Shown here in pieces: positions 1-64,000 of a DNA stretch of 64,000 nucleotides. A model generated the notes under the pieces. It searched no databases. It was not told where the DNA came from and worked only from the letters and a program-made list of their open reading frames with translations. Within the stretch, counting starts at the first letter, position 1. Each line of letters opens with the position of its first letter. The translations under genes and the position numbers were made by a program. Source of the stretch: Arenibacter antarcticus (GTDB lineage Bacteria; Bacteroidota; Bacteroidia; Flavobacteriales; Flavobacteriaceae); contig NZ_CP166679.1 of the NCBI RefSeq assembly GCF_041320605.1, positions 3,892,001 through 3,956,000 of the forward strand. Direction: 5' to 3'.

Positions 1-15
1 AAAATTTAAAAATCA

Positions 16-364
16 TTAATCCTTAAGGGATTCTATAGCTATTACAAACCGATAGTTCATATCAGATTTGAGTACTCGATTATAGGCTTTGTTACTATCT
101 TTTATACTGATAGGCCCTATATCCGATACAATATTATGCCCCCACAAAAATCCAGTATCTCTTGCTATTATTTAATTCCACCTTTCAATGATCTTGCTAT
201 CCGTTTTTTTTCCTCGTTAATACCGCCACTATGAACGGGTTTTACACCAGGCGCCATTTCTACGACACGACCTATGATTTCATGCCCGGAAACTATCGGA
301 TGGTTAGAGTTCTTCCAATCGTTTCGTGATGTATGGATACCATTATGGCAGACCCCGCAATGGG
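16..364 (-). pseudogene. Decayed zinc-dependent alcohol dehydrogenase (YahK/AdhC-like), internally deleted
   Basis: Translation of the minus strand gives two recognisable parts of a medium-chain zinc alcohol dehydrogenase. The first, about 359 to 240, contains CGVCHNGIHTSRNDW and SGHEIIGRVVEM, the zinc/substrate-site region of the family. The reading frame then jumps straight to a near C-terminal segment (KRIARSLKGGIK), so most of the Rossmann domain is missing. Two consecutive stops (168-170 and 165-167) follow, then QEILDFCG, a frame change near position 140, and HNIVSDIGPISIKD up to the stop at 16-18. The true N-terminus is absent: homology begins at the end of the metal ATPase reading frame, so the ATPase gene and the remnant directly abut. 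Deletion, tandem nonsense codons and a frameshift together leave no functional product. Family assignment is from remembered motifs. Confidence 0.82.
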
Positions 365-2365
365 TTATATACTCTCTTCCAAATCATAACGCAGCAGCCT
401 TAGCGCATTTAACACTACCACAAGGGTAGAACCTTCATGAATTGCTACGGCAACTCCAATATTTGCAAGTCCAAAGATGGTAGCAGGCACCAATAATGCC
501 ACAACTCCCATACTTATCCATAAATTCTGTTTTATAATTCGTCTAGATTCGCGGCTCAACCCGATAACAAAAGGCAGGCTTTCTATCTTGTCCGACATCA
601 GTGCCACATCTGCAGTTTCCAGAGCAACATCGCTACCTGCAGCACCCATAGCGATTCCAACAGTACTAACTGCCATAGCGGGGGCATCATTAACACCATC
701 CCCTACCATGGCAACCTTGGCATTGTCCTTTTTTAATTCTTGAATGGCTTTCACCTTATCTTCTGGAAGTAGATTCCCTTTGGCATTGGTTAGGCCAATT
801 TGCTTGGCTATGGAATCGCCCACCCGTTGATGGTCTCCCGTAAGCATGATCATTTGTTTTATACCAATTTTCTTTAATTGCAATAACGTTGAGGCTGCCG
901 TTTTTCTGGGCACATCCATAACACTTATTAATCCTATCAATATAGTGTTGTAGCCCACCAGCATCACCGTATTTCCATAGTGCAGCAATTCTTCCATTTG
1001 TCGGTGTGTTTCTTGGTCTACGGGAATTTTGGCATCATTCATCATTTGTACATTGCCTATGTACACTTGTCCACCATTATAATCAGCCGTTACTCCTTTT
1101 CCTTGAATGGCCTGAATATGGGAAGATTTATGTCCGTTTTTAGCACCGAAATCTGCCATTATATCTTTGGAGATGGCTCTGGCTAAAGGATGGTTACTTA
1201 AGCTTTCTACATCTAAAACCAATTCCAAAAACTCCTGTTTATCAAATCCGTTCAGAGGCAAGATATTCGTCAACTTTGGCTTTCCTTCTGTAAGCGTCCC
1301 AGTCTTATCGAAAGCGATTATTTTAAGGGTTCCCATATCCTCTAATGCGCGACCTCCTTTTATAAGGACCCCTTTCTTGGCTGCCCTTGCAATGGCACTT
1401 AATACGGCACTAGGCGTAGAAATCGCCAAGGCGCATGGACTAGAGGCGACAAGTACGCTTATGGCCCTGTATAGGCTTTCCCTTATTGTTTCGTCTATGA
1501 CCAAATGGGCGAAGGATAAAGTTATTACCAAAATAATTACCGATGGAACAAACCATTTTTCGAACTTTTTGGTCTGTACTTGAGTAGGCGATTTTTTGGT
1601 CTCTACTTCGCTTACCATTTTTATTAGCCGTGAAATGGTAGCATCTTTATTTAGTTTTAATACCCGTATCTCAATAAGGTTATCGCCATTTAGAGTTCCT
1701 GTAAAGACCACATTGGACGAATCTATCTCATTAAATTTTGGCAATTTTGCATCTGGGGCAATAGCCGTTTTGTCTATCGGCATGCTTTCTCCGGTTATTG
1801 AGGATTGGTCTATACTGCTACTTCCCTTTACAATTACTCCATCTGCCGATATTTTACTATTAGGTTTTACTACAATAATGTCATCTAGCTGTAAATCTTC
1901 TACAGCAACTTCAACGGTAGCGGATCCTTTTCGTACCAATGCAGTCTTTGGGGAGAGTTCTCCCAGCGCTTCAATGGATTTGGTAGCCTTGTTCAGTGCG
2001 TGGTGTTCCAGGGCATGCCCCAAGCTGAACAAGAATAACAATAATGCTCCCTCTGCCCAACTATCTATATAGGCCGCCCCTATAGCGGCGGCAATCATTA
2101 GAAAATCGATTTCAAACTCTCCTTTCCTTGTTTTTTCTATCGCTTCTAACAAGGTGAAATAGCCTCCAAAAAAATAGGCTAGTATATAACTGGCTAGGGA
2201 AGTCCACTCGGCCAAGGGGGTCAGTTTTGATAAAATTAAACCTAAAAAAAAGAATACTCCACTTATTATAGCAAAGTATAATTCTGTTTTTTCCCCAAGA
2301 ATCCCTCCGTGTTGGTGGTCGTTATTGTGGCTACTTTTATTTGTTTGAGATTGTGTGATTTCCAT
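365..2365 (-). CDS. Heavy-metal P1B-type ATPase, SPC class (PIB-4, CoaT/CtpD-like)
   Basis: A 666-residue ATP-driven metal exporter of the inner membrane. The P-type signature DKTGT lies near residue 351, the TGES actuator motif near 190, and the hinge GDGVNDAP near 555. The transmembrane metal site reads SPC (near 308) rather than CPC, and the last membrane helices contain HEGST (near 641). Both are hallmarks of the PIB-4 subgroup, which transports cobalt, iron or zinc. There is no N-terminal HMA domain, only a short His-containing tail (SHNNDHQHGG), as expected for PIB-4. The stop codon abuts a decayed alcohol dehydrogenase. No regulator or accessory efflux gene is nearby. Metal specificity cannot be settled from sequence; the transporter class is confident. 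Confidence 0.93.
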   Translation of the reverse strand: MEITQSQTNKSSHNNDHQHGGILGEKTELYFAIISGVFFFLGLILSKLTPLAEWTSLASYILAYFFGGYFTLLEAIEKTRKGEFEIDFLMIAAAIGAAYIDSWAEGALLLFLFSLGHALEHHALNKATKSIEALGELSPKTALVRKGSATVEVAVEDLQLDDIIVVKPNSKISADGVIVKGSSSIDQSSITGESMPIDKTAIAPDAKLPKFNEIDSSNVVFTGTLNGDNLIEIRVLKLNKDATISRLIKMVSEVETKKSPTQVQTKKFEKWFVPSVIILVITLSFAHLVIDETIRESLYRAISVLVASSPCALAISTPSAVLSAIARAAKKGVLIKGGRALEDMGTLKIIAFDKTGTLTEGKPKLTNILPLNGFDKQEFLELVLDVESLSNHPLARAISKDIMADFGAKNGHKSSHIQAIQGKGVTADYNGGQVYIGNVQMMNDAKIPVDQETHRQMEELLHYGNTVMLVGYNTILIGLISVMDVPRKTAASTLLQLKKIGIKQMIMLTGDHQRVGDSIAKQIGLTNAKGNLLPEDKVKAIQELKKDNAKVAMVGDGVNDAPAMAVSTVGIAMGAAGSDVALETADVALMSDKIESLPFVIGLSRESRRIIKQNLWISMGVVALLVPATIFGLANIGVAVAIHEGSTLVVVLNALRLLRYDLEESI

Positions 2366-3096
2366 TGATTTATTTAATTACTTTCAAAAATACCACTTAT
2401 GTTCTTGCAATGGTTGTGCATTTAATGATTACATTATCACAAATACCATTTAACAACCTATTCACTTCTTCTGGTAAATCTATCTAGAAGGTTTATCGTA
2501 GGGATTCTAGGTTTCGTAAGGCATGTAGTTAGAGTGTATTGGAGGAATTCTAGTCCGTCCTCATTATTACTCCAAAGTGTTTATGTTACGATTTCTTATA
2601 ACAAAACGGCTAAGTTAAAGAAGTTTTGGACAAAGGTTTTAGCACTTCAAAATTAAGCACAAATATTTATTTTTCTACAATGTAGCTACTCTAGAGAAAG
2701 AGAAATGAACATTAATCGGGTTAGCAATTAATGCACTAAAAAAAACCTGTCCCTCTAAAATAACGAGACAGATTAAACTATGCTTTTTTCAAAAGGAATA
2801 GATCTAAAGCCCTGTAGACCTATTTAATAGGAAAATCCAAATTCATAATACCTGCTTAAAATCTTAAAGCAAAACTAATATATCTATCCTTCCACCACAA
2901 CTAAAGGTGAATAGTCCTATAATTGCTTATTCTTCCTTCTGTAGCAAAAATCATAATTTATCTCCTACCATGGTAGGCTAGTATGAAATTGACGTTCAAA
3001 CTAATATTCCTAATCATCTTTAATAACGTCATCTTTATTTTAAATTTGTCATCAAACAGAATTCCATCATTGTAAACCACACATTATATATTTTCC
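2366..3096. other. 731-bp intergenic region, no intact gene
   Basis: No intact gene is visible between the ATPase and the pseudouridine synthase. On the minus strand just upstream of the ATPase, 2397-2483 is a 28-codon open run bounded by stops, with protein-like composition (IDLPEEVNRLLNGICDN and more). It may be the tail of a lost gene. Around 2749-2773 there is a weak CTGTC/GACAG inverted repeat. A TAnnTTTG octamer at 3041-3048 may serve the downstream gene. Confidence 0.5.
3041..3048 (+). promoter_or_regulatory. Possible -7 promoter box (TAAATTTG)
   Basis: A perfect TAnnTTTG octamer sits 48 bases before the start codon of the pseudouridine synthase gene. No TTG/TTTG was seen at the expected -33 spacing, and chance matches are frequent in AT-rich DNA, so this is weak. 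Confidence 0.3.
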
Positions 3097-3684
3097 ATGG
3101 CTCTTACCCCTCATTTTCATTATAAAATTTACAAGCCTTTTGGAATCTTGAGCCAATTGATTTCCAACGATGCCAAGGAAGCAAGGAACAAGAGGTTTTT
3201 GGGAGAATTACATTCCTTTCCGGAAGATATAATGCCAGTGGGGAGGTTGGACGAAAAATCCGAGGGGCTATTATTGCTAACTACCGATGGCAAGCTCAGC
3301 GACAATATTAATCGGATGGGAATAGAAAAGGAATATTATGTGCAATTGGACGGGGAGATTACGCAAGACGCAATGGAAAACTTAAAAAATGGAGTTGAAA
3401 TTGGATTTCATGGAAAAAAATATATCACCAAACCATCAAAACCCCAATATCTGAAGGTGTCCCCTACCCTTTTTGAACCAAATCCCAAACTTAGAATCGG
3501 GAGACATAGGCCAACTTCATGGATAAGTATTACGATTACGGAGGGGAAATTTAGACAAGTACGCAAAATGACTGCAGCAGTGGGTTTCCCGACCCTGAGA
3601 TTGATCAGGGTAAGGATTGGAAACGTGAACCTGGGGAATTTGGCACCAGGTGCTGTGGTTCCACTAAAGGAAATTTTCTTATAA
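3097..3684 (+). CDS. RluE-like pseudouridine synthase (RsuA/RluE family)
   Basis: A 195-residue RNA pseudouridine synthase. It isomerises a specific uridine in ribosomal RNA, probably 23S given its resemblance to RluE. The catalytic motif GRLDEKSEGLLLL lies at about residues 48-60, with Asp near 51 as the expected nucleophile. KEYYVQLDG and GKFRQVRKM are further family motifs. The protein starts directly in the catalytic fold and lacks an S4 RNA-binding domain, as RluE does. It is a single gene, convergent with the MDR oxidoreductase; the stops are only about 15 bases apart with no hairpin between. The exact target uridine cannot be deduced. Confidence 0.88.
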   Translation: MALTPHFHYKIYKPFGILSQLISNDAKEARNKRFLGELHSFPEDIMPVGRLDEKSEGLLLLTTDGKLSDNINRMGIEKEYYVQLDGEITQDAMENLKNGVEIGFHGKKYITKPSKPQYLKVSPTLFEPNPKLRIGRHRPTSWISITITEGKFRQVRKMTAAVGFPTLRLIRVRIGNVNLGNLAPGAVVPLKEIFL

Positions 3685-3699
3685 CAATCTAAATTAACC

Positions 3700-4695
3700 C
3701 TATTCCATAGAGAGCTTATAATCATGTTTTAGGGTAATAACCACACTGCCAACCTTATGTCCTTCATCTACGTATCTATGTGCAGCCGTAATTTCGGTCA
3801 CCCTATATTTTCTGTCAATTACGGGTATAATTTTCCCTTGTTCTAATAAATCCACTATAAATTGTAGGTCTTGTTTATTAAATAAGGCCACTCCCGTTTT
3901 CAATTTTTTATTGCCTTTTAAGGCAGTCAAAGGCATAATAAAAAAATAATGCAGTTTTGCTACTGCGGTCAAAAATGTGCCTTTAGGGGTTAGACTCGAC
4001 CTACAAGATGAAAAGGAAAGATTCCCCAAAGTATCGAAGATTAGATCGTATTGAGTGTTGCTTTTGGTGAAATTGGACTTAGTATAATCAATTACGTCAT
4101 CAGCCCCCAAAGAGGTTACTAGATCTCTATTTTTAGTGCTACATATTCCAGTTACCTTGGCCCCGTAATATTTTGCCAGCTGTATGGCAAATGTTCCCAA
4201 ATCCCCAGATGCCCCATTTACAAGAACTTTCTGATCTGCCTTAATTTTTCCAAAATCGCGTAAGAATTTTAGGGAGGTCAAAGCGCCAAAGGGTATGGCT
4301 GCCGCCTCGTCAAAACTAATATTGGCGGGTTTTTTTACGATAGCTCCCCTTTCTGGAACCACAACATAATCTGCATAGCATCCAAATGATTCAGTTGCCC
4401 CAAAAACCATATCTCCTTTGTTAAACATTTTTACCTTAGCGCCTATAGCTTCTATTTCCCCAGCGAAGATTCCCCCTAAAATTGGATTTCTAGGTTTGTT
4501 AAATCCGAACATTAGTCGACTGATAAATTCAAAGCCAAAAGGAATGTTCATACCCCTAATCCGAGCATCCCCTGAGGTAACCGCAGTAGCGTATACCCTT
4601 AAGAGGATCTCATGATCTTTGGGAGCAGGTTTATTAACTTTGTGAATTTTAAGGACTTCAGGTGGTCCATACTTGGTGGTGATGACTGCTTTCAT
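3700..4695 (-). CDS. Zinc-independent MDR oxidoreductase (quinone oxidoreductase-like)
   Basis: A 331-residue medium-chain dehydrogenase/reductase of the NAD(P)-dependent quinone reductase type. The N-terminus MKAVITTKYGPPEVL is the typical first strand of the family. The Rossmann NAD(P) site is NGASGDLGTFAIQLAKYYGA near residues 145-165. The Cys/His zinc ligands of alcohol dehydrogenases are absent. I chose the ATG at 4695 because seven extra residues from an upstream start at 4716 precede the conserved beginning. Substrate is unknown: candidates are quinones, enones or aldehydes. It is the only gene on its strand here, with no evident operon partner. Confidence 0.88.
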   Translation of the reverse strand: MKAVITTKYGPPEVLKIHKVNKPAPKDHEILLRVYATAVTSGDARIRGMNIPFGFEFISRLMFGFNKPRNPILGGIFAGEIEAIGAKVKMFNKGDMVFGATESFGCYADYVVVPERGAIVKKPANISFDEAAAIPFGALTSLKFLRDFGKIKADQKVLVNGASGDLGTFAIQLAKYYGAKVTGICSTKNRDLVTSLGADDVIDYTKSNFTKSNTQYDLIFDTLGNLSFSSCRSSLTPKGTFLTAVAKLHYFFIMPLTALKGNKKLKTGVALFNKQDLQFIVDLLEQGKIIPVIDRKYRVTEITAAHRYVDEGHKVGSVVITLKHDYKLSME

Positions 4696-4924
4696 ATATA
4701 TTAGGACGAGAATCAAACTGATTTGTTACATAATCAATTGATTTACTGATGAGTACTAGTCCCTGATTTTATGTTATCTAGTGTAAAGCAGAAACTTAAA
4801 GCTACACCTAATAAGGAAGTTAATTAGTTAGAATAACTAGTGATTGCGTAGAGGTTTGGCATTGCGTTTTTAGGGTAACGATCATAACTTATACCTTAAA
4901 AACATACACTATAGATCAAAGAAT

Positions 4925-5632
4925 CTAATGGCTCCGCTTATCTCTAGTAAAGGGAACAAACCGGACGGGTTCCAAAATATCTTTCTTAAGTTTTCCGTCA
5001 GTTTTGGTAAACTTAATCAAATAAGTTCCTCCATGGCTGTCATCTACTGGAATAACCATTCTACCGCCATTTTTTAATTGACGAATCAGGGGTTCCGGAA
5101 CTTCTTCTGCACCAGCAGTAACCATTATAGCATCAAATGGGGCCTTCTCTGGCCACCCGTGATACCCGTCTCCCCACTTAACGGTTACATTGTCATACCC
5201 CAAAGTATCCAATCTATTTTTTGCAGAATAAGCCAATTCCTTAATTATTTCAATGGTATAAACTGAATCCACAATTTTGGCCAGAACGGCAGCTTGATAT
5301 CCAGATCCCGTACCAATCTCCAAAACATTATCGGCTGGACTTAAGTTTAAGGTTTCGGTCATAAAGGCTACGATATAGGGTTGGGATATGGTCTGTCCAT
5401 TTCCTATGGGCAAGGCACTATCGTTATACGCCTGTCGCATGTTTTTTTTCGGGACAAATTTATGCCTTGGGACTTGTTGCATGGCCTCTATTGTGGAGGG
5501 GTCCTTTATTCCTCTGGCAAGAAGTTGTGTATGTACCATATTTCCTCTTTCTATCGCCCTGTTTTCTTGTGCCATCGCAACAGTTTTAATGAAAAAAGCA
5601 AATCCCAATAGTAAGATATAAGATATGCGCAT
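4925..5632 (-). CDS. pcm: Exported protein-L-isoaspartate O-methyltransferase
   Basis: A 235-residue S-adenosylmethionine-dependent enzyme that methylates isoaspartyl residues so that damaged proteins can be repaired. The SAM-binding motif VLEIGTGSGYQAAVL is near residues 103-117, and PIGNGQTISQPYIVA is the PCMT substrate region. The protein begins with a hydrophobic signal sequence ending near AMAQ (about residue 22), so it is predicted to act in the periplasm. That is a recurring variant in flavobacteria, whereas the classical enzyme is cytosolic. How SAM would reach the periplasm is unclear, so the segment might instead anchor the protein. A TAAATTTG box on the minus strand (5646-5639) ends seven bases before the ATG and could give a nearly leaderless transcript. 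Confidence 0.9.
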   Translation of the reverse strand: MRISYILLLGFAFFIKTVAMAQENRAIERGNMVHTQLLARGIKDPSTIEAMQQVPRHKFVPKKNMRQAYNDSALPIGNGQTISQPYIVAFMTETLNLSPADNVLEIGTGSGYQAAVLAKIVDSVYTIEIIKELAYSAKNRLDTLGYDNVTVKWGDGYHGWPEKAPFDAIMVTAGAEEVPEPLIRQLKNGGRMVIPVDDSHGGTYLIKFTKTDGKLKKDILEPVRFVPFTRDKRSH

Positions 5633-5983
5633 CTAATTCAAATTTAGAAAAGGGGCTATTTCATTCCTTTAAGATACGATATTGTTTTCAATCTAAAAAG
5701 TTGGTAGACCTAAAAGAAAATAGCGCCCAATTCAATTATTTCGCCACCCATTTTAGAGGTTCTTAACAGTGCTCCAACCTTTGTTAGAGAACCATTAGTT
5801 TTAATATAAAATTAAATAATTTTCATAAATAATTATTAATCAAGATATTACGTTTTATATTGACCTGTTTCATAAATCGAAAATGTTAAATTATCTATAA
5901 AACAGTACCTTTTTATACATAGTACTGTAACAAAATTAAACTCCCTTCGTCTTCTTAGTGTAAACCATCAAAAAACAAACATC
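5633..5983. other. 351-bp AT-rich divergent intergenic region
   Basis: No gene is seen. This region lies between the isoaspartyl methyltransferase (minus) and the mini-ORF pair (plus) and should carry both promoters. A TAAATTTG octamer faces the methyltransferase. On the plus strand I find only an imperfect TACCTTTT before the mini-ORFs. Confidence 0.5.
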
Positions 5984-6112
5984 ATGCAAGCATTACATCA
6001 ACATCTAAAACGTCCTAAAATATATTTCAAAAGTGAATTTGGTTGGACCACAGACAGATGGTACGACCAGAGAAATGAAACTAAAAGAATTACTAATCTT
6101 ATAAAAATTTAA
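5984..6112 (+). CDS. Putative 42-residue small protein, unknown function
   Basis: An ATG-initiated mini-ORF encoding 42 residues, beginning MQALHQHLKRPKIYF and containing GWTTDRWYDQRNET. It is basic and aromatic-rich, with no signal peptide or membrane segment. It is followed five bases after its stop by a second mini-ORF and then, 48 bases after that, by a strong terminator. This layout suggests a real small bicistronic transcript rather than noise. No family is recognised. Conservation of the reading frame in related genomes would decide whether it is translated. Confidence 0.45.
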   Translation: MQALHQHLKRPKIYFKSEFGWTTDRWYDQRNETKRITNLIKI

Positions 6113-6117
6113 TCATC

Positions 6118-6231
6118 ATGAGAGCATCCAACACACAAACAGCAACAGAGTCCAAAACCTTCAACTATTTTTCCACGTTTAGGGGCTGTAAAAGAGTACA
6201 ATGGGCACAGTACAGAAACTTTAATCGTTAA
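6118..6231 (+). CDS. Putative 37-residue small protein, unknown function
   Basis: A second mini-ORF, 37 residues, starting five bases after the first one stops. It begins MRASNTQTATESKTFN and ends CKRVQWAQYRNFNR. Like its neighbour it is basic and ends in a Trp/Tyr/Arg/Asn-rich stretch; the two share a loose W-x(1-2)-Q-x(0-1)-RN pattern (WYDQRN and WAQYRN), which may hint at relatedness. The only following element before the convergent gene is the terminator at 6279-6315. Function is unknown and translation unproven. Confidence 0.42.
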   Translation: MRASNTQTATESKTFNYFSTFRGCKRVQWAQYRNFNR

Positions 6232-6278
6232 TAGAGCATACTATTCCTACGGCAATTGAAAACGCCAAGTTTAAACAC

Positions 6279-6315
6279 AAAGGGACCGATTTAATTTTAG
6301 ACCGGTCCCTTTTTA
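6279..6315. terminator. Bidirectional intrinsic terminator
   Basis: A 10-bp perfect inverted repeat, AAAGGGACCG and CGGTCCCTTT, with a 14-base loop is followed by a T run. It lies between the plus-strand mini-ORFs and the minus-strand DUF1080 gene and could end both transcripts. Confidence 0.85.
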
Positions 6316-6336
6316 TATGTAGTACATTTATAGTAT

Positions 6337-7035
6337 TTACTCTGATCCCTTTTCGCTCAATTCGCTAATAGGTGTGAGCACTATTTTTCTGAACTCTACT
6401 TCTGCTCCCTCCGCCTGTACCGCTATCTGACCCCTATTGGCCGTTGCATTATAGCCGTGATTTACCAAATCTCCATTCAACCAGACCTTAATTTCATTAT
6501 TAAGACATTCAATAGTCATATAATTCCATTCCCCTAACGCATTTTCCGATCCATCAGTTAGGTTTTTGATCCTCCTTAATTTCCCTTCTATAACACCCCA
6601 TTTCTCTTTTGGGCCTCTTCTCTCCTCCATATTGTCTGTTGTAATATCTTCAACAATACACCAAAAGTCACCTGCATTTTCATGCATCATTTGTATTTCA
6701 ATAGATTTAGGGAACATATCATAAAGCGATCTTGGTGTTGAGGCAAATACCAATACTCCACAATTTCCTGGCTTACCAGGAAATCTATAGTCAACCTCCA
6801 GTCTAAAATTGGAATAGTTGGCATCTGTAACTAGGTGGCCTTGTGGTATTCCTAGGCTAACCAATTGCTTGTCGCGAACTATAAATGGAATTATGGCCTT
6901 TGGATCGCGATCCATTTCTGGCACATCTATATGCCAGCCAGTAAGATCCACACCATTAAAAAGATCAATGGATTCTTGAGCCTTACACAACCCCATTGCG
7001 GCAATAAGTAAAAAACCAAACAATAAACTCCTCAT
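6337..7035 (-). CDS. Secreted DUF1080 (3-keto-disaccharide hydrolase-like) protein
   Basis: A 232-residue exported protein. The signal peptide MRSLLFGFLLIAAMGLCKAQ is followed directly by SIDLFNGVDLTGWHI, the signature opening of DUF1080, a concanavalin-like beta-sandwich now described as 3-keto-disaccharide hydrolase. The remainder (NFRLEVDYRFPGKPGNCGVLV, VNHGYNA, GQIAVQAEGAEVEFR) follows the family to the end, so the protein is one full domain. It probably acts on keto-sugars or polysaccharide fragments in the periplasm or outside. It stands alone, with no sugar-utilisation neighbours, so its substrate is open. Confidence 0.88.
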   Translation of the reverse strand: MRSLLFGFLLIAAMGLCKAQESIDLFNGVDLTGWHIDVPEMDRDPKAIIPFIVRDKQLVSLGIPQGHLVTDANYSNFRLEVDYRFPGKPGNCGVLVFASTPRSLYDMFPKSIEIQMMHENAGDFWCIVEDITTDNMEERRGPKEKWGVIEGKLRRIKNLTDGSENALGEWNYMTIECLNNEIKVWLNGDLVNHGYNATANRGQIAVQAEGAEVEFRKIVLTPISELSEKGSE

Positions 7036-7333
7036 AGGTACAATTTAAAATACGCTTAATATTCATCTAGAAGATATAAGGTAAATATAAACTTTGATTT
7101 GAAGGAAGTAAAATCTATAACTTATTCTAGAGGGTACTTATATAAATGAAAAATTTTATTAAATAAAAGTAGTTTCTTGCCTATATTAGGTTCCGATTAA
7201 AATAGAACTGCACTGTTGATTTCCTTTCTTCTGCAATGGAACTTTAGTTTAAGTCTTCTATAAAAACCTCAATTTTAATTGTATTTGTTACCTAATGAAG
7301 TACACTAGGTTCGCGTAAAATTGAGTACTTTGC

Positions 7334-9652
7334 ATGTCTTTAAAAATTCAATTAAAAGTGAAGGTCTGTATAGCGGAAAAACCCAGTGTAGCAAAAGAAA
7401 TAGCGCAAGTCTTAGGTGCTAACACCAAGCATGATGGTTATTTTGAAGGGAATGGCTATGTGGTAACCTTTACCTTTGGTCATTTATGTACCTTATTTGA
7501 ACCCAATGATTATAAACCGTATTGGAAAAGTTGGGATTTGAATAATTTACCGATGCTCCCCGAAAAATTTAAGACCAAGGTTGTAGACAATGCAGGCATA
7601 CAAAAACAGTTCAACATTGTAAAGGGATTATTTGATAAGGCAAAACTTGTAATCAATTGTGGAGATGCTGGACAAGAAGGGGAATTAATCCAACGTTGGG
7701 TAATGCATCAGGCTAATTATACTGGGGAAGTAAAGCGATTGTGGATATCCTCCCTAACTACCGAAGCTATAAAAGAGGGTTTTACCAAACTTAAACCGTC
7801 AGAGGATTATGACAATCTCTATTATGCCGGATTTTCCCGTGCTATTGGAGATTGGTTATTGGGAATGAATGCGACTCGACTTTATACCGTAAAACACGGG
7901 GGGTATAAACAAATGTTATCTGTAGGTCGGGTACAGACTCCTACCCTAGCCATGGTGGTAAACAGATATAAAGAAATAGAGGATTTTAAGCCTCAACCAT
8001 ATTGGGAATTACAAACCTTGTATAGGGAAACGGTATTTAGTTATGAAGAAGGCCGTTTTCTGAAAATGGAAGAGGGCGAGGCAGTGGCAGCGATTGTGAA
8101 GGAGCACGAATTTGAGATTGTCTCCACCACCAAAAAAAAGGGTAAGGAATATGCCCCCAAATTATTCGATCTTACGGGTTTACAAGTATATTGTAATACC
8201 AAATTTGGATTTTCGGCCGATGAAACCTTAAAAATCGTACAAAAATTGTACGAGCAAAAAACGGTGACCTACCCTAGAGTAGACACTACTTTTCTACCCA
8301 ATGATGTCTATCCTAAAATTGGTGGGATATTGCGTAACCTAACCCAGTATACTAATCTGTGTACTCCCCTACTGGACAAGAAAATTAAGAAATCTCCCAA
8401 GGTGTTCAACGATAAAAAAGTTACGGATCACCATGCCATTATACCTACCGGCATCGAAATTAACTTAAATCCTGCCCAAAAGCAGGTTTACGATAGTATA
8501 GTAAGACGTTTTATCGCGGTTTTTTATGAGGATTGCGAGGTTTCCAATACCACAGTAATCGGGAAGGTAACCACCATCAATTTTAAGACCACCGGAAGGG
8601 AAATCCTAAAAAAGGGATGGCGGATCGTATTTGAGGTCCCAGATTCTAAGGAAAAGAAGGAAATTGGAATCTTACCGAGCTTTGTAAAAGGGGAAAAAGG
8701 TCCGCATGAACCCTCATTTATGGAAAAACAGACCAAACCGCCCAAACAGTTTACGGAAGCTACGCTCTTGCGGGCCATGGAAACTGCTGGAAAACAGGTA
8801 GATGATGATGAAATGCGCGAACTGATGAAGGAAAACGGTATTGGAAGACCTTCTACACGCGCAAATATTATAGAGACCCTTTTTAGGCGTAAGTACATAA
8901 AACGGAACAAAAAGCAAGTGCTGCCCACTCCCACAGGAATTCAATTAATTGATACTATTCAAAACGAATTATTGAAGTCGGCCGAACTCACCGGATTATG
9001 GGAAAAACAATTAAAAGATATAGAGAAAGGTACGTTTAGTGCTACAACCTTCATAAATAATATGAAGCGGATGGTAGATCAATTGGTATACGAAGTGCGA
9101 AGTGAGACCAAACGCGCTAATATCTCCCATACTGCTGCCATTCAAAAGTTAGAAAGTAAAAAATCTGACCCCAAGAAAACGGGTATGCAAAATGAAACTT
9201 GTCCTAAATGCAAAAAAGCCAAGTTACTAAAAGGTAAATCTGCCTATGGATGTAGTGCTTATAAGGAAGGTTGTGACTTTATACTCCCATTTGATTTTCA
9301 TGAAAAGACCATATCTGAAAATCAGTTCCTTAGATTGTTAAAAAAAGGATGTACGGTAAATCTTAAGGGGTTTAAACCAAATGGAAGTGAAGAAATTGAA
9401 GGTTTGGTGCGGTTTGATGAACAGTTTAAGCTTTTCCTGGAACCAAAAAAAATAGCAGCACCAATTACCGATACTCCAAGTTGTCCTAAATGCAAAACAG
9501 GTAAAATTCTTAAAGGTAAATCTGCCTATGGTTGTAGCGATTTTAACAAGGGATGCGATTTTAAATTTTCTTTTGAGGAAATTAAGATCAAAGCCAATGG
9601 AAAACCGCTTACCAAAACCTTGGTCCTCGAAATTTTAAAGGGTGTGAGATAA
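7334..9652 (+). CDS. topB: DNA topoisomerase III (type IA)
   Basis: A 772-residue type IA topoisomerase that relaxes and decatenates DNA by single-strand passage. An N-terminal Toprim domain starts at VCIAEKPSVAKEIA and includes NCGDAGQEGELIQRW. SVGRVQTPTLAMV and the active-site segment TYPRVDTTF (Tyr near residue 313) follow. The C-terminus holds two four-cysteine zinc ribbons (CX2C-X13-CX6C) near residues 622-650 and 716-745, each with GKSAYGCS. The ATG at 7334 adds eight residues before the usual family start; a GTG at 7358 would begin MKVCIAEKPSVA and is a credible alternative. A strong terminator follows. Identity is certain; only the start is open. Confidence 0.96.
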   Translation: MSLKIQLKVKVCIAEKPSVAKEIAQVLGANTKHDGYFEGNGYVVTFTFGHLCTLFEPNDYKPYWKSWDLNNLPMLPEKFKTKVVDNAGIQKQFNIVKGLFDKAKLVINCGDAGQEGELIQRWVMHQANYTGEVKRLWISSLTTEAIKEGFTKLKPSEDYDNLYYAGFSRAIGDWLLGMNATRLYTVKHGGYKQMLSVGRVQTPTLAMVVNRYKEIEDFKPQPYWELQTLYRETVFSYEEGRFLKMEEGEAVAAIVKEHEFEIVSTTKKKGKEYAPKLFDLTGLQVYCNTKFGFSADETLKIVQKLYEQKTVTYPRVDTTFLPNDVYPKIGGILRNLTQYTNLCTPLLDKKIKKSPKVFNDKKVTDHHAIIPTGIEINLNPAQKQVYDSIVRRFIAVFYEDCEVSNTTVIGKVTTINFKTTGREILKKGWRIVFEVPDSKEKKEIGILPSFVKGEKGPHEPSFMEKQTKPPKQFTEATLLRAMETAGKQVDDDEMRELMKENGIGRPSTRANIIETLFRRKYIKRNKKQVLPTPTGIQLIDTIQNELLKSAELTGLWEKQLKDIEKGTFSATTFINNMKRMVDQLVYEVRSETKRANISHTAAIQKLESKKSDPKKTGMQNETCPKCKKAKLLKGKSAYGCSAYKEGCDFILPFDFHEKTISENQFLRLLKKGCTVNLKGFKPNGSEEIEGLVRFDEQFKLFLEPKKIAAPITDTPSCPKCKTGKILKGKSAYGCSDFNKGCDFKFSFEEIKIKANGKPLTKTLVLEILKGVR

Positions 9653-9765
9653 TTGACTATTATAAAAGAATTAGGATTTTCTTAAGGCGACAGATTGCAA
9701 TTAAAAGTGACGAAATATATCAATATTTTTGCGGTCTATGATTTGAAATTTAATTGAGTCAGAAT

Positions 9766-9801
9766 AAAAAAGACCGTCAATTTAGTTTGACGGTCTTTTT
9801 T
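9766..9801. terminator. Bidirectional intrinsic terminator
   Basis: A 15-bp near-perfect inverted repeat (AAAAAAGACCGTCAA with TTGACGGTCTTTTTT) around a short loop lies between topB (plus) and the first SlyD-type gene (minus). A runs on one side and T runs on the other make it usable from both strands. Confidence 0.9.
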
Positions 9802-9944
9802 ACCCACTAAGTGAGCTTTGAATACTCCGACGCTTACCTGTCTGTTTCGTTCAGGCCGACGTCGAAATGTTATCGGTAGTTTTGTCTGAAGCCTTATGGG
9901 CTTGTCCTGAGGTAATTGACTAATAAATTGGTTTTACTACCTCT

Positions 9945-10373
9945 TTATATAATATCTATAAGCTCTAAATCGAACGTGAGGTCTTGTCCCGCTAAAATAT
10001 GATTAGCATCCAATACCACGGTATTCTCCTTAACGTCTGTAATTCGCAATTGATTTTTGGTGCCATCATCACTTTCTGCGATTAGTGACATTCCAATTTC
10101 AGGTTGAATATCTGGTGGTAGTTGATTGAGGTCGATCTCATGGAATAATTCGTTTATGATATCCCCATAAGCCTCTTCCTTTGGCACATAAATAGTTTTC
10201 TTTTCCAAAACCTCCATATTCAACAAACCTTTCTCAAACCCTGGAATCAGCATACCCTTGCCTAAAGTAATTTCTAGTGGATCTCTTTCCAAAGAGCTGT
10301 CGAACACTATTCCATTTTTTAATTTCCCTGTATAATGAACTTTTACAGTGTCATCTGCCTTTACTCTACTCAT
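9945..10373 (-). CDS. SlyD-type FKBP peptidyl-prolyl isomerase, copy 1
   Basis: A 142-residue cytosolic FKBP of the SlyD type: an FKBP catalytic fold with an insert-in-flap chaperone domain. VKVHYTGKLKNG and FDSSLERDP mark the N-terminal FKBP strand, LIPGFEKGL the core, and KEEAYGDI the start of the flap insert. The usual SlyD loop NHPLAGQDLTF reads NHILAGQDLTF here, with Ile for the conserved Pro. The His-rich metal-binding tail of E. coli SlyD is missing. A paralogue with the canonical loop lies about 6 kb away. Expected role: cis-trans proline isomerisation and folding assistance. Confidence 0.92.
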   Translation of the reverse strand: MSRVKADDTVKVHYTGKLKNGIVFDSSLERDPLEITLGKGMLIPGFEKGLLNMEVLEKKTIYVPKEEAYGDIINELFHEIDLNQLPPDIQPEIGMSLIAESDDGTKNQLRITDVKENTVVLDANHILAGQDLTFDLELIDII

Positions 10374-10498
10374 AAATTTAAAGTCTCTTAATTTTCAATA
10401 ATTGTATTTAAATTCAAAATTATGTGATATTGATTTTCTAAAAGAATATAGTGTCTTAAATCTTTCAAAAATTTAGATAATCTTAACATCAGATGGAG

Positions 10499-11788
10499 TT
10501 ATTCAATAATTGCTTGGTATATTAAACTTCGTAATTTGCCACGATCATCCACACCATTGGTCGGGATAAGTTGTTTAAAATAGACTAAGATCAATTCTTC
10601 TACAGGGTCTACCCAATACGTGGAGCCATAGGCACCGCCCCATTCAAAAGTTCCCACAGAACCAGGTTCCCCACGTTGCCCTAAATCTTTTGTTATAGAA
10701 AAGCCCAGGCCAAATCCGGAACCATCTCGTCCAGTGTAAGGAATTTCCCTTGACACGACATGATCGGAAATCATGAGTTCTACTGTTTTTGGGGATAGGA
10801 TCCTATGCCCATTAAGTGCTCCTCCGTTCAGCATCATTTGCAAAAATCTGGCATAATCCATAGAAGTAGAGAGTAGTCCTGCGCCTCCTGAAAAGCTTTT
10901 TCGTGGTCCTTTAACATAGTGTCCTTGACCAATACCCAATCCTGGTTCTGGAGCCCTTTCCAAGGATTTTCCTTTGTGTGCCATATAGGAAGTTGTCAAT
11001 CGATCAATTTTATTTTTAGGTAAATAAAAATAAGTATCCACCATTCCCAATGGGTCTAATATTCTCTCCTTAATAAATAGGTCCAGTGGCTTTCCAGAAA
11101 CTTTTTCAACCACCACGCCCAGAATATCGGTATTGTACCCATAAACAAATCGTTCGCCAGGTTGCGCGTCCATGGGCAATTTGGCCATACGTGCAATGGT
11201 TTCTGCAATAGGCTCATTCCTATCCGCAAAATACCAATTCTGAATACCAGCTGCTTTCCATTCGTCCTTGGCTAGGCCATTCCCATAACCAATTCCTGCG
11301 GTATGTGTCAATAAATCTCTTATGGTAATTGCCCTTTGGGCGGGAACCACATCATAACCGCCATTTTCATTTTTATTTGCGACCGTAGTCCCCTTCCATT
11401 CCGGTAAATATTTACCAATTGGTTCAGCAATCAACAGTTTACCTTCCTCTTGAAGGATCATGACGGCCACACTTATTATAGCCTTGGATTGGGAGGCGAT
11501 CCTAAAGATGGCATCGGTATCCATTTCCTTATTGGATTCTATGTCGCTTGACCCAAAAGCTGAGTGATATACAATCTTTCCTTTTCTGGCTATCAGGGTA
11601 ACATTTCCTGCCATTTCCCCATTTTCCACGTACTGTCGCAGCACCGATGAGAGTCGGTCTAATCTTGCTGAAGACATACCTACCTCTTCTGGTAAAGCGG
11701 TTTCCAAGTTTTGCGAATTCCCAAGGGAAAACCATAAAAGGCATACAAAAAGTATACTTGATCTCAATACTTTAGTCATAACATCCAA
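10499..11788 (-). CDS. Exported beta-lactamase-family serine hydrolase (class C / esterase type)
   Basis: A 429-residue penicillin-binding-like serine hydrolase. A signal sequence ends near LGNSQ (about residue 26). The SxxK active-site motif is SQSK near residue 97, the second motif YGYN is near 215, and GFGLGFSI and GGAYGST occupy the C-terminal region where the third motif is expected. Overall order and length match the Pfam beta-lactamase family that includes class C enzymes, esterase EstB and D-aminopeptidases. No resistance genes or AmpR-type regulator lie nearby, so a peptidase or esterase role is as likely as beta-lactam hydrolysis. An alternative ATG nine bases downstream (MTKVLRSS) is possible. 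Confidence 0.9.
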   Translation of the reverse strand: MDVMTKVLRSSILFVCLLWFSLGNSQNLETALPEEVGMSSARLDRLSSVLRQYVENGEMAGNVTLIARKGKIVYHSAFGSSDIESNKEMDTDAIFRIASQSKAIISVAVMILQEEGKLLIAEPIGKYLPEWKGTTVANKNENGGYDVVPAQRAITIRDLLTHTAGIGYGNGLAKDEWKAAGIQNWYFADRNEPIAETIARMAKLPMDAQPGERFVYGYNTDILGVVVEKVSGKPLDLFIKERILDPLGMVDTYFYLPKNKIDRLTTSYMAHKGKSLERAPEPGLGIGQGHYVKGPRKSFSGGAGLLSTSMDYARFLQMMLNGGALNGHRILSPKTVELMISDHVVSREIPYTGRDGSGFGLGFSITKDLGQRGEPGSVGTFEWGGAYGSTYWVDPVEELILVYFKQLIPTNGVDDRGKLRSLIYQAIIE

Positions 11789-12120
11789 ATTAATTAGTTT
11801 AAAAAATTACTTTTACTAATAAAGGGACAAAAGATAAAAGATTTTTAAGATGCTTATACTATAAAATGGTTAAAAATTAATTTTTAGAAGTACAGCCACT
11901 GAGCCGTTCCTTGTTAAGTGGAAGGTTTGGCGGTATTTTGGTTGAATTTGGAAAATGACAAATTACTAGCTTTAAAATGCGGAATGCATAAAAGCAAATT
12001 GGAGGTTAGGAAAATATTTTGGGTTGACCCCACGAGTAATTATCGGAATAACATTCTGAACGCAAGATTGGTTCCTATGTTATTCCGAATATTTATTTTA
12101 TGGAAAGGAAACTATATAAG
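11789..12120. other. 332-bp intergenic region with an 11-bp inverted repeat
   Basis: No convincing gene. An inverted repeat, CGGAATAACAT at 12044-12054 and ATGTTATTCCG at 12077-12087, lies 34-77 bases beyond the stop of the cold-shock gene on the minus strand. It has no clean T run and could be a weak terminator or a decayed intergenic repeat. A 68-codon plus-strand reading frame here looks accidental. Confidence 0.5.
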
Positions 12121-12576
12121 TTAAATTTTCTTGACCCGGACAGCATTCATCCCTTTCATACCCTTTTCAAGTTCAAAGGATACCTTGTCGTTTTCCTCTA
12201 TCTCATCGATCAATCCGCTTACGTGAGTAAAGTACTTTTCATTATTTTCGGTATCGATAATAAAACCAAAACCCTTAGAATTGTCGAAAAAGGAGACCTT
12301 TCCGTTTCTAACAGGATCAAATTCCTCTACATCGCTATCATCTTTTTTAGGAATTCCTATTTCTATAGTAGAAGCATCAATTTCTACTTTCAATGATGGA
12401 TCTGGTGGAGTATCTGTTAAATTGCCATCGTGGTCCACATAAGCAAATTGTATACCCGGTCCGTTTTCCTTGGATTCAGCTTTACGGGCTATTTTCTTCT
12501 TATTTTTTTCCTCTCTCTTTTTTAAACGCTTTTTTTCCTTTTCGCTTTTATTATACGTTTGTTGCGATTTTGCCAT
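12121..12576 (-). CDS. Cold-shock-domain protein with charged N-terminal extension
   Basis: A 151-residue nucleic-acid-binding protein. The first 40 residues are extremely Lys/Glu-rich (KSEKEKKRLKKREEKNKKK) and probably form a basic helix. Residues from about 90 to the end are a cold-shock domain: GKVSFFDNSKGFGFI holds the RNP1-like aromatic surface, followed by YFTHVSGL. The domain is at the C-terminus, not alone as in CspA. This architecture is common in flavobacteria. Expected to bind single-stranded RNA or DNA, perhaps as an RNA chaperone. It stands alone. Confidence 0.9.
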   Translation of the reverse strand: MAKSQQTYNKSEKEKKRLKKREEKNKKKIARKAESKENGPGIQFAYVDHDGNLTDTPPDPSLKVEIDASTIEIGIPKKDDSDVEEFDPVRNGKVSFFDNSKGFGFIIDTENNEKYFTHVSGLIDEIEENDKVSFELEKGMKGMNAVRVKKI

Positions 12577-13021
12577 TCGTTGTTTTAATTATTATTTTGA
12601 ATATTCCATGAGGGAAGTCCTTGAGATACTAATATTGTGTTGAAATAAGGGTGAGCTTTTTATAGGATACCCTAATATTTAGTAGGCTTTTTAGACCATA
12701 CGCGGCTCATGTTACCGTAGCAAAGATAAGCTATGTATTCCAATTAAAGAAGTAGTATAAATGTATTTTTTATTTGACCTGTGAAAAAACAGGTTTAGTC
12801 TATATATTTTTGTCCCTAAGAGGATGGTTTTCGTTTAATTAACATAGTAATACCAGAATCCAATCAACTTTGTTTTCTTGAAAACATTCATTTTCAATCT
12901 TTTAGAACTAAATTTTTTTAATGATTTAGACGATAGGCTTAGGATTATGTTTTGGTGAATTTTGTATATGGTAATAGAAAAATTCTTAACTTCTATGCAT
13001 AATAACTAAAATAAACCAAAG
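12577..13021. other. 445-bp divergent intergenic region
   Basis: No gene is seen. It separates the cold-shock gene (minus) from the TonB receptor (plus). A short ACCTGT/ACAGGT hairpin at 12777-12794 is the only clear structure. I found no perfect TAnnTTTG box with correct spacing upstream of the receptor. Confidence 0.45.
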
Positions 13022-15925
13022 ATGAGAAAGCAGTATTTTATGGTTTTAGCATTATTAATTGGAGCAATTGGTCTTACCAATGCCCAGATTACAGGAACAG
13101 TAACGGATGAAGATGGAGGCCCATTGCCCGGTGCATCCATCTTAATTGTTGGCACCACGACTGGTGCCACCTCAGATTTTGATGGCAATTTCACCCTAGA
13201 GGCCAATATTGGGGACGTACTTAGGATATCCTACATTGGTTATGAAACGCGGCAGGTTACGGTAGACCAAGTGGTAATGAATATTAGCCTCACCTCCGGA
13301 CTAGCATTATCGGAAGTTGTAATTGTAGGGTCTAGAAATCCCAACAGAACCGCCACGGAAAGTACTGTCCCGGTAGACGTCATAGACATGAAGGAATTGA
13401 ACAACGTGGCACCACAAGTCAACCTAAATCAGATTTTGAATTATGTAGCCCCCTCTTTTACCTCAAATACCCAAACCATTGCCGATGGTACAGATCATAT
13501 AGATCCCGCCTCCCTTAGGGGCTTGGGTCCTGACCAGGTTTTAGTGCTTATCAATGGTAAAAGAAGGCATACATCTTCCCTAATCAATGTAAACGGCACC
13601 TTTGGTCGTGGTAGTGTAGGGACCGACTTAAATGCGATTCCTGCTGCCGCTATACAGCGTATAGAAGTGATGCGAGATGGTGCAGCAGCCCAATATGGTT
13701 CCGATGCAATAGCCGGGGTAATCAACATTATACTTAACAAAAATGTTAATGAATTAACAACAACAGTTACCACAGGCGCTCATTTCTCCAAAAACGCCAA
13801 TGATCAAACAGGTGGTGTAGATGGGGAAACTACCAATGTAGCGGCCAGTTATGGTGTTCCACTAGGTGATAATGGTGGGTATATAAACCTCTCCGGAGAT
13901 TTTGACGTGCGGAAAGAATACAGTAGAATGAACGAATGGGAGGGCGAAATTTTTAATTTGTACAATACAGTGGAACGCGTGGCCAGTGCAGATGGTTATG
14001 ATGTTTTTAAGTTATTGGACGATGATGTGAACGATGTAATCCTGTATGCCGATCAGGCAGGTATTAATCGAAACGGTGCAACAACAAAAACTCAACTTAG
14101 AACCATTCTGAGTGCAGATGCCACCGCGGCAGAACTTTCGGCTAGGGGATTACAAAGAAGTGATTTTAATATGCGTGTTGGACAATCCTCGCTCAGAGGT
14201 GGTAGATTATTTGCAAACTTCTCGCTGCCCTTAGACAATCTGGGAACCGAGCTGTATTCCTTTGCTGGGATAAGTTCCAGAACAGGAAATTCTGGTGGAT
14301 TTTATAGGTTGCCCAATCAGAGCAGAACTTTTACCCCTGCCTATAGCAACGGATTTTTGCCAGAAATTAACTCCCATTTAAAAGATCAATCCTTCTCAAT
14401 GGGAATTAAAGGGATGATAGGAGATTGGAGTGTAGATATAAGTAATACTTACGGTAAAAACTCCTTTCTGTATACCATCGGGAACACCTTTAATGCCTCC
14501 ATGCAAAATGCTTCGCCTACTTTATTTGATGCTGGTGGCTTTTCTTTTTTGCAGAATACTTCCAATCTGGATATTACTCAATTTTTTGATGATGTTATGT
14601 CCGGGCTAAACATCGCATTTGGTGCGGAGTATAGGTTAGAAAACTACGACATTATAGCGGGCGAAGAAGCATCTTATGCACAGTATACCGCTGCCGGACA
14701 ACGAATAACCTTGGCTTCCCAACAGCCTTCACAAGATTTCTTTGGCAGTGCCAGACCTGGTGGATCTCAGGTTTTTCCTGGATTTTCTCCCGCCAATGAA
14801 TTGTCTAGGGGACGTAGTAGTGTCGCTGGCTATTTTGACGTGGAAGCTGATTTCTCAGAAGCTTTCTTGGCAAGTTTTGCTACGCGATATGAGAATTATA
14901 GCGATTTTGGCTCTACCATCAATTTTAAGTTGGCGGGGAGATTTAAGGCTACCGATAACTTGAATATTCGGGGGGCGTTAAATACTGGTTTTAGAGCACC
15001 TTCCCTGCACCAGATCAATTTTAATTCTACCTCCACTATATTTGACAATGAAGGTAATCCCCAAGAAGTAGGAACGTTTGCCAACGATAGTAGGGCCGCC
15101 AAACTTTTGGGAATCCCTCAACTTAAGGAAGAGACTTCCCAAAGTATTAGCTTGGGGCTTACCGCCAAATTTCCAGATGCCAGAATTACGTTAACCGTAG
15201 ATGGATATTTTGTGGCTATTGATGACCGAGTGGTATATACTGGTCAATTTGCCCCTACTGCTGATGCCGGTACGGGTACTGGTGGAATTCCAGCAGTCTA
15301 TTCCGGTGCACAATTGGAATTGTTCAACCTGTTGCGACAGGCCAATGCAACGGCAGCTTCTTTCTTTGCAAACGCTATTGATACCGAATCCAAGGGATTG
15401 GATGTAGTGGTGACCCATGATATTGACTTGGGGGCTAATTGGAAATTAAAATCTGATCTGGCAGGAACTTTCTCCAAAACCAAGCAGGTAGGAAATATTA
15501 ATGCATCCAAAATCCTGAGTGATGCGGGATTGGTAGGCACTTACTTTCCTGAAGATAGTAGGGTCTATTTGGAGGAAGCGGTTCCTAGGACTAAAATTAA
15601 CCTTTCCAATAGTCTAACTTCCGATAAATTCATCGTTTTCCTAAGAAATGTATATTTTGGGGAAGTAACCGAAGCTACCACTACCGCAGCCAATCAGCAA
15701 ATTTTTGGTAGCAAGGTCGTCACAGACCTTTCGCTTGGATATAAGGCAACAGAGTCGCTTACATTTACCCTAGGGGCTAATAACTTGTTCGATATCTATC
15801 CAGATAGAGCTGAAGAGCAATACGGCAACCGTAGCGATGGCCGATTTGATTGGTCTCGAAGGGCACAACAATTTGGTATTGCCGGAAGATTTCTTTTTGC
15901 TAGGTTGAGCTTTACCCTTAAATAA
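13022..15925 (+). CDS. TonB-dependent outer-membrane receptor
   Basis: A 967-residue outer-membrane transporter driven by the TonB complex. The signal peptide ends at LTNAQ (about residue 22). A carboxypeptidase-regulatory-like beta-sandwich follows (ITGTVTDEDGGPLPGASI, residues 23-95), then a plug domain with NRTATESTVPVDVI, SLRGLGPDQVLVLINGKRRH and MRDGAAAQYGSDAIAGVINI. The rest is a long beta-barrel ending in a terminal aromatic strand (GRFLFARLSFTLK). The plug resembles ferric-siderophore/vitamin type receptors rather than SusC glycan receptors, and there is no SusD partner beside it. The ligand is unknown. It stands alone and ends in a strong terminator. Confidence 0.94.
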   Translation: MRKQYFMVLALLIGAIGLTNAQITGTVTDEDGGPLPGASILIVGTTTGATSDFDGNFTLEANIGDVLRISYIGYETRQVTVDQVVMNISLTSGLALSEVVIVGSRNPNRTATESTVPVDVIDMKELNNVAPQVNLNQILNYVAPSFTSNTQTIADGTDHIDPASLRGLGPDQVLVLINGKRRHTSSLINVNGTFGRGSVGTDLNAIPAAAIQRIEVMRDGAAAQYGSDAIAGVINIILNKNVNELTTTVTTGAHFSKNANDQTGGVDGETTNVAASYGVPLGDNGGYINLSGDFDVRKEYSRMNEWEGEIFNLYNTVERVASADGYDVFKLLDDDVNDVILYADQAGINRNGATTKTQLRTILSADATAAELSARGLQRSDFNMRVGQSSLRGGRLFANFSLPLDNLGTELYSFAGISSRTGNSGGFYRLPNQSRTFTPAYSNGFLPEINSHLKDQSFSMGIKGMIGDWSVDISNTYGKNSFLYTIGNTFNASMQNASPTLFDAGGFSFLQNTSNLDITQFFDDVMSGLNIAFGAEYRLENYDIIAGEEASYAQYTAAGQRITLASQQPSQDFFGSARPGGSQVFPGFSPANELSRGRSSVAGYFDVEADFSEAFLASFATRYENYSDFGSTINFKLAGRFKATDNLNIRGALNTGFRAPSLHQINFNSTSTIFDNEGNPQEVGTFANDSRAAKLLGIPQLKEETSQSISLGLTAKFPDARITLTVDGYFVAIDDRVVYTGQFAPTADAGTGTGGIPAVYSGAQLELFNLLRQANATAASFFANAIDTESKGLDVVVTHDIDLGANWKLKSDLAGTFSKTKQVGNINASKILSDAGLVGTYFPEDSRVYLEEAVPRTKINLSNSLTSDKFIVFLRNVYFGEVTEATTTAANQQIFGSKVVTDLSLGYKATESLTFTLGANNLFDIYPDRAEEQYGNRSDGRFDWSRRAQQFGIAGRFLFARLSFTLK

Positions 15926-15946
15926 TTTAGCTTGAGCTTATTACGC

Positions 15947-15985
15947 AAAAAAGTAGGCTACTTAAAATAGTAGCCTACTTTTTTT
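15947..15985. terminator. Bidirectional intrinsic terminator
   Basis: AAAAAAGTAGGCTACT and AGTAGCCTACTTTTTTT form a 16-bp stem with a 6-base loop, between the TonB receptor (plus) and the second SlyD-type gene (minus). Confidence 0.92.
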
Positions 15986-16012
15986 ATATACACTATCCAA
16001 AAAATATAGGAT

Positions 16013-16444
16013 CTACTCCCCTATACTAACAAGCTCTAGTTCAAATGTAAGATCTTGACCAGCTAATGGATGATTAGCATCTAAGATAATATGGTCTTCA
16101 TGAACCTCGGCAACCCTTAATTCGTTTTCAACCCCGTCAGGACTGGTGGCAACTAAGCCCATACCAACCTCTGGCTTCATATCTTCTGGTAATTCTTCTT
16201 TCTTAACGGAATGGAACATTTCTTTCTGTATCTCCCCATAAGCTTCTTCTTTTGGGATTGTTACAGTTTTCTTTTCCTCGGGTTGCATATCGATCAAGCC
16301 GTTTTCAAAACCTGGAATAAGACTTCCCTGACCTAAGGTAACACTGATAGGTTCCCTTTCTAAAGAACTGTCAAATATGGTACCGTTGCTCAACTTTCCT
16401 GTGTAATGTACTTTTACTGTATCGTTTTCTTTTACTTTATCCAT
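16013..16444 (-). CDS. SlyD-type FKBP peptidyl-prolyl isomerase, copy 2
   Basis: A 143-residue cytosolic FKBP with the SlyD insert-in-flap architecture. It shares VKVHYTGKLSNG, FDSSLERE, LIPGFENGL and KEEAYGEI with copy 1, and keeps the canonical DANHPLAGQDLTF loop. The start at 16444 (MDKVKENDTV) is preferred over an upstream ATG at 16471 because it aligns with copy 1 and leaves room for a promoter (TTTG-N21-TAAGTTTG at 16515-16483). No His-rich tail. Presumed general folding and prolyl isomerase function. Confidence 0.94.
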   Translation of the reverse strand: MDKVKENDTVKVHYTGKLSNGTIFDSSLEREPISVTLGQGSLIPGFENGLIDMQPEEKKTVTIPKEEAYGEIQKEMFHSVKKEELPEDMKPEVGMGLVATSPDGVENELRVAEVHEDHIILDANHPLAGQDLTFELELVSIGE

Positions 16445-16482
16445 AAACCAAAATATATAATTATAATTCAATTAATAAAGTA

Positions 16483-16515
16483 CAAACTTATAGGTTCTAA
16501 AATTCCTTGGGCAAA
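16483..16515 (-). promoter_or_regulatory. Probable Bacteroidetes promoter (TTTG-N21-TAAGTTTG)
   Basis: On the minus strand TTTG (16515-16512) is followed after 21 bases by a perfect TAnnTTTG box (16490-16483), 38 bases before the ATG of the second SlyD-type gene. Spacing fits the group's primary sigma-factor consensus. Confidence 0.6.
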
Positions 16516-16731
16516 AAGTAACAATAAAACTTCCGAGAATTTAGAAACCAGCAACTTTTTAAGAGAATTGTTACGAGGTTTTTGAAATTAACGCTAAATA
16601 ACTCAATTATTTTCACTGCCCTATGGTGCGAAATTCGGGATTAGATAGGTTTTATGTATTTAATTAAGGTTCAGCATATTACCTAACCTCACTAGGACCA
16701 CTAGATATTCCCTGATGGTTACCCCCACTTT

Positions 16732-17658
16732 TTAGTGGTTTTTAGAGGAAAACCTACTAAATAGCACTAGTTTCTTTTTGGTGTTTATAAAATAGACCCC
16801 CGTTAGTAGTACAACGGCGGCTATGGCAGATTGTGTTGTGATCTGCTCCTCTAGATACCACCAGCCCAAAAGGAGCGCAATGATCGGATTCACATAAGTA
16901 GAGGTGGCCACTTTTTCTGGGGAAACTATTTTTAAAAGGTAGTTAAAAGATGTAAATGCCACAATACTTCCAAACAAGATCAATAATAGTAAGGAATATT
17001 GCACAGGGCTGCTCCATTGGGTGGGTAAGATCCATTCCTCGCCAATAGCAAGGCTCCCAATCATTAGAATTATCCCTGCCGCAAACATTTGAAACCCAGT
17101 ATTCACAAAATAATTGGAAGGTAAATCGGCTTTCGCCACGAATAAACTGGCATATGCCCAACTAAGCATACACATAAAGATCATTACCATCCCTAGCAAG
17201 GTATTCTCGTTGCTTATAATTTGGTTCTGACTTACAAGAAGAAAAATACCCATGATACCAATAATAACTCCCAATATCGACATAGGTTGGATTTTTTTAC
17301 CATCCAAAATTCGCATTAATAAAAGTATTACTAGTGGTTGTGCCGCAATTTCAAGAGCCGCAAGTCCACTATCTACATACTGTAATGCCCATACCACAAA
17401 TCCATTTCCCAATGACAGAAATAAAAATCCGGCTAGGATACAGTTTTTTAATTGCTTCTTGGTTATGTTCAGGGGGATTCGCAGCATTTTGCATAATATA
17501 AATATCAATAGCCCCGCTACCGTAAATCGAATGGAGGCCAGCATAAACGGTGGCAATTCCTGAACTGCAATTTTATTTAATAGATAGGTGGAACCCCAGA
17601 TAACATAGATGGCGAAAAATGCCAATACAAGCAAAAGGGTGTTTTTGGGTTTTGTCAT
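16732..17658 (-). CDS. EamA-family (DMT superfamily) inner-membrane transporter
   Basis: A 308-residue membrane protein with about ten hydrophobic helices in two EamA repeats. The first repeat opens with IYVIWGSTYLLNKIAV, the second with a matching segment near VMIFMCMLSWAYASLFVAK; FGSIVAFTSFNYLLKIV and ATSTYVNPIIALLLGW are typical late helices. The family exports metabolites or amino acids such as cysteine pathway intermediates, threonine or drugs. The start at 17658 (MTKPKNTL) is preferred to 17670. The gene follows the DUF2207 end region on the opposite side of a short gap, but shares no evident function with it. Substrate unknown. Confidence 0.9.
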   Translation of the reverse strand: MTKPKNTLLLVLAFFAIYVIWGSTYLLNKIAVQELPPFMLASIRFTVAGLLIFILCKMLRIPLNITKKQLKNCILAGFLFLSLGNGFVVWALQYVDSGLAALEIAAQPLVILLLMRILDGKKIQPMSILGVIIGIMGIFLLVSQNQIISNENTLLGMVMIFMCMLSWAYASLFVAKADLPSNYFVNTGFQMFAAGIILMIGSLAIGEEWILPTQWSSPVQYSLLLLILFGSIVAFTSFNYLLKIVSPEKVATSTYVNPIIALLLGWWYLEEQITTQSAIAAVVLLTGVYFINTKKKLVLFSRFSSKNH

Positions 17659-17748
17659 TAATAGTAACAATTTTAAAAAATGAGAGGCGAAAGTAAGGAC
17701 AAGGTCGTACCAATGAACCTTTACAAAATTGGAGGTTTTTACAAGTGG

Positions 17749-19437
17749 CTACCAACTGCCACCACCCCCACCACCAAATCCGCCACCGGAAGAACCGCCT
17801 CCAGAGCTGCCACTATTTGAAGGGGAACTCACCATATTAGATTTCGCCTTATCCATAGAGCTGGAAAAGGATCTAGAAAAACTCTTTACATTTGCCCCAC
17901 TATGTCCTGTATACCAGGTAGGTGGGGGGATATCTAGGCCATCAAATTTTTTAGACCATTTATTGAACATTCCAAATGCCAAGGCGTACCCCATGGTGCT
18001 TTCAAAATAATGAGGGTCTTCTTTGAGCAACATTTCTAATTTATGTTCTTCAGCAACTTTTATAAATCGCTTAAACCCCTTCAATTCAGAAAAAAGTCGA
18101 TTCCCTTTCTCATTTTTCTTTACCATAAACTTATTCACGTAAATCAATACTACGCAACTGATAATCATTGTAATGGCTCCAATAGGGCCCCACATAAACA
18201 ATCCGATGGCGGTAAGCCCTATGGCTAAAAGTATTAAAATCACATATAAAATGCCCTGAACCTTTTTGGATTCTCCCTCATAATATGGTTGTGCATTTTC
18301 TTTGAGCAATTCCCTTGCCGTATCCATATTGGTATAGAAGGTATTTTTAAGGCTACTGACCAAGACTTCCTCCGTTTCTGTTGAAGTACTATCATTGAAC
18401 AATCCGGAGAATATTTCCCTTTCATACACGGTGGCCTCCATTGGTAAGGGATTTAATTTTATAATTTTAGTATCCTTGGATCCAAATAAGCCTTTTTTTG
18501 GAATTTCCTCCAATCTAATCAGTCCCTTTTCACCCCAATATGGAAAAAGTGATACTAAATCGGAATTATCTTCCCTATCATTTATAAGGAATCCTGCCAA
18601 GGCGGGATCAATATGATCTGGAGGGTAATAAGTGGTGGTCGCTATCACACGTTCGTCTTTGCCGAAAATCCACCAAACCCATATAAAGGCTGCGATTAAA
18701 ATACCTATTAAAAACACAAAACCATAGTCGGTCCAAAAAGGCCAGAAGGGTTTGTATTCCGCAACGGCCCCAAGGGGCAAGTTGATCAAAACGGTTACAC
18801 TTTGACCAGGATAGGAAATAAAGTCCGACTTACTAGCGCCTGAAAATTCGCCGTTAGCAAAATAGGTCTGTATAGTCTTACTTTGCCCAGTGGTTCCTGT
18901 ATCACCTGAATACACAAAGCTATTTTCCCTGCTTAAATAAACATCTTGGGGAACATGTATCGTAAAATTTATCTGTTGAAAATTGGCGGACCACCCTTCT
19001 GGCTTAATATTCCAATAGAACTTGATTTGAGAATCCGTAAAGATAAATGCATTGTATACGCGATAACTAATTTTGTAATGTTGCGGCCCAATAACGTTAA
19101 TGTCCTTATCCCCTATCTTGATTTCCATTTGGTCCTGTAATTTTTGTACAAAATCGAAGGGTTTATCAAACTTATGATTTGGGACCTTAATATTCGCTAT
19201 TTTTATTTTTCTTGAGGAGGTAGTTCCAGTGGAATCTTCTAACTCATACTTGGTCTGTATGGTCCTATAGATGCCGTGTTTGGGAACATCAAAGTTTAGG
19301 TCATAATTTTCAACCACATCAAAATATCCTTCTTTGTGAATGGTAATATCTACCGTGTAGTTGTTTACCGTAAAGTCTTGGGCATTGCCTATAGACAGGC
19401 ACAGCATTAAAAGAAGAAAAGAAATCTTATTTACCAT
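17749..19437 (-). CDS. DUF2207 membrane protein with glycine-rich tail (YciQ-like)
   Basis: A 562-residue exported membrane protein. After a signal peptide ending at GNAQ, the first 230 residues form the extracytoplasmic DUF2207 domain (VNNYTVDITIHKEGYFDV; AEYKPFWPFW). A membrane helix (GFVFLIGILIAAFIWVWWI) follows, then a cytoplasmic part, a second pair of helices near residues 400-440, and a low-complexity tail (GGGSSGGGFGGGGGGSW). Its ATG overlaps the LemA stop by one base (TAATG), so translation is probably coupled. The LemA/DUF2207 pairing with a Gly-rich C-terminus is a recurring arrangement; biological role remains unknown. Possibly envelope maintenance. Confidence 0.9.
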   Translation of the reverse strand: MVNKISFLLLMLCLSIGNAQDFTVNNYTVDITIHKEGYFDVVENYDLNFDVPKHGIYRTIQTKYELEDSTGTTSSRKIKIANIKVPNHKFDKPFDFVQKLQDQMEIKIGDKDINVIGPQHYKISYRVYNAFIFTDSQIKFYWNIKPEGWSANFQQINFTIHVPQDVYLSRENSFVYSGDTGTTGQSKTIQTYFANGEFSGASKSDFISYPGQSVTVLINLPLGAVAEYKPFWPFWTDYGFVFLIGILIAAFIWVWWIFGKDERVIATTTYYPPDHIDPALAGFLINDREDNSDLVSLFPYWGEKGLIRLEEIPKKGLFGSKDTKIIKLNPLPMEATVYEREIFSGLFNDSTSTETEEVLVSSLKNTFYTNMDTARELLKENAQPYYEGESKKVQGILYVILILLAIGLTAIGLFMWGPIGAITMIISCVVLIYVNKFMVKKNEKGNRLFSELKGFKRFIKVAEEHKLEMLLKEDPHYFESTMGYALAFGMFNKWSKKFDGLDIPPPTWYTGHSGANVKSFSRSFSSSMDKAKSNMVSSPSNSGSSGGGSSGGGFGGGGGGSW

Positions 19438-19997
19438 TATTTAAAGTCTACTTTTACGTTAGCCCTGCTTTCCTCCTCTACCTCATAATAATCGTATTTC
19501 TGGTATTTGAATAAACTGGCAACTAAAATTCCCGGCATACTTTCCCCATAGGTATTGTTTTCCCGTACGGTACCGTTATAATATCTACGGGCACGTTCCA
19601 AATTCTCTTCTATATGGTTTAATTTCTGTTGTAGGTCTAAAAAATTAACATTGGCCTTTAGTTCGGGATAAGCCTCCCCTAAGGCAAAAATTCCGCCCAA
19701 ACTTTTTTGTAATTGTTGCTCAGCCTTTATTTGGGAGTTGATATCTCCAGACGGTACCGCCAATGCTGCATTTCGAGCATTAATAACAGCTTCCAAGGCC
19801 GACTTTTCATGTGTAGCATATCCCTTAACGGTTTCCACTAAATTGGGAATCAGGTCATACCTGCGCTTCAGGGCAACGTCTATATTGCTCCAAGCATCCT
19901 TCACTAAGTTCCTCAGTTTAACGAAGTTATTGAAAACGTGAATTAAGAAAAACGCTAGTAGGGCAACAATAATTAAAAAAACAAATAAAGTAGCCAT
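19437..19997 (-). CDS. LemA family protein
   Basis: A 186-residue protein with one N-terminal membrane helix (LFVFLIIVALLAFFLIHVF) followed by the helical LemA domain: LRNLVKDAWSNIDVALKRR, YDLIPNLVETVKGYA and ARRYYNGTVRENN are the family's conserved segments. Ends in a short charged tail (ANVKVDFK). It is the first gene of a two-gene unit, its stop overlapping the start of DUF2207 by one base. LemA proteins are membrane-tethered helical bundles of unsettled function; the co-occurrence suggests the two products act together at the inner membrane. Confidence 0.95.
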   Translation of the reverse strand: MATLFVFLIIVALLAFFLIHVFNNFVKLRNLVKDAWSNIDVALKRRYDLIPNLVETVKGYATHEKSALEAVINARNAALAVPSGDINSQIKAEQQLQKSLGGIFALGEAYPELKANVNFLDLQQKLNHIEENLERARRYYNGTVRENNTYGESMPGILVASLFKYQKYDYYEVEEESRANVKVDFK

Positions 19998-20509
19998 GGT
20001 TTGGTATTTAGACTGGTTAGTGAAGTACTAAGTTACCTATTTTTTCGGACAGATTCCAACCCTTTTTTACTTTTATAAAATTGATGAAGTATAGCGATGA
20101 TTTTGATTGAGTAATTTTTATTTCAGCCCCCTAGATATTTCATAGTCGTTTGGATCCTTATAAAGCAAAACAGAATCACTACTTATCTTGATCAAGGCCA
20201 ATAATTGGTTTTAATCGTGGGTTTCCTTGGAGATTTTGAGGCGAAAAATAATGCAATATATACTTTAAGTTGTTAAAGGTAATGAATTGTATTTGTTGGT
20301 GTTATAATAAATATCGTAGTTAAAAATTAACACTTATAAAAAGAGACTGATTTGGTTTTTGAGATGTGGAAGAAATTCACCTTTCAGCAATTGATAAGAG
20401 TTAATTGCTTTTAACAGAAGTGCCTATGTCCAATTAATTGTAATATCATTGGAGCTGAAAGGGAAGGATAGAAGTTTTCATCTTTTATATGGAACCTATT
20501 CTTAGGAGC
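19998..20509. other. 512-bp intergenic region with nested inverted repeats
   Basis: No gene is seen. Near 20380-20462 an outer inverted repeat (CCTTTCAGC / GCTGAAAGG, 65 bases apart) encloses GCAATT/AATTGC (20387-20408), suggesting a folded RNA or decayed mobile sequence. The rest is AT-rich without pattern. Confidence 0.45.
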
Positions 20510-21958
20510 TTATATAAAATTTGTTTTTAAAAACTTGTTCCCGTTATGCCCCATAATTCTGACAATAATATCGTCAGCATTAATGTTGTTTTCCGGCATC
20601 CTAAAAGTATTGTTTTGAATATAATTAAATGCATGTCGTTCCATAAAATCTGCGAAATAAGGCAATTCCTCTGAGGTCCAAAAACTATTCAATGGATTTG
20701 TAATACCATCAAAGTCCGACCCAATAACTATGCAGTCCCATGCAAAAATACCTTCGGAATCCAAGAGTTCTACTATATGTTGTACCTGGTTCCAGATGAG
20801 CTCGGAACGGTAATGCATTATTTTATTCCGATGGACAGATTTTTTAATATTCTTAAGGGTGTTTTTGCTAGCAACCCTCCGTTCATCCAATTGCAGTCCA
20901 AAAATCCCCTTACTTTTGGCAATTCTAATGATTTCATCATCAAAAAAGTTGATATCCGCTGGATTGAGCTTATTTGCAGTCCTAGGCCTCCCTTGACTCC
21001 TGTTGGCAGATGATATAAGCCCGTTGGCGGCACCGTGACTTACAATAATTGGGATATTGCTATATTCGGGAAGGGTATCCAACATATCAAAGTATTCATT
21101 TCTTGAAGCGGGGCTCATATGCTTTATATCGATTAGAATGCGCTTACCATTAGTTGTATCCAACAAATTTGTAATAATCGTTCTCCCCAGTTTGCTAATT
21201 CCCTTATTAATTCCTATAGACTGGTCTGTTTTTTGTTTAATGATTCCAGTGAGGCTCTCGGCATGTCCGCATAAATGGTTCCAGAAATGATGGGCCAAAC
21301 CAACATATAAAGGTGGAGTTTTCCATGCCTTTATTTTCATTAGATTCTGAAGCAGATCATTTTCTGTAGGAACCTTGTCTACATTGGATAACAGCACATG
21401 CATCCCTTCAATACTTATAATAACACAGATAGTCTTTATGTCCCTATCCACTTCTTCCTCAACGAGTCTTATCGCTTCTATATCGCTATAAGAGTTTACT
21501 ATTTTGTATCTAAATTTTCCTTCCGGTAACTGAATTATAGTTCCATCCAGCTCCTTATAATACGCTAATTCCATTTCCAGATCCTTAAAATAATCTGTAA
21601 TTCCTTGAATGTAATCCACTCGCTTCTTCCCCACCCCAGTGGCAAAATTGGCTGCTATATCCAAGATTAATTCATTGGTCATTTTATTGCGGAAGAAGTA
21701 TTTTTCGATAGGATATAGCGATACGCAAACTACACTTACCCCACCATAGGATAAACTGGAGAAATTGGATTGGGAAAATTTGGTGACCCCTATTAAATAA
21801 TTCAACAATTTATCGACCAAGGTCGGAGGATTGTATCGCCAAATACTTCTAACCCGGTTCCTATTTGCAGTATTCTCTCCCTTGGGGTTTCTATTGAAGC
21901 TTTTGCCAAATGGCTTTATGGCAGGATGACAATGAAAATCAATATAATTATTTAGCAT
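20510..21958 (-). CDS. M19-family (renal dipeptidase-like) metallopeptidase
   Basis: A 482-residue amidohydrolase-fold protein matching membrane dipeptidase (M19). Expected zinc and active-site positions are visible in order: HxH at residues 9-11 (FHCH), the bridging Glu in IISIEGMH, His in IDIKHMSP, His in IVSHGAANG and Asp in GSDFDG. The first pair is HxH rather than the usual HxD. At 482 residues it is longer than most M19 enzymes and has no signal peptide, so it is probably cytosolic. Likely cleaves dipeptides or a related amide. It stands alone between two long intergenic gaps. Confidence 0.85.
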   Translation of the reverse strand: MLNNYIDFHCHPAIKPFGKSFNRNPKGENTANRNRVRSIWRYNPPTLVDKLLNYLIGVTKFSQSNFSSLSYGGVSVVCVSLYPIEKYFFRNKMTNELILDIAANFATGVGKKRVDYIQGITDYFKDLEMELAYYKELDGTIIQLPEGKFRYKIVNSYSDIEAIRLVEEEVDRDIKTICVIISIEGMHVLLSNVDKVPTENDLLQNLMKIKAWKTPPLYVGLAHHFWNHLCGHAESLTGIIKQKTDQSIGINKGISKLGRTIITNLLDTTNGKRILIDIKHMSPASRNEYFDMLDTLPEYSNIPIIVSHGAANGLISSANRSQGRPRTANKLNPADINFFDDEIIRIAKSKGIFGLQLDERRVASKNTLKNIKKSVHRNKIMHYRSELIWNQVQHIVELLDSEGIFAWDCIVIGSDFDGITNPLNSFWTSEELPYFADFMERHAFNYIQNNTFRMPENNINADDIIVRIMGHNGNKFLKTNFI

Positions 21959-22257
21959 AAGTACCAGAGTTTTTACTGGGAGGACCTATTATCCCCTTCC
22001 ATTTGTAAATTAAAAATAGAACATCACAACTGTTTAATTTTGTTGATAATGTTTTAGGGGGAGTACTTTAAAGATACAGGAAATGCCCCATAGAAAAAAA
22101 TGAGGCCGTCATTTCTCATATGCCTAAGTTATTACCCAGAAGCAAGGTGTAACAGTGAAGCTTGGAAATGATTTGCAGGCATTAAATCAGTATGGTTTGG
22201 AATTCATTATTAAAACGACTTAAAATCCACTGGAAACAAAGGATTTAGGTTGTAAAT
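21959..22257. other. Intergenic region, nothing recognised
   Basis: About 300 bases between the M19 gene start and the terminator of the helicase gene. I see no open frame, repeat or perfect promoter box that I would defend. Confidence 0.4.
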
Positions 22258-22287
22258 AAAAACCCCTACCGTAGAGGTAAGGGTTTT
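22258..22287 (-). terminator. Intrinsic terminator of the helicase gene
   Basis: AAAACCCCTACC and GGTAAGGGTTTT pair with one mismatch around a 5-base loop; on the minus strand the stem is followed by a T run. It lies 54 bases beyond the helicase stop. Confidence 0.8.
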
Positions 22288-22340
22288 GATTCCTTTGGAG
22301 ACAATCAGTGCCTCTAATTTTTATTTTACGAGCCAGTTAG

Positions 22341-23900
22341 CTAATCTTCAGGTGGGTATCCGTGTATATCTTCGAAAATAGCATCAAAATTTTGGCGTAT
22401 ATAGGTATTTAATTTTTTGTGGTAATCGTCATTTAACCACTTTAAAAAATTAAAAGTACTCTTGCTTATACATTTGGCGTATCGTTGGATTCTATCGTCT
22501 ATATCTGGGCCCAATAATTTAGATAAAGCAAGTGCATCATAGACGTCCTCACTGTTTTCTACGCAAATCCTTGCATGTTGTTCAATAGATCGTTCCAAAA
22601 CTACTTTGGAACTCTCTCCGCTATTAACAGAATTTACATAGGTTTCCTTAATATCAAAATATACATCTTCAGTTTTGGAAAATTCTGCCCGCAGTAACTC
22701 TGGCATTTCCCACTTAAAGGTACTCTCTAAATCTTCGTCATTAATAATCCTATCGGCGTAAAAATTAGGGGATTTAAAGATGGTCTGCCAATCCAGATCC
22801 GCTCCCCAAGGTCCAAAACGGTGATAGTTATTACCTAGGTCGATAACAGAAAAAGTGGGTTTATTGTTTAATATCCTAGAACCACGACCTATCATCTGAT
22901 AATACAGGGTTAGCGATTTGGTAGCGCGGTTTAATATAATGGTGTCTATCGTAGGTTCATCAAAACCAGTGGTTAGTATACTAACGGAAGTCAATATAGC
23001 ATTGGGAGTCATTTTAAACCACTTTAAAATCACCTTCCGCTGTTTTTTAGTAGCGGTATTATCTAAATGTGCTATTGGGTACCCGCCCGCTCTAAAAGTT
23101 TCATAAACGTGTAGGGAGGTATTGATACCGTTGTTGAAGATCAGGGTTTTCTTTCCTTTGGAATGCCTTTCATAAGCTTCGAGGAGCTTCCCAAGCATTT
23201 GACTATTGTTGTAAAGGTCTTCGGATGATTTTACCGTATAATCTCCGTTAGAACCAACTTCCAAGGAGGTTAGCCCCATGTTATAGGAAAAGAATTCCGC
23301 TTTGGCCAAGAACTCATTTTCTATTAGGGATTCTATGGTTTCCCCAACAATCAATTCGTCATAATTGTCCTTCATCGGCAAATCCTTGTTAGAGCTCAAG
23401 GGAGTTGCCGTTACTCCTAAAATAAAGGAATTCTCAAAAAATTTAAACAGCTTGGTAAAGGAGTTGTAGTGGGCTTCATCAATAATAACAAGTCCAACGT
23501 CTGAGATATCTAACTTATCGTCTTGCAGTCTATTGTTTAGGGTCTCTACCATGGCGACAAAACAACTATATTGTTCTTGGTCGTCCAGATTAGCCTTACT
23601 ATCTACAATCTTATTGGTGACCCCAAAACTATCAAGCATATTTGAGGTTTGCCTACATAGTTCTACCCGGTGTGTCATTATTAACACCTTCTTTTGATGG
23701 TGTTTTAGATATTGCCTAACAATTTCAGAAAAAATAACCGTTTTTCCTCCTCCAGTCGGTAATTGGTATAAAAGATGGTAATCGTCAGGAGCAGTTTCAA
23801 ATTTATCAAAAATTTTATCTATCGCCCCTTTTTGATAACTGTAAAGCTCTTTATCCGTTTTTTTGTCCACAATGGCATTTGCAATCAAGGTCTCCGACAT
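22341..23900 (-). CDS. SF2 DEAD/DEAH-box helicase
   Basis: A 519-residue superfamily 2 helicase. Motif I is QLPTGGGKTVIF, Ia IMTHRVELCRQ, motif II DEAH, motif III VTATPLSSN, motif V LTTGFDEPTID and motif VI QMIGRGSRIL. The arrangement resembles the Res III/UvrB-like helicases found as single genes in Bacteroidetes. I chose the ATG at 23900 (MSETLIANAI) because a perfect TAnnTTTG box sits at 23934-23927 and would lie inside a protein started at 23945. The C-terminal 150 residues carry no domain I recognise. There are no restriction or toxin partners, so a DNA-repair or RNA role is equally possible. Confidence 0.88.
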   Translation of the reverse strand: MSETLIANAIVDKKTDKELYSYQKGAIDKIFDKFETAPDDYHLLYQLPTGGGKTVIFSEIVRQYLKHHQKKVLIMTHRVELCRQTSNMLDSFGVTNKIVDSKANLDDQEQYSCFVAMVETLNNRLQDDKLDISDVGLVIIDEAHYNSFTKLFKFFENSFILGVTATPLSSNKDLPMKDNYDELIVGETIESLIENEFLAKAEFFSYNMGLTSLEVGSNGDYTVKSSEDLYNNSQMLGKLLEAYERHSKGKKTLIFNNGINTSLHVYETFRAGGYPIAHLDNTATKKQRKVILKWFKMTPNAILTSVSILTTGFDEPTIDTIILNRATKSLTLYYQMIGRGSRILNNKPTFSVIDLGNNYHRFGPWGADLDWQTIFKSPNFYADRIINDEDLESTFKWEMPELLRAEFSKTEDVYFDIKETYVNSVNSGESSKVVLERSIEQHARICVENSEDVYDALALSKLLGPDIDDRIQRYAKCISKSTFNFLKWLNDDYHKKLNTYIRQNFDAIFEDIHGYPPED

Positions 23901-23926
23901 AATATCCTTATCTAAATTTAGGACTG

Positions 23927-23953
23927 CAAAATTACACCCTTTCATGGGTGTTT
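23927..23953 (-). promoter_or_regulatory. -7 box with adjoining dyad before the helicase gene
   Basis: On the minus strand TAATTTTG (23934-23927) lies 26 bases before the preferred ATG. Directly upstream and touching it is the dyad ACACCC-ATGAAA-GGGTGT (positions 23950-23933). A dyad at this place could be an operator. Confidence 0.35.
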
Positions 23954-24018
23954 AACGAATATTATCCAAAAAATTATAACCTGACCCTCTTAAAAAATCC
24001 AAAAACCAGCTACAATCC

Positions 24019-25011
24019 CTAGTTTCTGGCCAGTTTTCTAAGGGTGGCCCATTGTTTTAACATGTCCCTAGAATCTGTTGCGGGATAACCCAGAACGGTT
24101 TTGCCTGGCAATACGTCGCTCATAACCCCTGATCCAGCACCCACAATTGCACCTGAATTAATAGTGGTGTGATCTTTTATGGAAGCACTGCCCCCAATTA
24201 TTACTCCATCTCCCAAGGTTACCGAACCAGCAAGTCCACTATGTCCTGCCATAATACAGGATCTACCTAAAATACAATTGTGCGCAATTTGCACTAAATT
24301 GTCTATTTTACATCCGTCTCCCAATATGGTGGAGCTAAATTTTCCTCTGTCTACACAGGAGTTAGCTCCAATCTCTACATAATTCCCAATGATTACATTC
24401 CCGATCTGTGGTATTTTTACCAATCCCCTACCATCCTCACTTGGCCTATAACCAAAACCATCTGCTCCAATACTTACGTTGATATGAAAAATACAATGTG
24501 CCCCAATAACACTTCGTTCGCGAATAACGGTTCCTGACCAAACTATAGTATGGTTCCCTATGGTTGTATCATCAAAAACGGAAACATTGGGGTATAGAAT
24601 TACTCCATCCCCCAATACTACATTTTTACCCACATAGCATCCTGCCCCAATTTTACATCCCTTGCCCATTACTACAGTATGGTGTACAGTGGCATTAGGA
24701 TGGATTTCCTCTTCCATATATGGACCATCGGGTTCAAAGGCTTCTAATAATTTTGCCATGGCTAGGTCTGGGTTTCCCACCTTTATAAACGCGCGGTCCG
24801 CCCCAGGCGAAATAGGAATATTATAGTTCACTATAGCTACACTGGCTTTAGAAGTATCCCATAACCGCACGTACTTTGAACTGCTAATAAAGGTGATCTG
24901 TTGACTTTGGGCACGTTCCAATTGCTCGGCTCCTATTATTGGCTTTGTATACTCCCCTTGAAGCTCCCCTCCCAAAATTTGGCAGATTTCTTCTACACTA
25001 TATGTTTTCAT
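24019..25011 (-). CDS. lpxD: UDP-3-O-acylglucosamine N-acyltransferase (LpxD)
   Basis: A 330-residue lipid A biosynthesis enzyme that adds the N-linked hydroxyacyl chain to UDP-3-O-acylglucosamine using acyl-ACP. The N-terminal uridine-binding domain contains [10 protein letters not shown]; the left-handed beta-helix of hexapeptide repeats runs from about residue 105 to 295; the catalytic His is in QIAHNC near 243. The C-terminal helix ([14 protein letters not shown]) is typical. It is a stand-alone gene: lpxA, lpxC and fabZ are not beside it, although they usually cluster with lpxD in this group. It may therefore be a second LpxD-like copy with its own acyl preference. Confidence 0.92.
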
Positions 25012-25262
25012 GGATTAAAATGTTATCGAATATTGACTGTTACTCAATATGAATTTTTTAAATATAGTACTAAATATTAATACCTTAATATCTAAATGTG
25101 AAATACGGCAATTTATTGTACAGAAATATAAAAAATTTAAGCTGGAAGAGAAAGGAGTGTGAAAATGAAAATATATTCAATTTAACTTCAATCAATAATA
25201 AATAGTGATGAGGAGATATTTTGTTACCTCCCATTTTTTTACCTACAGGTGAAAATGTGCTG

Positions 25263-25487
25263 CTACTTATTAAGTTTCCTAATGGACTTCACGTACAGTT
25301 TCTCAACTTTTTCCCTTGCCCACGGTGTCCGCCTTAAAAAAGCAAGACTGGATTTGATGGATGGATCGTGATTAAAACACCGAATATTTATTTTGATTCC
25401 CATCTCTTCCCAACCATAGACATCTACCAGATATTCTAGGATATTGGCCAATGTTATTCCGTGTAATGGATCCTTATCGCCGCTCAT
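25263..25487 (-). CDS. VF530-family small DNA-binding protein
   Basis: A 74-residue protein of the VF530 (DUF2132) family. DPLHGITLANILEYLVDVYG is the signature opening, followed by GIKINIRCFNHDPSIKSSL and FLRRTPWAREKVE. The fold is a small helical domain that binds DNA. It begins 46 bases after the DEAD-box RNA helicase stop on the same strand, so the two may be cotranscribed. Biological role is unclear. Confidence 0.9.
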   Translation of the reverse strand: MSGDKDPLHGITLANILEYLVDVYGWEEMGIKINIRCFNHDPSIKSSLAFLRRTPWAREKVEKLYVKSIRKLNK

Positions 25488-25533
25488 TTTAAATATACTG
25501 TTATATTGGGTTGATTCTTAAAAGAAAAAATGA

Positions 25534-26892
25534 CTATTTTCTTTTATTATTCTTCTTCAAGAAGTTCTTATCTCCCCTAGTTATTGGTTTTTTATATTTT
25601 TTGGCTATAATACGTTTGTAAGATCCACCTTGGTTTTCCTTTTTATTTTTTTCCGATTTTTCATGGAAAGCACTCCCTCCTTCATCCGCGTTTATAGCTC
25701 TATTCAAGTTGTTGAGCTCGGTGTTTTTTGGGCGTTCTTCGGGTGCAAGCTCTTCAGATATTTCAACTTCCTTAGGGAAATCGATCAGTGGGATGGAATA
25801 ATCCATCAACGCTTCAATAGTTGACTTAAATTCCTCTTCCTTTTCGGTAAATAACAAAATAGAATTTCCCTTTTGTTTTGCCCTTCCCGTTCTTCCGATT
25901 CGGTGAATATAATTTTCAGGATAAGCGGGTGTGTCAAAATTGATGACATGGGTGATTTTTTCCAAATCCAAACCTCTGGCCATGATATCCGTTGAAATAA
26001 GAATTCTATTTTTCCCGGCATCAAACTGGTTTATGGAGCGCAATCTATAATTTTGAGTCTTATTGGAATGGATAACGGCAATTTCTGGTCCATATACCGT
26101 TTTCATAGCTTCAAACAATCTGTCTGCACTTTTTTTGTTGGAAACAAAAATCAACACCTTGCTATAGAGCGTCTTATCCTTTAAGATATAGAGTAATAAG
26201 TTTACCTTGGTATAAAAATTTTCTACCGAATAACAAGTTTGTTCAATATTAGACAATGGAGTACCACTTACCGCGATAGATACCTTTACGGGCGATATAA
26301 AGAAATCCTCTATCAGTTTAGCAACCTCCTCCGTCATAGTGGCAGAGAACATAATATGTTGTCTTTTAGGGGGAATCAATTCCAGAATATTGGTAATCTG
26401 AAACCGGAAACCAAGATCTAACATCACGTCTACCTCATCTATAATCAGTTTTTTAATATCCTTAAGCTTAACCGTTCGGTCTAAACAAAGATCATACAAC
26501 CTGCCGGGAGTGGCTACCAAAATATCACAGCCTTGTGCAACTGCTTGTCGTTGGGTGTTAATATTTGCCCCACCGTAAATTCCACATACCCTAACACTTG
26601 TATATTTTGAGAATGCTTCTATATTTTCTGCCACCTGTACCACTAGCTCCCTAGTGGGAACTAAAATTAATACACGCGGACTTACTTGTTTGGAAAATTT
26701 TAGTTGCTGTAACACTGGCAAAGTATATGCCAGGGTCTTTCCGGTACCCGTCTGTGCTATTCCCACCATATCCTTCCCAGACATGATTACCGAAAAAGAT
26801 TTTTCCTGAATCGGGGTTGGGAGGGTAAAGCCTAGATCCTGAATTCCGTAAATTAATTGTTTTGATAGATTTAAATCCTCAAAAGTGCTCAT
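25534..26892 (-). CDS. DEAD-box ATP-dependent RNA helicase (RhlE-like)
   Basis: A 452-residue RNA helicase. The Q motif FTLPTPIQEKSF, motif I AQTGTGKT, Ia PTRELVVQ, Ib TPGRLYDL, motif II DEVD in place of DEAD, motif III SAT, and motif VI HRIGRTGRA are all present. DEVD is an accepted variant within the family. The C-terminus is a Lys-rich tail (KKYKKPITRGDKNFLKKNNK) that can bind RNA. The start at 26892 (MSTFEDLNLS) is chosen because a TACCTTTG box lies at 26915-26908. Probably acts in ribosome assembly or mRNA turnover. VF530 follows closely downstream. Confidence 0.93.
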   Translation of the reverse strand: MSTFEDLNLSKQLIYGIQDLGFTLPTPIQEKSFSVIMSGKDMVGIAQTGTGKTLAYTLPVLQQLKFSKQVSPRVLILVPTRELVVQVAENIEAFSKYTSVRVCGIYGGANINTQRQAVAQGCDILVATPGRLYDLCLDRTVKLKDIKKLIIDEVDVMLDLGFRFQITNILELIPPKRQHIMFSATMTEEVAKLIEDFFISPVKVSIAVSGTPLSNIEQTCYSVENFYTKVNLLLYILKDKTLYSKVLIFVSNKKSADRLFEAMKTVYGPEIAVIHSNKTQNYRLRSINQFDAGKNRILISTDIMARGLDLEKITHVINFDTPAYPENYIHRIGRTGRAKQKGNSILLFTEKEEEFKSTIEALMDYSIPLIDFPKEVEISEELAPEERPKNTELNNLNRAINADEGGSAFHEKSEKNKKENQGGSYKRIIAKKYKKPITRGDKNFLKKNNKRK

Positions 26893-26907
26893 TCTTATAA
26901 TTTTGGC

Positions 26908-26915
26908 CAAAGGTA
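26908..26915 (-). promoter_or_regulatory. Probable -7 box (TACCTTTG) of the RNA helicase gene
   Basis: A perfect octamer on the minus strand, 16 bases before the chosen ATG and downstream of the alternative start, which supports the shorter protein. No clear -33 TTG is seen. Confidence 0.4.
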
Positions 26916-27109
26916 ACCCTAAATTTACCCACATTATTCTTCTGAGATCAATAATCTGTAGGGATGAAGTATTTTTTTTGTCAATATTCCAAATTTCAAC
27001 CCCTAGGATTACTCCAAAACTCAGGTTAAAAAGGGAAAGGACTGGAATAATTGAAATATTAGAGAAAAGTTAGCTAAATTGTAGTAAGAATCCTAAAACA
27101 CAGAATGAT

Positions 27110-28126
27110 ATGTGCCATAAATATCAATGTCATATTGTTCCTCCCTATATCTTGGAGCAACTGGCCAAACAGGGCAGTAATAGTTGTAAGCGTACGCTGT
27201 TGGAGACCCAACGCATAGCGCAAAGCAGGAATATTGCTATTCATAATTTACTTCAACGCAATGACAAGGAAGGTAATGGTGAACGGATTGTATATGATTG
27301 TTTAAACGAATACAGACAAAAAGTACAAGTTGCCCGAAGTGAGGGCCAGGACAAGGTAAAGGATATGGCAACCAACCAAGCCTATGATCATTCCGGCTTT
27401 GTTAGAGAATATTTTATAGATACCTTTCAATTGAACTCCTTGGACGGAAAGGGCATGCCCATAGTATCTAACGTACATTATGGCATTGGGTATAACAATG
27501 CCTTTTGGGATGGGGATGAGATAACTTACGGAGATGGGGATGGCGGACAATTTTCAAACTTTTCCGCAGCCATAGATGTTGTTGCCCATGAACTTACCCA
27601 TGGTATTACCCAATTCTTGGGGAATTTGGAGTACAAAGGTCAGTCAGGAGCATTGAACGAACATTTTTCTGATGTTTTTGCTACCATCATAAAACAGAAG
27701 TATTTGGTTCAGGATATTGGGGAGGCCGATTGGCTTATTGGGGACACCATTGTAGGTAAGGAATTTCCCGGAAAGGCCATTCGTTCTATGAAAGCTCCTG
27801 GTAGCGCCAACGAATTTGACAGCCAGCCAGATCATATGGATCAATATTATTCTGGAGCTTCAGATAACTATGGTGTTCATATCAACTCTGGAATCCCGAA
27901 TAAAGTATTTTATTTAAGCTGTATGGCCATAGGTATTGAGGACTGTGCCCTTATCTGGTTCCATACCCTTACCCAACTTTGGCGGACTGCAAATTTCAAT
28001 GATATGTTGGAGGTAATTACAAGAGTTACAAAAGAACTTATAAAGGAGAACAAAGTATCCTCAACCGCAGATATCGCTATTGAGGAAAGTTTTTCCGCTG
28101 TTGGTATAAAAAACCTTTTCGTATGA
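27110..28126 (+). CDS. Protealysin-like M4 metalloprotease (thermolysin family)
   Basis: A 338-residue thermolysin-fold zinc protease. The zinc motif HELTHG occupies residues 160-165 and the third ligand is Glu184 in NEHFSDVF; DNYGVHINSGIPNK carries the second catalytic region. The N-terminus has no signal peptide and instead contains IVPPYILEQLAKQG, the short protealysin-type propeptide that keeps the enzyme inactive until it is processed. At 338 residues it is the short form of the family. Its stop overlaps the start of the inhibitor gene by four bases (ATGA), so the pair is translationally coupled. Protealysins are non-classically exported or act inside cells. Confidence is high for family. 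Confidence 0.93.
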   Translation: MCHKYQCHIVPPYILEQLAKQGSNSCKRTLLETQRIAQSRNIAIHNLLQRNDKEGNGERIVYDCLNEYRQKVQVARSEGQDKVKDMATNQAYDHSGFVREYFIDTFQLNSLDGKGMPIVSNVHYGIGYNNAFWDGDEITYGDGDGGQFSNFSAAIDVVAHELTHGITQFLGNLEYKGQSGALNEHFSDVFATIIKQKYLVQDIGEADWLIGDTIVGKEFPGKAIRSMKAPGSANEFDSQPDHMDQYYSGASDNYGVHINSGIPNKVFYLSCMAIGIEDCALIWFHTLTQLWRTANFNDMLEVITRVTKELIKENKVSSTADIAIEESFSAVGIKNLFV

Positions 28127-28389
28127 AGTATGAAATTGACATTGAAGGGGGTTTTGCTGGGATTCCCAGAACGTATAAGGGGGAGCGGTCACTTGAAAAG
28201 GAGGAAAAAACTAAATTACTACATAGCCTTCAAAAACCTATTCTGGATAAAAACAAAAAGGCGAGGGATGCCTTTAGCTACAAGCTTAAGCTCACAGACA
28301 ACGACATTGACTATAATTTTGAATTTGATGAGTTTAATATTCCTAAAGAAGTTCGTATGTTTATCGATTCGGTCATAAAAACTAAATAG
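28123..28389 (+). CDS. Emfourin, protealysin inhibitor
   Basis: An 88-residue protein with MKYEIDIEGGFAGIPRT at its N-terminus; the GGFAGIPR segment is the recognisable emfourin signature. Emfourins are slow tight-binding inhibitors of M4 proteases encoded next to protealysin. Here the gene overlaps the protease stop by four bases, which matches the known protease-inhibitor operon. It has no signal sequence, consistent with control of the protease inside the cell. Confidence 0.85.
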   Translation: MKYEIDIEGGFAGIPRTYKGERSLEKEEKTKLLHSLQKPILDKNKKARDAFSYKLKLTDNDIDYNFEFDEFNIPKEVRMFIDSVIKTK

Positions 28390-28481
28390 AGCATTAAATC
28401 CTTCCTTAAACAATATCTGCTTTATGAGGATTACCTTATTAAGAAAGACATAAAAAGATTCTATTGGTTATTTATGAACCG

Positions 28482-28489
28482 TATTTTTG
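28482..28489 (+). promoter_or_regulatory. Possible -7 box (TATTTTTG)
   Basis: A TAnnTTTG octamer 71 bases before the M28 peptidase start, with TTG at 28464-28466. The 15-base spacer is shorter than usual, so this is tentative. Confidence 0.35.
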
Positions 28490-28559
28490 TGGATGCTGGT
28501 TGTTTTTAACTGGACATTATTACATTTATTAACCCAAAAATCAATTAAAATCATTGAAA

Positions 28560-30110
28560 ATGAAGAGAATTTTACTAGTACTGATCTTTATCGGCCTTTC
28601 TATAGGTCAGATTGCACACGCCCAGATCAACGAACAATTGATTCAAAGTATGGTGAAGGAAGCCAACGAAAATTCCCAATTGGAACCTTTGGCGCACGAA
28701 TTATTGGATGTGATTGGCCCAAGACTGGTTGGGACCCCGCAGATGAAGCAAGCTGGAGATTGGGCAGTTGCCAAATACGAACAATGGGGAATTCCTGCCA
28801 AAAATGAGGTATGGGGAGAATGGCGTGGATGGGACAGGGGAATAACCCACATAGATATGGTATATCCACGAGTACAAAGCCTTAAGGGCATGCAGCTCGC
28901 TTGGAGCCCTAGTACAGGAAAGAAAGGAGTAACTGGTGAATTAGTGGTCTTGCCAATGGTCCAAGATTCGGCTGAGTTTATACAATGGCTTTCCAATGTA
29001 AAGGGAAAGTTAGTTATGATAGATATGAAGGAACTTACTGGCAGACCTGATTATAACTGGGAGGAATTTGCAACCGAAGCCTCTTTCGAAAAAATGAAAA
29101 ATGAGCGCGATCTGCAGGAGGAAACATGGTCTGAGAATTTGAAGCGGATTGGCCACAATAGAAGAACACTACCCGAAGCTTTGGAAGAGGCAGGTGCCCT
29201 TGGGATTGTAACCTCCTATTGGTCCAAAGGTTTTGGGGCTAATAAAATTTTTAGTGCTTCAACAAAAAAAATACCTACAGTAGACTTGGCTTTGGAAGAT
29301 TATACCATGTTATACAGGCTGGTAGAATATGGCAATAAGCCAAAAATAAAAATTGTTGCAGAGTCCAAGGAATTGGGTGCCGTCCCTACATTTAATACCA
29401 TAGCAAGCCTTAAAGGAACCGAAAAACCAGAGGAATATGTAATCCTATCGGCGCATTTCGATTCTTGGGATGGTGGTACCGGAGCAACGGATAACGGAAC
29501 CGGAACTATAGTGATGATGGAAGCGATGAGAATTCTTAAGAAACTATATCCCAACCCAAAGCGGACCATTCTAGTAGGGCATTGGGGAAGCGAAGAGCAA
29601 GGACTTAATGGATCTAGGGCCTTTGTGCAAGATCATCCAGAAATTGTGAACAACATCCAAGCGGTTTTTAATCAGGACAACGGCACTGGCCGGGTAGTGA
29701 ATATGTCGGGGGCTGGATTTCTACATTCCTACGATTATTTATCCAAATGGTTGGCAGCTGTACCCAAAGATATTACCGACCATATAGAGACCAATTTTCC
29801 AGGATCCCCAGCTAGTGGTGGATCGGACAATGCCTCTTTTGTTGCTGCAGGAGCTCCGGCCTTTAATCTGAGCGCCTTAAATTGGTCCTATTGGAATTAT
29901 ACCTGGCATACCAATGTGGATACCTATGATAAAATTGTGTTCGACGATGTTAGGAACAACGTAATATTAACTGCCGTATTGGCCTATATGGCAAGCGAAG
30001 ATACTACTCCCAGTTCCAAAGAGAAAATAGTATTACCAACAGATGTAAAAACAGGAATACAGAAGTCCTGGCCAGTACAGCGAGCTCCCAATAGAAAGGG
30101 CGGAATGTAA
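28560..30110 (+). CDS. Exported M28 metallopeptidase (carboxypeptidase Q-like)
   Basis: A 516-residue aminopeptidase/carboxypeptidase with a signal peptide ending at AHAQ (about residue 22). The co-catalytic zinc residues are visible: SAHFDSWDGGTGATDNGTG (His and bridging Asp), GSEEQGLNGSRAF (catalytic Glu pair), NQDNGTG, and the last His in NYTWHTNVDTYDK. A protease-associated domain precedes or interrupts the peptidase domain near residues 110-240. The ATG at 28560 is used; an in-frame TTG lies six bases upstream. Likely a periplasmic dipeptidase or exopeptidase in peptide scavenging. Confidence 0.92.
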   Translation: MKRILLVLIFIGLSIGQIAHAQINEQLIQSMVKEANENSQLEPLAHELLDVIGPRLVGTPQMKQAGDWAVAKYEQWGIPAKNEVWGEWRGWDRGITHIDMVYPRVQSLKGMQLAWSPSTGKKGVTGELVVLPMVQDSAEFIQWLSNVKGKLVMIDMKELTGRPDYNWEEFATEASFEKMKNERDLQEETWSENLKRIGHNRRTLPEALEEAGALGIVTSYWSKGFGANKIFSASTKKIPTVDLALEDYTMLYRLVEYGNKPKIKIVAESKELGAVPTFNTIASLKGTEKPEEYVILSAHFDSWDGGTGATDNGTGTIVMMEAMRILKKLYPNPKRTILVGHWGSEEQGLNGSRAFVQDHPEIVNNIQAVFNQDNGTGRVVNMSGAGFLHSYDYLSKWLAAVPKDITDHIETNFPGSPASGGSDNASFVAAGAPAFNLSALNWSYWNYTWHTNVDTYDKIVFDDVRNNVILTAVLAYMASEDTTPSSKEKIVLPTDVKTGIQKSWPVQRAPNRKGGM

Positions 30111-30218
30111 GAATTTACCAATCTTTTTTCTTTGGTTTGATGAAAATAAAGCCTACCTTAATTTCTGAAAATTGAAGTATCGTAGATTAGAATAGTTTAA
30201 TTATAAAACCAGGTATAT

Positions 30219-30521
30219 ATGAACATTCATTTTGAATATGACGACGTAAAAGCCAGTGCCCGTTTGGAGGAAATGGTGACAAAAAAATTAGAGAAATTAG
30301 AAGATAAATATGATTTTATAGTTCGTGCAGATGTTTTCTTTAAAAAGGAAAATACCTCCAGTACTAATTCGGGATTAATCTGTAGTATTAGATTAAGCGC
30401 CCCTGGACCGCGTTTATTTTCTGAATCTAACAACGCTAAGTTTGAGATGTCGATCGCGGCATCCATCGAAGACTTGGAAAGGCAATTGGAAAAACGAAAA
30501 GGTAAAATGAAAACCCACTAA
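30219..30521 (+). CDS. hpf: Short ribosome hibernation-promoting factor (HPF/RaiA family)
   Basis: A 100-residue protein with the beta-alpha-beta-beta-beta-alpha HPF fold: MNIHFEYDDVKASARLEEM, a central ADVFFKKENTSS strand pair and the basic C-terminal helix DLERQLEKRKGK. It lacks the long-form dimerisation domain, so it belongs to the short HPF/YfiA type. It binds the 30S decoding region in stationary phase. It forms a single transcription unit ending at a strong terminator. Confidence 0.9.
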   Translation: MNIHFEYDDVKASARLEEMVTKKLEKLEDKYDFIVRADVFFKKENTSSTNSGLICSIRLSAPGPRLFSESNNAKFEMSIAASIEDLERQLEKRKGKMKTH

Positions 30522-30545
30522 CTGGGAAACGAATTTAAATTGATT

Positions 30546-30588
30546 AAATACCCCGAAAGAACAAGTTGATCTTTCGGGGTATTTTTTG
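30546..30588. terminator. Bidirectional intrinsic terminator
   Basis: ATACCCCGAAAGA and TCTTTCGGGGTAT form a 13-bp perfect stem followed by TTTTTT, between hpf and the convergent hypothetical gene. Confidence 0.9.
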
Positions 30589-30691
30589 CCTCATAAATTT
30601 CGCCGCCTTATTACTGATAAGAATAAATTTATCCTCAACCCCAAGCTAAATTGACCCAACAATTGGTATTTGTTCTCGGACCATATTCGAT

Positions 30692-31039
30692 CTAATCCTT
30701 TATAGCTTTCAATTTCGCGGTAGCAAGCGCTTTCAATAGACGTTCTGAAAATGGGTCCTTATAAATGTCCCTGATCAACCTTTTTCTCTTACCCTCACCA
30801 ATATCCAAAGTATCCAAAATACTTCTTCTCCTTTTTTCTTCTGTTATCCGTTCATTTTTCAATCGATTTCTTTCCCTTTCAGATATCACCATATTGGGTT
30901 CATAAATTTCCAACAATGTGGCTTTGGGCATAAGCGGTTTCTCCCCTATAGAATCCTTTGCACTAGTCTGAGCGTAGCATTCATGGAAAAATGAAACAAT
31001 ACAAAGCACACAAAGAGTGCAGTAAACCCTTTTTTTCAT
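30692..31039 (-). CDS. Exported protein of unknown function (115 aa)
   Basis: A 115-residue protein with a signal peptide (MKKRVYCTLCVLCIVSFFHE, cleavage near YAQ). The mature part is strongly charged and helical: ERERNRLKNERITEEKRRRS and GKRKRLIRDIYKDP. No domain is recognised. It has its own convergent position with hpf and divergent position with TerC. Function unknown. Confidence 0.75.
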   Translation of the reverse strand: MKKRVYCTLCVLCIVSFFHECYAQTSAKDSIGEKPLMPKATLLEIYEPNMVISERERNRLKNERITEEKRRRSILDTLDIGEGKRKRLIRDIYKDPFSERLLKALATAKLKAIKD

Positions 31040-31220
31040 TTTACTTGGAACGTTCTTCCTCTAAGTTATAATAAATATTTGCCATTTTTATCATTCGTTA
31101 TCAAAATGTTACATATTTCTAAAAAACGGTTGGTTGCCTTATAGTCTACGGATTTCTCCAATATGAAATTTCAATTTACGGAAACTATAAACGGTTAAAA
31201 TAATATACCTAAATCTTTAA

Positions 31221-31249
31221 TTTGTATTTGAAAATGATACTTACATTTG
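31221..31249 (+). promoter_or_regulatory. Bacteroidetes promoter (TTTG-N17-TACATTTG)
   Basis: TTTG at 31221-31224 and a perfect TACATTTG at 31242-31249 are separated by 17 bases, 21 bases before the TerC ATG. This is the best consensus match in the window and excludes a TTG start at 31247. Confidence 0.65.
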
Positions 31250-31270
31250 TGTTTGATAAAAAGAAAAGCT

Positions 31271-32224
31271 ATGTTGGTTTGGGGTTCATTTATTGGAATT
31301 ATTATTATTTTTTTAGCCCTAGATTTAGGGGTGTTCCATAAAAACGATCATGTTATAAAATCTAAGGAAGCAGGAATTTGGACCGCCATATGGATAACGG
31401 TGGCACTTAGTTTTAGTGGGGTAATATACTGGCTGTTCGATGCTGAAATTATAGCAAACCCTACAGGTTTAACGCCCAATAATGCCGTATTAAAATATAT
31501 TACAGGTTACTTAATTGAGCTATCCCTTAGCATAGACAATGTTTTTGTAATCGCCGTAATATTTTCTGCCTTTAAAATTCCGGCTATCTACCAGCATCGG
31601 GTATTGTTTTGGGGTATATTGGGTGCAATTGTTTTCCGGGCACTGATGATTATTTTTGGTGTGGCCCTAATCACAAAATTTGATTGGATAATCTATGTAT
31701 TTGGGGTTTTCCTTTTATATACCGCATTTAAAATGCTTCGGTCCCACGATAGTGAATTTGACCCAAAATCGTCCTTTATTTTTAAGCAGATAAAAAAAAT
31801 CTATCCTATTACCTCCAAAATTAATGGGCACGATTTTTTTATTAAGCGTATGGGAGTTACCGCGGCCACACCCTTATTTGTTGCCTTGGTCATTATTGAA
31901 TTAACCGATATCCTTTTTGCTTTGGATAGTATTCCAGCTATATTGGCTATTACTGCAGATCCATTTATTGTCTTCAGTTCAAATATCTTGGCCATTTTAG
32001 GACTGCGATCTATGTATTTCCTTATTTCTAGAATGTTACAGAAATTTAGGTTTATCAATTATAGTTTAGTGGTAATCTTGGCATTTGTAGGTTTAAAGAT
32101 GTTATTCTCCCATCATATAGAAATTGCTGAATGGGTTTCACTTACAGTGATATCCGTATCTTTGGGAGGGGGAATAGCTGCTTCTCTTTTAATTCCAGAG
32201 GCCAAAGAGGAGGAGAAACTTTAA
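31271..32224 (+). CDS. TerC family integral membrane protein
   Basis: A 317-residue inner-membrane protein with about nine helices. LIELSLSIDNVFVIAVIF and ELTDILFALDSIPAILAIT are the two acidic TerC signature helices that may bind metal. Members are linked to tellurite resistance, manganese export (Alx/MeeF relatives) and export of metals to secreted enzymes. No other ter gene is present. The start at 31271 follows a good promoter by 21 bases. Its stop codon is directly adjacent to the stop of the convergent acyl carrier protein gene, with no terminator between. Confidence 0.93.
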   Translation: MLVWGSFIGIIIIFLALDLGVFHKNDHVIKSKEAGIWTAIWITVALSFSGVIYWLFDAEIIANPTGLTPNNAVLKYITGYLIELSLSIDNVFVIAVIFSAFKIPAIYQHRVLFWGILGAIVFRALMIIFGVALITKFDWIIYVFGVFLLYTAFKMLRSHDSEFDPKSSFIFKQIKKIYPITSKINGHDFFIKRMGVTAATPLFVALVIIELTDILFALDSIPAILAITADPFIVFSSNILAILGLRSMYFLISRMLQKFRFINYSLVVILAFVGLKMLFSHHIEIAEWVSLTVISVSLGGGIAASLLIPEAKEEEKL

Positions 32225-32482
32225 TTATTGTTTTTCCGCTAGTTTTTGGGCTACGATTCTTAAAGCATCCCTTACTGTTTGCATCTGGTCCATATCCTCG
32301 TTTTCCAATTTAATATCATAGGCATCCTCAACATCCAAAATAATATCCACCAAATTGGCAGAATTAATGTTGAGCTCTGATATGAAATTACTTTCCTCGG
32401 TAATATCCGATATAGATACATCCTCGGGTAAGTATAATTTAACGATGTCCCTTAAGGTGTCAAAATGTGATTTATTAATCAT
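32225..32482 (-). CDS. Acyl carrier protein of the type III PKS cluster
   Basis: An 85-residue acyl carrier protein. The phosphopantetheine-bearing Ser lies in LNINSANLVDIILDVE, where the usual DSL is NSA. The helix pattern and the acidic EDMDQMQTVRDALRIV segment match the family. The ATG at 32482 is two bases past the ketosynthase stop; the last gene of a six-gene minus-strand operon. It probably carries the acyl chain built or modified by the adjacent ketosynthase and dehydratase. Confidence 0.9.
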   Translation of the reverse strand: MINKSHFDTLRDIVKLYLPEDVSISDITEESNFISELNINSANLVDIILDVEDAYDIKLENEDMDQMQTVRDALRIVAQKLAEKQ

Positions 32483-32484
32483 TT

Positions 32485-33762
32485 TCAATTTGCTTTATAA
32501 GCCTTAAATATAACACAGGCATTTACATCACCAAAACCAAAGCTGGCTTTTGCAATAATATTTGGGGAATAGGAAAAAGTTTTTAACGGAATTTTGGTTT
32601 CATCAACTATTTCCAATATATCTGGATGGAGGTCCTTGCAATTTATGTTGCCAAAAACTTCCTTACACCTAAATTGCAAAATGCTCGCCACTGCCTCCAC
32701 ACTTCCCGCAGCAGCCAAACAATGACCAGTTAAACTCTTTGTGGTATTTATATAGGGAAAATCTTTACCTGATCGTTCAAGAGCGCGACTCCAGTTTTTA
32801 ATTTCTTCCGCGTCTTTGGAGGTTGCCGTAAGATGGCCGTTTATCACATCCACCTCCTTTTTAGCTATCCCCGCATCGGCAAGGGCGTCAACGATACAGC
32901 GTTGTACTGCTTCGCCATTGGGTGCGGTCATACTTCCTGTGCCTCGTTGTCCGCCACTGTTTACGGCCCCGCCCATTACTTCGGCATAAATACTGGCGCC
33001 TCTAGCCAAAGCACTGTCCATAGATTCCAGCACTACAGCTCCTGCCCCGCTCCCAGGCACAAAACCCGCTGCGGTGGCGCTCATTGGCCTACTGGCATGT
33101 TCAGGATTTTTATTGTATTGACTGGGAAGTATTCGCATAGCGTCAAAACCACCCCAGATATAAGGACCACTATCATTACAACTGCCTACCAACATTCGTT
33201 TTGCCTTTCCGGACCGGATGCGCTCCATTCCCATAATTATGGCCTCCGTTCCCGTAGCACAGGCCGATGAATTTGTGGTGATTTGGTTTCCCAATCCCAA
33301 TATCCCACTTAGATAGGCACTTATCCCACTTGCCATCGTCTGCATAACGGAATTACTCCCCAGTCTACGGGTATTTTTATTATCTATTAAGTAAATGGAC
33401 TCCCTAAATTTATCGACTCCTAAAATACCCGTGCCAAAGACAATCCCACTTTCCCAATCCGGATGTTCGGTACCCATAGGTTTTAATCCGGCATCTGCCC
33501 AAGCATCAGTCCCTGCCAGTACACCATATACCAAACCGCTGCTATTTAGACCCTTGCGCTGCAAGGGAGTAAAATAACGGGACATATGAAGGTTCGTGAC
33601 TTCCGGTTTTCCAGCAACTTGACACCCGAAGCCAAGATCAGATAGTTCTTGATGAAAACGAATACCGCATTCACCTTGCTGTAGGCTATGCGTGAAATTG
33701 GATAGTCCAACCCCATTGGGGGCACAAACACCTAGTCCAGTTACAACAACCCTATCACTCAT
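32485..33762 (-). CDS. Divergent beta-ketoacyl-ACP synthase
   Basis: A 425-residue thiolase-fold ketosynthase. The acylated Cys is in SACATG near residue 166. The first His is in GHLTATSKD near 308 (FabF has HGTGT or HGTST) and the second in GHCLAAAG near 346, so the Cys-His-His triad is complete with an altered first His loop. This HLTAT form is typical of ketosynthases in Bacteroidetes secondary pathways. It overlaps the dehydratase by eight bases and is followed by the ACP. It probably condenses the starter chain or extends it before the type III PKS. Confidence 0.92.
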   Translation of the reverse strand: MSDRVVVTGLGVCAPNGVGLSNFTHSLQQGECGIRFHQELSDLGFGCQVAGKPEVTNLHMSRYFTPLQRKGLNSSGLVYGVLAGTDAWADAGLKPMGTEHPDWESGIVFGTGILGVDKFRESIYLIDNKNTRRLGSNSVMQTMASGISAYLSGILGLGNQITTNSSACATGTEAIIMGMERIRSGKAKRMLVGSCNDSGPYIWGGFDAMRILPSQYNKNPEHASRPMSATAAGFVPGSGAGAVVLESMDSALARGASIYAEVMGGAVNSGGQRGTGSMTAPNGEAVQRCIVDALADAGIAKKEVDVINGHLTATSKDAEEIKNWSRALERSGKDFPYINTTKSLTGHCLAAAGSVEAVASILQFRCKEVFGNINCKDLHPDILEIVDETKIPLKTFSYSPNIIAKASFGFGDVNACVIFKAYKAN

Positions 33763-34204
33763 TTATCTCCATTTTTAGCATTCCGGACAAGGTTCCCTTG
33801 CAAACCAGTTTTCCTTGGGAATTATACATTTTCACTTCACATTTTAATTTTTGAAACCGGAAATAGATTTTGTCCGATTTTACTGTCACCGTTTCCAACG
33901 GATATACCGGTAAATAAAAATCCATTTGGGAACTACTCATCGCTATTTGTACATTTTCTAAACTTGCTCCCCCTTTCTCCAACAAAAAGATGCCCATGGC
34001 TACCAATCCAATCTGTGCGCAACACTCCGTTAGTATTACCCCTGGAGTAACCGGATGGTCCGTAAAATGGCCTTGATAAAAAAATTCGGTTTCCTTAAAC
34101 CTATAGGTTCCTTCCGCCATTTTTTCATCGACCGCTAGAAGCGAATCCACAAACAAAAATGGGGCGCTATAAGGGAGCCTAGCCAAAATTCTTTTTAATT
34201 CCAT
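33755..34204 (-). CDS. FabZ-like 3-hydroxyacyl-ACP dehydratase
   Basis: A 149-residue hotdog-fold dehydratase. The catalytic His is in YQGHFTDHPVTPGVI near residue 46 and the Glu in ILTECCAQ near 60; LPYSAPFLFVDSLL is the family's N-terminal motif. It is short, with no fused domain. It overlaps the ketosynthase by eight bases and belongs to the six-gene operon. Expected to remove water from 3-hydroxyacyl chains on the local ACP, giving an unsaturated intermediate. Confidence 0.88.
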   Translation of the reverse strand: MELKRILARLPYSAPFLFVDSLLAVDEKMAEGTYRFKETEFFYQGHFTDHPVTPGVILTECCAQIGLVAMGIFLLEKGGASLENVQIAMSSSQMDFYLPVYPLETVTVKSDKIYFRFQKLKCEVKMYNSQGKLVCKGTLSGMLKMEINE

Positions 34205-34295
34205 TTTCTATAACATATTTATATGTTGCTCTAGCCATTAAACTAAAAAAAAAGATGTTTTAAACCTCCTAATTAGAGAATGGGTTCTATGGGCA

Positions 34296-35351
34296 TTACC
34301 ATTCCAAAAGTATCCGCTGTGCCGAAAACCCAGGCCCAAAACTCAACATTAGCCCCTGATTGCCAGCGGGAATATCCTTATCCATAAATCGTTCTAAAAC
34401 ATAAAGGACCGTGGCGCTGCTCATATTTCCGTAAAGGCGCAGTGTTTCTCGGGTATCATCAATATTTTTCCCCATTTTACCAAATAACTGCTCCACGGTC
34501 TCCACAATTTTTCTACCTCCCGGATGAAAAATTAAATGGTCTACCCTTTCTATACTGCTTCCTAGTCCTTTTAGGAAAGGATGGATAATATCTGGAAAAT
34601 GGGCTGCAATGGTTTCTGGGACTGCAGGGTCCAATATCATTTTTAAACCAGAGTTGGTTAGGTCAAATCCCATCAAATGGGTGGCATCGGTAAAATGGTA
34701 CATCTCCTCGCCTATGATGCGTGGCCCTACCGCATTTTCCTCGGAAGATAGCAGTACGCAGGCGGCACCATCCCCAAAAATTGCGGCACTTACCATATTT
34801 GCCATGGAATAATCAGTAAGCTGAAATGTAGCGGTTGGACTTTCTACTGCTACTATGGCGGCTCTTTTTCCAGGGTTTGATTTTAGAAAATTACGAGCGT
34901 AGATCAAACCGGATATTCCGGCAGCGCAACCCATTTCCGTCACCGGTAGCCGAACCACATCTTTCCTAAGAGAAAGAGCATTTATAAGGTAGGCATCCAA
35001 AGAAGGAATCATAATACCGGTACAACTTACCGTAATAATAAAATCTATACTATTGGCCGCCCAATTACTCTTTTCCAAGGCTTTTTGCAACACCTTACTT
35101 CCTAAGCTTTTTACTTCCCGAACATATATTTTGTTCTTGTCTTCAAAAGTGGTCGCTGTAAACACCTCTTCCGGGCTCATTATACTATACCGCCGGTCTA
35201 CGGCTGCACCTTCGAATATTTTGATTATTTTTCGCTTAAAACGTAAGTCCTTACCCTCTAACCACCTTTCAACTAATGGCAAAATATCCTTGGTATCCCG
35301 ACTATAATGGGGTAATTCTTTGGTAACTGCTACTATCCTGGTTTCATTCAT
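34296..35351 (-). CDS. Type III polyketide synthase (chalcone/stilbene synthase superfamily)
   Basis: A 351-residue homodimeric-type polyketide synthase that condenses an acyl starter with malonyl-CoA and cyclises the product to a pyrone, resorcinol or phloroglucinol-like ring. The triad is visible: Cys in VTEMGCAAG near residue 141, His in IFHPGGRK near 275 and Asn in YGNMSSATVL near 308. LSFGPGFSAQ is the C-terminal signature GFGPG variant. It lies 13 bases after the methyltransferase gene. The presence of a local ACP and FabZ suggests the starter may be a long acyl chain; substrate preference cannot be read from sequence alone. Confidence 0.94.
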   Translation of the reverse strand: MNETRIVAVTKELPHYSRDTKDILPLVERWLEGKDLRFKRKIIKIFEGAAVDRRYSIMSPEEVFTATTFEDKNKIYVREVKSLGSKVLQKALEKSNWAANSIDFIITVSCTGIMIPSLDAYLINALSLRKDVVRLPVTEMGCAAGISGLIYARNFLKSNPGKRAAIVAVESPTATFQLTDYSMANMVSAAIFGDGAACVLLSSEENAVGPRIIGEEMYHFTDATHLMGFDLTNSGLKMILDPAVPETIAAHFPDIIHPFLKGLGSSIERVDHLIFHPGGRKIVETVEQLFGKMGKNIDDTRETLRLYGNMSSATVLYVLERFMDKDIPAGNQGLMLSFGPGFSAQRILLEW

Positions 35352-35364
35352 AGGTTGGTTGTTC

Positions 35365-36069
35365 TTATTTTAATCGTATTACCCAAAGATATCTAAAGGC
35401 CCATTTCCAACTAAGATCGTGACTTAGTTGTGGGAATTCTTGGGAAAACGCCCTAAGGTCCGACTTTGTAAAAGCGCTTTTTATAGAAACAAGGCCGTCG
35501 TGTTTTGCAATGCAGGTCTTTATAAAAAAAATACTATACATCTTAAAGAGATAGTAGGAAACCCTACTCCTTTGCAGGTCATTAATTACGATTCCCATGC
35601 GCGCAATAGGAAAGATCTGCCTCAGAAATTCAGGTATGTCCGCCGTTTTAAAATGATGCATAGTTAGAGAGCATAACAAAATATCACATTGTGTCTCTTT
35701 GGCATCCATAGTTAATATGTTTTGTTCCAAATACGAAATGTTTGGGTAGTTGGCAGATTTTTCTCTTGCTATTCCTAAAGCTTTACTGCTGAGGTCCAAA
35801 CCCACTAAATGAAGCTGTACCCCGCTTTTTTTAAAGTGGTTTGCTACCAATCTCAACATATGTCCGTCCCCGCAACCCAGATCCATTATGGTATAGCTGC
35901 TTTTGGGAGTATCCTGTATTAATTTTTTAATCGCTTTAATGGTGATGGAAAATCCATTTAACATTGCGTTGACCTTATTGATGTCTATAAATACCTTCTT
36001 TAATAATGTTACCTCCAAATTTGGATCGTCCATTATTTCCCGTTCCGTACAGCGATGTATAAAATTCAT
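35365..36069 (-). CDS. SAM-dependent class I methyltransferase of the PKS cluster
   Basis: A 234-residue methyltransferase. The SAM motif is TIMDLGCGDGHMLRLVANHF near residues 69-88, followed by VGLDLSSKALGIA and LCSLTMHHF (motifs II and III). It overlaps the FAD oxidoreductase stop by four bases (ATGA) and precedes the type III PKS by 13 bases. It probably methylates the aromatic ring or a hydroxyl of the PKS product. Whether it is an O- or C-methyltransferase is open. Confidence 0.88.
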   Translation of the reverse strand: MNFIHRCTEREIMDDPNLEVTLLKKVFIDINKVNAMLNGFSITIKAIKKLIQDTPKSSYTIMDLGCGDGHMLRLVANHFKKSGVQLHLVGLDLSSKALGIAREKSANYPNISYLEQNILTMDAKETQCDILLCSLTMHHFKTADIPEFLRQIFPIARMGIVINDLQRSRVSYYLFKMYSIFFIKTCIAKHDGLVSIKSAFTKSDLRAFSQEFPQLSHDLSWKWAFRYLWVIRLK

Positions 36070-37190
36070 ACCCTATTGAGTGGTTTTCCATGGGTGGTCT
36101 TGATCAACTTACGAACAAGATAAGGAGAATAGTTAATAAGCTGCATTCCTATATTGGATAATGATGGATTTAATAATACTGTTTGCAATTGACTCCCGAT
36201 CCATATACGTTTACCAAATGTGGAATACCATTGGAGTTCATACTCTTTTTCAAGTTGATGCCGATCATATTCTGCCTTCGAAAAATAATGATGAATTAGT
36301 TCCGCTGCCATTTTAGCACTATGTACAGCCATTGCCATCCCGTTACCGCAAAATGGATGAATGAGACCGGCAGTGTCTCCGCACATCAGTACATGTTGCT
36401 CTACTGCATTCTTATTGCTAAAAGAAATCTGTCCTATGGTCAGAGGTTTATTAAAGAGCATTTCCGAAGATTTCAAAAATGTCTTTAGAAATGGGTTTTT
36501 GGCCACTACGTTTTGATTAAAACATTCCACATTTTTCTCCTTTTTGAAACTTTCATAAGAAACCAAATAACAAAAATTGACCGTCCCATTCTCAGTTTTG
36601 GATAGTCCGCCATAGCCTCCCCTAAAATTGTGGAGTGCTACTAGATCATTGGGAAAGGAATCTAGTTTATAATGCGCTTTCACTCCAAGCCAAGGCGACT
36701 TTCTTTGGATAAACTTGCGACCCAGTTGCTTGTCCAGAGCGTCCCGTTTTCCATAAGCACCAACAACAAACTTAGAGCTGTACTGTTTTCCATCCATATC
36801 CTCGATGTAAAAAATGTCGTCTTTAAAACAAATGGAGTTTACATTTTTTTGAATTATGGTAACCCCCATGGCAATTGCCTGTTTATAAAGGGCATAATCC
36901 AAGGCATATCTACTGATGCCTAGTCCGCCCAAGGGCAGTTTAGCTTTTATGGATTTGCCGTTTTCCGTGCTTAAAAGGATTTGGCTAATTTGGGTGTTTT
37001 TGGGTAGAAATACACCCAAACTATCAAGATATGGTACAATTTCATTGGAAACATATTCCCCACAAACTTTGTGATGTGGATATTGGATCTTTTCAAAAAC
37101 AGCGATGTTGTAATGTTTTTTTTTTAAATGAAGGGCAGCGGTTAATCCGGCCAGACCACCACCAACGATAATAACGTCAAATCTATCCAT
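36066..37190 (-). CDS. FAD-dependent oxidoreductase (geranylgeranyl reductase/hydroxylase type)
   Basis: A 374-residue flavoprotein. The dinucleotide fold DVIIVGGGLAGLTAALHL opens at residue 5; HHKVCGEYVS is the conserved Cys/Gly segment of the geranylgeranyl reductase-like group; LMCGDTAGLIHPFCGNGM is the second FAD motif. The family contains reductases and aromatic monooxygenases. It is the first gene of the PKS operon and probably oxidises the resorcinol product. The start at 37190 is chosen since the upstream ATG would place the OmpA terminator inside the coding region. The space before the start leaves little room for an independent promoter. Confidence 0.88.
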   Translation of the reverse strand: MDRFDVIIVGGGLAGLTAALHLKKKHYNIAVFEKIQYPHHKVCGEYVSNEIVPYLDSLGVFLPKNTQISQILLSTENGKSIKAKLPLGGLGISRYALDYALYKQAIAMGVTIIQKNVNSICFKDDIFYIEDMDGKQYSSKFVVGAYGKRDALDKQLGRKFIQRKSPWLGVKAHYKLDSFPNDLVALHNFRGGYGGLSKTENGTVNFCYLVSYESFKKEKNVECFNQNVVAKNPFLKTFLKSSEMLFNKPLTIGQISFSNKNAVEQHVLMCGDTAGLIHPFCGNGMAMAVHSAKMAAELIHHYFSKAEYDRHQLEKEYELQWYSTFGKRIWIGSQLQTVLLNPSLSNIGMQLINYSPYLVRKLIKTTHGKPLNRV

Positions 37191-37210
37191 CCTAAAAAGA
37201 TACAGAATAA

Positions 37211-37241
37211 AAACAAAAAACCCGACGAAAATCATCGGGTC
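37211..37241 (-). terminator. Intrinsic terminator after the OmpA gene
   Basis: On the minus strand CCCGATGA and TCGTCGGG pair with one mismatch around a short loop, followed by TTTTTTG. It lies between the OmpA stop and the start of the FAD oxidoreductase gene, only about 20 bases before that start. Confidence 0.75.
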
Positions 37242-37264
37242 CATAATAACAAATCTAATTATTG

Positions 37265-37966
37265 CTAGTTTGCATTTCTACGTGCTTCTTCTTTTAAAGC
37301 CTCATTGGCTATGATTGCCAACTCTACCCTTCGATTTTTGGCTTTCCCAGCAGATGTTGTATTATCTGCTTTTGGCTGAGATTCTCCGTACCATTGGGTG
37401 GTAAGTCTACCTCTAGAAATACCTTTAGTAACCAAATAATTGGTAACTGACTCTGCGCGCTGTCTAGACAAGTTTAAGTTATAATCAGCTGCACCAGCGC
37501 TATCTGTATGACCCTCAACTAGAATGTTACTATCTGGATATTCCTTTAATATACCAACTAACCTATCTAGGGTGGTTGCCGAAGTACCTTTAACTCCCGA
37601 TTTGTTGGTATCAAAATATACCCCAGCATCCTCGTTAAAAGTTACGTTTATACCTTCACCGACCCGGGTAACTTCTGCACCTGGAATTTCTTCCTCAATA
37701 CGTTCTGCTTGACGGTCCATTTTGTCACCAATGTATCCACCGGCTACGCCTCCAACGACTGCACCTATAATGGCACCCAAGGCGGTATTGTTACCCTTGC
37801 CTACATTATTGCCTAAGACGCCTCCAATTACAGCTCCACCAGCAGCACCGGTAGCAGCACCTCTTTGTTTGTGATTGGTGTTCTTAATTGCTTTACAACT
37901 ACTAATGGTTGCCATTAACATTAATACGGACAAACTACTTACAATTATTTTTTTCATCTTATTCAT
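37265..37966 (-). CDS. OmpA-family lipoprotein with glycine-zipper domain
   Basis: A 233-residue outer-membrane lipoprotein. A lipobox SSC is near residue 24, then a glycine-zipper (GAATGAAGGAVIGGVLGNNV, GAIIGAVVGGVAGGYIGDK) for membrane insertion, then an OmpA peptidoglycan-binding domain (LVEGHTDSAGAADYNLNLS, LSRQRAESV). It anchors the outer membrane to the wall. The ATG at 37966 overlaps the lipocalin stop; a second ATG at 37957 (MKKIIV) gives a more usual signal sequence. The lipocalin and OmpA genes form a two-gene unit. Confidence 0.92.
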   Translation of the reverse strand: MNKMKKIIVSSLSVLMLMATISSCKAIKNTNHKQRGAATGAAGGAVIGGVLGNNVGKGNNTALGAIIGAVVGGVAGGYIGDKMDRQAERIEEEIPGAEVTRVGEGINVTFNEDAGVYFDTNKSGVKGTSATTLDRLVGILKEYPDSNILVEGHTDSAGAADYNLNLSRQRAESVTNYLVTKGISRGRLTTQWYGESQPKADNTTSAGKAKNRRVELAIIANEALKEEARRNAN

Positions 37967-38447
37967 TTTTTATAAATTCATAAACTACGGTTACTGGAGA
38001 ACCATCGACCGTTACTTTTGACTGAAGTCTCATTTGAGTTTCTGTTAAGGAAGAAATGTCTAACCTATAGCCTACCCCTCCGGAAATATCCTTGTATTTA
38101 TCATCGATAAATTTAAATTGGAGCTGGTCGGTCATCCCTTCACGATTTACAACGGACCATCGGATAAAACGTTCCTGTTGACTACAGTCGCTGCTGTTGG
38201 CCAAAACATAACTTCCAGTACTGTTGTTCTTCCTAAAGAACCAATTACTGCCCTCAAAACAAGCGGCCGTCGCATCATTGAACAGTTCCGATTTAAATTT
38301 GCCCTCGCTACCAGTATAGGAAACAGAGTTCAACATCCAATAACCATCAATGGTGTTCCTATCCTGCTTAGCAGATTTGGAGACGGAACAGGAAGACAAC
38401 ATACCTACAGCCATTAATAGCAAAAAGAAAGACTTTTTTACATGCAT
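37959..38447 (-). CDS. Lipocalin-like lipoprotein
   Basis: A 162-residue exported protein with a lipoprotein signal (LSSCSV near residue 20) and a lipocalin-family core opening with GYWMLNSVSYTGSEGKF, ending VVYEFIKNE. Six to eight strands are predicted. Only the GxW motif is strongly conserved. It probably binds a small hydrophobic molecule in the envelope. Its stop overlaps the OmpA reading frame, so the two genes are cotranscribed. Confidence 0.8.
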   Translation of the reverse strand: MHVKKSFFLLLMAVGMLSSCSVSKSAKQDRNTIDGYWMLNSVSYTGSEGKFKSELFNDATAACFEGSNWFFRKNNSTGSYVLANSSDCSQQERFIRWSVVNREGMTDQLQFKFIDDKYKDISGGVGYRLDISSLTETQMRLQSKVTVDGSPVTVVYEFIKNE

Positions 38448-38983
38448 AATTTTTAGTGTTTATTATTTTAACTTATATACGTAATTGCTAGACAAAAAGT
38501 ATGCCTAATATGTAAAATTATGATCGTTATTTGCCAACCACTTCTATTGGAAAACATTACAAAATCATTTTTTTTCAAAATTAATTTATATGGGAAAGAA
38601 TGGCATGCTGCAATAGGAATATTATTGACCCTGAAGCATAAAATCTGGTCGGTGAATACCGGTGGGATAAAATGTAATAAATCTTAGGGGGAGCAATGCT
38701 CCCCCTAAGATGATAACAGTTAAAAATTCTACTATTAAAACAAACAGACTGTTATATTTATTTTACGTTTGTGCCATTAATACGGCAGATACTCCTCTTT
38801 TTTAAACAGTATTGAATTTCCTTACACATTTTCGGTACAATGTGCGGTATTTCTCATGATAGTTGAGGTGCTATTTATCACCTTCCCTAACTTCACCTTC
38901 GTGAATATTGATGATGGAACTTTTGTGTCTTTTTGACAATTAGGTTCTGATTGGAATCACCATCATAAAAATACTGTGGAGTT
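38448..38983. other. 536-bp intergenic region with a perfect hairpin
   Basis: No gene is seen between the GreA-like gene end and the lipocalin start. It carries the perfect 14-bp inverted repeat at 38681-38711. A TTTG-N17-TAAGTTAA element (minus strand, near 38491-38467) may be the lipocalin promoter but has a poor -7 box. Confidence 0.5.
38681..38711. repeat. Perfect 14-bp inverted repeat (hairpin)
   Basis: ATCTTAGGGGGAGC and GCTCCCCCTAAGAT surround a three-base loop. There is no adjacent T run, so it is not a standard terminator, though it lies beyond the GreA-like gene on the minus strand and may still end or protect that transcript. Confidence 0.8.
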
Positions 38984-39403
38984 CTAGAGTAGGATATCGG
39001 AATTTATAGCGCTAGGATGCTGCTTAACTTCCGTAACCTTAAGGGTTTGCAACCCATTCCTGAATTCCCATTCAATATCATCGCCTTTGGCGTATCCGAT
39101 AACTGCTGCACCCATAGGGGTAAGGATCGAAATCTTACTATTTTTAAAATCGCCTTCCGAAGGAATCACCAACTGAAATTTATTGGTAAATCCGTTTTTC
39201 CCCTCGATTGTTACCAAGGAATTAAAGCGAATAACATCATCTGGCATTTCCTCTTCACTGTAAACGATGGCAGATTTTAATTCATCGGTCAGTTTTTGAA
39301 TGGAATTTTTATAAGTATTATCGGTATAAAACCCTGATACATTTACCAAACGCTTCAATAAAACAAATTCTTTTTTTTCCAAAACTAGATTTCCGTACTT
39401 CAT
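38984..39403 (-). CDS. GreA/GreB-family (Rnk-like) protein
   Basis: A 139-residue protein with a GreA/GreB C-terminal FKBP-like domain: VTIEGKNGFTNKFQLVIPSE, ISILTPMGAAVIGYAKGDDI and EWEFRNGLQTLKVTEV. The N-terminal coiled coil of true GreA is reduced, as in Rnk-type regulators that bind RNA polymerase. It follows the glutamate dehydrogenase by 21 bases and is probably cotranscribed. Exact role unknown. Confidence 0.85.
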   Translation of the reverse strand: MKYGNLVLEKKEFVLLKRLVNVSGFYTDNTYKNSIQKLTDELKSAIVYSEEEMPDDVIRFNSLVTIEGKNGFTNKFQLVIPSEGDFKNSKISILTPMGAAVIGYAKGDDIEWEFRNGLQTLKVTEVKQHPSAINSDILL

Positions 39404-39424
39404 AACACATTTATTTTTAATTAT

Positions 39425-40708
39425 TTATGGAAATATCCCTCTTTGCACGTATGCTTTTTCTATTCTTTCAATTGCAATTACAAAGGCCGCTGTACGCATA
39501 TCGCCATTTGTCTTTTCAGCCTTATCGTATACCTTGTCAAAAACCTCCTTCATCTTCTTATCCAACTTGGCCATCACCTCATCCATCTGCCATATCTCTC
39601 CATTTCTATTCTGAAGCCATTCAAAATAACTACCTATTACGCCACCCGAGTTGCATAATATATCCGGAATAACGCCGATTCCTTTTTTTAATAGGATTTC
39701 TTCACCTTCCACATCCGTTGGTCCATTGGCTCCTTCTGCAATTAGAAAAGCTTTTATTCTATCAGCATTGTTGGTGGTAATCTGATTTCCCAAGGCTGCT
39801 GGAATACAAATGTCGCATTCGAGTCCAAAAAAGTCACTGTTTTCAAATGCTGATGCGTTAGGGAAATTCAAGATACTGCCTTTATTTTGTTGTGAATAGT
39901 TGAACAATTCAGCAACCATAATGCCATCGCTATTGGCAATACTACCATAAGCATCCTGTACTCCTACTAATAGGGCGCCTTCATTTTCCAAGAAATGAGC
40001 AGCCCAATAACCAACATTTCCAAAACCTTGAACGATGAATTTCTTTCTTTTAAGGCTTACCTTTTTCCGTTCTGACCAAAATTTAATATTGAGGAATACC
40101 CCGTAACCGGTAGCCCTATCCCTACCTTCGGAACCTCCAGATCCTATTGGTTTTCCAGTGACTACATGTTGATTCTTAGATCTTTCCGTAGGTGGTTTGG
40201 TTGACATATAAGTATCCAATATCCAAGCCATGGTCTGTGCGTTGGTGTTGACGTCAGGAGCAGGAATATCGTGTTCAGGACCTATATTATCTCCCAAAGC
40301 ATACGTAAACCGTCTGGTAATTCTCTCCAATTCGGTTATTGAATACTTGAAGGGATCTATTTGTATCCCTCCTTTGGCACCACCGTAGGGCAAGCCAGCG
40401 AGAGAGGTTTTCCATGTCATCCACATGGCAAGTGCCTTGGCGGCATCTATATCCACGGTAGGATGATATCTCAATCCGCCCTTATACGGCCCTAAGGCAT
40501 TATTATGTTGCACCCTATAGCCAGTAAATACTTCAATTTCCCCATTGTCCATTTTGACGGGAAAATGAATTATTAGCTCATTGTTCGTTATAGTTAAAAT
40601 CTTCCTAATATTACTATTCAGATTAATAATATCCGCGGCATGGTTAAATTGACGCATTACGTTTTCCAACATACCATGCTTTGGTTGTTTTTTTGGTTTT
40701 GTTATCAT
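39425..40708 (-). CDS. Glutamate dehydrogenase (Glu/Leu/Phe/Val dehydrogenase family)
   Basis: A 427-residue dehydrogenase that interconverts glutamate with 2-oxoglutarate and ammonium. The substrate-site segments GPYKGGLRYHP and LPYGGAKGGIQIDP (catalytic Lys) are present, as is the Rossmann site KKFIVQGFGNVGYWAAHFL. The length fits glutamate dehydrogenase better than leucine dehydrogenase (around 365). About 190 bases upstream of the ATG is a near-consensus sigma-54 promoter, and the next gene upstream is an NtrC-family activator. GreA-like protein follows. Cofactor use (NAD or NADP) is not decided. Confidence 0.93.
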   Translation of the reverse strand: MITKPKKQPKHGMLENVMRQFNHAADIINLNSNIRKILTITNNELIIHFPVKMDNGEIEVFTGYRVQHNNALGPYKGGLRYHPTVDIDAAKALAMWMTWKTSLAGLPYGGAKGGIQIDPFKYSITELERITRRFTYALGDNIGPEHDIPAPDVNTNAQTMAWILDTYMSTKPPTERSKNQHVVTGKPIGSGGSEGRDRATGYGVFLNIKFWSERKKVSLKRKKFIVQGFGNVGYWAAHFLENEGALLVGVQDAYGSIANSDGIMVAELFNYSQQNKGSILNFPNASAFENSDFFGLECDICIPAALGNQITTNNADRIKAFLIAEGANGPTDVEGEEILLKKGIGVIPDILCNSGGVIGSYFEWLQNRNGEIWQMDEVMAKLDKKMKEVFDKVYDKAEKTNGDMRTAAFVIAIERIEKAYVQRGIFP

Positions 40709-40911
40709 AAAATATTTTTAGTAAGTACTTATATCTTTTCTGAAAATAAAGCGGCTGTAATGGGTGAAACCATGAATCTAAAAATTAAAATTCATGCCAA
40801 TTCCAACTGTGGTTCCTATATTTTACTAAGTATGCTAGTTGCTCAATACCTACAACTTAGGCATAAACCATTACTGGTTTCCATATATCCTTTATTTAGA
40901 ATAATGTTACT

Positions 40912-40927
40912 GGCAAGTTTGATGCCA
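40912..40927 (-). promoter_or_regulatory. Sigma-54 (-24/-12) promoter upstream of glutamate dehydrogenase
   Basis: On the minus strand TGGCAT-CAAAC-TTGCC matches the consensus TGGCAC-N5-TTGCA at nine of ten core positions with exact GG/GC spacing of 10 bases. It would start transcription near 40901, about 193 bases before the dehydrogenase ATG. An imperfect dyad (TAAACA/TGTTTA at 40949-40973) lies just upstream. An enhancer-binding activator with an intact GAFTGA motif is encoded next door. Confidence 0.55.
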
Positions 40928-41067
40928 TTATAAGCATGGAAACAAAATTAAACACCTAACATGCTGATGTTTAGATTATTGTAGTGTTAATTAAGTAGCT
41001 ACGGAAAGAGAACTATATAGGAGTATTTCCCCAGTGAGGAATAATTACCCAGTTATGAAGTGTGGTA

Positions 41068-42402
41068 TTATTGTATTTTTTGACGCAAGGTTTTACGGTC
41101 TATCTGTAATATTTCAGCTGCCTGCGACTTATTGTTTCCTGTTGCCTCCAAAACTTTTAAGATGTATTTTTTTTCCATTTCTCTTAAAGGCACTAATCGG
41201 TCATCCGGAAAATGGATCTTAAACTTCAAGTTATCAGGCAGATCCTCCAATTCAATTCTTTTATTGCACATAATTACTGCTCTTTGAATTACGTTTTCCA
41301 ATTCCCTAATATTTCCGGGCCAGTTGTATCGTATTAGGAGGTTTAACGCATCGGGAGATATGGTAATTATTCGCTCCTTATATTCTACCCCGTATTTAAA
41401 TAAGAATTTATCAACCAGTAATGCTATATCTTCCTTGCGATCCCGTAAGGGCGGAACATCTATTTCTACCACCGTCAATCTATAATACAGGTCTTCCCTG
41501 AACAGTCCTTTCTGGACCATGGATTGTAGATTGCTATTGGTAGCAGCAATAACTCGCAAATCTATCTTTTCTGTTTTTTGCGAGCCCACCTTTATTACTT
41601 CTTTTTCTTGAAGTACCCGTAACAATTTGGATTGAACAGCTTGGGAAGCATTCCCAATCTCATCTAGGAATAAGGTTCCTTTATCAGCAGCCTGAAAAAA
41701 TCCGTTCCGTTGCTCCTGAGCGCCTGTAAAGGCTCCTTTGGCATAACCAAACAATTCCGCTTCTAGCAAGCTTTCTGGAATTGCCCCGCAGTTTACGGCA
41801 ATAAATGGGGCTCTTGAGAATTTCCCCATATAGTGAACGGAACGCGCCACCAGCTCTTTGCCTGTTCCGCTTTCCCCTTTGATCAGCACTGTTGCCTTAT
41901 TGTCCTTTACCCGATCTATAATAGCTGTTACGGTTCTAATTGCTTTGGATCGACCAATTAGTTCCCCGTAATTTTGATGATCTCCCTTGCCTGTATCAGT
42001 ATTTGGCATGGGTGTATCTAATACTCGTTTATTTTCCGTGAAGCACTTTAATACAGCCAGTTTTAATTCTTCTTTGGTAAATGGTTTTACTAAATAATCT
42101 ATGGATCCTGATTTTAAAACGTTTAGCGCATCGTCAACGGAAGGATATCCGGTAACAACCAATTTTGGTAGCTTAGGGTAATGTTCGGAAACATATTTTA
42201 TTAACTGCATGCCATCCACCTCCGGCATTCTAAGGTCTGTTATTAGTAAATCTATTTTAGAGTCCTTTAAAATGGCTAGGGCCTCCTTAACGGAAACGGC
42301 CTTATAGGTATGGTAATTGAAAGATTGTAAGTGCCTATGTATAAGTTCCAAGATGTTTATATCATCATCAACGATCAATACATTTTCATTTTTGAAACCC
42401 AT
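41068..42402 (-). CDS. NtrC-family sigma-54-dependent response regulator
   Basis: A 444-residue transcription activator. Receiver domain with phospho-acceptor Asp56 (LLITDLRMPEVDG), AAA+ domain with Walker A GESGTGKE near 172 and GAFTGA near 222 (sigma-54 contact), and a Fis-type DNA-binding end NKSQAAEILQIDRKTLRQ. It is translated three bases after the histidine kinase stop; the kinase and the E1 enzyme precede it in one operon. It is predicted to activate sigma-54 promoters, including that of the neighbouring glutamate dehydrogenase. Confidence 0.93.
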   Translation of the reverse strand: MGFKNENVLIVDDDINILELIHRHLQSFNYHTYKAVSVKEALAILKDSKIDLLITDLRMPEVDGMQLIKYVSEHYPKLPKLVVTGYPSVDDALNVLKSGSIDYLVKPFTKEELKLAVLKCFTENKRVLDTPMPNTDTGKGDHQNYGELIGRSKAIRTVTAIIDRVKDNKATVLIKGESGTGKELVARSVHYMGKFSRAPFIAVNCGAIPESLLEAELFGYAKGAFTGAQEQRNGFFQAADKGTLFLDEIGNASQAVQSKLLRVLQEKEVIKVGSQKTEKIDLRVIAATNSNLQSMVQKGLFREDLYYRLTVVEIDVPPLRDRKEDIALLVDKFLFKYGVEYKERIITISPDALNLLIRYNWPGNIRELENVIQRAVIMCNKRIELEDLPDNLKFKIHFPDDRLVPLREMEKKYILKVLEATGNNKSQAAEILQIDRKTLRQKIQ

Positions 42403-42405
42403 AGC

Positions 42406-43497
42406 CTATTTTTTTGGAAATTCGATAACAAATATAGTTCCTTTAGGTTTGTTGGGAAGGTATTTTATGGTCCCTTTATGGCTTTTCACGATACCATGAA
42501 CAACACTTAATCCAAGGCCTGAGCCCTCTCCTATGGGTTTGGTGCTATAAAAAGGCTCAAAAATCTTATTTCTAATCTTGGGGTCTATTCCAGGACCTTC
42601 ATCCTTTATGATGATCTCTACACTCTTTTCCTTATCCGTGATTAAAAAATTGATAATACTCTTTGGCGGGGCAAAGTAAATTGCATTGAGCATAAGGTTG
42701 AAAATAACTTGGGTCAATTGTATGGCATCGACTCTTAAGAAAATAGACTGGGTGCTAAATTTAAGTTCGTCTACAATTTTTTTACTTTTCAGGCTAGGTT
42801 GCATAAGGTTCAACGCATCGGATACGATCGGTACAATATCTACCAAGTCCATTTGTTGTGGCATTTCGCAGGCAAAGAACATCAATTTCTTAACGACCTC
42901 TCTTGAAAAGATGGCGCTGTTAATAATCTTATCCAGATCTCTATTTGCCTGGGGATCATTCTTTATTCTTGTTTTTAGCAACTCTGAAAAACCTAGTATA
43001 TTGGCGAGTGGTGTATTAAGTTCATGTGCCATTCCAGCAGTAATCTCTCCCAGAATACTAAGTCGGTCTGCATGCTCCATTTTTCGCCTAATCAGGTCCT
43101 CATTATCCTTGATTTGCTTTCTTTCCAAAAGGTTACCTACCTCTAGGCAGATGTTCTTTAAAAGTTTTTTTTCTTCCAGTAAAAAGTCGGAAGATCCGTA
43201 ATTAGGTAAGGGATATACGACTTGGATATATCCTGTTTTTTTGTTAAATACTGAAATACTGGATTTTAAGGAGACCGATTGATCTGGAAAATTTAAGGTT
43301 TTTATGGAATATTGATCAGTAACCAAGGCTACGTGTGTTTCTGCGCTAAAGCGCCATGCCTTTTGCAGGCAATGCATAATCCCCTTTAATGCATCTTCTA
43401 TTTGATCGTAATCACAATTAACGATGATAGAGGTAACCTCGTATAAACAGGTAAGCTCCTTAATGCGTTCCTTAAGTCTTTCTTCTGTAGGTATCAT
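42406..43497 (-). CDS. Soluble sensor histidine kinase
   Basis: A 363-residue kinase. The phospho-acceptor His157 is in MAHELNTPLANILGF; N box FNLMLNAIYFAP, G1 DEGPGIDPKIRNKIFEPF and G2 GSGLGLSVVHGI form the HATPase domain. No membrane helix is seen; the N-terminal 130 residues resemble a GAF/PAS-like sensor without known ligand. It begins 28 bases after the E1 gene and is followed by its response regulator. Presumed to sense an intracellular metabolite, perhaps of amino-acid catabolism. Confidence 0.92.
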   Translation of the reverse strand: MIPTEERLKERIKELTCLYEVTSIIVNCDYDQIEDALKGIMHCLQKAWRFSAETHVALVTDQYSIKTLNFPDQSVSLKSSISVFNKKTGYIQVVYPLPNYGSSDFLLEEKKLLKNICLEVGNLLERKQIKDNEDLIRRKMEHADRLSILGEITAGMAHELNTPLANILGFSELLKTRIKNDPQANRDLDKIINSAIFSREVVKKLMFFACEMPQQMDLVDIVPIVSDALNLMQPSLKSKKIVDELKFSTQSIFLRVDAIQLTQVIFNLMLNAIYFAPPKSIINFLITDKEKSVEIIIKDEGPGIDPKIRNKIFEPFYSTKPIGEGSGLGLSVVHGIVKSHKGTIKYLPNKPKGTIFVIEFPKK

Positions 43498-43525
43498 ATA
43501 TTTTATGGGGCATTTTCCAATAGAA

Positions 43526-45502
43526 TTAATATTCCAGCAAAGTTAGCAGTTCTGCTTCAAATCGTGTTTTGGGGAGGTAAGTATTCTCCAAATTTTTAGC
43601 AAACGGAATTGGTGTCTCCAAACTGGCGACTCTTTTAACGGGGGCGTCCAAGTACTGAAAACAATGCTCCATCACGAGGGCAGAGATATCGCTTGCCACA
43701 CCCCCAAAGAGGCTGTCTTCCTGTAGGATAATTAATTTCCCCGTTTTTTTTACTGAGCGGTAAATAGCTTCCGTGTCCATTGGTTGCAAGCTACGCAAAT
43801 CGATTAGATCCGCCTTTATATCGGGATTATTGTCCAAGGTTTCCAAGGCCCAATGCACGCCCATCCCATAGGTGACTACAGTAACGTCAGTTCCCTGCCT
43901 TAGAAGTGCCGCTTGGCCCAATGGAAGGGTGTAATATGCTGTAGGGACATCTTGGTACATGCTTCTATATAAGGCCTTATGCTCGAAAAATAGTACCGGA
44001 TTGGGGTCATTTATCGCTGTGGCCAATAACCCTTTGGCATCATATGGGAAGGCGGGATAAACGACTTTTAATCCTGGAGTTTTGGTAAACCAGGCTTCGT
44101 TTGTTTGGGAGTGAAAAGGACCAGCCCCTACTCCTGCCCCGCAAGGCATTCTAATCACAACATCGGCATTTGCGCCCCAACGGTAGTGCGACTTTGCCAG
44201 GTAATTTACGATCGGATTGAAGCCAGAACTTACAAAATCGGCAAATTGCATTTCTACCACTGATTTAAATCCCCTTATAGACAATCCCATTGCTGCAGAA
44301 ATTATTACTGATTCACAGATCGGTGTATTTCTCACCCTATCACTGCCAAATTCCTCCAAAAATCCTTCGGTAACCTTAAATACGCCCCCATATGCTGCAA
44401 TATCCTGCCCCATGATTACCAAATTTTCATGTTTTTGCATGGATTGTTTTAGTCCTTCAGAAACAGCATCTACAAGCCTTATATTTGCTTTTTCGGAATT
44501 CGATTTGATTTCCTTATAATCAAAGTCCCTAAACACATCATTCAGTTCCGTAACTGCGTCAGATTGTATTGCCTTTCCATTAAATGCTTTTTTTAGATGT
44601 TGGTCTATTTCACTATAAATGTTGTTTTTTAAGGTTTCAATAACATCGGGGTTCAATATTTTTTCATCCAAAAGATGATTTTCAAAATTTATAAGGGGGT
44701 CTTTCTTTTCCCAAGCATCCAATACTTCCTGGGGTACATATTTGGTGCCACTGGCTTCTTCATGACCTCGCATCCTAAAAGTTTTAAATTCTATAAGGAC
44801 AGGTCTTGGGTTTTTTCTAATACTCTTGCATAGCGCATCTATTTTACAAAAAACCTCTATAACATTATTGCCATCCAAAATATGCGACTCCATTCCGTAG
44901 CCTATTCCCTTATCGGCCAAATCCTTACACCTGTATTGTTCAAGGGTTGGGGTAGATAGGCCATATCCATTATTTTCTATACAGAACAAAACAGGTAAAT
45001 TCCATACCGATGCTAAGTTTAAAGCCTCATGGAAATCCCCTTCGCTGGTTCCTCCTTCTCCGGTAAAAACTGCGGTTACTTTGTTTTTTTTCTGTATTAA
45101 ATCCGCCAAGGCTATTCCAGTAGCTACACCCAATTGGGGGCCCAAATGCGAGATCATCCCTACAATCTTAAACTCTTGGGATCCAAAATGAAAACTTCTG
45201 TCCCTCCCTTTTGTAAAACCGTCCGCCTTTCCCTGCCATTGCGAAAAAAGTCGGTGTAAGGGAATATTCCTAGTAGTAAAGACCCCTAAGTTGCGGTGCA
45301 TAGGCAGAATATATTCATCCTCGGTCAACGCACTGGTCACGCCTATAGAAATGGCTTCCTGGCCAATACCACTAAACCATTTTGAAATTTTACCTTGGCG
45401 TAATAAAAGCAACATTCTTTCTTCGATCAATCGCGGCTTTAACATGCGTTGATACAGTTTTAGTTGCGTAGCCTTATCCAAACCATTCCCATTAAAGTTC
45501 AT
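43526..45502 (-). CDS. Branched-chain 2-oxoacid dehydrogenase E1, fused alpha/beta
   Basis: A 658-residue thiamine-diphosphate enzyme with E1 alpha (residues 1-320) and beta (335-658) in one chain. Alpha has the TPP site FTGEGGTSEGDFHEALNLA and NNGYGLSTP; beta starts near RLVDAVSEGLKQSMQ and contains GQDIAAYGGVFKVTEG and FFEHKALYRS. It decarboxylates branched-chain or related 2-oxoacids and passes the acyl group to lipoyl-E2. The fusion is usual in Bacteroidetes. E2 and E3 are not nearby. Unusually, the two-component system follows directly on the same strand. Confidence 0.93.
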   Translation of the reverse strand: MNFNGNGLDKATQLKLYQRMLKPRLIEERMLLLLRQGKISKWFSGIGQEAISIGVTSALTEDEYILPMHRNLGVFTTRNIPLHRLFSQWQGKADGFTKGRDRSFHFGSQEFKIVGMISHLGPQLGVATGIALADLIQKKNKVTAVFTGEGGTSEGDFHEALNLASVWNLPVLFCIENNGYGLSTPTLEQYRCKDLADKGIGYGMESHILDGNNVIEVFCKIDALCKSIRKNPRPVLIEFKTFRMRGHEEASGTKYVPQEVLDAWEKKDPLINFENHLLDEKILNPDVIETLKNNIYSEIDQHLKKAFNGKAIQSDAVTELNDVFRDFDYKEIKSNSEKANIRLVDAVSEGLKQSMQKHENLVIMGQDIAAYGGVFKVTEGFLEEFGSDRVRNTPICESVIISAAMGLSIRGFKSVVEMQFADFVSSGFNPIVNYLAKSHYRWGANADVVIRMPCGAGVGAGPFHSQTNEAWFTKTPGLKVVYPAFPYDAKGLLATAINDPNPVLFFEHKALYRSMYQDVPTAYYTLPLGQAALLRQGTDVTVVTYGMGVHWALETLDNNPDIKADLIDLRSLQPMDTEAIYRSVKKTGKLIILQEDSLFGGVASDISALVMEHCFQYLDAPVKRVASLETPIPFAKNLENTYLPKTRFEAELLTLLEY

Positions 45503-45602
45503 CCTGTATAGTACTTCTTTTTATTTACTAATATTTTATAAATGTAACGAAACCCAAAAACAAAGGCGATAATTATTTAAAGAAGATTGCCTTATAATTT
45601 AT

Positions 45603-45610
45603 TAACTTTG
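45603..45610 (+). promoter_or_regulatory. Probable -7 box (TAACTTTG)
   Basis: A perfect TAnnTTTG octamer 22 bases before the dioxygenase ATG at 45632. It lies within a longer reading frame starting at 45587 and so supports the shorter start. No well-spaced -33 TTG. Confidence 0.4.
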
Positions 45611-45631
45611 GGTTATCTAAAAGAAAAAGAA

Positions 45632-46582
45632 ATGAGTGCAATACCAAGTGTAAACTTAGCGGATTTTATTTCAGGCGATCAGGCACGAAAAGAGAAATTT
45701 ATAAAGGAAATTGGAAATGCCTTTGAAGATATAGGCTTTGTAGCTCTAAGCGGGCATTTTTTATCCGACAAATTAGTTGAAGACCTCTATACCGAAATCA
45801 AGGAGTTTTTCAACCTGCCACAAGAAGTTAAGGATAAATATGAAATTGAAGGCATTGGAGGTCAAAGGGGGTATACCTCCTTTGGAAAGGAACATGCAAA
45901 AGGCAGAAAGGAAGGGGATCTTAAAGAATTTTGGCATTTTGGACAATACGTAGAAAACGATCCAATATTGGAAAAAGATTACCCAAAGAACGTTGTGGTT
46001 AAGGAATTGGATAGGTTTAATGAAGTGGGAAAGGAGACCTATAAAATGCTCGAAAAAACGGCGAAATATGTTTTAAGGGCTTTGGCACTTCATTTAGATT
46101 TGGAGGAAACTTACTTTGATAATTATATTAAAAATGGAAATTCTATTTTAAGGCCCATCCATTACCCCCCTATAGAACAAGAACCTAAGAATGCCGTAAG
46201 GGCAGCAGCACATGGTGATATTAATTTAATTACGCTTTTAATGGGGGCGCATGGGAAGGGGCTACAGGTGAAAAATAAGAAGGGAGAATGGATAGATGCC
46301 ATTGCAAGCCCTGATCAATTAATGATCAACGTTGGTGATATGCTTTCGCGACTCAGTAATAATAAACTAAAATCTACCATACACCAAGTTGTAAATCCAC
46401 CCAGAGAATTATGGGGAACTTCCAGATATTCTGTTCCGTTCTTTATGCACCCGATCAGTGAAATGCCCTTAAATTGTCTTGAAAATTGCATAGATGCCTC
46501 TAACCCTAAATTGTATAACGATATTTCAGCGGGCGAATTTTTACATGAACGCTTAGTGGAACTAGGGCTTATTAAAGGATAG
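45632..46582 (+). CDS. 2-oxoglutarate/Fe(II)-dependent dioxygenase (isopenicillin N synthase-like)
   Basis: A 316-residue oxygenase. N-terminal DIOX_N domain (IPSVNLADF, VALSGHFLSD), then a double-stranded beta-helix with Fe ligands His193 and Asp195 in HGDINLITLL and distal His near 251 in STIHQVVNP; the RxS motif is SRYSVPFF. All ligands are intact. The family includes isopenicillin N synthase and plant hormone oxidases; bacterial members are mostly unassigned. It is transcribed alone and its substrate is unknown. Confidence 0.9.
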   Translation: MSAIPSVNLADFISGDQARKEKFIKEIGNAFEDIGFVALSGHFLSDKLVEDLYTEIKEFFNLPQEVKDKYEIEGIGGQRGYTSFGKEHAKGRKEGDLKEFWHFGQYVENDPILEKDYPKNVVVKELDRFNEVGKETYKMLEKTAKYVLRALALHLDLEETYFDNYIKNGNSILRPIHYPPIEQEPKNAVRAAAHGDINLITLLMGAHGKGLQVKNKKGEWIDAIASPDQLMINVGDMLSRLSNNKLKSTIHQVVNPPRELWGTSRYSVPFFMHPISEMPLNCLENCIDASNPKLYNDISAGEFLHERLVELGLIKG

Positions 46583-46711
46583 ATCATCCATTAATTACAA
46601 GTATTTATTTTAAATTAGTTGTTTTTAGAACCTCCCAAAATACAAGGTAGATTATCGCTATTGAAGGTTTCTAACCAACTATTATTCATCACTTAATTTT
46701 ACCCTATAAAG

Positions 46712-47041
46712 ATGGACTTAAAAGAGCAGCTTAAAAATTTATTCCCCGATCATCAAAACATTGATAATGAGGATGGCGCTATAAAGGAAGAGGGAATTTG
46801 GCTACAAGATGACCCTATTATCTGTAAGTATGAAAAGAGAAAGGGAAAACCGATTACTATCTTGGAAGGGTATAATGGAGCGGAAAGTGATTTTAAAAAA
46901 CTAGCAAAGGAATTAAAGACCAAACTGAGCGTAGGTGGGTCTATTAAAGGTGAGACTATAATTTTACAGGGGGATTACCGTGATAGGATAATGGAAATTC
47001 TAAAGGATAAAGGATTTAAAGTGAAACGTGTAGGAGGTTAG
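46712..47041 (+). CDS. SUI1/eIF1-like translation initiation factor
   Basis: A 109-residue protein of the YciH/SUI1 family. The core KGKPITILEGYNGAESDFKK, TKLSVGGSIKGETIILQGDY and LKDKGFKVKRVGG matches the eIF1 fold. The first 35 residues are an acidic extension. The family discriminates start codons in eukaryotes; in bacteria it may monitor initiation. It stands alone in front of the DUF1835 operon. Confidence 0.88.
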   Translation: MDLKEQLKNLFPDHQNIDNEDGAIKEEGIWLQDDPIICKYEKRKGKPITILEGYNGAESDFKKLAKELKTKLSVGGSIKGETIILQGDYRDRIMEILKDKGFKVKRVGG

Positions 47042-47059
47042 ATTTTTGTTAATTATTTC

Positions 47060-47087
47060 TTGAACTTAAGATAAAATGCTACATTTA
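47060..47087 (+). promoter_or_regulatory. Probable promoter of the DUF1835 operon (TTG-N17-TACATTTA)
   Basis: TTG at 47060-47062, a 17-base spacer and TACATTTA (one mismatch from the octamer) ending 29 bases before the ATG. Confidence 0.5.
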
Positions 47088-47116
47088 TTGGTCACAACCT
47101 AAACCACCAAAAAAAA

Positions 47117-48049
47117 ATGAGTTCTCAGTTACACATCACCAATGGCGACAGTTTCACCACGAAATTACGTAACCTAAATTTAGGAGGGGAAATTATTACT
47201 TGGCGCGAAATGTTATGCGAAGGTAAAACCGAAACGAATGTGGGAAGCGAATCCTTTTGGAAAACTAGATTCGAATTTCTCAACAAGAATTACAAGGTTA
47301 CCAAATCTTGGTTTATAGAAAAAACCCTCAAGGAATACCGATCGTTATGTAACCACAAGCAAGAAGATCATATAGTGCTTTGGTTTGAATACGATCTGTT
47401 TTGTCAAATTAATATGTTGGCAGTAATCTCTTGGCTAAAAAGCAACAGACCCTTTGCCGAGATCTCAATGGTTTGCTGTGGCGAGGAAGATGATTCGGAT
47501 ACGCTATATGGCCTGAACGACCTTAGTGATGAGCAAATCCTAAACTTATATAACCACCGCACCTATTTAAACCAAGACGATGTGGAATATGCAGATTATG
47601 TATGGCAGTTATACTGTAGCGACAATCCTATACGTCTAGAAAATTTAAAGGATTTCAGTAGTTTTCAATTCACCTACTTAGAATCGGCAATTAGAGCACA
47701 TTTGATGCGTTTCCCGAGCATAAAAAATGGATTGAACGAAGTGGAGAACAATATATTGCGATTGGCAAATAGCGCCAATCCCAAGTCTAAATCGGAATTA
47801 ATGGCCACGGTCTTAAAGAACCAAGGGCGTTATGGATTTGGGGACACGCAGTATGACCGACTTTTTGTTAAATTGAAGCCCATGTTTAAATCATTTAAAC
47901 CAGTTAAACTTTCCAAAACAGGGAATGATATTTTGGTAGGTAAAACGAGTTATTATTCCTGTATTCAAGAAAATGATGTTTTCTTGGGAGGCGCTTTAAA
48001 ATATAGCTTCTTATACAATACGGATACCGACCGAATACTTAAATTATAA
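47117..48049 (+). CDS. DUF1835 domain protein
   Basis: A 310-residue cytosolic protein. The DUF1835 domain opens with LHITNGDSFTTKLRN and contains GGEIITWREMLCEGKT and IVLWFEYDLFCQINML. A second helical half ends with GGALKYSFLYNTDTDRILKL. No catalytic motif is recognised. It lies one base before the nucleoside phosphorylase gene, so the two share a transcript. Function unknown. Confidence 0.85.
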   Translation: MSSQLHITNGDSFTTKLRNLNLGGEIITWREMLCEGKTETNVGSESFWKTRFEFLNKNYKVTKSWFIEKTLKEYRSLCNHKQEDHIVLWFEYDLFCQINMLAVISWLKSNRPFAEISMVCCGEEDDSDTLYGLNDLSDEQILNLYNHRTYLNQDDVEYADYVWQLYCSDNPIRLENLKDFSSFQFTYLESAIRAHLMRFPSIKNGLNEVENNILRLANSANPKSKSELMATVLKNQGRYGFGDTQYDRLFVKLKPMFKSFKPVKLSKTGNDILVGKTSYYSCIQENDVFLGGALKYSFLYNTDTDRILKL

Positions 48050-48050
48050 A

Positions 48051-48923
48051 ATGAACCTAAGTGCGTCTGAACTTGTCCTTAATCCTGACAAAAGTGTATA
48101 TCACCTAAATTTATTGCCCGAAGAACTAGCCGAAACCGTTATTACGGTGGGTGATCCCGATAGGGTCCCCCTAGTTTCTCAGTATTTTGACTCCATAGAA
48201 GTAAAAAAAAACAAACGGGAATTCCACTCCCACACCGGGCGAATTGGTCAAAAACGAATTACGGTTTTATCTACGGGGATTGGGACCGATAATATCGATA
48301 TTGTACTAAATGAACTTGATGCACTGGTGAATATCGACTTTGACAGTAGGTCCGTCAAGACAACTAAAATAGTATTAGATATCATACGCATAGGTACTTC
48401 AGGCGCTATTCAACCACATATCCCCATACACTCCTATCTGATGAGCGAATATGCTATCGGATTGGATAGCTTGCTTCATTTTTATGATAGTCAACATGTT
48501 CAGCATCCTGAAATTCAACAGGCATTTTTATCCCATACCAATTGGCTAAAAGACAAATCTACTCCCTATGTTGTGGAATGTGACAGGGAATTGGCTCAAA
48601 AATTTGCTTCAAAACAATTGTTACCTGGTTTTACAGCTACCAATGTTGGGTTTTACGGCCCGCAAGGCAGAGTCCTTAGATTGCCACTTCAAGATAAAGC
48701 TATCAACGATAAATTGGCTAGCTTTAATTATCAGGGAATGCAAATAACTAATTTGGAGATGGAGACCGCAGGCATTTACGGCCTCGCCAAACTATTAGGG
48801 CACCGAGCATTGTCCCTAAATTGTATATTAGCCAATAGGTGTAACGGGGAATTTTCAACCAATCCAGAAAAGGCTACCCAAGGATTGATAGCCTATGCAT
48901 TAGAACGAATCACTGATAATTAA
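48051..48923 (+). CDS. Nucleoside phosphorylase (uridine phosphorylase-like)
   Basis: A 290-residue phosphorolytic enzyme of the PNP/UDP family. TVGDPDRVPLVSQYF (phosphate loop), STGIGTDNIDIVLNE, RIGTSGAIQ and NLEMETAGIYGLAKL (base and ribose sites) are all present. It cleaves nucleosides to base and ribose-1-phosphate. The uridine-type start fits, but specificity is not proven. It is the second gene of the DUF1835 operon. Confidence 0.9.
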   Translation: MNLSASELVLNPDKSVYHLNLLPEELAETVITVGDPDRVPLVSQYFDSIEVKKNKREFHSHTGRIGQKRITVLSTGIGTDNIDIVLNELDALVNIDFDSRSVKTTKIVLDIIRIGTSGAIQPHIPIHSYLMSEYAIGLDSLLHFYDSQHVQHPEIQQAFLSHTNWLKDKSTPYVVECDRELAQKFASKQLLPGFTATNVGFYGPQGRVLRLPLQDKAINDKLASFNYQGMQITNLEMETAGIYGLAKLLGHRALSLNCILANRCNGEFSTNPEKATQGLIAYALERITDN

Positions 48924-49033
48924 TATATGTTTAAATCTGATTGTAAACACATTACTGCATTCTAATTATAGCATAGGTTTAGACATTACGCCAAACTATA
49001 ATTTAAATATTAACGATTAAATAGATTTTTGAA

Positions 49034-49888
49034 TTGAAAAAAGTAAGTATAATAGGTGTCCCTGAACATTTTAATTTCCCATGGCAATTAGCTATTGAGG
49101 AAGGCGCCTTTAAGTCTAGAGGAATTAAGTTGGAATGGACGGATATTCCTGAAGGAACAGGGAAAATGGCACAGATGTTAAAAGATGGTGAGGCAGATTT
49201 GGCCATTATTTTAACCGAAGGTGTTGTAAAGAGTATTTCCGAGGGCAATCCTGTTAAAATTGTTCAAGAATTTATAGCCAGTCCATTACTATGGGGAATT
49301 CATGTTGCACATACCAGCGATTACGTCCGTTTAGAAGACCTAGAAGGTAAAACCGCAGCGATTAGTAGGTTTGGCAGTGGCAGTCATTTAATGGCCTATG
49401 TAAACGGAAAAAACAACAATTGGAATACCGAGGAATTAAAATTTCAGGTAGTAGATAATTTGGAAGGTGCAGTTGATGCTCTTAGCAATGGCACAGCTGA
49501 TTACTTTATGTGGGAACGTTTTACCACAAAACCCTTGGTAGATCAGCAGGTGTTTAGAAGGTTAACCGACTGCCCTACTCCATGGCCCTGTTTTGTAGTG
49601 GCAGCAACGGACAAATTTATTGCCGAGCATCCAGGCACCTTGGCCCACATACTAGAGGTCATTAATGTATACACCGAAGATTTTAAAGGAATCCCGAGTA
49701 TCGACAAAACAATTGCAAACACTTATGGACAACAATTAGAAGATATACAGCATTGGCTTTCCCTGACTAGGTGGAGCGACAAAAATCTTAAGGAAACTAC
49801 ATTAAACTCGGTGCAAAATACCTTATTGGATCTTAAGCTGATAGATAAGAGATTGCCTTCCGACCAAATACTTTACGCTAAGAAATAG
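49034..49888 (+). CDS. Orphan substrate-binding protein (type 2 periplasmic-binding fold), TTG start
   Basis: A 284-residue SsuA/THI5-like binding protein with GVPEHFNFPWQLAIEEGAF at the N-terminus, GEADLAIILTEGVV and LEDLEGKTAAISRFGSGSH. It has no signal peptide and no ABC permease or ATPase beside it. The only credible start is TTG at 49034: an in-frame stop lies at 49022-49024 and no ATG precedes the conserved sequence. It may be a cytosolic ligand sensor or enzyme derived from a transport protein. Ligand unknown. Confidence 0.82.
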   Translation: MKKVSIIGVPEHFNFPWQLAIEEGAFKSRGIKLEWTDIPEGTGKMAQMLKDGEADLAIILTEGVVKSISEGNPVKIVQEFIASPLLWGIHVAHTSDYVRLEDLEGKTAAISRFGSGSHLMAYVNGKNNNWNTEELKFQVVDNLEGAVDALSNGTADYFMWERFTTKPLVDQQVFRRLTDCPTPWPCFVVAATDKFIAEHPGTLAHILEVINVYTEDFKGIPSIDKTIANTYGQQLEDIQHWLSLTRWSDKNLKETTLNSVQNTLLDLKLIDKRLPSDQILYAKK

Positions 49889-49917
49889 GCTGCTACAAAC
49901 TGTTTTTGGTATTTTGA

Positions 49918-50334
49918 TTATTGGTTAAAAAAAGTTTTGATCACTTTTCTAAAGTTGATATCCGATGACGGTTTGTGGAGGCACCCCTTAACTTGGGGAT
50001 ACGACAATGCCTTATAGGTAAGCTCTTCAGTGCCATTTGCCGTAAGTATGGCAATTATAATTTTTTCCTTTTCCTCTTGCCTAAAAAGTATATCAAATGC
50101 CTGTAAAAACTGCCATCCATTCATCATGGGCATTTCAACATCTAATATCAATAAAAAAGAACCACTTTCTATTTCATTTATCTGGGCCTCAATAAAATCC
50201 AATGCCCTATGCCCATCAATCACAGTATTTATGTCAAGGTTAGGGATTAGCTTTTTCAAAAAAAGTTGATTCAACATGTTGGTGATCCCGTCATCATCTA
50301 CTAGTAAAACCGATTTTAGTTTGGTATAATTCAT
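49918..50334 (-). CDS. Single-domain response regulator (CheY-like)
   Basis: A 138-residue receiver domain. VLLVDDDGITNMLNQLF holds the acidic pocket, LLILDVEMPMMNGWQF the phospho-acceptor Asp, AILTANG the conserved Thr and LHKPSSD the Lys. No output domain is present. The cognate kinase is not next to it. Common in flavobacteria as a phosphorelay element. Confidence 0.92.
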   Translation of the reverse strand: MNYTKLKSVLLVDDDGITNMLNQLFLKKLIPNLDINTVIDGHRALDFIEAQINEIESGSFLLILDVEMPMMNGWQFLQAFDILFRQEEKEKIIIAILTANGTEELTYKALSYPQVKGCLHKPSSDINFRKVIKTFFNQ

Positions 50335-50442
50335 ATTTAGGCGGTGAGCAAAATGGATTAAGATTAAAAATTAAATCTAACGGTAATTTAAGTTGGTTTA
50401 TTGTCCTAAATATTTGGAACTTTAGTAGTTTCTACCATACAA

Positions 50443-51108
50443 TTACCAGTCTATTGGTGTTAAACTTTGTCTCAGTAAAATTTCATTCGTTTTTCCAAAG
50501 TGTCTATTCCCAAACCAATATCCTCTATTGGCGCTTAATGGGGAAGGGTGTCCCGAAGTTAAGATATGGTGCTTTTCGGTATCGATCAATTTTACTTTTT
50601 TCTTGGCATACCCGCCCCACAGCATAAATACCAAGCCGTTTTTTTCCTGAGATAGTTTGGTTATGACTGCATTGGTAAAGGTCTCCCATCCCTTACCTTG
50701 ATGACTCCCTGCATGGTGCGCCCTTACAGTAAGCGTGGCATTTAGCAACAAAACGCCTTGGTCTGCCCATTTCTCCAAATCACCACTTATGGGATATTGC
50801 TTGTGCAGATCCAATTGTAATTCCTTGAAAATATTCACTAAAGATGGCGGGTGTGTCACTCCGTCATTTACGGAAAAACAAAGTCCATTGGCTTGCCCTG
50901 CACCGTGGTATGGATCTTGCCCTATCACCACTACCTTAGTGTCTTCCCAATGGCAATGATCAAACGCAGAAAAAATTTGCGCTTCTGGCGGAAAGCACTG
51001 ATGCTCCTCATATTCTTGATCAACAAATGATTGTAGGGCCTTAAAATAAGCAGCGCTAAACTCACTATCCAATATTTGCTGCCAGCTTTGATGTATTTTG
51101 CTATTCAT
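50443..51108 (-). CDS. ung: Uracil-DNA glycosylase
   Basis: A 221-residue family 1 glycosylase that removes uracil from DNA and starts base-excision repair. Motif VVIGQDPYHGAGQANGLCF has the water-activating Asp near residue 63; LLNATLTVR and HPSPLSANRGYWFGNRHF carry the uracil pocket and the catalytic His loop. Full length and intact. It stands alone. Confidence 0.97.
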   Translation of the reverse strand: MNSKIHQSWQQILDSEFSAAYFKALQSFVDQEYEEHQCFPPEAQIFSAFDHCHWEDTKVVVIGQDPYHGAGQANGLCFSVNDGVTHPPSLVNIFKELQLDLHKQYPISGDLEKWADQGVLLLNATLTVRAHHAGSHQGKGWETFTNAVITKLSQEKNGLVFMLWGGYAKKKVKLIDTEKHHILTSGHPSPLSANRGYWFGNRHFGKTNEILLRQSLTPIDW

Positions 51109-51340
51109 AAAACAAGTTGTGGTAAAATTTAATAAATTTTTCAGAAGTTAACTTCCCTTCCTATTTAATGGATTCAAAACTAACTAAAATTGCTACAATG
51201 TTTATTTGGTTTGCTCTATTAGATGAGAAAACTTAGTGAAACTTCCTTATCTTGGTGGATACAGGTGGATTTATAAATAATGGCCTAGGAATAAACCTTT
51301 TCCAATATTTGGAGTCCTATTAGAGAACTTAAGTTAATTC

Positions 51341-51886
51341 ATGGTGATTGCGGAAGAAGTTTTGGTATTGCAATTAAAACAAAAGAATAGTCAGGCAAAG
51401 GCCTTTGAAATTCTTGTTGACGCCTATAAAGTGCGTTTGTATTGGCATATTAGACGGATTGTGCTGGACCATGATGACACGGACGATGTTCTGCAGAATA
51501 CCTTTATCAAAGTATTTAGGAACATTGATGGATTTAAGGGTGAAAGCAAACTGTACTCATGGATGTACAGAATCGCTACCAACGAGGCTTTGAGTTTTCT
51601 AAAATTGAAATCTCAAAAATTAAAGATCAACGATGAACAATTAATGAGCGACAAGCTGGCCAACTTAAAAGCAGATGTTTATTTTGAAGGCGATGATATA
51701 CAGTTGAAGTTACAACAGGCGATAGCTGTATTGCCCGAAAAACAAAAATTGATTTTTAATATGAAATATTTCCAGGAAATGAAATATTCGGAGATATCCG
51801 AGATATTAGAAACATCTGTTGGGGGATTAAAGGCCTCCTACCATTTAGCAACCAAAAAGGTTGAAGCATTTTTAAGGGACAATTAA
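51341..51886 (+). CDS. ECF-type RNA polymerase sigma factor
   Basis: A 181-residue sigma-70 factor with regions 2 (FEILVDAYKVRLYWHI, DDVLQNTFIKVFRNI, SWMYRIATNEAL) and 4 (AVLPEKQKLIFNMKYFQ, YSEISEILETSVGGLKAS). It is the first gene of a trio with a probable anti-sigma factor and a Spy-like exported protein. It likely directs a small envelope-stress or metal-stress regulon and its own operon. Confidence 0.93.
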   Translation: MVIAEEVLVLQLKQKNSQAKAFEILVDAYKVRLYWHIRRIVLDHDDTDDVLQNTFIKVFRNIDGFKGESKLYSWMYRIATNEALSFLKLKSQKLKINDEQLMSDKLANLKADVYFEGDDIQLKLQQAIAVLPEKQKLIFNMKYFQEMKYSEISEILETSVGGLKASYHLATKKVEAFLRDN

Positions 51887-51918
51887 ATTTTCTCCAAGAC
51901 AATGGTCAAATTGCAAAA

Positions 51919-52428
51919 ATGAAAAAAATAAATAAAGACAACAGTTTCCGAGTCCCCGAGGGGTATTTTGACTCCCTTTCCGACAATGTTTTCACCAAAA
52001 TGGAATCGGAAAAAATGGAATCTACGGAACATGATGATTTTAGGGTGCCGGAAGGGTATTTTGATTCGTTCACGGATAGGGTTCTTGCCAAACTGGAAAC
52101 GGAAGAGAATAAAACTGTCCCTGTTAGATCGCTAAAAAGGTATTATTATATAGCCGCCTCAGTTGCTGCTGTATTGCTGATAATTGTCGGCCTACAATGG
52201 AAGGACATTAGCAACAGTGATACTGTTTTGGCTAATTCTGACATAGAGGATTATTTCGAATTTAATGGCTTGGGAGTCTCCTCCTATGAATTGGCAGAAA
52301 TGTTACCCGTAAGCGATATGGATATCAATGAGATATTGGATTTCCAGCTTGATAATGAAAATTTTATTGACTATTTGAATACCAATATAGAAGATTTTGA
52401 AGAATTAAATTTGAACAATGATGATTAG
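51919..52428 (+). CDS. Probable anti-sigma factor with duplicated N-terminal motif
   Basis: A 169-residue protein with one membrane helix (YYIAASVAAVLLIIVGLQW, about residues 75-93). The cytosolic part carries the motif FRVPEGYFDS twice (near residues 10-19 and 41-50), each followed by an acidic segment (DNVFTKMESE; DRVLAKLETE). The extracytoplasmic part is highly acidic and ends NLNNDD. Position after an ECF sigma factor and one helix suggest an anti-sigma role, but no classical zinc anti-sigma motif is seen. It overlaps the next gene by eleven bases. Confidence 0.7.
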   Translation: MKKINKDNSFRVPEGYFDSLSDNVFTKMESEKMESTEHDDFRVPEGYFDSFTDRVLAKLETEENKTVPVRSLKRYYYIAASVAAVLLIIVGLQWKDISNSDTVLANSDIEDYFEFNGLGVSSYELAEMLPVSDMDINEILDFQLDNENFIDYLNTNIEDFEELNLNNDD

Positions 52429-52870
52429 AAAAAATTATATTATCCTAGCTGTTTTTTGGTTGATGGCCACCTTGTCTGTCAGCGCTCAAGGCAAACCCGA
52501 TTGGGACAAAATTAAATCCTATAAAATTGCCTTTATCACTGAACGTTTGAACCTAACTCCAAAAGAAGCACAAGATTTTTGGCCTCTGTATAATGAGTAT
52601 GAGGCCCAAAAGATAGCATTACACCGTAGGGAACACAGTAAAATTAAGGAGAAAATTAAAAATCTAGATGCGCTTTCCGCTGCTGAGGCAAGCGACCTAT
52701 TAAAACAAATGGGGAAATTGGAAGAGGATAAATACCGGGCGGAAAAGGCGTATATAGAAAAGGTATCCAACACTATTTCTGCTAAAAAAGCAATTGTTTT
52801 GCTTCGTTCAGAGGAAGATTTTAAACGACAGTTAATTAAGCAATACCGACAAAAAAGAGGGGAAAAGTAA
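52418..52870 (+). CDS. Spy/CpxP-like exported protein (LTxxQ type)
   Basis: A 150-residue periplasmic helical protein with a signal peptide ending at SVSAQ. The repeated LTPKEAQDFWPLYNEYEAQK and SAAEASDLLKQMGKLEEDK segments form a Spy-like helical hairpin. Such proteins sense misfolded proteins or metals and talk to the anti-sigma factor. It overlaps the preceding gene and ends the trio. Confidence 0.82.
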   Translation: MMIRKNYIILAVFWLMATLSVSAQGKPDWDKIKSYKIAFITERLNLTPKEAQDFWPLYNEYEAQKIALHRREHSKIKEKIKNLDALSAAEASDLLKQMGKLEEDKYRAEKAYIEKVSNTISAKKAIVLLRSEEDFKRQLIKQYRQKRGEK

Positions 52871-53056
52871 CTAGTGTTGAGATATGAGTATTGAGTTACT
52901 CGGACATGCCCGAGAACATGAACTTTAGCTAACCCGATAGCTGGTAACTAAGCCGAAGGAGCACTATTAAAATCAGTAATGAATATTCCGATAGTCAGTT
53001 CTAATGAACAGTCCCACCAACCTTGCAATTAACCTTAGATAATTGACACCCCCCGC
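52871..53056. other. Intergenic region of unusual composition
   Basis: No gene. This stretch is richer in GC than neighbouring spacers and holds a CTCGG/CCGAG stem (52899-52914) that lacks a T run. It may be a decayed repeat. Nothing firm is seen. Confidence 0.4.
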
Positions 53057-54094
53057 CTATTTAAAAGTAAGTTTTGCTATCCTATTTGTTCCGGCCGCAT
53101 AGGCCACAGAATCATTTAGAAATCGTAATGTAAAGAAAGATTCGTTGGAGAGCTGTTGCCAGCTTTGCCCACTATCATAGGAGTAGGCTATTCCCTTAAA
53201 CCCCAAGGCAATCAACGAATTGCCATCCGAATTGGGAACAAATTGCACGCAGCTCCTATAATCTGGCAGTTTCCCGCTGGCAACTAAATTCCAGGTTTTT
53301 CCCCCATCAGTGGTGATCGCCTTGTTGTCAAGATTACCTTCTGGATCGGTATAGTCTCCTCCAAAAACAAATCCAACATTTTCGTCGTAAAAGTCGATGG
53401 AATAAATTCCTTGGGTCGACTTTTCACTCCTAATAGGTGTCGTTATAATTTCCCAAGAGGCACCCTTGTCTTCTGTGTAATAAACATTTCCTTTTGTGGT
53501 AGCAATCCAGGCCTTATCCCCTACCGTCTTGATGTTGGTGTTACTTGCAGCAAATGCGCCCTCTCCTTCCTCAGATTTCGGTAGAGAGGAACAAGGCAAT
53601 TTTTCCCAACTCTCGCCGCCGTCCCTAGTAATAATAATAGACAAACAGCCTTCCATACTGTCCCCTACAGCAATTCCCTCCATATTGTTCCAAAAAGTCA
53701 AGGCATCATAAAATACCTTTTCGTTTTCTTCCTTATATACCAATTCCATAGAACCGGAATCTCCTGTTTTATACAGCAGGGCAGGATTACCTGCAGAAAG
53801 CATAAAAAAATCGGTATTGGTATGTGCTACCGCCCTAAATTCGGGTACTAGAGAGTCGTGTTGTTGGGTATTTACCCTTGCTATTTCAGTGTTTAAATCC
53901 AATAATCCAAAAGCTCCCTTATTGGCGGCAAAAGCCAAGCTTCCCCCATCCATAATTTCTATGGCTCTTATGCTTAAAGAATCGGAAAGAACTGTTTTTA
54001 TATCTACGGCAGTAAAAACTTTTGAAGTCTCCTTATTGGAACAAGAAACGATCAATATTAGTAGTAAAACAGGGATAAATCTGGTCATGTTCAT
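53057..54094 (-). CDS. BNR/YCF48-like beta-propeller lipoprotein
   Basis: A 345-residue exported protein with a lipoprotein signal (LILIVSCSNKE). Repeated short motifs of the BNR/sialidase type are visible (ITRDGGESWEKL, YTEDKGASWEII, TTDGGKTWNLV, YSYDSGQSWQQL), so the fold is a beta-propeller like YCF48 photosystem II assembly proteins. No catalytic residues are evident. Ligand or partner is unknown. The start at 54094 (MNMTRF) is the first ATG. Confidence 0.85.
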   Translation of the reverse strand: MNMTRFIPVLLLILIVSCSNKETSKVFTAVDIKTVLSDSLSIRAIEIMDGGSLAFAANKGAFGLLDLNTEIARVNTQQHDSLVPEFRAVAHTNTDFFMLSAGNPALLYKTGDSGSMELVYKEENEKVFYDALTFWNNMEGIAVGDSMEGCLSIIITRDGGESWEKLPCSSLPKSEEGEGAFAASNTNIKTVGDKAWIATTKGNVYYTEDKGASWEIITTPIRSEKSTQGIYSIDFYDENVGFVFGGDYTDPEGNLDNKAITTDGGKTWNLVASGKLPDYRSCVQFVPNSDGNSLIALGFKGIAYSYDSGQSWQQLSNESFFTLRFLNDSVAYAAGTNRIAKLTFK

Positions 54095-54133
54095 AATTTT
54101 CAACAAAAATAATAGGAATAGGTTCTAATACAA

Positions 54134-54141
54134 TACCTTTG
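54134..54141 (+). promoter_or_regulatory. Probable -7 box (TACCTTTG)
   Basis: A perfect octamer 18 bases before the RNA methyltransferase ATG, in the short divergent gap with the propeller lipoprotein. No clear -33 element. Confidence 0.42.
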
Positions 54142-54159
54142 CAATCTTAATTTTTAAAA

Positions 54160-55377
54160 ATGCGATTACATAGAAATCTAGTGTTTGGGGTTGTTGATGC
54201 ATTAAATTATATATTTAATGAAGGTGAATATGCCGATAAAGTAGTACAAAAAGTATTAAAGTACGATAAGCGTTGGGGTGCAAGGGATAGAGGATTTATT
54301 GCGGAAACCACCTATGATATGGTACGTTGGAAAAGACTGTATGCAGAGATTGCAGAGGTGAAGGCTCCTTATAGTAGACAAAATCTTTTTAGGATGTTTG
54401 CCGTATGGGCAGTTTTAAAAGGAATTAAACTTCCAGATTGGAAACAAATTGAACCTACTCCAGAAAGAAGGATCAAAGGTAGGTTTGACGAACTTTCCCA
54501 AATAAGAAAATACAGGGAATCTGTTCCGGATTGGATTGATGAATTAGCCGTAAAAGCTTTAGGCGAAGCCTTATGGACCAAAGAAATCGCTGCATTAAAT
54601 CAGCAGGCAGATGTTATTCTTAGAGTGAATACCTTAAAAACCACCAAGGATAGTTTAAGGAGTGCACTTAGTGAGGCGGGGATAGAAACGGAGTATATTA
54701 GGGGATATCCAGACGCCTTAAAGCTGGTGGAACGCAGTAATGTGTTTATCACAGAAGCCTTCCAAAATGGTTGGTTTGAAGTACAGGATGCCTCTTCACA
54801 ATTGGTAGCCCCATTTTTAGATGTTAAACCCGGTCAGCGTGTAGTAGACACCTGTGCGGGTGCAGGAGGTAAGTCATTGCATTTGGCTTCGTTAATGGAA
54901 AACAAAGGGCAATTGATTGCCTTGGATATTTATGGCAACAAACTAAAGGAACTAAAAAGAAGGGCCAAAAGAGATGGTGCGCATAATGTTGAAACAAGAC
55001 ATATTGAAACTACCAAGGTTATCAAGAAATTATACGGCACAGCAGATCGCGTACTTATAGATGCACCTTGTACCGGATTGGGAGTACTAAAAAGGAATCC
55101 GGATGCAAAATGGAAATTGCAACCTGAATTTCTTGATAAAATTATGGTTACCCAACAAGAGATTCTACAAGATTATAGTCGAATTCTTAAGCCAGGAGGT
55201 AAAATGGTATATGCTACCTGCTCTATCTTGCCCCAAGAAAACAACTTACAGGTAAAGAAATTTTTAAGTTCGGAAGCTGGAAAGGATTTTAATTTGGTTA
55301 AAGAATCCAAGATCTATGCTTCAAAAACAGGTTTTGATGGATTTTATATGGCTCAATTGGAGAAAAATCCGGCTTAG
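54160..55377 (+). CDS. RsmB/NOP-family RNA (cytosine-5) methyltransferase
   Basis: A 405-residue rRNA m5C methyltransferase. An N-terminal NusB-like helical domain (residues 1-130) is followed by a RsmB catalytic domain with TCAGAGGKSLHLASL (SAM), DAPCTGLGVLKRNPDAKW (motif IV Cys) and ATCSILPQEN (motif VI Cys). The order fits RsmB, which methylates C967 of 16S rRNA in E. coli. Terminator follows. Confidence 0.92.
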   Translation: MRLHRNLVFGVVDALNYIFNEGEYADKVVQKVLKYDKRWGARDRGFIAETTYDMVRWKRLYAEIAEVKAPYSRQNLFRMFAVWAVLKGIKLPDWKQIEPTPERRIKGRFDELSQIRKYRESVPDWIDELAVKALGEALWTKEIAALNQQADVILRVNTLKTTKDSLRSALSEAGIETEYIRGYPDALKLVERSNVFITEAFQNGWFEVQDASSQLVAPFLDVKPGQRVVDTCAGAGGKSLHLASLMENKGQLIALDIYGNKLKELKRRAKRDGAHNVETRHIETTKVIKKLYGTADRVLIDAPCTGLGVLKRNPDAKWKLQPEFLDKIMVTQQEILQDYSRILKPGGKMVYATCSILPQENNLQVKKFLSSEAGKDFNLVKESKIYASKTGFDGFYMAQLEKNPA

Positions 55378-55400
55378 TCAATTATTACAATTACAACTAA

Positions 55401-55433
55401 AAAATCCCCGATGTACGCATCGGGGATTTTTTT
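55401..55433. terminator. Bidirectional intrinsic terminator
   Basis: AAATCCCCGATG and CATCGGGGATTT pair perfectly around a four-base loop, followed by a T run. It lies between the RNA methyltransferase and the convergent His-rich gene. Confidence 0.92.
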
Positions 55434-55481
55434 ATGCCTAAATTTTCACTTTGGTGGAAGGAAAAAGAAGTTTTGCTATTC

Positions 55482-55922
55482 CTAAAGTCCAATTCTCACA
55501 CTGGGCATTCTTACTCCAACTCCAGTACGGATAGTAGTTCTGTTATGTGGTCTGTGATTACCGTAATGAGCGTTATTGTAATAGTAAAAAGAAGCGTAAC
55601 TGTGATAATGCTGACTGTGGTGACAGTGGGAATCACAATGTTGTCTATGTTCGGAGTAGGCATCCCTCTTGCCCTTTAAATAGGCTTTGTACGCTTTTTT
55701 ATCTCGTTTTTTCAGCTTCCGGTCATATTCCTTTTGATCTTCCCAAAAATCCTCCTCAGCATCTTTATCCAGCTGTTGGGTTTGTTCATATTTCGCATCC
55801 TCAATAGCGCGCTGTTCGTAATAGGATCGGTTTTCGATTTTATTGGCTTTTTCCGCTTGGGCAATTGCTCCAACAGATATAAATAATAGGCTTACCAATG
55901 TTGAAAAATGTATTCTCTTCAT
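55482..55922 (-). CDS. Exported His/Tyr-rich protein of unknown function
   Basis: A 146-residue exported protein (signal peptide ending GAIAQ). The middle is highly charged (EEDFWEDQKEYDRKLKKRDK) and the C-terminal half is rich in His, Cys and Tyr (HRQHCDSHCHHSQHYHSY, NNAHYGNHRPHN). The His-Cys clusters could bind zinc, nickel or copper. No known domain. The C-terminal RTGVGVRMPSVRIGL is distinctive. Confidence 0.7.
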   Translation of the reverse strand: MKRIHFSTLVSLLFISVGAIAQAEKANKIENRSYYEQRAIEDAKYEQTQQLDKDAEEDFWEDQKEYDRKLKKRDKKAYKAYLKGKRDAYSEHRQHCDSHCHHSQHYHSYASFYYYNNAHYGNHRPHNRTTIRTGVGVRMPSVRIGL

Positions 55923-56028
55923 AATTTCGTTGTTTTATTTGATCATTCTGACCCGATGATATGGTTCGGTTATAAAACAACTTACTTTAGTTTTACCCTA
56001 CTTTTAACTTGGAATAAATTTCGGTTTT

Positions 56029-57837
56029 TTAAAAATAATCCTTCTCACTATTTAAGGTTAGAACATCCTCATGCATTATGGATTTTGCTAATCCACTAGT
56101 TTTTATCAATTCGTACTTAAAGTAAAACTTCATAGTATGGATTTTGCCTTGATAAAAATCTAAGGGGTACGTATTATCCTTTTTTAAAATATCCTTTTCT
56201 GCTGTAGCTGCGATATCTAACCATATCCAACCTAACACTAAATGACTTAGGAATTCCATAAACAAATTAGCATCGGAGAGATAACGTTCGAAATCGCCCT
56301 CTGTGGCAATTGGCATCAAATGAGCCGTTACTTCTTGGGTCAATTTTATCTTATCCCCCAAAATAGTAGCATAGGGTTTTAAATTTTCCATGGTAAGGGC
56401 CTCTGTAATGGTCTCCAATATTTCATTAAGCAGTAGCTCTAGCGCCCTTCCATTGTCCATGAGCACCTTCCGTCCCAGAAGATCTTGGGACTGAATCCCA
56501 GTTGTTCCTTCATAAATACTAAAAATCCGTATATCGCGATAATATTGCTGCAAGATAAAATCGGTACAAAATCCATAACCGCCTAAAACTTGCAGGCCAT
56601 TATTTACAGCCACTGCTCCGGCCTCTGCAGGATATGTTTTTACGATGGGAGTTATAATTTCCAACAACATTCCGTATTTTTCTTTTGTAGCTTGGTCTTT
56701 CTCGGCAAGTTGTAGATCGTGATATTTTGCTGCAAGTAATATTAAACTTAAGGAACCTTCGGCAATGGCTTTCTGAAGAAACAGCATTCGCCTTACATCT
56801 GGATGCTCTATAATGGGACAGGGGCTTTCATTTGGATCTTTTTTCCCCGAGCTTCTTAGTTTTCTACCCTGGGTACGTTCTTTAGCATATTGCAAGGAGG
56901 CCTGGTATGCTGCCATGGATATTGCCGCCGCTCCCCTACCTACACCTATTCGGGCATCGTTCATCATCTGAAACATGTATTTTAATCCTTGATGAGCCTC
57001 ACCTAACAACCATCCTCTGCAATCATTTTGATCCCCAAACCCCAAATGGGTAGTCGCAAAGCCACGTTGGCCCATCTTTTGAAAATCTGACAGGGTTGTC
57101 ACGTCGTTTTTTATCGAATTCCCATTTTCAGTCCTAAGTTTAGGCACCACAAACAATGAAATTCCCTTGGTTCCTGCTGGTGCCCCCTCTATACGGGCCA
57201 ATACCAAATGAACAATGTTTTCGACATATGGATAATCGCCCCCAGAAATAAATATTTTTTGACCTTTTATATGATAATGACCATCCTTCGTGGGGGTGGC
57301 CTTGGTGGTGATATCGGAAAGTGAACTACCGGCATCGGGTTCGGTAAGACACATGGTCCCACCCCATTCTCCCGACAGCATTTTCGGAATATAAGCATCC
57401 TTTAATGCGCTATTGCCAAAATGGGTAATAAGCTCGGCTGCTCCCAGAGTTAAGGTTAGATATCCGGGTAAATGATTATTGGCTGTATCCAAAATATAGG
57501 TGGCTGCAGTATGAACAATGAAAGGGAGTTGTAGGCCGCCAATTTCATAATCGAACGGACCACAAATAAGGCCCATTTCCCCTCCTTTCTTCATTATTAC
57601 TCCTACCTGCTCATGAACAATAACCTCTCCATTCTTAAACGCCGCTGGGGAATCGTCCATTTCCTTAAAAAAAGGAAACAATTCGCGATCAGCAAACTCC
57701 TTTACCGAATCTAGGAACATGCCCATGGATTCGGGATCGTGTTCCTTATAGCGCTCTAACTGAACCAATTGGGATAGTCCATGAACATTGTTTAATAAAT
57801 ATTTGAGGGTAGTTAAGTCGATATACTTTTGTGCCAT
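56029..57837 (-). CDS. Acyl-CoA dehydrogenase (long, ~600 aa type)
   Basis: A 602-residue FAD acyl-CoA dehydrogenase. CLTEPDAGSSLSDI and KIFISGGDY are the FAD/substrate motifs, QVLGGYGFCTDF the flavin-binding C-terminal motif, and the catalytic Glu is in IYEGTTGIQSQDLLGRK. About 120 extra C-terminal residues match the AcdB-type dehydrogenases. It oxidises acyl-CoA in fatty-acid or amino-acid degradation. Single gene. Confidence 0.93.
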   Translation of the reverse strand: MAQKYIDLTTLKYLLNNVHGLSQLVQLERYKEHDPESMGMFLDSVKEFADRELFPFFKEMDDSPAAFKNGEVIVHEQVGVIMKKGGEMGLICGPFDYEIGGLQLPFIVHTAATYILDTANNHLPGYLTLTLGAAELITHFGNSALKDAYIPKMLSGEWGGTMCLTEPDAGSSLSDITTKATPTKDGHYHIKGQKIFISGGDYPYVENIVHLVLARIEGAPAGTKGISLFVVPKLRTENGNSIKNDVTTLSDFQKMGQRGFATTHLGFGDQNDCRGWLLGEAHQGLKYMFQMMNDARIGVGRGAAAISMAAYQASLQYAKERTQGRKLRSSGKKDPNESPCPIIEHPDVRRMLFLQKAIAEGSLSLILLAAKYHDLQLAEKDQATKEKYGMLLEIITPIVKTYPAEAGAVAVNNGLQVLGGYGFCTDFILQQYYRDIRIFSIYEGTTGIQSQDLLGRKVLMDNGRALELLLNEILETITEALTMENLKPYATILGDKIKLTQEVTAHLMPIATEGDFERYLSDANLFMEFLSHLVLGWIWLDIAATAEKDILKKDNTYPLDFYQGKIHTMKFYFKYELIKTSGLAKSIMHEDVLTLNSEKDYF

Positions 57838-57961
57838 AGCTACAATTTGTGTTGTTTAAATTATTCCTAAGATAAAAACATAATCCGTCTAAATCAAGGA
57901 TTTCTCCTATTCATCACTTCGAATTGGTATTAATTAAATATGGATTTAACAGCAAGTCCGC

Positions 57962-57969
57962 TATCTTTG
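57962..57969 (+). promoter_or_regulatory. Probable -7 box (TATCTTTG)
   Basis: A perfect octamer 27 bases before the TTG start proposed for the CDF transporter. It lies inside the reading frame that would begin at 57924 and so supports the later start. Confidence 0.45.
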
Positions 57970-57995
57970 TCCAGCAAAAAAAAGCCTTCCTAAAA

Positions 57996-58862
57996 TTGAC
58001 AAACGCCAAAACCGCCATTCGGACCATATATTATAGTATTGTAGGAAGTACACTTTTGGCAATAATAAAGGGTTTGGCAGGTGTCTTTGGGAATTCTTAC
58101 GCTTTAATTGCCGACGCCATAGAATCTACTACTGATATTTTCTCTTCCCTACTAGTGCTCTTCGGCTTGAAGTATGCCAAAAGACCAGCCGATGACAACC
58201 ACCCATACGGACATGGAAGAATAGAACCCCTCATCACTTTTTTAGTAGTAGGTTTTTTATTGTTATCCGCTGTTCTTATCGCCTATGAGAGTATCCGCAA
58301 CATACAGACCACACATTTACCACCTAAACCATGGACATTATTTGTCCTTGGGGGCATCATCATATGGAAGGAAATTTCCTTTCGTTTAGTATTGAAAAAA
58401 AGTATAGAAACCAATAGCTCCTCTTTAAAAGCAGATGCTTGGCACCATAGAAGTGATGCTATTACCTCTGTGATGGCATTTATAGGTATTTCCATCGCCC
58501 TATTATTTGGGGAGGGATTTGAAACTGCGGACGATTGGGCAGCGTTATTTGCAGCTGGATTTATTATCTACAATAGCTATTTGATTTTTCGCCCAGCCTT
58601 TGGTGAAATTATGGACGAACATCTTTACGATGATCTTATTGAAGAGATAAGGGAGGTTTCGCTGACGGTTGACGGAGTATTAGGCACCGAAAAATGCTTT
58701 GTCAGGAAGGCAGGGACCAAGTATCATGTGGATCTTCATGCTATAGTAAAGGGGGAAATATCAGTATTTGAAGGGCACGCTATATCTCACCAGTTAAAGG
58801 ATACCTTGATCATGGAAATACCTAATTTGGAACACGTATTGATTCATATTGAACCAAGATAA
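57996..58862 (+). CDS. Cation diffusion facilitator (CDF) metal transporter
   Basis: A 288-residue CDF protein that exports Zn, Fe or similar metals against protons. It begins LTNAKTAIRTIYYSIVGST (TTG start), has six helices, metal site residues in ALIADAIESTTDIFSS and LKADAWHHRSDAITSV, the HPYGHGRIEPL loop, and a cytoplasmic dimer domain with VLGTEKCFVRKAGTKYHVDLH. The alternative TTG at 57924 lies upstream of the apparent promoter. Metal specificity is open. Confidence 0.9.
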   Translation: MTNAKTAIRTIYYSIVGSTLLAIIKGLAGVFGNSYALIADAIESTTDIFSSLLVLFGLKYAKRPADDNHPYGHGRIEPLITFLVVGFLLLSAVLIAYESIRNIQTTHLPPKPWTLFVLGGIIIWKEISFRLVLKKSIETNSSSLKADAWHHRSDAITSVMAFIGISIALLFGEGFETADDWAALFAAGFIIYNSYLIFRPAFGEIMDEHLYDDLIEEIREVSLTVDGVLGTEKCFVRKAGTKYHVDLHAIVKGEISVFEGHAISHQLKDTLIMEIPNLEHVLIHIEPR

Positions 58863-59013
58863 TTTAAATACATACTGTCACCAAAACATGCAACTTTGTC
58901 TTAAAACAAAGATGATATTTCCAATTTTATTATGAATTATGGGTTTTATATATAGGAAATACAGACCTGTAAAATCAACAAAAACCATGAGACCAAAGGG
59001 CGTTGATTAAAAA

Positions 59014-59073
59014 TTAACAATTACACCTTAAAACTGTTAACTATTCTCTTTAAAAATTACACTTTAAAACCGT
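59014..59073 (+). repeat. Imperfect 24-bp direct repeat in the purL upstream region
   Basis: TTAACAATTACACCTTAAAACTGT (59014-59037; given here in two halves TTAACAATTACA and CCTTAAAACTGT) and the copy at 59050-59073 differ at three positions. The centres are 36 bases apart. The second copy ends at the -7 box, so it may be an operator. Confidence 0.7.
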
Positions 59074-59080
59074 AAATTTG
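59073..59080 (+). promoter_or_regulatory. Probable -7 box (TAAATTTG) of purL
   Basis: A perfect octamer 32 bases before the ATG. It adjoins the second copy of a 24-bp direct repeat. Confidence 0.48.
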
Positions 59081-59112
59081 TGCCTTTCTTAATCATACAA
59101 TTTACAAACTAG

Positions 59113-62100
59113 ATGATTCATTTCTTCGGAGCCCTCGACACCAAAGTATTTGCGGTACAAACCAAACAAGATTTGTTACAGGAAGACATTGTAAAACTTA
59201 GCTGGTTGTTTGGCAATCAACCTAAGATTATAGCGGCGTCCTTAGACGCCTTTTTTGTTGGCCCTAGGGCAGCTATGATTACTCCTTGGAGTACCAACGC
59301 TACAGAAATCACCCAAAACATGGGTATATCTGGGATAATAAGGATTGAGGAATTTATAGCCTCAACCAAGGATTCTGATCAGTATGATCCCATGCTATCC
59401 CAAAAATACAGTTCCCTACACCAAGATATTTTTAAGGTTGATGTGCAGCCTGCACCTATCCAAAATATCGATAACATTGCCGCTTATAACGATAAGGAAG
59501 GCCTGGCCTTAAATGAGGAAGAAGTGGAATACTTGGAGGGGATGGCCAAGAAAATTGGGCGTAAGCTGACGGATTCGGAAGTTTTTGGATTTAGTCAAGT
59601 CAATTCCGAACATTGCCGCCATAAGATATTCAACGGTACCTTTATCATTGATGGGGAGGAAAAGCCATCATCCCTTTTCAAATTGATCAAAAAGACCTCT
59701 CATGAGAATCCTGGGGATATTGTTTCTGCCTATAAGGATAATGTTGCCTTTATTAAAGGACCAAATGTGGTACAGTTTGCACCTAAAACTGCGGATAAAC
59801 CCGATTTTTATCAAGAAAGCGATTTTGAATCTGTTATTTCCATAAAAGCGGAAACCCACAACTTCCCAACTACGGTAGAACCCTTTAATGGGGCAGCAAC
59901 CGGTGCTGGTGGAGAAATCCGGGACCGTTTGGCAGGTGGTAAAGGTTCACTTCCATTGGCAGGTACTGCCGTTTATATGACCTCGTATTCCCGTTTGGAA
60001 GAAAATAGACCATGGGAAAAATCTATGAAGGAAAGAGATTGGCTGTACCAAACCCCTATGGACATTCTAATTAAGGCCTCCAACGGAGCTTCTGATTTTG
60101 GAAATAAATTTGGTCAACCGTTAATCGCAGGTTCAGTACTCACCTTTGAGCATGAGGAAAATGATCGTAAATTAGGATATGATAAAGTAATTATGCAAGC
60201 CGGAGGTATTGGATACGGTAAGGCTGAGCAAGCAATAAAAGATGTACCAAAAACAGGGGACAAAATAGTAATCCTTGGTGGTGATAATTACCGAATTGGA
60301 ATGGGTGGCGCTGCAGTTTCCAGTGCAGATACCGGGGAGTTTGGTTCCACTATAGAGCTCAATGCCATACAACGTTCCAATCCAGAAATGCAAAAAAGAG
60401 CCGCCAATGCCATCCGTGGCTTGGTAGAGGCAGAACATAATCCTATAGTTTCTATTCACGATCATGGGGCAGGCGGACATTTAAATTGCCTTTCCGAATT
60501 AGTGGAAGATACCGGAGGAAAGATAGATCTGGACAAACTGCCTATTGGAGACCCAACCTTATCGGCCAAGGAAACCATCGGGAACGAATCTCAAGAGCGT
60601 ATGGGATTGGTAATTGGGCAGCAGGATGTAGCTATGCTACAGCGTATCGCAGACAGGGAAAGATCGCCCATGTATGAGGTAGGAGATGTGACCGGAGATA
60701 AGCGCTTTACCTTTAAATCTGCTACCACGGGCGAAAAGCCAATGGACCTGGATTTGTCGGATATGTTTGGGAGTTCTCCAAGAACCATTATGACAGATAC
60801 TACCATAAAACGGGAATACAGTTCCCCATCTTATTCTTTGGAGCATTTTCACGAGTATCTGGAAAACGTACTTCAGTTAGAGGCCGTAGCCTCCAAAGAT
60901 TGGCTTACCAATAAGGTAGACCGATGTGTGGGTGGTAAGGTTGCCAAACAACAATGTGCAGGTCCACTTCAATTGCCATTAAACAATTGCGGTGTAATGG
61001 CGTTAGATTACAAAGGAAAGGAAGGGATTGCCACTTCTATTGGCCACTCTCCCATTTCTGGATTGATTGATCCTACTGCAGGGAGCAAGAATAGTATAGC
61101 GGAAGCCTTGACTAATATAGTATGGGCTCCCCTAAAAAATGGACTTTCTTCTGTATCCCTTTCCGCCAACTGGATGTGGCCTTGCAAAAACGAAGGAGAA
61201 GATGCCCGATTATATGAGGCCGTTACCGCAGTTTCTGATTTCTCTATCGCATTGGGAATCAATGTTCCTACAGGTAAGGATTCACTTTCCATGAAACAAC
61301 GTTATAAAAATGACGAGGTGATTTCTCCAGGAACGGTAATAATTTCGGCAGCAGGAAACTGTAATGACATCACTAAGGTGGTAGAGCCAGTTTTACAAAA
61401 AGACGGGGGTGATATCTACTATATTAATTTATCAGAAGATAGTCATAAACTAGGTGGCTCTTCCTTTGCCCAAATTTTCAATACCATTGGAAACGAAGCG
61501 CCATCCGTACTTAATGCCCAAAACTTTAGGAATACCTTCAACACCATTCAGAAATTAATCGTAGATGGTAAAATTCTAGCGGGCCATGATGTTGCATCAG
61601 GTGGATTAATCACTACCTTATTGGAGCTTTGTTTTGCTGACCAAAATTTAGGGGCCAAGTTAGATTTGACGTCTATTTCAGAAACGGACACTATCAAATT
61701 GTTGTTCTCCGAAAATTCGGGTATTGTATTTCAAGCCAAGGATGCTTCCGTAGAAACTATTCTAAAGGAGGCTGGAATTACATTCTATAATATAGGTGCT
61801 GTCACTAAAGAAGCCACGCTTACGATCAAGAATAACGGAGTGGAAATGGGACTGAATATAGAATCTTTAAGGGATACTTGGTTTAAGACCTCCTATCTTT
61901 TAGATCAGCGACAGACGGCTAATAATTTGGCAAAAGATCGTTATGACAATTATAAGAATCAGCCTTTACAATATACTTTTCCAGCAACTTTTGATGGAAA
62001 AATACCTGAAAAGCCTGCCCTAGAAAAACGACCAAAAGCGGCCATTTTAAGGGAAAAGGGTAGTAATTCTGAACGAGAAATGGCAAACGCCATGTTTTTA

Positions 62101-62781
62101 GCCGGATTTGATGTTAAGGACGTCCACATGACGGACCTAATATCAGGAAGGGAAACCTTGGAGGATATTCAGTTTATAGGTGCTGTAGGCGGATTCTCTA
62201 ATTCGGATGTACTAGGAAGCGCTAAAGGTTGGGCAGGAGCATTTAAGTATAATGAAAAGGCCAATAAGGCCCTGAAAAATTTCTTTGATAGACCCGATAC
62301 GCTTTCCGTGGGAATTTGTAATGGTTGCCAATTGTTTATGGAGTTAGAGCTAATTAACCCTGAACACTCGGAACATGGAAAACTCACCTATAACAATTCC
62401 AAAAAGCACGAAAGCGGATTTACCTCAGTGAAGATCCAGAAAAACAATTCGGTGATGCTTTCCTCCTTGGAAGGTGCAAATCTTGGGGTTTGGATTTCCC
62501 ACGGAGAAGGTAAATTTAGATTACCACTATCTCAGGAAAATTATCAAATCGTAGCTAATTACGGTTATGAAGGATACCCAGCAAACCCCAATGGAAGTAA
62601 TTACAATACTGCCATGATGTGTGATAAAACAGGGCGACATTTAGTAACTATGCCCCATATAGAACGTTCTATATTCCAATGGAACTGGCCACATTACCCT
62701 AAGGATAGAAAAGATGAAGTTTCTCCTTGGTTAGAAGCATTCGTCAACGCTAGAAAATGGATCGAAAATAACGGGAAGTAA
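59113..62781 (+). CDS. purL: Phosphoribosylformylglycinamidine synthase (large one-piece PurL)
   Basis: A 1222-residue enzyme of purine synthesis that makes FGAM from FGAR, glutamine and ATP. N-terminal linker domain, FGAM synthase domains with SQVNSEHCRHKIFNGTF and AETHNFPTTVEPFNGAATGA, and C-terminal glutamine amidotransferase with nucleophile Cys in GICNGCQLF near residue 1068 and HGEGKFRLP. The one-piece form, rather than PurL/Q/S, is usual in Bacteroidetes. Isolated from other pur genes. Promoter has a direct repeat. Confidence 0.97.
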   Translation: MIHFFGALDTKVFAVQTKQDLLQEDIVKLSWLFGNQPKIIAASLDAFFVGPRAAMITPWSTNATEITQNMGISGIIRIEEFIASTKDSDQYDPMLSQKYSSLHQDIFKVDVQPAPIQNIDNIAAYNDKEGLALNEEEVEYLEGMAKKIGRKLTDSEVFGFSQVNSEHCRHKIFNGTFIIDGEEKPSSLFKLIKKTSHENPGDIVSAYKDNVAFIKGPNVVQFAPKTADKPDFYQESDFESVISIKAETHNFPTTVEPFNGAATGAGGEIRDRLAGGKGSLPLAGTAVYMTSYSRLEENRPWEKSMKERDWLYQTPMDILIKASNGASDFGNKFGQPLIAGSVLTFEHEENDRKLGYDKVIMQAGGIGYGKAEQAIKDVPKTGDKIVILGGDNYRIGMGGAAVSSADTGEFGSTIELNAIQRSNPEMQKRAANAIRGLVEAEHNPIVSIHDHGAGGHLNCLSELVEDTGGKIDLDKLPIGDPTLSAKETIGNESQERMGLVIGQQDVAMLQRIADRERSPMYEVGDVTGDKRFTFKSATTGEKPMDLDLSDMFGSSPRTIMTDTTIKREYSSPSYSLEHFHEYLENVLQLEAVASKDWLTNKVDRCVGGKVAKQQCAGPLQLPLNNCGVMALDYKGKEGIATSIGHSPISGLIDPTAGSKNSIAEALTNIVWAPLKNGLSSVSLSANWMWPCKNEGEDARLYEAVTAVSDFSIALGINVPTGKDSLSMKQRYKNDEVISPGTVIISAAGNCNDITKVVEPVLQKDGGDIYYINLSEDSHKLGGSSFAQIFNTIGNEAPSVLNAQNFRNTFNTIQKLIVDGKILAGHDVASGGLITTLLELCFADQNLGAKLDLTSISETDTIKLLFSENSGIVFQAKDASVETILKEAGITFYNIGAVTKEATLTIKNNGVEMGLNIESLRDTWFKTSYLLDQRQTANNLAKDRYDNYKNQPLQYTFPATFDGKIPEKPALEKRPKAAILREKGSNSEREMANAMFLAGFDVKDVHMTDLISGRETLEDIQFIGAVGGFSNSDVLGSAKGWAGAFKYNEKANKALKNFFDRPDTLSVGICNGCQLFMELELINPEHSEHGKLTYNNSKKHESGFTSVKIQKNNSVMLSSLEGANLGVWISHGEGKFRLPLSQENYQIVANYGYEGYPANPNGSNYNTAMMCDKTGRHLVTMPHIERSIFQWNWPHYPKDRKDEVSPWLEAFVNARKWIENNGK

Positions 62782-62811
62782 AATTTCTAATTTAGTGATT
62801 TAATTTAAATT

Positions 62812-62841
62812 ACCCCGTTGGTACATACCTTCGGGGTTTTT
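62812..62841. terminator. Bidirectional intrinsic terminator
   Basis: ACCCCG and CGGGGT pair with an inner GGTA/TACC stem, followed by a T run. Located between purL and the convergent GHL10-like gene. Confidence 0.85.
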
Positions 62842-62854
62842 GGAAAGCACCTTA

Positions 62855-63964
62855 TTATTTTTTAGAATAATCTGCATAAATAGCTTTTTTAAATGCTACC
62901 CAATGTTCCGGTTTCATTCGCTCTGGAGTAAACAGGCAAATTCCGGAAGCACCGTTTTCCATAGAACCTCTTATGGCTGTTTCTATCTCCGAAGGCAATA
63001 AACCGTGATTTTCAGGGTCGTTTTCCGCTGTTTTATTCTCTGGATTGGGACAGATAAACAATCCGCTATAAATAGGCTTTTGATTGTTTACGGCTGCCAC
63101 CTCTTCCTTAGTTATCTCCCCTACCCATTCTGGCCCTTTTAGGTAAAAGTCATTGTAATTCATGGGGTATACAGCATCTAAATCCCATTTATCCCATTCT
63201 TGTCTAACCAATTTTTTGGAAATACTGGGTCCTGGGAAAACGGCTGCATTTAGTTTTTTTCCTTTTTCGTGCACTACTTTTGCGATACCGTTTACGACAT
63301 CCGTAATTAAATTGTATCTAAACTGTTTCCATTCTTCTACCTGCGATGGGTCTTCCACTTCCCTAATGTCAATTCCCGACTTTTCCTTGAAACCAGCAAC
63401 ACAGTCGTCACAATAACAATAATCAGCCTCCGGGTATTCCTCATCCATTACTAAACCGTATTTATCCCAAAGTCCCTCTGCTAAAATAACATCGGGAAAC
63501 CGGATATAGTCCAAATGGATACCGTCTACTTCATCTACCGAGGCAATATTTCCATATAATTCGGCCAAAAATTGATGGGTCCCCTCTTTATTAGGACATA
63601 GGAATTTATAATAAGGAACATAGGTAGGTTTGTCAAATGCAGACTCCCCATTCCTATTAATTGCGTAAAGTTCTGGCGACAACTTAGGATTTTCCCCTTG
63701 TACCATTGTCGGTACCCAGGTGTGGAATTCTAGTCCAGCTTCCTTGACCAATTTCCCTACCCTTTTATAAGTTTTGGGGTCCTGCCCCCCGTTGTACATT
63801 AATCCGTCTATACCTTTTTCCTTATAATCCTTAAAGGTATCCAATAATTCCCGATCGGTAGCTTCACCAGGCCCTCCAGTCCATGCATAGACAGGGATCT
63901 TTGATTTTTCCGCACAAGAATACAGGTTAAAAATAATGATAAGGGCAACAACTAACTTTTTCAT
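62855..63964 (-). CDS. GHL10-like glycoside hydrolase lipoprotein
   Basis: A 369-residue lipoprotein (LYSCAEKS) with a TIM-barrel fold of the glycosyl hydrolase-like 10 (GHL10/DUF187) family. KEKGIDGLMYNGGQDP, VDGIHLDYIRFP and MNYNDFYLKGPEWV mark the barrel. The HLDYIRFP motif and acidic residues nearby form the presumed active site. Related proteins act on peptidoglycan or polysaccharides. It ends the window and stands alone. Confidence 0.85.
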   Translation of the reverse strand: MKKLVVALIIIFNLYSCAEKSKIPVYAWTGGPGEATDRELLDTFKDYKEKGIDGLMYNGGQDPKTYKRVGKLVKEAGLEFHTWVPTMVQGENPKLSPELYAINRNGESAFDKPTYVPYYKFLCPNKEGTHQFLAELYGNIASVDEVDGIHLDYIRFPDVILAEGLWDKYGLVMDEEYPEADYCYCDDCVAGFKEKSGIDIREVEDPSQVEEWKQFRYNLITDVVNGIAKVVHEKGKKLNAAVFPGPSISKKLVRQEWDKWDLDAVYPMNYNDFYLKGPEWVGEITKEEVAAVNNQKPIYSGLFICPNPENKTAENDPENHGLLPSEIETAIRGSMENGASGICLFTPERMKPEHWVAFKKAIYADYSKK

Positions 63965-64000
63965 TCGTTTGATTTAAAAGATTTATTAATGGCTTGTTCT

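Follow-up and report, generated by a model that had tools for sequence, protein, structure and literature searches.

A six-gene operon in Arenibacter that places a type III polyketide synthase beside a candidate acyl-supply module

The srsABC operon of Streptomyces encodes a type III polyketide synthase (PKS), a methyltransferase and a flavoprotein, and leads to methylated phenolic lipids and quinones; to our knowledge it has no private ketosynthase, dehydratase or acyl carrier protein. The hierridin operon hidABC of picocyanobacteria (Costa et al. 2019, as cited in PMC8086630 and PMC10896814) encodes a methyltransferase, an oxidoreductase and a type III PKS, and the two citing papers describe hierridin as an alkylresorcinol that is methylated and hydroxylated. 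A C14 acyl-ACP has been proposed as the starter of HidC (PMC8086630). The hid genes mostly follow the order methyltransferase-oxidoreductase-PKS (PMC10896814); the order hidC-hidA-hidB is also reported (PMC8086630), so the arrangement is not strict. Planctomycetota have a three-gene operon with the order methyltransferase-oxidoreductase-PKS; four of six PKSs from complete or varied operons gave alkylresorcinols when expressed in a heterologous host, and the G. maris methyltransferase was judged by the authors to be probably a C-methyltransferase (PMC10896814). In Flavobacteriaceae, type III PKSs belong to the commoner predicted cluster types, at 9% (PMC7440613) or 10.74% (PMC10734526) of clusters, counts which may not represent the operon described here.

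The window (the whole stretch of 64,000 nucleotides of Arenibacter antarcticus DNA that was analysed) contains six genes on the minus strand between positions 32225 and 37190; all six open reading frames were found. They encode a FAD-dependent oxidoreductase (36066..37190, 374 aa), a SAM-dependent methyltransferase (MT; 35365..36069, 234 aa), the type III PKS (34296..35351, 351 aa), a FabZ-like hot-dog dehydratase (DH; 33755..34204, 149 aa), a beta-ketoacyl-ACP synthase (KS; 32485..33762, 425 aa) and an acyl carrier protein (ACP; 32225..32482, 85 aa). These coordinates use ATG starts and match those of the preliminary description, whose gene assignments are backed by a Pfam match for each protein and whose spacings are confirmed with the same starts: FAD and MT genes overlap by 4 bp, MT and PKS are 13 bp apart, PKS and DH are separated by 91 bp (34205..34295, minus strand), DH and KS overlap by 8 bp, and KS and ACP are 2 bp apart (or overlap by 4 bp if an upstream in-frame TTG is used).

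The Pfam matches are PP-binding for the ACP (26.9 bits against a cut-off of 20.8), both ketoacyl-synt domains (N and C) for the KS, a FabA-like domain for the DH (47 bits, cut-off 23), both Chal_sti_synt domains (N and C) for the PKS, Methyltransf_25 for the MT (61 bits, cut-off 27), and FAD_binding_3 together with a lycopene-cyclase-like domain for the FAD protein. Closer assignments are not reached: the MT scores 130.6 bits with NCBIfam PRK06202 (cut-off 243), and the DH 55-62 bits with NCBIfam FabZ models, under every cut-off. The operon thus encodes one KS, one DH and one ACP; no ketoreductase was found among its ORFs and Pfam matches, and no acyltransferase was found among the six proteins with Pfam and NCBIfam.

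The PKS carries the catalytic triad Cys142-His276-Asn309, and MT and FAD oxidoreductase genes are adjacent to it in the order oxidoreductase-MT-PKS rather than MT-oxidoreductase-PKS. The FAD protein has the overall fold of a PHBH-type flavoprotein monooxygenase and is a predicted ring hydroxylase. Its nearest folds are halogenases. Flavin-dependent halogenases carry the motif W.W.I; this motif is present in 0/84 homologues, and a halogenase function was rejected.

The solved structures nearest to the PKS are Pks11, an alkylpyrone synthase, and CylI, an alkylresorcinol synthase, which makes the methylated, oxidised phenolic lipid or pyrone proposed in the preliminary description a plausible product. 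PHROGs gave no match for the PKS or the KS. The best NCBIfam model for the PKS is DpgA (3,5-dihydroxyphenylacetyl-CoA synthase), at 172.7 bits against a cut-off of 425, a match that tells against the reading preferred below. As far as is known, DpgA uses only malonyl-CoA. If the PKS did the same, it would make a small aromatic acid or thioester, which KS, DH and ACP could extend to an aryl-alkanoyl or aryl-polyene chain. Aryl polyene clusters contain a set of paired ketosynthases, ketoreductase and dehydratase, and a KS, DH and ACP without a cognate ketoreductase may resemble parts of such clusters. We regard this alternative as improbable, since the DpgA score is far under its cut-off, Pks11 and CylI have the most similar folds, and no DpgB, DpgC or DpgD was found with Pfam and NCBIfam among the six genes and three neighbours scanned; in addition, an enoyl reductase present in many relatives favours a saturated over a polyene chain.

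This reductase lies between PKS and DH, at the site of the 91-bp gap. Many relatives have it, a phosphopantetheinyl transferase (PPTase; presumably Sfp-type) 3' of the ACP gene, or both; the operon in the window has neither. By these comparisons, the six genes of the window form the constant part of a more extensive gene set. Enoyl reductase and ketoreductase of the SDR family differ in catalytic spacing (Y-x6-K and Y-x3-K, respectively). The extra protein has Y-x6-K in 70/70 cases and Y-x3-K in 0/70 within the stretch tested, and it was therefore not taken as a ketoreductase. Its best PDB match by profile is FabL (3oic, E 4.1e-41), and two scanned proteins score 162 and 153 bits against the NCBIfam FabL cut-off of 328; this indicates a relative of FabL rather than an equivalog.

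The reductase gene is present at 70 of the 80 named loci. As these are the nearest loci, a nearly universal distribution was not accepted: in a draw across the phylum, it was found at 12/29 inspected loci outside the genus (L015-L043) and at 0/11 inspected loci within it (L004-L014, from 17 same-genus genomes). C-terminal relics of the reductase can be recognised in L076 (30.8 bits, null maximum 21.9) and L100 (30.4 bits, null 21.2). A candidate relic in the window's gap (21.9 bits, maximum 20.4 in 20 plain shuffles) lies inside the last PKS bases and was rejected; candidates in L045, L046 and L074, 1-3 bits above nulls and at or near the PKS end, are not claimed.

Conservation was assessed over 84 loci: the window, three distant Bacteroidota loci and 80 named loci (the best 80 of at least 568 confirmed relatives, and so biased to near relatives of the window). 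FAD, MT and PKS genes are each present at 84/84 loci, DH at 82/84, and KS and ACP at 79/84. At the loci with missing genes (L053, L084, L090, L099 and L118), contigs stop within the cluster; the complete set is present wherever the contig runs on, which is more than chance. The preliminary description had named absence of conserved synteny as a reason to abandon its reading, and the synteny is there. Of 395 Bacteroidota genomes, 33 have the PKS clade, and exactly these have the KS clade.

Active sites are similarly retained. The DH catalytic residues (His46 and Glu60 in the window) are intact at 82/82 loci with this gene; the KS residues Cys168, His310, Lys342 and His347 are each present at 79/79, as is the phosphopantetheine serine of the ACP, which lies in an N-S-A motif in the window. 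Within Arenibacter, dN/dS is at most 0.18 where the ratio is defined, and the operon genes are under purifying selection where it can be computed. These data bear on the idea that spare fatty-acid genes beside a type III PKS are a decaying cluster with no dedicated product. Arenibacter does lack the enoyl reductase and PPTase of many relatives, and the KS gene of one sampled relative (G122) contains a stop codon. Given the low dN/dS and intact active sites, together with the PKS clade in 17/17 other same-genus genomes and MT-PKS-DH-KS together at all 11 same-genus loci inspected, decay is very improbable.

Genes for an OmpA-family lipoprotein and a lipocalin-like protein adjoin the operon in 69/75 testable named loci; they were not found in L142-L144. 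A terminator-like hairpin (37218..37242, minus strand; 11-pair stem and T run) lies between the upstream lipoprotein gene and the FAD gene, which suggests that the pair is transcribed separately. For these reasons the pair was not counted as part of the operon. This hairpin is the strongest of eight terminator-like sites in the region (fold z -3.75; 0/200 shuffles as good). Overall, the scan was not above chance (24 promoter-like and 8 terminator-like sites, against averages of 20.7 and 6.6 in shuffles).

The KS has the Cys-His-His triad of FabF/FabB (Cys168-His310-His347). Its best NCBIfam model, fabF, gives 266 bits where 494 are required; FabF/FabB equivalog cut-offs are not reached, and none of the host ketosynthases compared is more than 35% identical to it. 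It was previously called divergent, and these values bear this out. GFGD is present in 79/79 sequences and GHLT in 76/79 (GHIT in two, GHMT in one). The two motifs mark a distinct subfamily, although the signature is not strict.

A homologous cassette of enoyl reductase, DH, KS, ACP and PPTase adjoins DarB, a gene of dialkylresorcinol (DAR) synthesis, in two other genomes (L166 and L167; DarG and DarH were confirmed in L167), and the cassette therefore looks like a portable acyl-supply module. DarB (NCBIfam NF053539) has no match among the nine window proteins scanned; the host has a separate DarB gene of its own (L165, 665 bits, cut-off 550). The module is also found at loci that lack a PKS, which tells against the preferred reading: three loci (L168-L170) have it with a GT2 glycosyltransferase-like gene and a GNAT-like protein. 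A KS-DH-ACP module was absent from all 17 of the more distant PKS loci inspected in Bacteroidota, so the module is dispensable for a type III PKS. FAD-MT-PKS trios free of the module exist in the phylum (L157 and L158).

The reading we prefer, with moderate confidence, is that a private acyl-ACP feeds the type III PKS to give an alkylresorcinol or alkylpyrone lipid, which is then methylated and hydroxylated. KS, DH and ACP, with a housekeeping ketoreductase, would assemble a fatty acyl chain on the operon's own ACP; in the lineage of the window, enoyl reduction would fall to a housekeeping enoyl reductase. The PKS would take the ACP-bound chain as starter, add malonyl units and close the ring. 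Ring methylation by MT and hydroxylation by the PHBH-type flavoprotein may follow, in the way suggested for hierridins. The basis for this is gene content, conservation, catalytic residues, structural class, purifying selection and the cassette beside a second resorcinol-forming system; from it we infer the help of housekeeping enzymes, acyl transfer from ACP to PKS, chain length, ring type and the sites of methylation and hydroxylation. The private acyl supply of the preliminary description is well backed as a genetic unit (module kept, residues intact, purifying selection, cassettes beside DarB); charging of the PKS from the ACP is the part that we infer.

The PKS could instead take fatty acyl-CoA, or acyl-ACP from the general fatty acid synthase, while the module supplies another acyl part, for instance one attached to the ring afterwards or one that ends up in a separate lipid. 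The module-free trios and PKS-free modules described above fit this, as do the planctomycete operons, which work without a module and for which CoA-activated long-chain starters are proposed by the authors (PMC10896814). It is nevertheless an unlikely explanation: Pfam and NCBIfam show no acyltransferase among the six genes, module KS and PKS clade coincide across the 395 genomes, and the module adjoins DarB in two genomes. In DAR synthesis, the ring is formed by DarB-type chemistry and acyl parts become resorcinol side chains.

A broader reading can be offered tentatively. A discrete, portable cassette (an optional FabL-like enoyl reductase, a FabZ-like DH, a GHLT/GFGD KS of the new subfamily, an ACP and an optional PPTase) may supply two or more unrelated routes to resorcinols in Bacteroidota, those of type III PKS and DarB. 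In the window it would be a dedicated fatty acid branch ending in the type III PKS, and many Flavobacteriaceae would make the product, a phenolic lipid with methyl and hydroxyl groups that is as yet undescribed. Should the reading hold, one class of lipids, phenolic or quinone in nature, can be predicted from the operon for much of the family (29/40 same-family genomes in the phylum draw), and the operon is a clean case of a type III PKS that receives its chains from a type II acyl module of its own. Such pathways can be sought by sequence through the cassette and the KS motifs, and genera that naturally have or lack the enoyl reductase lend themselves to a comparison of chain saturation.

The six-gene set is not described in titles or abstracts among the best-ranked open-access literature matches. 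The ebo/UbiA-297 operon, as presented in PMC9235831, is another operon. The likeness to srsABC put forward in the preliminary description is one of gene content; the documented parallels are the hierridin and planctomycete operons (PMC8086630, PMC10896814), which the trio resembles in gene content. The hierridin operon has the same trio in one operon and a different commonest order; unlike in the window, KS, DH and ACP are not named in the accounts of it in PMC8086630 and PMC10896814. The planctomycete trio also differs in order, and the account in PMC10896814 describes no acyl module. CylI of cylindrocyclophane synthesis is about 28% identical to the window PKS; its pathway differs in that chain extension is by type I PKSs (PMC8086630). 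DAR/flexirubin clusters resemble the window in the homologous cassette of L166 and L167, but use DarB-type ring closure instead of a type III PKS. An operon on Novosphingobium pLA3 (L181) likewise unites an ACP and a KS of its own with a type III PKS and a flavin monooxygenase (ACP-KS-type III PKS-FAD, with a methyltransferase gene nearby); its KS and PKS are each only 27% identical to those of the window and the GHLT/GFGD signature is missing from its KS, which suggests that it was assembled independently. On this comparison, the KS-DH-ACP module would set the Arenibacter operon apart from the known trios as new.

The type III polyketide synthase (PKS) operon at 32225-37190 of the window is real and conserved. 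Six open reading frames are found there, all on the minus strand; their assignments as FAD flavoprotein, SAM methyltransferase, type III PKS, FabZ-like dehydratase (DH), ketosynthase (KS) and acyl carrier protein (ACP) are backed by Pfam and NCBIfam. The preliminary description of six genes on one strand is therefore borne out, and its gap and overlap sizes are right when ATG starts are used. The window PKS is 88% identical to that of Arenibacter certesii (L044). At 32224/32225, the ACP stop codon abuts the stop codon of a convergent TerC-family gene with 0 bases between them; among the 80 nearest relatives, 70 loci could be tested for a convergent TerC gene, and 35 of them have one no more than 2.5 kb away. 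Directly upstream of the operon (37265-38447) are genes for an OmpA-family lipoprotein and a lipocalin-like protein, which occupy the same place in 69 of 75 testable nearest relatives; in the window, a terminator-like hairpin separates them from the operon.

The PKS clade is widespread among close relatives. In a sample made up of the window's own genome and those of 39 relatives, PKSs of at least 74% identity are present in 20 of the 40: the host, all 17 of the same genus, G018 and G024. In a phylum-wide draw of 395 genomes, the clade (67-100% identity) is found in 33, namely the host, 29 of 40 from the same family and three others of the class. The best PKSs outside it reach 35-37%; consequently, the clade is sharply bounded. 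A KS of at least 60% identity is found in the same 33 genomes, while five further genomes have one at 46-51%.

Gene presence was assessed in 84 loci: the window, three distant loci (L142-L144) and the 80 nearest, which are the best 80 of at least 568 confirmed relatives. The flavoprotein, methyltransferase and PKS are each present in all 84, DH in 82, and KS and ACP in 79; every locus missing DH, KS or ACP is at a contig end. Catalytic residues are invariant wherever the genes are present: C142/H276/N309 in PKS (84/84), C168 and H310/K342/H347 in KS (79/79), H46/E60 in DH (82/82) and the ACP serine (79/79). In three Arenibacter pairs dN/dS is 0.04-0.18; for the window/A. certesii pair, synonymous sites are close to saturation and dN/dS is undefined for the methyltransferase. 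In one relative, the KS match (G122:C2:180178-181440) has one in-frame TAA, which reflects either gene disruption or a mistake in sequencing. L183 has a 125-aa ORF (5441-5818), GIY-YIG-like by eye only, between DH and KS, which are wider apart than usual.

Many relatives carry an additional SDR gene between PKS and DH. It is present in 70 of the 80 nearest loci (the L118 copy is cut by a contig end), and all 70 have the Y-x6-K motif. FabL is the top NCBIfam model for the two SDRs scanned, with a score under its cut-off; in a profile search the top PDB match is FabL 3oic (144.6 bits vs 100.3 for the next). From these matches, the SDR is read as an enoyl-ACP reductase (ER). Its frequency depends on sampling: it is found in 12 of 29 loci inspected from the phylum-wide draw (L015-L043) and in none of 11 same-genus loci inspected (L004-L014). 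On a quick PKS tree of 84 rows, in which 35 of 81 inner branches are weak, ER presence and absence requires at least five changes, four forced by starred branches. Since L076 and L100 retain ER relics, at least two absences are losses. In Aquimarina algicola, an additional ORF, lipoprotein-like by eye, lies between ER and DH (L120:9918-10436) and has no Pfam or NCBIfam match.

The window operon contains no ER, and the host genome has no close copy of the relatives' ER (best match 34% over part and 26% over the whole length). The host does encode a FabI-like reductase (L171; 120 bits to the FabI model, under the cut-off of 337; Y-x6-K by eye) and, by eye, a FabG-like SDR (L124). A 4'-phosphopantetheinyl transferase superfamily (PPTase) gene is likewise absent from the window operon. 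Of the 80 nearest loci, 75 have an intact ACP, and in 21 of these such a gene abuts or overlaps the ACP gene, as it also does in L142-L144; the overlap is 1-14 bases. It follows ACP in six of seven further fully read loci (L183-L188, not L189).

In the five genomes whose KS reaches 46-51% identity, the DH-KS-ACP module occurs in other settings. In L166 and L167, an ER-DH-KS-ACP-PPTase set is divergent beside the dialkylresorcinol gene darB (614.7 and 634.8 bits vs an NCBIfam cut-off of 550). DarG and DarH, tested in L167, both score above cut-off; no family match was obtained for the gene preceding darB, which is DarA-like by place and by eye only. One acyl module therefore adjoins two unrelated routes to resorcinol rings, and this is the best clue to what the module does. 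The host has a separate dialkylresorcinol/flexirubin-type cluster (G000:C1:224000-243500; DarB 665 bits vs 550) with several ketosynthase, ACP and ABC-transporter-like genes, partly recognised by eye. In L168, L169 and L170, DH-KS-ACP (with ER in L170) adjoins genes for a GNAT-like protein and a GT2 glycosyltransferase-like protein; family searches covered the pair in L170 and the GNAT-like protein in L168. No PKS match is found in the stretch around these cassettes, which possibly belong to an acylated glycolipid pathway of no recognised kind.

Sequence motifs unite the KSs of all these settings. GHLT replaces the HGT-/HAT-type motif in 76 of 79 PKS-linked KSs (the rest have GHIT or GHMT) and in all five from other settings; GFGD replaces GFGG in 79 of 79 and four of five, respectively, the remaining one having AFGD. 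Neither motif is found in the Novosphingobium KS or in four KSs of the host.

In the proposed mechanism, KS and DH would act on the private ACP together with housekeeping reductases; the PKS would accept the resulting chain, then extend and cyclise it, and the methyltransferase and flavoprotein would tailor the ring. Gene content, conservation and active sites are its observed parts; chain transfer to the PKS and the final product are what we infer, and the PKS product may be a resorcinol or a pyrone.

No product of the window operon was found among the best-ranked open-access literature matches. In counts of Flavobacteriaceae gene clusters, those with a type III PKS rank as frequent, with no product given in the available parts of the sources (PMC10734526, PMC7440613). 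Two of the six planctomycete PKSs expressed in another study yielded no product; both come from outside trio-type operons (PMC10896814).

The trio of flavoprotein, methyltransferase and PKS is common to the window operon and the hierridin and planctomycete operons; the KS-DH-ACP module is absent from the available portions of the descriptions of the latter two (PMC8086630, PMC10896814). Among 17 loci fetched with more distant Bacteroidota PKSs (29-35% identity), L157 and L158 have the trio and L156 has methyltransferase and PKS. No DH, KS or ACP match turns up within the fetched stretches of any of the 17, so L157 and L158 show the trio without the module. Plasmid pLA3 of Novosphingobium pentaromativorans (L181:1061-6044) has its own ACP, KS, type III PKS and flavin monooxygenase in a row. 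A DUF2147 gene precedes this row, which is accompanied by a divergent methyltransferase gene. The pLA3 KS and PKS are each only 27% identical to those of the window; judged by sequence, a type III PKS seems to have been joined to its own KS and ACP independently on pLA3.
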